From: a virus | Direction: 5' to 3' (one strand) | IMG/VR virus record: IMGVR_UViG_3300008517_000596 | Location: 1-23,177 of that record | Length of the DNA stretch: 23,177 nt | Shown: in pieces, positions 1-23,177 of the stretch | Layout of the letters: each line of letters starts with the position of its first letter | Numbering within the stretch: position 1 is the stretch's first letter | Program-made: the position numbers and the translations under genes | The notes under the pieces: model-generated | The model's database searches: none | What the model was told of the DNA's origin: nothing | Seen by the model: the letters and a program-made list of their open reading frames with translations, nothing else

Positions 1-2
1 AG

Positions 3-113
3 ACATTATTCAATGATACGTCTGTATCGCAAAGGGAAGCAGAGGAAAACTTAAATTCACTTATCGGTGAAATCGAGACAATGATTGAAAGCTTGGATGA
101 AATAAATGCCTGA
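3..113 (+). CDS. 3' end of a small acidic phage protein (5' end outside the window)
   Basis: The frame is open from the window edge to a TGA at 111-113, giving 36 residues rich in Glu, Asp and Asn (for example EAEENLNSLIGEIETMIESL), probably helical or coiled coil. The stop overlaps the ATG of the next gene at 106 by eight bases, the spacing expected inside an operon. No start codon can be assigned because the 5' part lies outside the window. No family is recognised; the acidic helical tail is all that can be described. Confidence 0.55.
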   Translation, partial: TLFNDTSVSQREAEENLNSLIGEIETMIESLDEINA

Positions 114-324
114 AACCCTCACCCTCATCATGGTCTTAGTCGGCTTCATTGGCTTTAGCCTATCATTTTCAGCAGAGCCTAAGCTATGGAAGGTTTTGGG
201 GTTTTTAGGAATGTTTATTTTGGGAGGGTTGATAATATGCCAGAAAAAATATGCCCACTATCATTTCCACGTGGCAAAGACGAATTGGCAAATTGTATCA
301 AAGAAAGATGCCAATGGTGGATAG
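106..324 (+). CDS. Small two-TM membrane protein
   Basis: A 72-residue product with two hydrophobic segments, roughly residues 5-20 and 28-45, separated by a short polar linker (SAEPKLWK), then a basic, aromatic, probably cytoplasmic tail. The start overlaps the end of the previous gene. The second helix ends in the motif FILGGLI, which recurs in the 41-aa product encoded at 436-561, so the two look like paralogues. The tail runs in a different frame through the beginning of the next gene (237-443), a long overlap, so the true end or the use of this tail is less certain than the membrane part. Function unknown; phage membrane peptides of this size are often accessory. Confidence 0.55.
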   Translation: MPETLTLIMVLVGFIGFSLSFSAEPKLWKVLGFLGMFILGGLIICQKKYAHYHFHVAKTNWQIVSKKDANGG

Positions 325-443
325 GGGTTTATGAAAGAGAAAAAGGAGTGCTACGAGGTGGAAAAAATAGGGTTTATCCCATACAAAATTGTGCAATCGT
401 AATTCTTGCTCAAAAGAATGCAGAGGGGCTTATTGATGTTTGA
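237..443 (+). CDS. Small Cys-containing phage protein
   Basis: A 68-aa product is proposed from ATG 237, preceded by a good GGGAGG ribosome binding site at 222-227. The frame is open from an ATG at 186, but that start has no comparable site. The sequence carries CPL near the N-terminus, then C...RCQWW and NCAI further on. This spacing recalls the short phage and bacterial proteins with CPF...C...CALY...C patterns, thought to bind a metal. It overlaps the tail of the upstream membrane gene in another frame, and its stop overlaps the start of the next gene at 436. Specific function unknown. Confidence 0.6.
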   Translation: MPEKICPLSFPRGKDELANCIKERCQWWIGVYEREKGVLRGGKNRVYPIQNCAIVILAQKNAEGLIDV

Positions 444-561
444 CCTCATAATCCTACTCATCGACTTCGCAGGCACAGCCCTATGGATAAATGCTAAACC
501 CGGACCCTGGCCTTGCATAACCTTTTTGGCAACCTTTATTTTGGGAGGGCTAATCCAATGA
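436..561 (+). CDS. 41-aa membrane peptide, paralogue of the 106-324 product
   Basis: Translates as a hydrophobic peptide starting MFDLIILLIDFAGTALW, then a proline-rich turn (KPGPWP) and a second helix ending ATFILGGLIQ. The architecture and the C-terminal FILGGLI match the product encoded from 106. The start overlaps the previous stop (the TGA at 441-443 falls inside this gene). The codons for the C-terminal LGG supply the GGGAGG ribosome site for the next gene, exactly as in the upstream paralogue, so the gene pair shares both protein and translational design. The terminal TGA overlaps the next ATG as ATGA. Function unknown. Confidence 0.55.
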   Translation: MFDLIILLIDFAGTALWINAKPGPWPCITFLATFILGGLIQ

Positions 562-689
562 CCTACCTTGAACGTCAAACAGAAATTCAAGACAAAATGA
601 CGATGCAAAGGGTTAGCCATGCCGAATGTGAACTGGCCTATAGTGAGCTTATCTTTGATATGTCTAATCAGATTGATAACCAGCAATAA
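558..689 (+). CDS. Small helical protein, interrupted in frame by TAA
   Basis: A 43-aa product beginning MTYLERQTEIQDKMTMQR and ending IDNQQ. It overlaps the upstream stop as ATGA and uses the GGGAGG at 543-548. The TAA at 687-689 is followed in the same frame by 22 more sense codons with a coiled-coil look (HIDSLEDELRRLRELKYL) ending in TGA at 756-758. That stop overlaps the next gene's start at 748, as is normal in this operon. A CAA to TAA change would explain it; a 66-aa protein would be the ancestral or readthrough form. Function unknown. Confidence 0.5.
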   Translation: MTYLERQTEIQDKMTMQRVSHAECELAYSELIFDMSNQIDNQQ

Positions 690-747
690 CACATTGACAG
701 CCTTGAGGATGAATTACGACGGCTAAGGGAGTTGAAGTATCTTAAAG

Positions 748-1335
748 ATGCTTATTGATTTCTATATGAAAGAGCAAATGCAAAAATCAAACTATGTCCG
801 GGTTAGCGAAGCTCTCAATTCCTATGCCGATTTTTCCAAGGTAAAGCCTGACGTGCTTTGGTTCGCAACAGAGAGAGGCACCAAGGTTCATGCTCTTTGT
901 GCGGCATATGCTCAGAATATATGGATTCCTGAAGTTCCTGAACACTGCAAGGGTTATTTCGATAGCTTTACTAGCTGGTTCGATAAGCATGTTGTTCGAG
1001 TTTTTTATGTTGAAGAACGCTTTTATAACCATAAATTTTTCTATACCGGCCAGCCAGATATTATCTTGGAAATGAGAAGTGAAGGGATCATGCTCATAGA
1101 TAACAAAACTCCCCAAGGTAACGCATTTGAAAGAATATGGCGTGTTCAGATAGCCGCATACCTTAATCTTGAGATTCCTAATGTTTTCAAAATGCCTCTT
1201 GACAAAGCTGGCTCCCTCCAACTCGATCCCAAAGGCAAAAGTGCAAGAATGAAGTGGTATGACGAAAGCGCAAAGGACTTCGCCCAGTTCCTTCATGCTC
1301 TTTCAGCTTATAGATTTTTTAAAAAAGGGAGGTGA
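748..1335 (+). CDS. PD-(D/E)XK nuclease, RecB/Cas4-like phage exonuclease
   Basis: A 195-aa protein with the ordered PD-(D/E)XK signature: H48 in RGTKVH, acidic residues E89/E90, D104 in GQPDII, D118-x-K120 in LIDNKTP, and Q134/Y138 in RVQIAAYL (QxxxY motif of the RecB/Cas4 class). This family cuts or resects DNA with Mg2+. Next to a Bet/RecT annealing gene it probably makes the single strands that the annealing protein uses, like lambda Exo with Bet. Start choice is uncertain: ATG 748 overlaps an upstream TGA, while ATGs at 766 and 778 are in frame and would still keep every motif. Confidence 0.85.
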   Translation: MLIDFYMKEQMQKSNYVRVSEALNSYADFSKVKPDVLWFATERGTKVHALCAAYAQNIWIPEVPEHCKGYFDSFTSWFDKHVVRVFYVEERFYNHKFFYTGQPDIILEMRSEGIMLIDNKTPQGNAFERIWRVQIAAYLNLEIPNVFKMPLDKAGSLQLDPKGKSARMKWYDESAKDFAQFLHALSAYRFFKKGR

Positions 1336-1341
1336 AATAAA

Positions 1342-1533
1342 ATGCCAGAAAAACATTTATGTTGTTGCATCCCAAACCAAGAAAAACCCAATGAACGATG
1401 CCAAAATCCAGCAGAGTATCAAATTTGGAGCGGGTGGGAACCTAGAGGAGAGCAGTATACAGAGAGCTGTGCAGACCATCTTGAATCAATGTTAGATGAT
1501 TCAGTACGGTTTGAAATCTTACGCATTACCTAG
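1342..1533 (+). CDS. Small Cys-rich phage protein
   Basis: A 63-aa protein with a strong GGGAGGTG ribosome site at 1327-1334. Cysteines cluster at the N-terminus (HLCCCIPNQEKPNERC), followed by A-E-Y and a late C-A-D-H, a layout suggesting a small metal-binding fold. It recalls short bacterial and phage proteins in which a Cys cluster is followed by an aromatic strand and a CxxH ending. It starts six bases after the nuclease stop, so it is cotranscribed. Function unknown. Confidence 0.7.
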   Translation: MPEKHLCCCIPNQEKPNERCQNPAEYQIWSGWEPRGEQYTESCADHLESMLDDSVRFEILRIT

Positions 1534-1564
1534 AACATTAAGACACTTAAATTAAAGATGAAAA

Positions 1565-1801
1565 ATGAAAAAACCAACCTATCTTGATGATTGTAGAAAG
1601 CATGACATAACCTATTTTGACTATGAATGCCCTAAATGTGGTTGGAATGCTTTATTTGAAGATGGTTTAGAGCAAGGCTATTGTGAGGTTATCCATAGCC
1701 AGAAAACAGACACAGACTGGGGGCCTGGATACGAGCTTCATATTAAATGTACTTGCCCCACCTGCAATGAAGAATTTGAATACTTTGATGGGAGTCCTTA
1801 A
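1565..1801 (+). CDS. Small zinc-ribbon protein
   Basis: A 78-aa protein with two CxxC knuckles, C22/C25 (ECPKCGW) and C64/C67 (CPTC, preceded by C62), the layout of a four-Cys zinc ribbon. The middle is acidic and aromatic. The ribosome site is poor (purine-rich AAAGATGAAAA). A 31-bp gap separates it from the previous gene. Its TAA overlaps the next ATG as TAATG, so the two are probably translationally coupled. Function unknown; nucleic-acid or protein contact is likely for such ribbons. Confidence 0.7.
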   Translation: MKKPTYLDDCRKHDITYFDYECPKCGWNALFEDGLEQGYCEVIHSQKTDTDWGPGYELHIKCTCPTCNEEFEYFDGSP

Positions 1802-2142
1802 TGGCAGAACATGGTAAAGGGGAGCTAGTTTTTGCTGTATTAAATGAAAATGGAAAAATCAGGATGGAGTTCAACCACTCAGTACGTTGGCTAGGTATGA
1901 CTCCAGAGCAAGCTATTAGACTTGGCGAACATCTTATTAAGGAGGGGCATATGATGAACGAGTTTTGGAATGCAAGACGAATAAAACTCGAAAAAGCGGT
2001 AATAAAAGCTACGCTAGATTTGTTTGAACATACCAATGCTCAAAGTTTCAAACTTCTATTAGATCCACCCTCACAAATACTTTTTATTGTTGCTGGTGAT
2101 GTTGAAACAATCCAATCTTTATTACCTAAAAAGGAGACATAA
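1801..2142 (+). CDS. Phage protein of unknown function, possibly with an internal second start
   Basis: A 113-aa protein coupled to the preceding gene by TAATG. The N-terminal part (IRMEFNHSVRWLGMTPEQAIRLGEHL) resembles short phage proteins with a beta strand plus a TPEQAIxLGxxL helix, often only about 50-60 residues long. At 1939-1946 a near-perfect AAGGAGGGG ribosome site precedes in-frame ATGs at 1951 and 1954, so the C-terminal 62-63 residues may also be made alone. This C-terminal part has a helix (ARRIKLEKAVIKATLDLFEH) and a hydrophobic strand (SQILFIVAG). Function unknown. Confidence 0.65.
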   Translation: MAEHGKGELVFAVLNENGKIRMEFNHSVRWLGMTPEQAIRLGEHLIKEGHMMNEFWNARRIKLEKAVIKATLDLFEHTNAQSFKLLLDPPSQILFIVAGDVETIQSLLPKKET

Positions 2143-2144
2143 CC

Positions 2145-2870
2145 ATGACCATTGACTTTGCAAAAGCGGCAAGAGGCGAAAAAACCGGAGATCCCAAACA
2201 GAAATTCAAGCCCCCAAAAACTGGGTATTATCTGATGGAAATCAATAGCGCAGTTCTCGAACAACTCAATGCTTTTGTCGCCCAGGGTGAGAAGATCAAA
2301 GCCCAGGCCTTTAAGATAAAGGTCAAAGACGACAAGACCAAAGAGGAGGCTACAGAGCTTGGGGTCAAGATGCACAAAGTCATCAAGCAAATTGATGCTA
2401 AGGCAGATGAGATTGTCGAGGCCCCCAAGAACTTTGTTAAAGATGCCAACAACATCCGCAAAAAGGTTCAGCAACCCTTTAAAGATGGTAAGGAATATCT
2501 GGCAGGTGAACTCAAGCAGCACAAGGCGCGGGAAGACCTAGCAGCAGCTAAACGAGCAGAAGCGGCGCGCAAAGCCACTGAAGAACTGCAAAAGAAATTG
2601 AATGAAGAAGCTAATGCATCGGGTATCAAGGAGGAAATCAAGGTCGATGCTATCGTAGTCCCGGGAGTAGATAACATCACCAGAGCGGAAAGTGGTACTT
2701 CTTTTGGCACAAAAAGGCCAAAGGTTACAGTTCTGGAGCTTGAAAAGGTTCCCCGGGAATACCTCAAGATAGAATTGAGGCTGAAGGCGGTCCACGATGC
2801 TATGCGCCAAGGCGTGACTCATATTGATGGACTGCAACTAGATTGGGAAGAGGATATATCGTTTAAATAG
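2145..2870 (+). CDS. Coiled-coil protein associated with phage recombination genes
   Basis: A 241-aa protein with an AAGGAGACATAACC leader. Residues of about 45-160 are highly charged and helical, a long coiled coil ending in Ala/Glu/Lys repeats (AAAKRAEAARKATEELQKKL). The C-terminal 70 residues form a compact domain with TRAESGTSFGTKRPKVTVLELEK... then VPREYL and THIDGLQL. That layout matches a family I recall from phage recombination clusters, in which a coiled coil is followed by a C-terminal domain with a TRTESG-like motif, a V/IPREY motif and a final xIxGxxx motif. Its position between the nuclease and the annealing protein supports a partner role, but no activity can be assigned. Confidence 0.75.
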   Translation: MTIDFAKAARGEKTGDPKQKFKPPKTGYYLMEINSAVLEQLNAFVAQGEKIKAQAFKIKVKDDKTKEEATELGVKMHKVIKQIDAKADEIVEAPKNFVKDANNIRKKVQQPFKDGKEYLAGELKQHKAREDLAAAKRAEAARKATEELQKKLNEEANASGIKEEIKVDAIVVPGVDNITRAESGTSFGTKRPKVTVLELEKVPREYLKIELRLKAVHDAMRQGVTHIDGLQLDWEEDISFK

Positions 2871-2882
2871 GAGGAGGATAAT

Positions 2883-3119
2883 ATGATTGAAAGTAAGTAT
2901 ATGGAGTTTAATAAAATTGGATCTACCGGGAAAACAGACATTTGGGATATACTTTCTAAATCGTCTGGCTTCATCCTTGGAAAAATTTCATGGTATGGTG
3001 CATGGCGTCAATACTGCTTTTTTCCCTCTCCAAATTCTGTGTTTAATGTAACATGTATGGATGATATTAAGAAAATGATCAATGAGCTTATGGCGCAGAG
3101 GCGTCTAACAAACAAATAA
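2883..3119 (+). CDS. Small phage protein with a WYG-x-WRQYCFFP motif
   Basis: A 78-aa protein with a strong AGGAGGA ribosome site nine bases before the ATG at 2883. The core reads LGKISWYGAWRQYCFFP, then VFNVTCMDDIKKMINELM. This layout is familiar from short phage proteins in early or recombination clusters that couple a W-Y-x-x-W-R-x-Y-x-F-x-P strand pair to a C-terminal helix. No enzymatic motif is visible. It lies between the coiled-coil protein and the annealing protein, in the same operon. Function unknown. Confidence 0.7.
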   Translation: MIESKYMEFNKIGSTGKTDIWDILSKSSGFILGKISWYGAWRQYCFFPSPNSVFNVTCMDDIKKMINELMAQRRLTNK

Positions 3120-3149
3120 ACTCTAATAACAATTAAAAGGAGACTTAAC

Positions 3150-4391
3150 ATGCCAGAAACAAAAGCAGCAGTAATGGTTTATGAGGCTAGGGACGGACAA
3201 ACAATAGAACTGACCTTTGACACGATCAGGCGTTATCTTGTCCAGGGACATCCTGAATTTGTGGTTCCTTCAGAATTTATGTTTTTCATGGGTGTCTGCA
3301 AAAGTCAGGGAATGAATCCATTTAAGCGCGACTGTTATCTTCTCAAATATACAAAAGACGATGCAGCAGCTATAATCACAGCCATTGGATTTTTGCGAAG
3401 TCGGGGGAAAGCGCAACAGGATTGCAGGGGGTGGAATGCCGGTATTATTTTACAGAAAAAAGACGGGATGCTGGAATACCGGGAAGGAACTCTCATTCTT
3501 GACGAAGAAAAGCTCGTTGGTGGATGGTTTGAAGCAAAGCCTGATGGTTGGGATAAGCCTCTCAAATGGACTGTACCACTCAAAACATATTTGAAGTACA
3601 AGAAAAGTGGTGGTCTGACACGGTTTTGGAGCGAGGACAATCAGCCTGGCCAGATAGCGAAAGTCGCTGAAGTGCAAGGCTTGAGGAAATGTTGGCCTGA
3701 TCCCTTCCAAAATCTTTATGTTGATGCTGAAATCGCTCCGGATGATGGAACAAAAGGCTTGCCAGAAATTCCAGAAGAAACCGGCCAAGCAGGAGAAAGC
3801 GAGGCAATAGATCCCGATGCCCATGAGGACTTTGATAAGAAGGTTCCAAAGAATATCCAGGCAGAGCGAATGAAGGAGTTTTTAGACTTGGTTCAGCAGA
3901 GCGCGGAAAAGACTCTGTTTGAAATCAAGCAGGAGGCCTTTGACCATTGGGATGAATTCTGGGGCAGCTTCGTGAAATGGCAAGCTAAAAAGTATGGCGA
4001 GGACAAACCCGCCGAACCCACAGACAAAGACCCTATCCGCGAACAGTACATCAATCTAAGAGGTGCTGGCTTCTCCACATGGGTACATAACCACACAGGC
4101 CATATTATTGATTTAGATAGTAAGTATCAAAAAGAAATAGAGGCTAAGTGGCATAAGCTCTATCCCGAGGACACTTATCCCCTTGATAATAGAGAAAACG
4201 CAACACAGGACGAAATAGCTATTCCTGGGGGTGATTCTGAGCCTGATTCTGAGGAAGATGAGAGAACAATCCCTTGTAGTTTCCGGGATATCGAGGTCAA
4301 GGTCAGTTTTTGCAAGTCGGGGGCCTGTGCGCGAGTTGAGAATTGCGCTGATTACAAGCAATATCTTGAGGAACAGGCAAATCAAGAATAA
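3150..4391 (+). CDS. bet: Bet/RecT-type single-strand annealing protein with C-terminal extension
   Basis: Residues of about 20-195 match the Bet/RecT recombinase family: GVCKSQGMNPFKRDCYLLKY, a mid-region with AIGFLRSRGKAQ, WTVPLKTYLKYKK, and IAKVAEVQGLRKCWPD, which ends the conserved core. The family anneals complementary single strands during phage recombination, working with a 5'-3' exonuclease, here probably the 748-1335 product. The protein is 413 aa, well beyond the roughly 260-300 aa usual for Bet. The extra part has an acidic linker, a W/H-rich module (305-345) and a four-Cys tail (C376, C388, C393, C399) that may bind zinc. The ribosome site is AAAAGGAGAC. Confidence 0.88.
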   Translation: MPETKAAVMVYEARDGQTIELTFDTIRRYLVQGHPEFVVPSEFMFFMGVCKSQGMNPFKRDCYLLKYTKDDAAAIITAIGFLRSRGKAQQDCRGWNAGIILQKKDGMLEYREGTLILDEEKLVGGWFEAKPDGWDKPLKWTVPLKTYLKYKKSGGLTRFWSEDNQPGQIAKVAEVQGLRKCWPDPFQNLYVDAEIAPDDGTKGLPEIPEETGQAGESEAIDPDAHEDFDKKVPKNIQAERMKEFLDLVQQSAEKTLFEIKQEAFDHWDEFWGSFVKWQAKKYGEDKPAEPTDKDPIREQYINLRGAGFSTWVHNHTGHIIDLDSKYQKEIEAKWHKLYPEDTYPLDNRENATQDEIAIPGGDSEPDSEEDERTIPCSFRDIEVKVSFCKSGACARVENCADYKQYLEEQANQE

Positions 4392-4424
4392 CTATCAATT
4401 AATGCCATAGGCAGGGAGGGGGAG

Positions 4425-4823
4425 ATGTCACAAACAAATCAAGTTCTTAATTTAGAAGTCCAGTTTAAACTAGTCGAGTGTCCTAGTTGTGGAATCACTT
4501 ATGCAATACCAGAGATTCTCAAAAGAGAACACCAAAGAGATCACCGAACACTTTATTGTCCAAGGGGGCATAGATGGTATTATCCCCGTGAATCTGATTT
4601 AGAAAGTCTTGAAAGACAACTCAAAGATGCGAGAAGCTCGAAAAAGTTTTATGAGCACAGAACTATGGAATTATCTTATTCAAATCGAAGTATTCGGGGA
4701 CATCTGACACGCAAAAAGAAAGAACTTCATCGGATCTCTAATGGTATCTGCCCATGTTGTAATCGACATTTTGTGAATCTTGAGAGACATATGGCAACAA
4801 AACATCCAAATTATGTAGGGTAA
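4425..4823 (+). CDS. Phage zinc-finger protein with three Cys/His clusters
   Basis: A 132-aa protein with C19-x2-C22, then C45-x3-H49 (YCPRGHRWYY), a central coiled coil (about 55-100), and a C-terminal C2H2 finger C109-x2-C112...H122-x4-H127 (ICPCCNRHFVNLERHM). This order is common in phage early regions. The C-terminal finger suggests DNA or RNA binding. The ribosome site is GGGAGGGGGAG just before ATG 4425. It lies between the annealing protein and the integrase, so a regulatory or recombination role is plausible but unproven. Confidence 0.75.
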   Translation: MSQTNQVLNLEVQFKLVECPSCGITYAIPEILKREHQRDHRTLYCPRGHRWYYPRESDLESLERQLKDARSSKKFYEHRTMELSYSNRSIRGHLTRKKKELHRISNGICPCCNRHFVNLERHMATKHPNYVG

Positions 4824-4861
4824 CAAATAACCATGTTTACAACCCCACAATTAAATGCTAT

Positions 4862-4881
4862 GCCTCCTGAAAAAAGGAGGC
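4862..4881 (+). promoter_or_regulatory. Hairpin enclosing the integrase ribosome binding site
   Basis: GCCTCCT (4862-4868) and AGGAGGC (4875-4881) are perfect complements separated by GAAAAA. The right arm is the Shine-Dalgarno of the integrase start at 4887. As RNA this forms a 7-bp, GC-rich stem that would block initiation until it is opened. There is no U-tract, so it is not a terminator. Confidence 0.6.
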
Positions 4882-4886
4882 TAACC

Positions 4887-5945
4887 ATGAAAGGCAATAT
4901 CTATCCAACAGAGACAGGGTATCGGGTCAAGTTTCAGGGTATTTACAAAAGATTCAAAAACACACAAGAAGCCGAACGGTTTCTTAATAGATTGAGGCAT
5001 GAAGAAGATGAAGGCACATTCGATAAAAGAGATTGGCTTGCGAGTAAGCCGCTGGGTTTCACTAATCTGGCGCAGCAATGGCTCACGGGTAAAAAGGAAA
5101 AAGTTAAGTGTTACTCTAATTTGCGAAATCACATTAGCCAAGCTATACTTTACTTTGGAAATACCAACATCAAGACCATTCAATTTTCCGAACTTGAAAA
5201 TTTTTACCTGTCGCTACCAGTACGATTAAGTGAAAAAACTAAGGCAAACATATTTACAACGCTACACGCTTTCTTTGTTTGGATTGTTAAACGTGAGAAA
5301 CGAGACAAACGACATATCGAAATGCCTGAGTTTCCAGTTATCCGCTTTGAGCTTCGGAGGCGCAAGACTATTAGTAGGGAACAGCAATTACTTATTCTGG
5401 ATTGGCTCAAGGTTCACGCTCCCTTCAAGGTATGGCTTGGAATCAAATGGCTAATGACTTATATCAGCATCAGGCCCGGGGAACTTATTGAGATTAAGGA
5501 AGGTGATATTAACCGAGAATTAGGAGTGATTTATGTTAAGGATAACAAAGGAAAACGAGTCAAATCAATTCCCTTACTCCAAGAAGATCAATCCTTTATA
5601 CAAAACAAGGCCTTGCCACATGTGTATTTCTTCCGACACCAGCAACGTAAAGGTGTCGCTCCATATAACAGATACCGATTCGGAAAGCGTTGTCTCTATA
5701 CCTGGTGGAGAAGGGCTTGTGGAAATCTGGAACTTCGCCATACAGATCTATACGGAGGAACCTGTCACAGTACAGTCCAGTGGCTCTATCAACAAGGATA
5801 TAGTCCAGAAGAAATAAGTAGAGCGAAAATGCACACCAGTGTAGCCACAACATACCACTACCTTGATATAGGCTTAGAAGAAGTAAGGCAGATTTATGGT
5901 GGGGGGAAAGTGGTGGAGATGAGGAGAGAGAGTGATACCATTTAA
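4887..5945 (+). CDS. int: Tyrosine recombinase (phage integrase), probably lacking a catalytic Arg
   Basis: Start ATG 4887 is chosen because AGGAGG (4875-4880) precedes it; the frame stays open back to an ATG at 4833, which would add 18 residues. The product has 352 aa: N-terminal arm/AP2-like region (GNIYPTETGYRVKFQG), SAM-like core-binding domain, then the catalytic domain. R196 (ISIRPGEL), a Lys in DNKGKRVKSIPL, H316 (MHTSVATT) and Tyr325 (YHYLDI) fit the family. At the second Arg position the sequence reads DLYGGTCHST, with C293 (TGT) where relatives that I recall have GGTRHS. The residue lies 23 positions before H316, exactly as Arg does in XerD. Activity may therefore be lost. It integrates through the nearby tRNA-derived site. 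Confidence 0.88.
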   Translation: MKGNIYPTETGYRVKFQGIYKRFKNTQEAERFLNRLRHEEDEGTFDKRDWLASKPLGFTNLAQQWLTGKKEKVKCYSNLRNHISQAILYFGNTNIKTIQFSELENFYLSLPVRLSEKTKANIFTTLHAFFVWIVKREKRDKRHIEMPEFPVIRFELRRRKTISREQQLLILDWLKVHAPFKVWLGIKWLMTYISIRPGELIEIKEGDINRELGVIYVKDNKGKRVKSIPLLQEDQSFIQNKALPHVYFFRHQQRKGVAPYNRYRFGKRCLYTWWRRACGNLELRHTDLYGGTCHSTVQWLYQQGYSPEEISRAKMHTSVATTYHYLDIGLEEVRQIYGGGKVVEMRRESDTI

Positions 5946-6429
5946 TCAACCAAACGATCATACTTGTCAACATGCTTGTCTTGCACTAATGACAGGCAAA
6001 ACAATTGATTATGTTATTAATTGGTTTGGCAATGACCATGCTCTTGATGGAACAGAATCAGTCATATTCCTTGCTCACCATAATATGTATTTAGCTAATT
6101 ATGGTATCCCTGCCCATAAAGGCGAATACATAACATTAGAACCAAGTGATGAAATAGACATAAAATGGTCTGTTGGTGGGCATCCAGCTTTATTAGTTGT
6201 TCAATCAGAAAGATTTGAAGAAAAATTGCATGCTGTGTTTTGGGACGGAGAAAAAGTTTTTGATCCAAGCCCTCTTGTAAAGACATGGAGGGAAATATCT
6301 TCTTATAAAATCATGGAATTCTGGCCTTTATTAATAGATGAAGAAATTGAAAAACAGTTTCCCTTAACTGGCACCACCCTGGCACCTTTTTCAAAGGAGG
6401 AAATAGGAAATGGAAGAGAAGGAAATTGA
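5932..6429 (+). CDS. C39-like cysteine peptidase-type protein
   Basis: GTG start at 5932 with an AGGAGAG site immediately upstream, overlapping the integrase 3' end by 14 bases. The 165-aa product opens with QPNDHTCQHACLALMTG: Q6 can be the oxyanion Gln and C12 the nucleophile, while H100 (LHAVFWDG) and D111 (VFDPSP) fit the His and Asp of the papain/C39-like fold. No signal peptide or transporter domain is present, so it probably acts in the cytoplasm, with unknown substrate. The last 20 or so codons are built over the paired TGGCACC elements of the attachment region (6369-6386), so the C-terminus may be constrained by DNA function. Phage C39-like proteins are common but poorly understood. 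Confidence 0.6.
   Translation: MIPFNQPNDHTCQHACLALMTGKTIDYVINWFGNDHALDGTESVIFLAHHNMYLANYGIPAHKGEYITLEPSDEIDIKWSVGGHPALLVVQSERFEEKLHAVFWDGEKVFDPSPLVKTWREISSYKIMEFWPLLIDEEIEKQFPLTGTTLAPFSKEEIGNGREGN
6369..6386. other. Putative integrase arm-type site pair (left arm)
   Basis: TGGCACC occurs at 6369-6375 and 6380-6386, 11 bp apart, about one helical turn. The second copy continues as TGGCACCTTTTTCAAAGG. It lies about 170 bp left of the tRNA-like core. Tyrosine integrases of the lambda type bind such direct repeats with their N-terminal domain. Its function is inferred from spacing and position only. Confidence 0.55.
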
Positions 6430-6571
6430 AGAAAAACAGAGAATTCTGAAGTTTTTACAACAAACCGATAGGAATATTGATAATGTTATAGGATATTTGG
6501 TTGAAATTGCCGAAGAGATACAAACTTTCAGGAATATACTATTAGAAAAGAATAGGCACGACGGGATTTGA
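6410..6571 (+). CDS. 53-aa helical protein inside the attachment region
   Basis: ATG 6410 follows a strong AAAGGAGG at 6393-6400. The product is charged and helical (EEKEIEEKQRILKFLQQ...VIGYLVEIAEEIQ), consistent with a small coiled coil. The final codons (RHDGI, then TGA at 6569-6571) come from the tRNA-derived core (GGCACGACGGGATTTGA), so the stop is supplied by the attachment site. The gene would change its C-terminus if integration replaced the right side. No family is recognised; its location suggests an excisionase-like or regulatory role, but nothing in the sequence demonstrates it. Confidence 0.5.
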   Translation: MEEKEIEEKQRILKFLQQTDRNIDNVIGYLVEIAEEIQTFRNILLEKNRHDGI

Positions 6572-6574
6572 ACC
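6554..6574 (-). other. Putative attP core: remnant of a tRNA 3' end
   Basis: The + strand reads GGCACGACGGGATTTGAACC at 6555-6574. Its complement GGTTCAAATCCCGTCGTGCC is the T-loop, 3' T-stem half and 3' acceptor strand of a bacterial tRNA, with the acceptor continuing as T. The 5' half of the T-stem and the rest of the tRNA are absent (no proper T-stem partner), so this is an attachment-site remnant rather than a tRNA gene. The tRNA identity cannot be set from this part. Confidence 0.65.
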
Positions 6575-6631
6575 TCGCGCGTCTATGTGAGATTCAATAC
6601 TGGTATGAGTTTCAAAAAGCCCAAATTGCAT

Positions 6632-6649
6632 TGGCACCTTTGTGGCACC
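6632..6649. other. Putative integrase arm-type site pair (right arm)
   Basis: TGGCACC at 6632-6638 and 6643-6649, again 11 bp apart; the second copy continues as TGGCACCTTTTTAAAGG, nearly the same as the extension of the left pair. It sits about 60 bp right of the tRNA-like core, between it and the ASCH gene, in noncoding DNA. The non-coding stretch 6572-6702 contains otherwise only a weak ACTTG/CAAGT inverted repeat. Confidence 0.55.
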
Positions 6650-6702
6650 TTTTTAAAGGCTTAACTTGGAATCAAGTAACCTAAAGGAGTTGGGGGAGTG
6701 AT

Positions 6703-7107
6703 ATGAAAGCAATTAGTTTATGGCAACCGTGGGCCAGCGCAATGGCTATGGGATTAAAAAAGAATGAAACGCGGCATTGGTCAACATCGTATCGAGGACC
6801 TTTGCTCATTCATGCAGCAAAAAAGAAAGTTAAAATACCATATGAACTATTAAAAACTTTAACACGCAATGGTTTAAATCCGTATGAAGTTGATTATGGT
6901 GTCTTGGTTTGCAAAGTTGATCTGATAGATTGTCAGCAGATAGGAGATGATAATCGTCCACCTCATGATTCACTGGAATATCAATTAGGTAATTACGATC
7001 ATGGTAGATGGATGTGGATTACAGATAATCTTCAAGTTTTTGATCCTATTGCTTTCCGTGGTAGCCAAGGGTTCTTTAATATACCTGATAACATAATACC
7101 TAATTAG
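6703..7107 (+). CDS. ASCH-domain protein
   Basis: A 134-aa protein with the ASCH signature: SLWQPWASAM at the N-terminus, G17-x-K19, NETRHW (E22, R24), and YRGPLLIHAAKK; the end has GRWMWITDNL and a F-R-G-SQGFF close. ASCH domains are PUA-like folds thought to bind RNA or modified nucleotides; related phage proteins are widespread but their substrates are mostly unproven. A good purine-rich AAAGGAG leader precedes ATG 6703. It is the first gene right of the attachment site, and its TAG stop begins the 19-bp repeat at 7105. This suggests a cassette carried by the phage rather than a core replication gene. Confidence 0.8.
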   Translation: MKAISLWQPWASAMAMGLKKNETRHWSTSYRGPLLIHAAKKKVKIPYELLKTLTRNGLNPYEVDYGVLVCKVDLIDCQQIGDDNRPPHDSLEYQLGNYDHGRWMWITDNLQVFDPIAFRGSQGFFNIPDNIIPN

Positions 7108-7123
7108 CACCTTATCGTTGCCA
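7105..7123 (+). repeat. 19-bp cassette-end repeat, copy 1
   Basis: TAGCACCTTATCGTTGCCA, beginning with the TAG stop of the ASCH gene. Copy 2 (7363-7381) is identical; copy 3 (7891-7909) differs at two positions. It is not a hairpin and has no T-tract, so a simple terminator is unlikely. Confidence 0.75.
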
Positions 7124-7140
7124 AGAAAGGAGGTGGAGGA

Positions 7141-7365
7141 ATGAAAGCATCTCACATGGCTACATTAGAAGAAAACATGACATTACGAAAACTTTTATGG
7201 TTAAATCATGGGCATGAAAACTTATATGGCGATGATGGAGAAATGCAATGTCCTATTTGTATGCTGGATTTCAAAAGAGATTCGGTAGCGAAAATTGAGA
7301 AAAGATTTGATGATATTGCATTTCAACACATGTTAGATTTTGCAAAGAAAGAAAGGAAACTTTAG
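7141..7365 (+). CDS. Small phage protein with CxxC and YGDDGEMQC motif
   Basis: A 74-aa protein with a strong AAAGGAGGTGGAGGA leader. The sequence has the familiar phage pattern LRKLLWLNHGHENLYGDDGEM then QCPICMLDFKRD; C37-x2-C40 (and perhaps H23/H25) may bind zinc. Related short phage proteins carry the same W-L-x-H-G, Y-G-D-D-G-E-M-Q-C and F-K-R-D pattern, so it is a real gene of unknown function. Its TAG stop begins the second copy of the 19-bp repeat. Confidence 0.75.
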   Translation: MKASHMATLEENMTLRKLLWLNHGHENLYGDDGEMQCPICMLDFKRDSVAKIEKRFDDIAFQHMLDFAKKERKL

Positions 7366-7381
7366 CACCTTATCGTTGCCA
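7363..7381 (+). repeat. 19-bp cassette-end repeat, copy 2
   Basis: Identical to copy 1 at 7105-7123, again beginning with a TAG stop codon (7363-7365). It is followed 20 bp later by the third paired heptamer element. Confidence 0.75.
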
Positions 7382-7401
7382 GTTCCAGGTTTCCGAGCGA
7401 T

Positions 7402-7419
7402 TGGCACTATGTTGGCACC
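7402..7419. other. Third paired heptamer element, distant from the core
   Basis: TGGCACT at 7402-7408 and TGGCACC at 7413-7419, with the same 11-bp spacing as the pairs flanking the core, but about 830 bp right of it. Two genes separate it from the right-arm pair. It may be a further arm-type site or a displaced copy. Confidence 0.5.
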
Positions 7420-7443
7420 AAAAAGCAAAGGAAGTTTGATGGA

Positions 7444-7893
7444 GTGATGGATACTTCAGAAAAATACATAAAAATGTGTGAGAAGGGTAAGGAGATACAG
7501 AAACACATTCCAGGAAAATGGGATATATATTGTATAGATTTTACAAAATCAGAATGGTTAAATGTGCGTCAAATTGAAATGACTTATTGGAATAGTGATT
7601 TTGATGGTAATGATATTTGGGAAATTCCATTTTTTGAATTAGACAGAACTTGGGATAAAAGAGACAAAGGAATAGAAAAAATCTGGCTCCCCCGTCAAGA
7701 CCAATTGCAGGAGATGGTCTTAGATACCTCTTGTGTAGAAAACCTGTTAAGTTGTTTTTACTGGTGGATGCACAAGGATATGGCTTTCACGTTGCTAGAA
7801 TTTGATTCTTTAGAGCAATGGTGGCTTGCCTTTGTTATGCACGAGAAATATGGCAAGATATGGGATGATAAAAGAAAGGATTGGTTAAGATAG
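7444..7893 (+). CDS. Phage protein with WLPRQDQLQEM motif
   Basis: A 149-aa product with GTG start at 7444 (ATG at 7447 is also possible), preceded by AAAGGAAG at 7427-7434. The N-terminal CEKGKEIQ and acidic/aromatic middle are followed by WLPRQDQLQEM (81-91) and C-terminal LEQWWLAFVMHEKYGKIWDD. This combination matches a widespread, uncharacterised phage family in which a WLPRxDQL motif precedes a C-terminal LWLAxVMxExxxKxW segment. No catalytic motif is visible. Its TAG stop begins the third copy of the 19-bp repeat. It is the last + strand gene before the convergent structural arm. Confidence 0.75.
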   Translation: MMDTSEKYIKMCEKGKEIQKHIPGKWDIYCIDFTKSEWLNVRQIEMTYWNSDFDGNDIWEIPFFELDRTWDKRDKGIEKIWLPRQDQLQEMVLDTSCVENLLSCFYWWMHKDMAFTLLEFDSLEQWWLAFVMHEKYGKIWDDKRKDWLR

Positions 7894-7909
7894 TACCTTA
7901 TCATTGCCA
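7891..7909 (+). repeat. 19-bp cassette-end repeat, copy 3 (two mismatches)
   Basis: TAGTACCTTATCATTGCCA, differing from copies 1 and 2 at two positions, and again beginning with a TAG stop (7891-7893). It lies 15 bp from the end of the convergent - strand gene. Confidence 0.65.
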
Positions 7910-7924
7910 ACCCCAAGCAACCAT

Positions 7925-8158
7925 TCACCCCGAATTGTTCTTAATCTCATCCGGTGGTTCAATGCTAGGCTTCACGCCCTGAGCTTTCATTATATCCCAA
8001 ATATGACTTTCAAGCCGGGTCCCTTGGCTCATAGATTGGCCCACAAACAGATCAAATTCTTTTCGGCTTACTTTATTTCTGAGTCGAACTTCAAATGAAC
8101 CTATCCAAGCCAGAAAGATTGTGGCGGGAACTGCTACTTTTTCTATTAAACCGTTCAT
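7925..8158 (-). CDS. Small protein with N-terminal membrane segment
   Basis: A 77-aa product starting one base after the preceding gene's TAA (TAAGATG). Residues of about 5-20 (IEKVAVPATIFLAWIGSF) form a single hydrophobic helix; the rest is soluble and charged (NKVSRKEFDLFVGQSMSQG). A single N-terminal anchor followed by a soluble domain suits a phage lysis or assembly accessory, but no motif proves it. It ends the structural arm, converging with the + strand genes. Confidence 0.6.
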   Translation of the reverse strand: MNGLIEKVAVPATIFLAWIGSFEVRLRNKVSRKEFDLFVGQSMSQGTRLESHIWDIMKAQGVKPSIEPPDEIKNNSG

Positions 8159-8159
8159 C

Positions 8160-8477
8160 TTATTGCTTCAAACCTTCTTTTATATAAGCAACCAATTCAA
8201 TTGTATCGGTAAAAGCTCCACCCCCCGAAGCCTCGATTAAAATATAACAGCCAGTATGAAATTCTATTTCTGCTCTCGTAAAACCGTTAAAACCTTTAGC
8301 ACTGGCATCGAGATTTGATGTTGGTACTATTGCTGTGCCGCTTCCGGCAGTATTATCATATACAGTGATCTGAGGATCATTTGCATTGTCCATACCGACT
8401 AATAATCCATCTAAATAACCATGCCCTGTCCAGACAAGGCCTGAAGCAGACAAAAATTTAGGTATTGATTTTGCCAT
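8160..8477 (-). CDS. Small beta-rich phage structural-type protein
   Basis: The true start is taken as the ATG at 8477, after an AGGAGGC site (8483-8489); this gives 105 aa, shorter than the open frame. The sequence is beta-rich: TGHGYLDGLLVGMDN, ITVYDNTAGSGTAI, FHTGCYILIEASGGG. The YDNTAGSGT element recurs in many small phage proteins near tail genes. It starts as TAATG from the previous stop, so it is coupled to it. Probably a small virion or fibre-associated protein; function unknown. Confidence 0.7.
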   Translation of the reverse strand: MAKSIPKFLSASGLVWTGHGYLDGLLVGMDNANDPQITVYDNTAGSGTAIVPTSNLDASAKGFNGFTRAEIEFHTGCYILIEASGGGAFTDTIELVAYIKEGLKQ

Positions 8478-8827
8478 TAGAAGCCTCCTAAGAGTTTGGC
8501 AAGTGCTGTCAAAAAAGCAGATAATGAGCAGAAGGCAATGATATAAGCCCAAAACCGTTGATCTTTCAATTTATTGATAATCTCTTTAGAATGCTCAAGT
8601 GTATCTTGGTCTTTTGCAAATTCCTTGTATTCAATGGTTTTAGCTATCGTGAAGATTCGCCGGCCGATATTGATGTCTTTGATTTCCAAGCCGTTCTGTA
8701 TTTGCCAGTATAAATCATGTGCCGCTGCCTGGACCTGAACATTAGTTATGCGTTCTGGCTTTCTACGATAAAGTTTTGTGAGTTCAAATCCTTTATCTGC
8801 ATAAAATTCTAATATTTCTTTTTTCAT
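8477..8827 (-). CDS. C-terminally anchored small protein
   Basis: ATG at 8827 follows AGGAGT; the longer upstream frame to 8911 has no ribosome site and overlaps another gene. The 116-aa product has a soluble helical N-terminal part (EILEFYADKGFELTKLYRR) and charged middle, then one C-terminal membrane helix (FWAYIIAFCSLSAFLTAL). Start overlaps the previous stop as ATGA and its own stop overlaps the next start as TAATG. The topology could suit a holin-like or assembly membrane protein; no family is recognised. Confidence 0.65.
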   Translation of the reverse strand: MKKEILEFYADKGFELTKLYRRKPERITNVQVQAAAHDLYWQIQNGLEIKDINIGRRIFTIAKTIEYKEFAKDQDTLEHSKEIINKLKDQRFWAYIIAFCSLSAFLTALAKLLGGF

Positions 8828-9027
8828 TGTGAAACTCCTAAAAGTAATAATTGGCCTGGCCTTTTGGTTATAACTGGTACTCCACCAACTGTAATTCCCG
8901 AATATATCCAAGTCGCTTGTTCTCGATCCTGAGCATCTATGGTTCCGTCTGGTTTCGGTGGTATCGTGTAAATATGGAAAATACCAGTTGCGCTTCTTCG
9001 CTTATCTACACTATCTAAATTCGCCAT
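8824..9027 (-). CDS. Small phage protein of the KRRSATG...PPKPDGTID type
   Basis: A 67-aa protein starting as TAATG from the upstream fibre gene stop. The N-terminal ANLDSVDKRRSATGIF, then PPKPDGTIDAQDREQATWIYSGI, is a pattern I recognise from small proteins next to phage tail genes. There is no clear independent ribosome site, so translation probably depends on coupling. The stop overlaps the next gene by ATGA. Function unknown, probably part of the virion or its assembly. Confidence 0.7.
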   Translation of the reverse strand: MANLDSVDKRRSATGIFHIYTIPPKPDGTIDAQDREQATWIYSGITVGGVPVITKRPGQLLLLGVSQ

Positions 9028-10247
9028 TAAGCGTGCTCGCCCTTAGTAAAAGTCGTCGCGTCATCGCTGACAGCGCAGGAGAAAAGAACCGTAGTCCCCG
9101 CATCATCATATACCTTTTGTACTCCACTATTCGTTTCGATTTTGTTCTTTATCATTCTATAAACAAGATCTAGAACTTGCCTTGGAGTCGGAGAAGAGTC
9201 AAGAGCACCAGCCGCCCTTTCACCAATTGCCGAATTCACATAAACCAGAATAGAGTCGATTTTATCATCAAGTGTGGTTTTAGTGTCTACAAGAATTGAT
9301 TGTTGTCTGTTATCCAAAGTTGTACCAGTGTCAGTTAAAATCTGAGAACAGAGACTTTCTAAGGCATCCAGTCCATAAGTAGCATTGCTTAGGGTTTTGG
9401 TATCAGCGAGAATTGAGCCAACTTCGTTGTCTACTGTAGTAATTGTTCCTGGAATCGTGGTTTTTGTATCTACTAAAATGCTTTGAATTTGGTTTTCTAA
9501 TGTTGTTCCAGTATCCACAAGGATAGTTGAAAGCAAGGTTTCCAAGGCATCTAAGCCGTATGTGGCATTGCTGAGCGTTATTGTGTCTGCCAAAATACTT
9601 TGTGATCTATTCTCTAAAGTGGTTATGGTGCCAGGAATAGTTGTCTTGGTATCAACGAGAATGCTCGTGGAATCTTCCAATATTTGGGAGCACAGACTCT
9701 CTAGAGCATTTAGACCATATGTTGCATTGCTGAGAGTAATGGTATCTGCTAGGATGCTAGTCGAATTGGCTAAAATCGTAGAAAGCGCTGCACTTAAATC
9801 AGAACTCGCCCCTCCAGGAATAGCAGCCAATATTTGAGAAACAATTGTTTCTAAAGCATCCAGCCCATAGGTTGCATTGCTGAGAGTCCTTGTATCGTTC
9901 AAAATACTGGTAGTGTCACCCCGAACATCAACAATACCCCCTGAATCAGCCAATATGGAATTAATTTTATTTCCTTCAGTTTTAATCGTAATAAACTGAG
10001 TGGCACAACTGGCAGCACTATCATGGAATCTTAGCTGAATAAGATCAGCATTGGTTTCTCCCTGTGATAAAGTAAGGACATACTGACCATTAGTTAGTTC
10101 TGAAACCGTATTGCTTATGGCAGCCGAGGCTCCACCATCTTTTCTTACTGCCCCAGCAGGAGAAATCCCTGTTTCTGGCGTGGCAAAATCGGTTTTGTCT
10201 ACCATGACGAAGCCGACTTTTTGACTTGCTACATTTTTTAGATACAT
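9027..10247 (-). CDS. Repeat-rich tail-fibre-like protein
   Basis: 406 aa. The N-terminal domain (about 1-90: VGFVMVDKTDFATPETG, VRKDGGASAAISN, NGQYVLTLSQGETNAD) is a beta-sandwich type common in phage structural proteins. The middle repeats TLSNATYGLDALE at residues about 121, 171, 224 and 285, interleaved with SILxDTxTTxxx helical units and two IPGTIT segments; this resembles an alpha-helical fibre shaft. The C-terminal part (VLDLVYRMIKNKIETN ... KVYDDAGTTVLFSC ... TFTKGEHA) is a small domain also seen at the end of other phage fibres. Probably a virion surface protein; the exact position is not known. Confidence 0.75.
   Translation of the reverse strand: MYLKNVASQKVGFVMVDKTDFATPETGISPAGAVRKDGGASAAISNTVSELTNGQYVLTLSQGETNADLIQLRFHDSAASCATQFITIKTEGNKINSILADSGGIVDVRGDTTSILNDTRTLSNATYGLDALETIVSQILAAIPGGASSDLSAALSTILANSTSILADTITLSNATYGLNALESLCSQILEDSTSILVDTKTTIPGTITTLENRSQSILADTITLSNATYGLDALETLLSTILVDTGTTLENQIQSILVDTKTTIPGTITTVDNEVGSILADTKTLSNATYGLDALESLCSQILTDTGTTLDNRQQSILVDTKTTLDDKIDSILVYVNSAIGERAAGALDSSPTPRQVLDLVYRMIKNKIETNSGVQKVYDDAGTTVLFSCAVSDDATTFTKGEHA
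9295..9900 (-). repeat. Internal tandem coding repeats in the fibre gene
   Basis: Four copies of the TLSNATYGL(D/N)ALE unit with spacings of 50, 53 and 61 residues, separated by SILxDT units. On the + strand this shows as recurrent CATATGTTGCATTGCT-like stretches. Copy number could vary by recombination. Confidence 0.7.
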
Positions 10248-10284
10248 AGTTTTTCCTCTATCAATCTAATCGAATTTATTTATC

Positions 10285-10482
10285 CTATTTTTTAAACTTT
10301 TTGAATCGCTCTTCAAATTCAAGGATAGGCAAAAGTTCAATACTACCTATCGAAGTTTGCATATAGTGAGTAACCATTCGATAAAACACCAATGTTTCTT
10401 CTTCCACCTCTAAACGCCCAAAAATATGTACTTCATGTGCAGGCGCATCTGGATGATCGTCTTTATATGTTCGTATCTCCAT
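10285..10482 (-). CDS. Small acidic phage protein
   Basis: A 65-aa protein starting as TAATG from the glycosyltransferase stop; the ribosome site GGAGG lies inside the last Arg codons of that gene. It has an N-terminal charged strand (MEIRTYKDDHPDAPAHEVH), a central YRMVTHYMQTS helix and ends in FEERFKKFKK. No family is recognised. The 37-bp gap to the fibre gene contains nothing clear. Confidence 0.6.
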   Translation of the reverse strand: MEIRTYKDDHPDAPAHEVHIFGRLEVEEETLVFYRMVTHYMQTSIGSIELLPILEFEERFKKFKK

Positions 10483-11402
10483 TACAAAAGCCTCCTATAG
10501 ATTTCTATAGCTTGTTCTGCCATCCGAACAATGCTAAGATTTTCTTCAGCATATTTTCTCATTCCCGTAGGTTTTTCCTCATGGCATTGAATAATCTTTT
10601 CTGCCATATCATCGGGATCATAAGGCTCACATTTGAACGTAGCATGAGGATTTGTTTTGTATGCCACAACCGGCTTATCACAAGCCAATGCCTCAAGGCT
10701 TACACGCCCATAGCTCGGAAACACGGGGCTAACTACTATGTCAGCCAAATTAAGCAATCCTGCCATGTTCGCTTGAGCCTGAAAGATCCCTTTGGTAAAA
10801 TGCGTATATTGGTTTTGCTTAATCAATTTCATCCAAAACTCTTTTTCTTTCACCGGGCAACCAAATGGATGGAATTTAGCCTTGGGTAGCTTTTTAACAA
10901 CTTCTTCCATTGCCAGAAATACATGAAATGGATGCCGAAAGGTTCTCCAATGTTCTGCGTATAATATAGCAGGCTGTCCTATGAATTTTTGCTTTGTCTT
11001 GATTGGTTTGTATTTTGTGAGATCTACACCCTTATTGATCACCAATGTACGTTTGAAGCTATTCCATATTCTTGCTTCCTGATAATTGAACGCTATGAAG
11101 GCATCCATAAGCGGAGCTAAAGTCATAATAGCGTTGGTGCTTATTTTGTGTAACATTCCATAGTCCGGTTCTCCGTGTAAGAACAAGACCTTTGGCTTGT
11201 TATCTTTATGGTAATGTGGATGAATCTGGCTATGGACACAGTGTATATCGAAATCATCATCGGCAAAGCCAAAATAGGTTTTTGCAGTATGGGGATCTCT
11301 TAGCGAAACCGCATGATCTTGTTTAATCTCTTCAGCAGTCAACTCAGCGGTTGTTCTGAACAATCCGCTATTTTCTTTTTTTAACCAGTGAAGTATTTTC
11401 AT
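10482..11402 (-). CDS. GT-B fold glycosyltransferase (family 4-like)
   Basis: 306 aa with a GT-B layout: the N-terminal lobe has LFLHGEPDYGML and a linker with VINKGVDLTKYKP (123-133), typical of nucleotide-sugar transferases. The C-terminal lobe has ILYAEHWRTFRHP and VSPVFPSYGRVSLEALACDKPVVAYKT. The EX7E motif keeps the second Glu (E237), but the first is Pro at 229. The gene lies inside the tail-gene operon, coupled by TAATG at both ends, so it is made with virion genes. It may glycosylate a tail protein or change the host surface; donor and acceptor are unknown. Confidence 0.75.
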   Translation of the reverse strand: MKILHWLKKENSGLFRTTAELTAEEIKQDHAVSLRDPHTAKTYFGFADDDFDIHCVHSQIHPHYHKDNKPKVLFLHGEPDYGMLHKISTNAIMTLAPLMDAFIAFNYQEARIWNSFKRTLVINKGVDLTKYKPIKTKQKFIGQPAILYAEHWRTFRHPFHVFLAMEEVVKKLPKAKFHPFGCPVKEKEFWMKLIKQNQYTHFTKGIFQAQANMAGLLNLADIVVSPVFPSYGRVSLEALACDKPVVAYKTNPHATFKCEPYDPDDMAEKIIQCHEEKPTGMRKYAEENLSIVRMAEQAIEIYRRLL

Positions 11403-12730
11403 TATCCCCTGCCAATTCCAAGTCCATAATATGTCATTCCAAGCATCATGCCTTGTTGCTCTCCATGTGCTTCACCTCTAGGATTATAGGTAGTGCGGCC
11501 TCCATTCCCCGCCGTATAAACAATCGTCAATTTTGCAGCGGTTCCGGCACCAGATTCAGCGTCAAAATAAGTACGATCATCTGAAGGACTATTATTATCT
11601 AACCAGACAAAAGCCATATTATCACCAGAATTATGTGATCCATCAAATCGCTCTTGCACGATTGTTTTAATTTCTGGCGAATCTTGTGTTCCTGTACCTC
11701 CCTCATTCCAAGCAACCACTCCAGCATGAACAGTTGCATTGCTAGGATAATGTGATGCATCCCAAGCAGGTGGCGTATCGTCATTAACAGCTTTCAAATT
11801 AGCTATACAACCTAGATCACTAATAGCTGTATTATAAATTGTAATTTTACATCCATCACCAGCTGTGCCAGAAGCAGTCACACTTGGCCATATCCAACCC
11901 GCTGATAAACTATCCCCAGCATACTCACCACAATATAGACCTCCATTATAATCATCAGAATAAGTACCGGCTTGGTCATAGCAATCATCGCTTGCTCCTG
12001 TAGGCCCCCAAGTATCAGGAAAAATCTCTAGCCATTCATTTTTTTGAACTTCATATGGCCCAAAAATTATCTGAAGTTTGGCATCTTCTCCACTATCATC
12101 AATCACAAAAGCCCGTTGATCGGCTTCATCATAATTCCAATGCCATACGATATTCTTGAATCTGACACCAATCTTTTTGTTTGGATTCCCAAACCTTTCC
12201 CCACTCCATACCCACTCATAGGCTTTATTAACTGCGATTTTTGTCAGACCTTCATTAACCCATACAAAACGAACTATACCAGATTTTGGTGCTCGAAACC
12301 TGAAGCTAAAATTAACTTTTTCGCCCCAAATTGGTTGTATTCCGATTTTAAGAGCATACGGAGCATCGGGAAAATCAAGATAGCCTGTGCAATAATTTTC
12401 TTCGGGATAGTTCTCCTTTATATTTCTAATGGGCTGACCATGCGGAATGTTTTCCCATACACTAGGGCTTATTTCTTGCTGCACAAAAAATTTACTAGAA
12501 GAAACAAGAACATTTCCAAGATACTTGATTACTTGTTTATCTGCCTGAAATTTGATTGAAGATTCAGCGTGAAATAATTCATTAGTCTGTGAATCCCAGA
12601 TATAGGGAAAATATAGACCATTTTTCAGGACATTTCTTTGGCCTACATAGGACTCATAAACAAACTGATTAGGCTTTTCAGTCTTGAAAGTTCGACTTGA
12701 TTTATTCCATTTGTGGTGAGTAAGTTGCAT
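11402..12730 (-). CDS. Large tail protein with C-terminal DNRLRE-like region
   Basis: 442 aa, with an AAGGAG site before ATG 12730. The N-terminal half is beta-rich (YFPYIWDSQTNELF, VRFKNIVWHWNYDEADQRAF). The C-terminal half (IFPDTWGPTGASDDCYD ... TYFDAESGAGTAAKLTIVY) resembles the DNRLRE surface-domain pattern of a strand-rich fold. The end is glycine rich (GGRTTYNPRGEAHGEQQGMMLGMTYY). It precedes the glycosyltransferase and may be its acceptor. Likely a virion surface or receptor-contacting protein; the exact role is not known. Confidence 0.65.
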   Translation of the reverse strand: MQLTHHKWNKSSRTFKTEKPNQFVYESYVGQRNVLKNGLYFPYIWDSQTNELFHAESSIKFQADKQVIKYLGNVLVSSSKFFVQQEISPSVWENIPHGQPIRNIKENYPEENYCTGYLDFPDAPYALKIGIQPIWGEKVNFSFRFRAPKSGIVRFVWVNEGLTKIAVNKAYEWVWSGERFGNPNKKIGVRFKNIVWHWNYDEADQRAFVIDDSGEDAKLQIIFGPYEVQKNEWLEIFPDTWGPTGASDDCYDQAGTYSDDYNGGLYCGEYAGDSLSAGWIWPSVTASGTAGDGCKITIYNTAISDLGCIANLKAVNDDTPPAWDASHYPSNATVHAGVVAWNEGGTGTQDSPEIKTIVQERFDGSHNSGDNMAFVWLDNNSPSDDRTYFDAESGAGTAAKLTIVYTAGNGGRTTYNPRGEAHGEQQGMMLGMTYYGLGIGRG

Positions 12731-12773
12731 CTATCTCCTTATCACTCCGAAGAAACATTGTTTAATTTTTTGT

Positions 12774-12802
12774 TTGTTCATATTCCTTTTTTATGTTATA
12801 AA
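12774..12802 (+). promoter_or_regulatory. Extended -10 promoter for the HNH gene (leaderless)
   Basis: TTGTTC (12774-12779), a 17-bp spacer, then TATAAA (12797-12802), with a TG one base upstream (extended -10). The predicted +1, about seven bases downstream, coincides with the ATG at 12809. Confidence 0.5.
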
Positions 12803-12808
12803 TAATTT

Positions 12809-13279
12809 ATGTCTCGAATCCGTGAATCCATTCGATTTTGGACTAAAGTCAATAAACTTGGCCCTGATAACTGCTGGGATTGGACAGCAAGTAAACGTTG
12901 TGGTTATGGATGTTTTTGGTATAAAGGACATAATATTATTGCCCACCGTTTTGCATGGGAATTGACCTATGGTCCTATTCCAGACAATCTTTGTTGTTTG
13001 CACAAGTGTGACAACCGCATTTGTGTTAACCCAAAACACCTTTTCTTGGGCACAAAAGCCGATAACTCTATAGATATGGCTAAAAAAGGTAGACAATCTA
13101 TTCAACGGCTTACCCAACAACAGGTAAAAGAGATTAAAGTTCAATTGGTTCAAGGCATTACGCAATGCATTATTGCTAAAAAGTATAAAATTGTACCCCA
13201 AACTATTGGCGATATTAATACTGGTTATAGTTGGTCTCATGTCATTGGTCCCATGTTACAATTGAATTTATTTTCATAA
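12809..13279 (+). CDS. HNH homing-type endonuclease
   Basis: 156 aa. The N-terminal half has the HNH_3-type nuclease layout: NCWDWTASKRCGYGCF, IIAHRFAWELTYGP, CCLHKCDNRICVNPKHLFLG and ADNSIDMAKKGR. The C-terminal part (RLTQQQVKEIKVQL ... IIAKKYKIVPQTIGDINTGYSW) is a helix-turn-helix DNA-binding tail. It runs opposite to the tail operon, has its own promoter and no ribosome site, and lies between two structural-arm genes. That is typical of a freestanding homing endonuclease rather than a core gene. It would cut a related phage lacking it, near its own insertion point. Confidence 0.88.
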   Translation: MSRIRESIRFWTKVNKLGPDNCWDWTASKRCGYGCFWYKGHNIIAHRFAWELTYGPIPDNLCCLHKCDNRICVNPKHLFLGTKADNSIDMAKKGRQSIQRLTQQQVKEIKVQLVQGITQCIIAKKYKIVPQTIGDINTGYSWSHVIGPMLQLNLFS

Positions 13280-13352
13280 AGTCTTTCATTTCTTTATATT
13301 TATTCCCCAGTGTATCACGGCAAAGAAACACGGAGGTCTAGAAAAATTCATC

Positions 13353-13760
13353 TCAATTTATGCCTAAGCCGGTTGCGGATTGTGGAGAAGAAACAACTGC
13401 TTCCGGCAGGTGGTCCAAAGGGGGGACATAGGCCTCCCTAGTATAAGTTACGGTGTTTGATGGGCCACTTTCACCACTCTCATTGTAGGCAGTGATATAA
13501 AAAGTATATTCAATGCCATAATGCAGGTTGAGTTTGTTATCAATATCCGTGTAGGTCACAGAACCATCAGCACGGATAAGATCTCCTGTAATCTCACTTT
13601 TGTTAAAATCCCCTATGCCGTCCGAAAAATACACAGTATATCCAGTTATGGTATCCCACTCCACGCCAGGGTCATCCCATTGAAGGCTTGCCCCAAATGC
13701 CAACACTGGCAATAAAAGCGCCATGAGGCATATGCCTGTTATAAATGCTATTGTTTTCAT
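13353..13760 (-). CDS. Secreted fibronectin type III domain protein
   Basis: 135 aa, with AAAAGGAGAC before ATG 13760. Residues 1-24 form a signal peptide (MKTIAFITGICLMALLLPVL, then AFGA). The rest is one fibronectin III-like domain: LQWDDP, GYTVYFSDG, YTDIDNKL, YTFYITAYNESGESGPSNTV. A short disordered tail (VPPLDHLPEAVVSS) follows. It would be exported and could bind a surface or another protein. In a phage structural arm it is unusual to see a signal peptide on such a domain, so it may act on the infected cell rather than on the virion. Confidence 0.75.
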   Translation of the reverse strand: MKTIAFITGICLMALLLPVLAFGASLQWDDPGVEWDTITGYTVYFSDGIGDFNKSEITGDLIRADGSVTYTDIDNKLNLHYGIEYTFYITAYNESGESGPSNTVTYTREAYVPPLDHLPEAVVSSPQSATGLGIN

Positions 13761-13778
13761 AGTGTCTCCTTTTGGTTC

Positions 13779-13806
13779 TTGACAATAAATTTAATATGTT
13801 AATAAT
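13779..13806 (+). promoter_or_regulatory. Promoter for the 45-aa membrane peptide (leaderless)
   Basis: A perfect TTGACA (13779-13784), 16-bp spacer and AATAAT (13801-13806). The predicted +1 is the A of the ATG at 13813. No ribosome site is present. Confidence 0.55.
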
Positions 13807-13812
13807 CGAATC

Positions 13813-13950
13813 ATGGAAATCTTAGTTTATTTCATTTTAGCAACAATAATTTTATTTATTATTATTCCTTGGACTCGTCCTATTGGTTATATCCTTCTTG
13901 TTATTCTCATTCTAATTCTAGGTTTCGAAGAAGGAAGAACTAATCGCTAA
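13813..13950 (+). CDS. 45-aa two-TM membrane peptide
   Basis: Too short for usual gene callers. Translates as MEILVYFILATIILFIIIPW, a turn (TRPIGY), a second helix (ILLVILILILGF) and a charged tail (EEGRTNR). It sits opposite the structural operon, with a consensus promoter ending seven bases before its ATG and no ribosome site. It ends four bases before the end of the convergent 993-aa gene. Hydrophobic peptides expressed alone from phage structural regions can act as morons, such as superinfection-exclusion or lysogenic conversion factors; here that is only an inference. Confidence 0.6.
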   Translation: MEILVYFILATIILFIIIPWTRPIGYILLVILILILGFEEGRTNR

Positions 13951-13954
13951 ATAC

Positions 13955-16936
13955 TCAATCTTCTTTTCTTCTTAACTGCTGCAATCTTAATATAAACCTA
14001 CCAGATATGATTCCTGGTATTTTGGGTAATTGATTTTCCAGTCTTTCTTTTTCTTTTTCATCTCCCTGTTGCCATCTCGTCCAATAAACAGTCGCCCTTG
14101 CTTCTGGATTCAATGAAGCAAGATTCAACCACCATCTCCTATCGGGAATATTGTAAACCCTTCCGTATCTAATAAATCTTTTATGTAATCGTATCCTATC
14201 TTCAGGTGACTGTTTTTTTATAAACGCAAGAATATCCTTTTTGGCAGATGTATCTTTATCCTTATAATAGACTTCGCAAAGCGCATCTAAATCTCTTGTT
14301 TTTCTGTATCTTTCTGTTGATTCGGCGATTTCAATATCTTCAAGACTTTTCCTATGTCTTGAATATGGATAAGTAGATTTCAATACTCTCCTGACAAATG
14401 GCATAGTCGTTAGCATTTCTTCCATTGTTGAATCTTTTACATCACCAGGCATTTTATCCATTATCTGCCTTAATCCACCGCCAACTGTAGATGTATAAAT
14501 ATTTCCATAAGTAAAGAAATTCTCCAAAACATATCTAGTTCTTTCGGGTGATAGACCTGTTTTGCCTAATTTCACTAACGCCGGATGAGTGAATCTTGTG
14601 TATTCTTCGGGGGCTTTTACTTCAGGTCCTCTCCATATATCCTCATTCATCCAAAAATCTTTATTGGCATAATAACCAAGTATAGCATCCATAGTGGGTG
14701 GAATGGTCTGTGTGGGTATAATCGGTATTAAATCCTGTGCGGCCTGTGTAACCTGATCCACGTTAATATCTTCGCCTAAATATTTAGCCACTGCATTTTC
14801 AAAGACAGTACACATAAGCCTCTGGCTCTGATCTTTGGCGATCTTGAAATACAGATGCCTTTTTTCATTGTTTTTATCAGTGTATGTGAATGGTGTAGTG
14901 ATAATGAAATTGTTTACCTTATCTCTATCAGATACCGATTCCAAACATTCAGGATTTGTGTATCTATTTGCCAAATACAGACTTGTAGATAACCCCACTA
15001 ATTCGGCTGATTTATACACAAATTCCATTGGCTTCTGCGATGCTGCTCTCGCGAGCCCTCTCGTTGCCTGAATGCTTGCATTAAGATATGGTATTCCTGT
15101 ATCAGCACCTTTTATAGCCCAACCACCTTGAGAAAAATCCAGATAGTTCCTTGCTTCCCATGTGGCCTCAAATGCTGGTTTGCCATTCCTAATAGCCCTT
15201 TGCCTTAATGCAAGTCTTGTCCATATTTCTGAAGTTTCACCAGCATAACCTAATACATCCTGTAATTTGCCAGCTATTCCACCACCTTTTGTAATTCGAC
15301 CTTGATGAGTAAGGAAACTCATTCCCCCACCTTCATTAATATAATCAATCCATGCCCCTTTTCGTAAGAAAGAATCTTTTGCTGTTGCAAGAAAATCTCT
15401 TCCCATTTGTGCCATCCATATAGGCATATGTGAAGAATACTCATGTGTTGTAAGCCAAACATGAACAATGTCTCGTGGCATATTTGTTATGGCAAATTCA
15501 GGATTCAGCCCTGTAGCCATTGGTTTTAAAATCTTAGATCCTGATAACCAACCTATGATATTAGCCATTTGTGTATTGATAGCAGGATCATTTATTACCC
15601 ATTCCCTTACCATATCCAGAGGCATAAGCATTTCTTTGGGCTTTCCGTCTATCATAACGCTGACTTTTTCAAATCCAGCAGGGGGTTTTTGATAAACAAC
15701 TTTCCCTGCCTTTGTCTTTTTTGCCATTTTAGAAAGGCTAACAACCCCATTATCAGGTACTTGTTTAGCCAAATTGTGTAAAGCACGATTAGCTTCATTC
15801 CTAAATATCCTTGCCTGAGTCCGTGTTACAACTTGGGCAAGCAAAGCCCTTGAATTGTTTTGTAGTAATCCTTCACTGCCTTCCTCTAATGCCTTTATCC
15901 CACTATCTGATACAGTTATTTTTTTGCCACCAAAGGTATAAGTTCTTTCAGGATCTATATGTTGAAGAAAATTCCTTGGAGAATAATCACCAGCTTTAAG
16001 TAATGCCTGATAAGATTCATCTGTAATTAATCCAGATTGCTTCAATTGTCCAAGTTGGTTTCTCATTTCAGCAAAATACAAATCTGCCTTCTGGTTAAGT
16101 TTTGCCAACATTTCCCTTGGTAGGGTTTCTAAATATGCCTGATGCTCTTTTGTTCCCAATCCATAAGGATGTTTGATATCTGGTTTATAGCCTTCTATTG
16201 TGATTGTTCTTCTTGATTGAATTATTCGATTAAGAGTTTTTTCTTCTATTTTAGAAAGTCCGCCATAAATCCTGTCAGATGATTCTTTAATAAGTCTTTC
16301 AGATTTGGGTCCTGCTCCCCTAATTAAATCATGTCTGATTACAGCCTCTTTTCCGGTTTGGCCGCCTTCTACCAACATTTTCTTTTTGATGTTTCCGCTT
16401 ACATCAACAGTGGCTCTTTTAAGTTTATGATATGTTTCTGCCACTGTTTTTTTGCTCAGTCTTTCCAATTCGGCATCTGTGGCAATATACATCTCCTCGA
16501 CTTTAGTACCAGGAATAGGTTTAACTTTTCCCCATACTGCTTTAGTTAAAAATTTATAGGTCTTAGGCAAAAATCTCTCAATGGTTGGGGCGATTATCTT
16601 ACTTATCCCTTTTGCAATTGGGGTTGCACCAACTATCGCCACAGCTTCAAAGTCCTGCCAGAGTAATTCCCTTGTTTGTTTTTGAGTAGATAACTCTGCA
16701 AATCTTTCTCTTTCATCGGGGTCCAAGTATTTAATGTATGGTACAAGATTGCTGGCAACACCCCATGCACCATATAGATTAGGATATTTTGCTTTAAGGG
16801 GTGGTTCTTCCATTTCAAATTTACGCTTGGACAATGGCTTTTCAACTGGGATAAAATCAGATATGACTGGTTCAAAATCAGTCATAATTTTTTCTTTAAC
16901 TGGACTGAAATCAGTTATTATTTGATCGGTTTCCAT
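13955..16936 (-). CDS. 993-aa LPD38-like polyvalent internal-virion protein
   Basis: The largest gene here. The N-terminus carries three T/S-D-F-x-P-V units (residues 8-13, 19-24, 26-31). Residues of about 450-680 resemble the LPD38 polyvalent-protein domain: GLNPEFAITNMPRD, EIWTRLALRQRAI, ATWEARNYLDFSQGG. A helix-rich C-terminal part with many charged residues follows (about 850-993). LPD38 proteins are phage polyvalent proteins and ejection-type structural components. Here it starts inside the previous gene (19-bp overlap) and completes a set of three internal-virion-type genes, so it is best read as an ejected virion protein. No lytic transglycosylase signature is recognised. Confidence 0.75.
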   Translation of the reverse strand: METDQIITDFSPVKEKIMTDFEPVISDFIPVEKPLSKRKFEMEEPPLKAKYPNLYGAWGVASNLVPYIKYLDPDERERFAELSTQKQTRELLWQDFEAVAIVGATPIAKGISKIIAPTIERFLPKTYKFLTKAVWGKVKPIPGTKVEEMYIATDAELERLSKKTVAETYHKLKRATVDVSGNIKKKMLVEGGQTGKEAVIRHDLIRGAGPKSERLIKESSDRIYGGLSKIEEKTLNRIIQSRRTITIEGYKPDIKHPYGLGTKEHQAYLETLPREMLAKLNQKADLYFAEMRNQLGQLKQSGLITDESYQALLKAGDYSPRNFLQHIDPERTYTFGGKKITVSDSGIKALEEGSEGLLQNNSRALLAQVVTRTQARIFRNEANRALHNLAKQVPDNGVVSLSKMAKKTKAGKVVYQKPPAGFEKVSVMIDGKPKEMLMPLDMVREWVINDPAINTQMANIIGWLSGSKILKPMATGLNPEFAITNMPRDIVHVWLTTHEYSSHMPIWMAQMGRDFLATAKDSFLRKGAWIDYINEGGGMSFLTHQGRITKGGGIAGKLQDVLGYAGETSEIWTRLALRQRAIRNGKPAFEATWEARNYLDFSQGGWAIKGADTGIPYLNASIQATRGLARAASQKPMEFVYKSAELVGLSTSLYLANRYTNPECLESVSDRDKVNNFIITTPFTYTDKNNEKRHLYFKIAKDQSQRLMCTVFENAVAKYLGEDINVDQVTQAAQDLIPIIPTQTIPPTMDAILGYYANKDFWMNEDIWRGPEVKAPEEYTRFTHPALVKLGKTGLSPERTRYVLENFFTYGNIYTSTVGGGLRQIMDKMPGDVKDSTMEEMLTTMPFVRRVLKSTYPYSRHRKSLEDIEIAESTERYRKTRDLDALCEVYYKDKDTSAKKDILAFIKKQSPEDRIRLHKRFIRYGRVYNIPDRRWWLNLASLNPEARATVYWTRWQQGDEKEKERLENQLPKIPGIISGRFILRLQQLRRKED

Positions 16937-17898
16937 TTACCCTTTCCTAGATATTCTGCTTTTTTGCCTTCCGCATTAGTATAGATTTTGCCAATTTCCC
17001 ATTCTTCAGCCTGATAGTCTTTCCACAAACTAGGATATAATCTTTTCAATAGGGTTTCAGTTTTCGCAATAGACGTATCAATCATCTTCCTTGCTTTTTC
17101 AACGCTTGGAGTTAGTTCAAACTCAAAACCCATTTGCGTGATACGAGCTTCATAATCTGATCGCTTCTTTCTGAGAGATTGCAGTTTGCCCAATAAAGAA
17201 TCAAAAGAAGGTCTTTTTTCCTTATATTTCGCTTTAATCTTTTCCTTTTCCTTCCAGCTAGGTTCTTTTTTCTCCCCAGCTTTCCACCAAGTTGTACCAT
17301 CAGGAAGCTTGACAATGGCACCTTCTTCACGATCCAAACCTTCAGGAATATATTTTGGATCAACCTGTCTGAAATTATCTTTTTGCAGTGTAATCTTTAT
17401 ATCAATCAGGTTTTGTCGTGTTTTCTGTTCTTCTTTTTTACTTTCAACAAGCATAGGTAAAAGCCCAATCTTAGATGTAATATACTCTTTCCTCTTTTTC
17501 TTTTGGAGTGTAGCCCTGTAATCAATAAGTTCATGTCCTCCAGTTTCAACATCTATCTCCCCACTTCTAATACGATCAAAAATATCATTTGAAAAAGTCA
17601 TAGCATCTTGGAAGGATGTCTTTTTAAAATCTATGTTAGTCCAATCGACAACACCATCTGTTATTTCTTTGAGCTTTGGCGCATATTGAGAAACAATTTC
17701 TTCTGAAGAAATATCTAAATCAAAGGCACTAAGGGTTTGCATACTTTTAAAAATGAGATTTATTTCATCTAAATCTCTTTGCCTATCAAGTTCTTGTTGT
17801 CGCTGTTGCATTCCCATTTTAGCCATTTGCCCACGATAATATCCCTGGCCTATATCTCTCAATCCCTGTGCTATTGGTGCAAAAGGATTTCCGTTCAT
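16918..17898 (-). CDS. Coiled-coil internal-virion-type protein
   Basis: 326 aa: an N-terminal NPFAPIAQGLRDIGQGYYRG, then long Gln/Arg/Lys-rich helices (QQRQQELDRQRDLDEINLIF), a middle with charged coiled coil (KEEQKTRQNLIDIK), and a compact C-terminal strand-rich end (WEIGKIYTNAEGKKAEYLGKG). This is the character of a T7 gp15-type or other ejection protein. It overlaps the start of the 993-aa gene and follows a Gly-rich internal protein, which supports a shared role. No enzymatic motif is visible, so the assignment rests on context and composition. Confidence 0.6.
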   Translation of the reverse strand: MNGNPFAPIAQGLRDIGQGYYRGQMAKMGMQQRQQELDRQRDLDEINLIFKSMQTLSAFDLDISSEEIVSQYAPKLKEITDGVVDWTNIDFKKTSFQDAMTFSNDIFDRIRSGEIDVETGGHELIDYRATLQKKKRKEYITSKIGLLPMLVESKKEEQKTRQNLIDIKITLQKDNFRQVDPKYIPEGLDREEGAIVKLPDGTTWWKAGEKKEPSWKEKEKIKAKYKEKRPSFDSLLGKLQSLRKKRSDYEARITQMGFEFELTPSVEKARKMIDTSIAKTETLLKRLYPSLWKDYQAEEWEIGKIYTNAEGKKAEYLGKGKWKPIK

Positions 17899-17910
17899 TT
17901 ATTTATCTCC

Positions 17911-18624
17911 TTATGCGGTGGCTAATGCACCAGCAATCTGTTTACCACCTAAATAACCACCATAGGCACTTGCAGCACCACCCATTAAAGATGCCATCAA
18001 TTGGTTATACATCATTGATTGATTGTACTGAGCGCCATATTGTCCTTGTCTTTGGCCACCATAATAGCCAAGGAGTCCCATGCCGCCTCCCATAAGGTTG
18101 GCACCATAACCTCCCATGCCATAAAGTTGTCCATACCCGGCTTGCTGTTTTTGCATTCCCAATTGTTGCTGTCCAAACATCGGGCCATAAGCGGCAGAGA
18201 TTTCCCCTCTTTTTAATAGGTCTGCACGTTCTCCCCATGTTCTTTCATGTTCCCCCATTGCCTGGATGTATGGTGTAGAGCCAGGAGCGGCACCTTGGCG
18301 TGACAATCTTTCTTCCAATAATCCGCGTGCTTCTTCTTGCTGTGCCTCAAACTGTTCAGGTAAAGGAAGTTCGCCTTTTAAAGCACTTTCATATCTTTCC
18401 ATAGCCAGCATACCCGTTTTTTCGGCAGCCATTTCAAATTCGCTTGGCGGTCTATCAAGATATTCTTCCAGCATTGTTCTGGTTGCTTGAGATTGTTCAA
18501 GCATCTGTCTGTAGTAGTCTGTCTGTACGCCGAGCAGTTCGGTTTCTGCTCCCGATGGACCTGGATAAGAAGGAGGTTCTTCATACAATCCTATTGCTTT
18601 CATAATTCCTTTAAATAATCCCAT
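17911..18624 (-). CDS. Gly/Gln/Met-rich ejection-type protein
   Basis: 237 aa with a GGAG site before ATG 18624. The N-terminal half is helical (GAETELLGVQTDYYRQMLEQ, EFEAQQEEARGLLEERLS). The C-terminal half, from about 145, is low complexity with repeated G, Q, Y, M and glycine-zipper segments (GMGGYGANLMGGGMGLL, LMGGAASAYGGYLGGKQIAG). It resembles the smaller internal virion proteins of podoviruses, which form a membrane channel during ejection. Position as the first of three internal-virion-type genes supports this. Function is inferred. Confidence 0.6.
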   Translation of the reverse strand: MGLFKGIMKAIGLYEEPPSYPGPSGAETELLGVQTDYYRQMLEQSQATRTMLEEYLDRPPSEFEMAAEKTGMLAMERYESALKGELPLPEQFEAQQEEARGLLEERLSRQGAAPGSTPYIQAMGEHERTWGERADLLKRGEISAAYGPMFGQQQLGMQKQQAGYGQLYGMGGYGANLMGGGMGLLGYYGGQRQGQYGAQYNQSMMYNQLMASLMGGAASAYGGYLGGKQIAGALATA

Positions 18625-18650
18625 TTTGAGACTCCTTTATTAAAATCTAC

Positions 18651-18679
18651 TTGCCTTTTGAATCAATTTTTGCTATGTT
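18651..18679 (+). promoter_or_regulatory. Putative promoter for the 18690-19268 gene pair
   Basis: TTGCCT (18651-18656), 17-bp spacer and TATGTT (18674-18679) with an upstream TG (extended -10). The predicted +1 lies within about four bases of the ATG at 18690. Weaker than the two promoters at 12774 and 13779. Confidence 0.4.
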
Positions 18680-18689
18680 TATATCTGCT

Positions 18690-18896
18690 ATGAAAAAAAT
18701 AAAATTAAAGTCAGAAACTTGGTATTACATTTATACTGATGGAAAAGATGTTTTCATCTCTGAAGATGCGCCTGTACGATCCGATGAAAATCATAATTGG
18801 TATCATCCATCATATAAATGGAAAATCTGTGGATCTCCAATAAAAATAGGAGATCCTGAAAGTTCCGAAAATATACAAGATTTTTTCATATCTTGA
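18690..18896 (+). CDS. Small + strand protein of unknown function
   Basis: 68 aa from ATG 18690, beginning MKKIKLKSETWYYIYTDG, then DVFISEDAPVRSDENHNWYHP, and ending IGDPESSENIQDFFIS. The frame is open upstream from a TTG at 18651, but the promoter-like sequence lies there, so the ATG is preferred. No ribosome site is visible. It runs opposite to the virion operon, between the 237-aa and 329-aa structural genes, and is followed after nine bases by a lipoprotein gene on the same strand. Soluble, mixed beta; no family recognised. Confidence 0.55.
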   Translation: MKKIKLKSETWYYIYTDGKDVFISEDAPVRSDENHNWYHPSYKWKICGSPIKIGDPESSENIQDFFIS

Positions 18897-18905
18897 GCAT
18901 TGCTC

Positions 18906-19268
18906 ATGAGAAAGGTTTTCATAGTATCTGTTCTCTCATTATTTTTGATATCTTCATGTGCCAGCCTGAAGCCTCATCCTAAGCCCTGGACACCAGAAGA
19001 AATTAAATATGGTATTTTCTTCGGTCTTGCTCATCTTGCCGATGCTTACACAACTGAGCAGTATCTTAACAACCCTCAAAACTGGGAAGCAGTAAATCCC
19101 GCTCTCGGTGAACATCCTTCTGACGGAAAAATTGTTTTCTATTTTTCCATTACCGGATTCGCTGCTCTTTTGCTTTCCCATTGGTATCCTGAACTTCGTA
19201 CCCCTTTTCTTCTCGGTTATGGTAGCCTCAATGCTGGTTTAGCCATTCATAATAGTCGATTAGATTGA
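18906..19268 (+). CDS. Phage lipoprotein with C-terminal membrane helices
   Basis: 120 aa from ATG 18906 (a TTG at 18900 is in frame but less likely). Residues 1-18 form a lipoprotein signal (MRKVFIVSVLSLFLISSC, lipobox LISSC), so Cys18 would be lipidated. The mature part has GLAHLADAYTTEQYL and EAVNPALGEHPS then two hydrophobic segments (VFYFSITGFAALLLSHW and LLGYGSLNAGLAIHN). It ends directly at the stop of the convergent structural gene. A phage lipoprotein expressed from its own + strand unit is a classic candidate for superinfection exclusion or envelope modification, but the family-specific function is unknown. Confidence 0.7.
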   Translation: MRKVFIVSVLSLFLISSCASLKPHPKPWTPEEIKYGIFFGLAHLADAYTTEQYLNNPQNWEAVNPALGEHPSDGKIVFYFSITGFAALLLSHWYPELRTPFLLGYGSLNAGLAIHNSRLD

Positions 19269-20258
19269 TTACATTCCTATCGGAAAATACCAGCCATTGA
19301 CATAACAAAATACTTCATTAGTGGTAGCGGTACTCCATTTTACTTCAATGATTTGTGAACTATCTGTAATAACTTCACATTCATTATACGCAAATAATAT
19401 ATTTGCGTGTGAATATGCAGCATAATGGCCTGTAGTAGCAGTTGTCCCATTCGTTTGCCAAGAAAGAAGTGCTGTTGCATTTTTATAAGATGACATAAAT
19501 AAAACATTAACTTTGGTGGCAAATTTTGGAACAGAACTTGCCATGTCTATATCCGTCCATGTTGTACTTGGACTAACTTCACTAGCTTCGATTATTCCAT
19601 CAGCATAAAGCACATAATCACCATCATGTAAAAATTCATCCATAGTATTGGTTCCATCTGCAAGAAAAGCGAAAATGCACAAATCATCACCATTATACCA
19701 ACCTTTATATGTATCATCCCATGCTGGTTCAGTAGTTGAATGGATAATTTCAGTGGCCGTAATCGCAGTGCCGGATGTAATTGCCGAATAATCTAAATAG
19801 ACATAATATATTTCACCATCAGTAAGAGTAGAAACTGTTTCATCTAAATCTGAATCCCAATAACAATATTTATCTTTACAAACATATTTACCTGGTCCTA
19901 TTAAAAGAGATGTGGCATCACCCCAAACAAAAGTTGATCTTGATTTTGCATGTGTGTAAAGATATGTGTAAAGATTAGCGATTGATGCATCAGGATCAAT
20001 ATACCAATAGGTTTCACCTGTGATCTGGGCAATGAGATATCTGAGTTGCTGAATTTCAAGCTCTAAAGATGTAGCCCTCACAAGAGAACTACTTTCATAT
20101 GGATCTGATGTGGCTTGTGCCGCCCCATCATTGGCCGATTCATCATCAATATGGGTAGGATCTAAATTATCTAAGATATTATTGAACTCAGCATTAAGTT
20201 GAGCCGCAGTTAAAGTTTCATCTGTAACCCATGTTTTAATTCTGCTTATTAAACTCAT
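19269..20258 (-). CDS. Tail structural protein of the TWVTDETLTAAQLNAEFNNI type
   Basis: 329 aa. The N-terminus ISRIKTWVTDETLTAAQLNA then LDNLDPTHIDDES and LELEIQQLRYLIAQITG is a well-known phage tail/fibre N-terminal region, often involved in attachment to the tail. The rest is strand-rich (YVCKDKYCYWDSD, WYNGDDLCIFAFL, YAAYSHANILFAY) ending in a WYFPIGM strand. ATG 20258 follows GGAGA. It lies between the beta-propeller tail protein and the internal-virion genes. Receptor contact or tail attachment is inferred. Confidence 0.75.
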   Translation of the reverse strand: MSLISRIKTWVTDETLTAAQLNAEFNNILDNLDPTHIDDESANDGAAQATSDPYESSSLVRATSLELEIQQLRYLIAQITGETYWYIDPDASIANLYTYLYTHAKSRSTFVWGDATSLLIGPGKYVCKDKYCYWDSDLDETVSTLTDGEIYYVYLDYSAITSGTAITATEIIHSTTEPAWDDTYKGWYNGDDLCIFAFLADGTNTMDEFLHDGDYVLYADGIIEASEVSPSTTWTDIDMASSVPKFATKVNVLFMSSYKNATALLSWQTNGTTATTGHYAAYSHANILFAYNECEVITDSSQIIEVKWSTATTNEVFCYVNGWYFPIGM

Positions 20259-20270
20259 TTGATTTTTCTC

Positions 20271-21839
20271 CTATGAAAGTCTTGATCCTAATATTTCATG
20301 GTCATATAACACCTGAGAAATAAAAAAGTCCTGATCCACTGTAGAATTGTAGAACTCAGACTGTATTCTTTTGCCTATGTTCTTGATGTCAAAATCTTTA
20401 TCTATAAGTTCATTTCCACCTAATAAATCTCTGCCAAGAGTAAAAGGTAGAGTTCCACCTCTGCCTTTCAATGATACCGTTCTTTGTGTCTGCCCTACTC
20501 CATCTATCCAAGTATCTATTGTTAAATTGTAATCGCCTTTAGGTTGCATTATCACTCTTCCGGCACTATATTTCTTAGTCACCCTTGGATTGTCAAACGC
20601 GAGATTAGGGGTCTTAAATCCTCCATAATAGGCCTCATCATTGTCATTCCGGTTTGCCTGCTCAAGTCTCCACAAAAGTCCCGCATAGCCTCCTGTATAA
20701 ACCTGATAATTTCCCGTGCCTACCCTGACAAGCGTAGAACAGGAAGCTGAATAACCCGATGTAGATATCTGATTATCATGTATCATCCAGGCATCTTTAG
20801 GAGGCCTATCTATGAAATAGACGAGAGCGGTATCCACCGTTGTCTGTCCGGCCCTTACCACAAATATTTTAATAGCCCTCAAAGCAGGATCATAAACAGA
20901 ATGAAAATGGTCGATATAACTCAATCTGCAATACTGCTTTATCCAATTGTGCATAAAGGAATCTTTTGTAAGGGAAGCCAGTTTATAGTCTCCATATTGT
21001 TCTGCTGATGTTACAGAGTAAATCTCACCATCTTCCATCATGGCAACTATGTCATTGGGAGTTTTCACTATGAGTCTGAAATTGGCTGCACCACCTTCCC
21101 ACTGAGCATCATCATAGCCCCATTCTGCGGTATCGAGAGAAGAATCGTCTATGACATAAACCTTGCGCTTTCCAAAACATAAAAGCCTATCGCCATATTC
21201 CACAGCCCCTATTATTCCAAACCCATCCCCTGTTTCTATGTCTATGGTAGTCACATTGGTATTTGAAAAATCATCTCCATCCCCATTCACAGAAGCATAT
21301 ATTCTATGTGGATAATCAGTAATTCCGCCAGCCCATAGCCTTTCGGATATTCCCCTGCCATGCTTTGCTATCCATTGAGGGCCATCATCAGCCCAATCAG
21401 TAGGAACATCTGTCAGGGCAGAAGTATCGCCTGCACCTGTCCATAATTGAGGCGTGCTTTCTCCATCGACTATATAAAGCTCATTATCGAATGTCTCAAA
21501 ATCATAAAAATTGGTCGTAGACATTTCAGAGACCTGGATATCCGTATCATGCGCACGATAGACTTTCCCATCATCACCTGCTACAATCAGATAAGCCGTA
21601 CCGCTTCTCAATCTGAATTGATATGCACCCATTATCTGAGGAGTGTCTTCTATGGCAGCATCATAGGCGGCATCACCGATATGAGCAGTACCACCTCTCT
21701 TGCGCCTTCCGAATTCATTCAGATTGATATTCCTGGAGGGGTGGACCATGTCAGTCGGTTGGGCCATGTCAATATTCGGGTTACTGCTAAAACCACCCGC
21801 GCTGCAAGGAATCCTATAAGTTTCGCCTTTATAAAGCAT
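20271..21839 (-). CDS. Beta-propeller tail/nozzle or stabilisation-type protein
   Basis: 522 aa, strand-rich, with the start of the chain MLYKGETYRIPCSAGGFSSN then NINLNEFGRRKRGG, and repeated short strands (YQFRLRSGTAYLIVAGDDGK, FDNELYIVDGES, RISERLWAGG-like, YGDRLLCFGKRKVYVID). This pattern of many short hydrophobic strands with G-D turns is that of phage beta-propeller tail proteins such as podovirus nozzle or head-stabilising components. The ribosome site is weak (AAAGAAAA). It follows the tailspike gene and precedes other tail genes, which suits a tail-tube/nozzle part. Confidence 0.7.
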   Translation of the reverse strand: MLYKGETYRIPCSAGGFSSNPNIDMAQPTDMVHPSRNINLNEFGRRKRGGTAHIGDAAYDAAIEDTPQIMGAYQFRLRSGTAYLIVAGDDGKVYRAHDTDIQVSEMSTTNFYDFETFDNELYIVDGESTPQLWTGAGDTSALTDVPTDWADDGPQWIAKHGRGISERLWAGGITDYPHRIYASVNGDGDDFSNTNVTTIDIETGDGFGIIGAVEYGDRLLCFGKRKVYVIDDSSLDTAEWGYDDAQWEGGAANFRLIVKTPNDIVAMMEDGEIYSVTSAEQYGDYKLASLTKDSFMHNWIKQYCRLSYIDHFHSVYDPALRAIKIFVVRAGQTTVDTALVYFIDRPPKDAWMIHDNQISTSGYSASCSTLVRVGTGNYQVYTGGYAGLLWRLEQANRNDNDEAYYGGFKTPNLAFDNPRVTKKYSAGRVIMQPKGDYNLTIDTWIDGVGQTQRTVSLKGRGGTLPFTLGRDLLGGNELIDKDFDIKNIGKRIQSEFYNSTVDQDFFISQVLYDHEILGSRLS

Positions 21840-21872
21840 TAGTTTTCTTTAAAAATCTTGTGAGGGTTTTCA

Positions 21873-23177
21873 TTAGATTAAGTCCGATTCAAAAAGTGGT
21901 AAAAATAAATCCTTAGTACCCGCAGAAGTATTAATTTTCATTTTAATCATGCCATAAAAAGCCCATCCATTAGCCGCCAATTTGGCTTGTGGGCCAACCA
22001 CAGCACCATCACCCGTTCTGGTGTTAATAGCATTTAAGTTGTCTCCTGGTGTAATCGGTACTTCAAACTCTATAAATTGTTCTGAGCCATCTCTTTGCTT
22101 TATCAATGCTACTGGTTGAGCACCGGCACTTGAATCTTGGCAAAAATTAAACGGAACTGCACTTAAAGCACCTGATGTATTAACTGTTCGCCATATAACA
22201 GATTGCTCTTGAACTAATTCCTGTACTCGTTCAGGTTTGTTTATTTCAGTAGTTAGATTAGTCCCAAACTTAGGTGAAATTACTCGCAGATTATGATGAT
22301 TCACATCTTCAAGGTAGATAGCTGTATCCGTTGCACTAGCATGGCCAGTAAACTGAACATTTTCAATAGTCAGATTTTTAGTATTCGATGAACTATAAAC
22401 GTCTATCAATCGTGTAGTAGCTGCATCAGAGATGAGTAGAACATTTTCAATTCTTATATTTCTATAGCGATTGCCATTTGCTGTGCCATCACCCAACTTT
22501 AGACCAACATCACTATTGACAACAGAACCTCCTGACATAGTTATAGCTTGAGCATTCATAATTACCGATAGACCAACATCACAATCTTCCATGTGAGAAC
22601 CAATCATGTTTACTTGATCTATACCATGTCCACACACTATACCTGTCGTAGCATCGCCACCTTGAACATTTAGCATGTTAATTGAATGTAATCGTCCACC
22701 AGTACCGTAAGTTTTATGTCCCAGTTGGATACCAATACCAAAATCGTTAGCAATAACTGTTTGCATATCAATAAATCCACCCGGCGTACCAACTGCTAGA
22801 TTCCGCAAATAGATACCTGTATCAGACGTTGCTTTCCCGCCACCATCAACTCTTATATCACGTAAAAATCCTACCCATATTGTGTGCCAATCAATGCCTG
22901 AGCCTGACCCAGCCTGGTTAATATAAACTTGTTCAAATCCACTATTTTGAACAACTCGGTCAAACTGAATTGCGCTTGTGGTATTACTGACCCATATACT
23001 CAAATTTCTAATTTGAACTTGGTTAGTGTGGTTGGTATCCGCTCCAAGGGGATCACCATTACAGTAGATTGCTGGACCAGTCGCATCGTTGCTTTCTAAA
23101 ATCGTGGCAATAGGTTTATCATTGCTATAATTTGCTTTTGTAGAGCGGCCTACGCCCTGAAGTGTGATTCTTCCCTG
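21873..23177 (-). CDS. Beta-helix tailspike, 5' end outside the window
   Basis: The frame stays open all the way to the right edge, so the internal TTG at 23003 is not the start; at least 434 residues are present. The chain is a right-handed beta-helix type: RITLQGVGRSTKANYSNDKP, IYCNGDPLGADTNHTNQVQI, IRNLSIWVSNTTSAIQF, then repeated D-x-G-I-x-L and N-V-x-F/I coils (DVGLSVIMNAQAITMSGGSV, NLTIENVQFTGHASATDTAI). The C-terminal 110 residues change to a beta-sandwich-like cap. Such proteins bind and often cleave surface polysaccharides; catalytic residues cannot be named from this part. It is the first gene of the visible structural order. Confidence 0.78.
   Translation of the reverse strand, partial: QGRITLQGVGRSTKANYSNDKPIATILESNDATGPAIYCNGDPLGADTNHTNQVQIRNLSIWVSNTTSAIQFDRVVQNSGFEQVYINQAGSGSGIDWHTIWVGFLRDIRVDGGGKATSDTGIYLRNLAVGTPGGFIDMQTVIANDFGIGIQLGHKTYGTGGRLHSINMLNVQGGDATTGIVCGHGIDQVNMIGSHMEDCDVGLSVIMNAQAITMSGGSVVNSDVGLKLGDGTANGNRYRNIRIENVLLISDAATTRLIDVYSSSNTKNLTIENVQFTGHASATDTAIYLEDVNHHNLRVISPKFGTNLTTEINKPERVQELVQEQSVIWRTVNTSGALSAVPFNFCQDSSAGAQPVALIKQRDGSEQFIEFEVPITPGDNLNAINTRTGDGAVVGPQAKLAANGWAFYGMIKMKINTSAGTKDLFLPLFESDLI

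Follow-up and report, generated by a model that had tools for sequence, protein, structure and literature searches.

It is in the mycobacteriophages Corndog, LRRHood, and Island3 where the repeats most like the one analysed here have been described. Gene 14 of Corndog has a 17-bp direct repeat on both sides, which is single in its relatives (PMC4351075), genes 43-46 of LRRHood lie between 29-bp flanking repeats, of which Cali has only one, at the very 3' end of a gene (PMC3029335), and genes 67 and 68 of Island3 have 60 bp in common at their 3' ends. The gain of genes at repeat boundaries is a process already known from mosaic phages such as these. Short asymmetric repeats of other kinds are also found in phage genomes: the 13-bp stoperators of cluster A mycobacteriophages are repressor-bound, genome-wide, and located in short intergenic gaps, predominantly in one orientation relative to transcription (PMC6550527), and the 13-bp Start-Associated Sequences (SAS) of cluster K mycobacteriophages are phased to a translation signal of unrelated genes, upstream of start codons with the SD-like AGGAG. 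Finally, integrons carry arrays of cassettes, each made of a gene and a short 3' sequence (attC, with the core GTTRRRY), beside a tyrosine recombinase and its site.

The DNA analysed here (the window, 23,177 nucleotides) is a fragment of the genome of an uncultured phage from IMG/VR, and carries three copies of the 19-bp repeat TAGCACCTTATCGTTGCCA, all on the + strand and within 800 bp (R1 to R3, Table 1). The left part of the window contains the early genes, which run rightward and include those of RecT and a tyrosine integrase, and the last gene of the leftward late operon (7925-8158) ends at 7925. The genes that end in the repeat fill the whole of the region from attP to the late operon, a common location of phage cargo. 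As in Corndog, LRRHood, and Island3, a short direct repeat is present at the boundaries of a small accessory gene or block, with its copies at or near gene 3' ends; in contrast to them, here there are three serial copies, placed exactly at TAG stop codons and close to an attP with a duplicated arm pair.

Table 1. Positions of the features discussed, numbered from the first base of the window.
Feature	Position	Strand	Remarks
RecT-family single-strand annealing protein gene	3150..4391	+
Tyrosine integrase gene	4833..5945	+	phrog_1; Pfam Phage_integrase just below cut-off
Arm-site pair TGGCACC-N4-TGGCACC, P side	6369..6386	+	11-bp spacing (6369/6380)
Probable attP core	6549..6577	-	tRNA 3'-end-like sequence GGTTCAAATCCCGTCGTGCCTA
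Arm-site pair TGGCACC-N4-TGGCACC, P' side	6632..6649	+	6632/6643
ASCH-domain gene, 134 aa	6703..7107	+	phrog_3193; Pfam ASCH just below cut-off
Repeat copy R1	7105..7123	+	Starts with the stop codon of the ASCH gene
Small phage protein gene, 74 aa	7141..7365	+	CxxC motif (YGDDGEMQCPIC); between R1 and R2
Repeat copy R2	7363..7381	+	0 mismatches vs R1; carries the stop codon of the 74-aa gene
Third arm-like pair TGGCACT-N4-TGGCACC	7402..7419	+	7402/7413; between R2 and the 149-aa gene
Accessory protein gene, 149 aa	7444..7893	+	Start GTG 7444 or ATG 7447
Probable intrinsic terminator of the leftward late operon	7876..7914	-	T-rich tail TTTCTTTTATC
Repeat copy R3	7891..7909	+	17/19; stop codon of the 149-aa gene; final element ahead of the convergent late operon

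The initial annotation had reported this repeat at the TAG stops of three adjacent genes, and we confirmed the three positions, the identity of the first two copies, the 17/19 match of the third, and the in-frame TAG of each of the three ORFs. The identity of R1 and R2 extends to 20 bp with one extra upstream T (base 7362 at R2), this being the longest exact repeat in the window, and in first-order Markov simulations of the window with the same dinucleotide make-up exact direct repeats within 1 kb never exceeded 14 bp. R3 differs at position 4 (C to T) and position 13 (G to A). No further copy was found at up to 3 mismatches on either strand of the window, nor in any of 100 shuffles, and the next-best match in the window has 6 mismatches, with nothing else at 5 or fewer. 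The three stop-phased copies are far beyond chance. A set of 122 sequences (966 kb), made of the window and the fetched loci of related genes, contained no other site where two nonhomologous gene ends share so long a sequence starting at the stop; the closest cases were simple repeats, RBS sequence, or a duplicated gene end. In the locus L008, two genes (at 6093 and 6830) have a near-identical 3' end, with 39/40 bases matching before the stop and the likeness running on for at least 49 bases from the stop, a duplicated end of the Island3 67/68 type.

Outside of the repeat, the copies match at only 8 to 18 of the 40 upstream bases and at 5 to 11 of the 30 downstream bases, that is, their flanks are unrelated, and therefore the copies are discrete elements and not a product of gene-end paralogy. 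The three genes are unrelated, as the initial annotation had noted. They are accessory genes of scattered distribution, their relatives occur in other phages, and the three were never found together in the fetched loci of these relatives. Relatives of the ASCH protein usually have a longer and variable C-terminal tail, and all those listed extend beyond the end of the window protein, mostly by 5 to 25 residues; the 74-aa protein, small and putatively zinc-binding, has relatives encoded at 65 IMG/VR loci; and the 149-aa protein has two IMG/VR relatives (35-36% identity). The segment from R1 to R2 consists exactly of an RBS, the 74-aa gene, and the repeat (a 258-bp unit), with the R2-to-R3 unit measuring 528 bp, so that the repeat bounds gene-plus-RBS units of the cargo region.

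We suggest that the repeat is the boundary scar of successive gains of cargo genes by recombination at a short boundary sequence, a reading whose chances we place at about even. It has one mark of a recombination-boundary repeat, in that it flanks genes as a direct repeat and the sequences around its copies are otherwise unrelated. According to this proposal, the 19-mer would be a junction sequence copied whenever cargo was gained in the stretch from attP to the late-operon end: segments made of RBS, gene, and junction would be joined at short homology by recombination, plausibly by means of the RecT-type annealing protein of the phage itself, so that every event would add one copy at the 3' end of the gained gene, and the TAG of the junction would become the stop of whichever gene is joined. 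That ASCH relatives run past the stop of the window protein is expected of a gene whose stop came from the junction it was joined to. Phage RecT/Red-beta recombinases work on short or diverged homology (PMC3945230), but the 19-20 bp of the repeat fall slightly under the 23-27 bp quoted as the minimal pairing length of Red-beta (PMC3945230), and the stop-codon phasing of all three copies is tighter than in the mycobacteriophage precedents; both points count against this reading. Because no relative was found with one copy and no inserted gene, we can only infer gain rather than loss, and the order of events, the ancestral copy, and the agent are likewise given here as the most plausible ones. 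If serial gain is the right explanation, this locus would be an unusually clean case of the short boundary sequences long proposed behind phage mosaicism, with three copies, two of them identical and all of them stop-phased, and the repeat could give the order of single cargo-gene gains if relatives turn up.

The original copy was probably R3, where the rightward cargo meets the leftward late operon, with R1 and R2 being later copies. R3 makes up the 5' arm and loop of a hairpin more stable than any of 300 shuffles, and since this hairpin lies at the end of the late operon, with none at R1 or R2, R3 is the best candidate for the original junction. The same hairpin, strong, terminator-like on the - strand, and ending in a T-rich tail, together with the placement of the copies at gene ends, raises the alternative that the repeat is an RNA-level element, either a terminator or a processing site. 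We regard this as unlikely, and somewhat less probable than the regulatory role discussed below, given that R1 and R2 fold no better than shuffles on either strand, the two R3 changes are not compensatory, no real Rfam match was obtained, and the second arm of the R3 hairpin belongs to the 149-aa gene and not to the repeat. Folding against shuffles also gave no RNA fold common to the three copies. A consensus scan did not detect the hairpin at 7876-7914, between the convergent operons, its interrupted stem and long loop being the probable reason.

Also at the RNA level, the frame is open from the first gene across two TAGs to the end of the third, and it could be argued that the TAG and its 3' context let ribosomes pass from gene to gene by amber readthrough or recoding. 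This is the least probable of all the explanations considered: 10 of the 29 successive same-strand gene pairs of the window share a frame, so an open frame is unremarkable, the three genes have starts of their own, preceded by RBS-like leaders, and TAG is an ordinary stop in other genes of the window. On the latter ground, pyrrolysine or a recoded TAG was also rejected.

The main rival to serial gain is a regulatory role, in which the repeat would be a stoperator-like protein-binding site at gene ends that silences the cargo in the prophage. Like stoperators, the copies are short, asymmetric, conserved at 17-19/19, placed in short intergenic gaps, and all in one orientation relative to transcription. 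We nevertheless consider this explanation unlikely, since stoperators are 13 bp long and genome-wide, whereas the 19-bp repeat has three copies confined to 800 bp of a 23-kb fragment of the phage genome, no repressor gene was identified within the window, and a regulatory role does not account for copies that begin precisely at stop codons. The SAS elements are likewise asymmetric and keep phase with a translation signal, but they lie immediately upstream of starts, and the present repeat is phased to the stop, with no copy before the ASCH gene and no same-strand gene after R3. Two further candidates were rejected by eye, namely a sigma-54 promoter in the repeat, whose spacing is 2 bp too long, and an inverted-repeat operator made of two imperfect heptamers, in which both R3 changes break pairs.

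Of 395 genomes of one bacterial phylum, 16 encode homologues of the integrase of the window (34-47% identity). At least 11 of their elements are linked to a tRNA or tmRNA gene and carry, between the integrase and the tRNA, two tandem heptamers spaced exactly 11 bp apart, with a heptamer sequence that differs per element. In one homologous element, the same heptamer pair is also found at attR. From these pairs beside homologous integrases and at one attR, it follows that the TGGCACC pairs of the window are very probably integrase arm sites. An attB-like 22-mer was absent from the 395 genomes. The integrase family in question (L038-L054), with its element-specific 11-bp-spaced heptamers, is a good set for deducing arm-site specificity.

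The third arm-like pair lies past two cargo genes, at about 830 bp from the attP core. It is probably a duplicate of the P' pair, and we suggest for this integrase family that an arm-site pair can duplicate into the cargo region. The combination of the pair and the leader AAAGG..GGAGTGAT is found again ahead of the 149-aa gene (7/2000 and 15/2000 in shuffle tests), with the likeness of the two leaders being owed partly to purine-rich RBS sequence. In terms of serial gain, the duplicated pair may mark the seam of two modules, each from a P' arm to a repeat.

The initial annotation had also proposed that the repeat could contact the integrase, given that its TAGCACC is one base from TGGCACC, and the third arm pair is near the repeat. 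The one-base likeness is true but weak, since heptamers within one mismatch of TGGCACC occur at chance frequency (50 in the window vs. 46 expected) and copy 3 has TAGTACC, two bases off. The arm sites of homologous elements are tandem heptamers 11 bp apart, and the 19-mer has no second heptamer at this distance and an off-consensus first one that is changed in copy 3; accordingly, integrase contact is highly improbable, only slightly less so than readthrough.

A more elaborate possibility is that the 19-mer is the recombination site of a dedicated gene-cassette system, served by the integrase or another recombinase and forming integron-like arrays beside attP. The order integrase, attP, and three times gene plus repeat formally resembles an integron array, with units of RBS, gene, and repeat, but the attC-like structure and the GTTRRRY core are both absent (the GTTGCCA of the repeat does not fit it by eye, and there is no common fold), no cassettes were found elsewhere, no 19-mer copy appeared in the other phages searched or in the homologous integrase elements, and the homologous integrases use 11-bp-spaced arm pairs that the repeat does not have. 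Such a system is very unlikely, a little above integrase contact in our estimation, and slightly less probable than the system in general is its specific version, in which a phage-borne cassette system works at the 19-mer and its inserted accessory genes take their stop from the site in an array beside attP. The initial proposal of cassettes ending in the repeat is probably right in a weaker and ordinary form, being compatible with the unrelated, scattered genes and with the RBS-plus-gene units placed between attP and the late operon, but there was no sign of a dedicated site-specific system.

The search across phage genomes that had been recommended to check the cassette proposal found no other phage with the repeat. 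An exact search of IMG/VR gave no related copy, and a degenerate one gave four contigs in which the opposite strand reads GNDKVL or GNDKAL, matches that we discard as coincidence, apparently antisense within unrelated coding sequence. None of 25 contigs that encode homologues of the ASCH protein or the integrase contained the 19-mer, and at the attR ends of four homologous elements we noticed no repeat phased to stop codons, the repeat search having been run on two of them. The 395 genomes gave five single 2-mismatch matches, none clustered, vs. nine for a reversed-pattern control. Neither the cargo region, searched as DNA against phages and plasmids, nor the adjoining end of the late operon, searched against phages, gave any match.

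A 57.7-kb phage contig (L037) carries a structural gene whose protein is 79% identical, and its record and related genomes contained no 19-mer, only two lone 3-mismatch matches. This contig, otherwise unrelated, is 73% identical in DNA to the window over just one stretch of about 1.8 kb (window 19989-21834), a mosaic exchange of the structural region, and thus offers no view of the repeat junction. The Desulfofustis phage OP947158, with no integrase annotated, is a distant structural relative. The product of the - strand gene at 9027-10247 contains internal repeats (ILADTxTLSNATYGLDALE) and is probably a structural protein of the fibre or coiled type.
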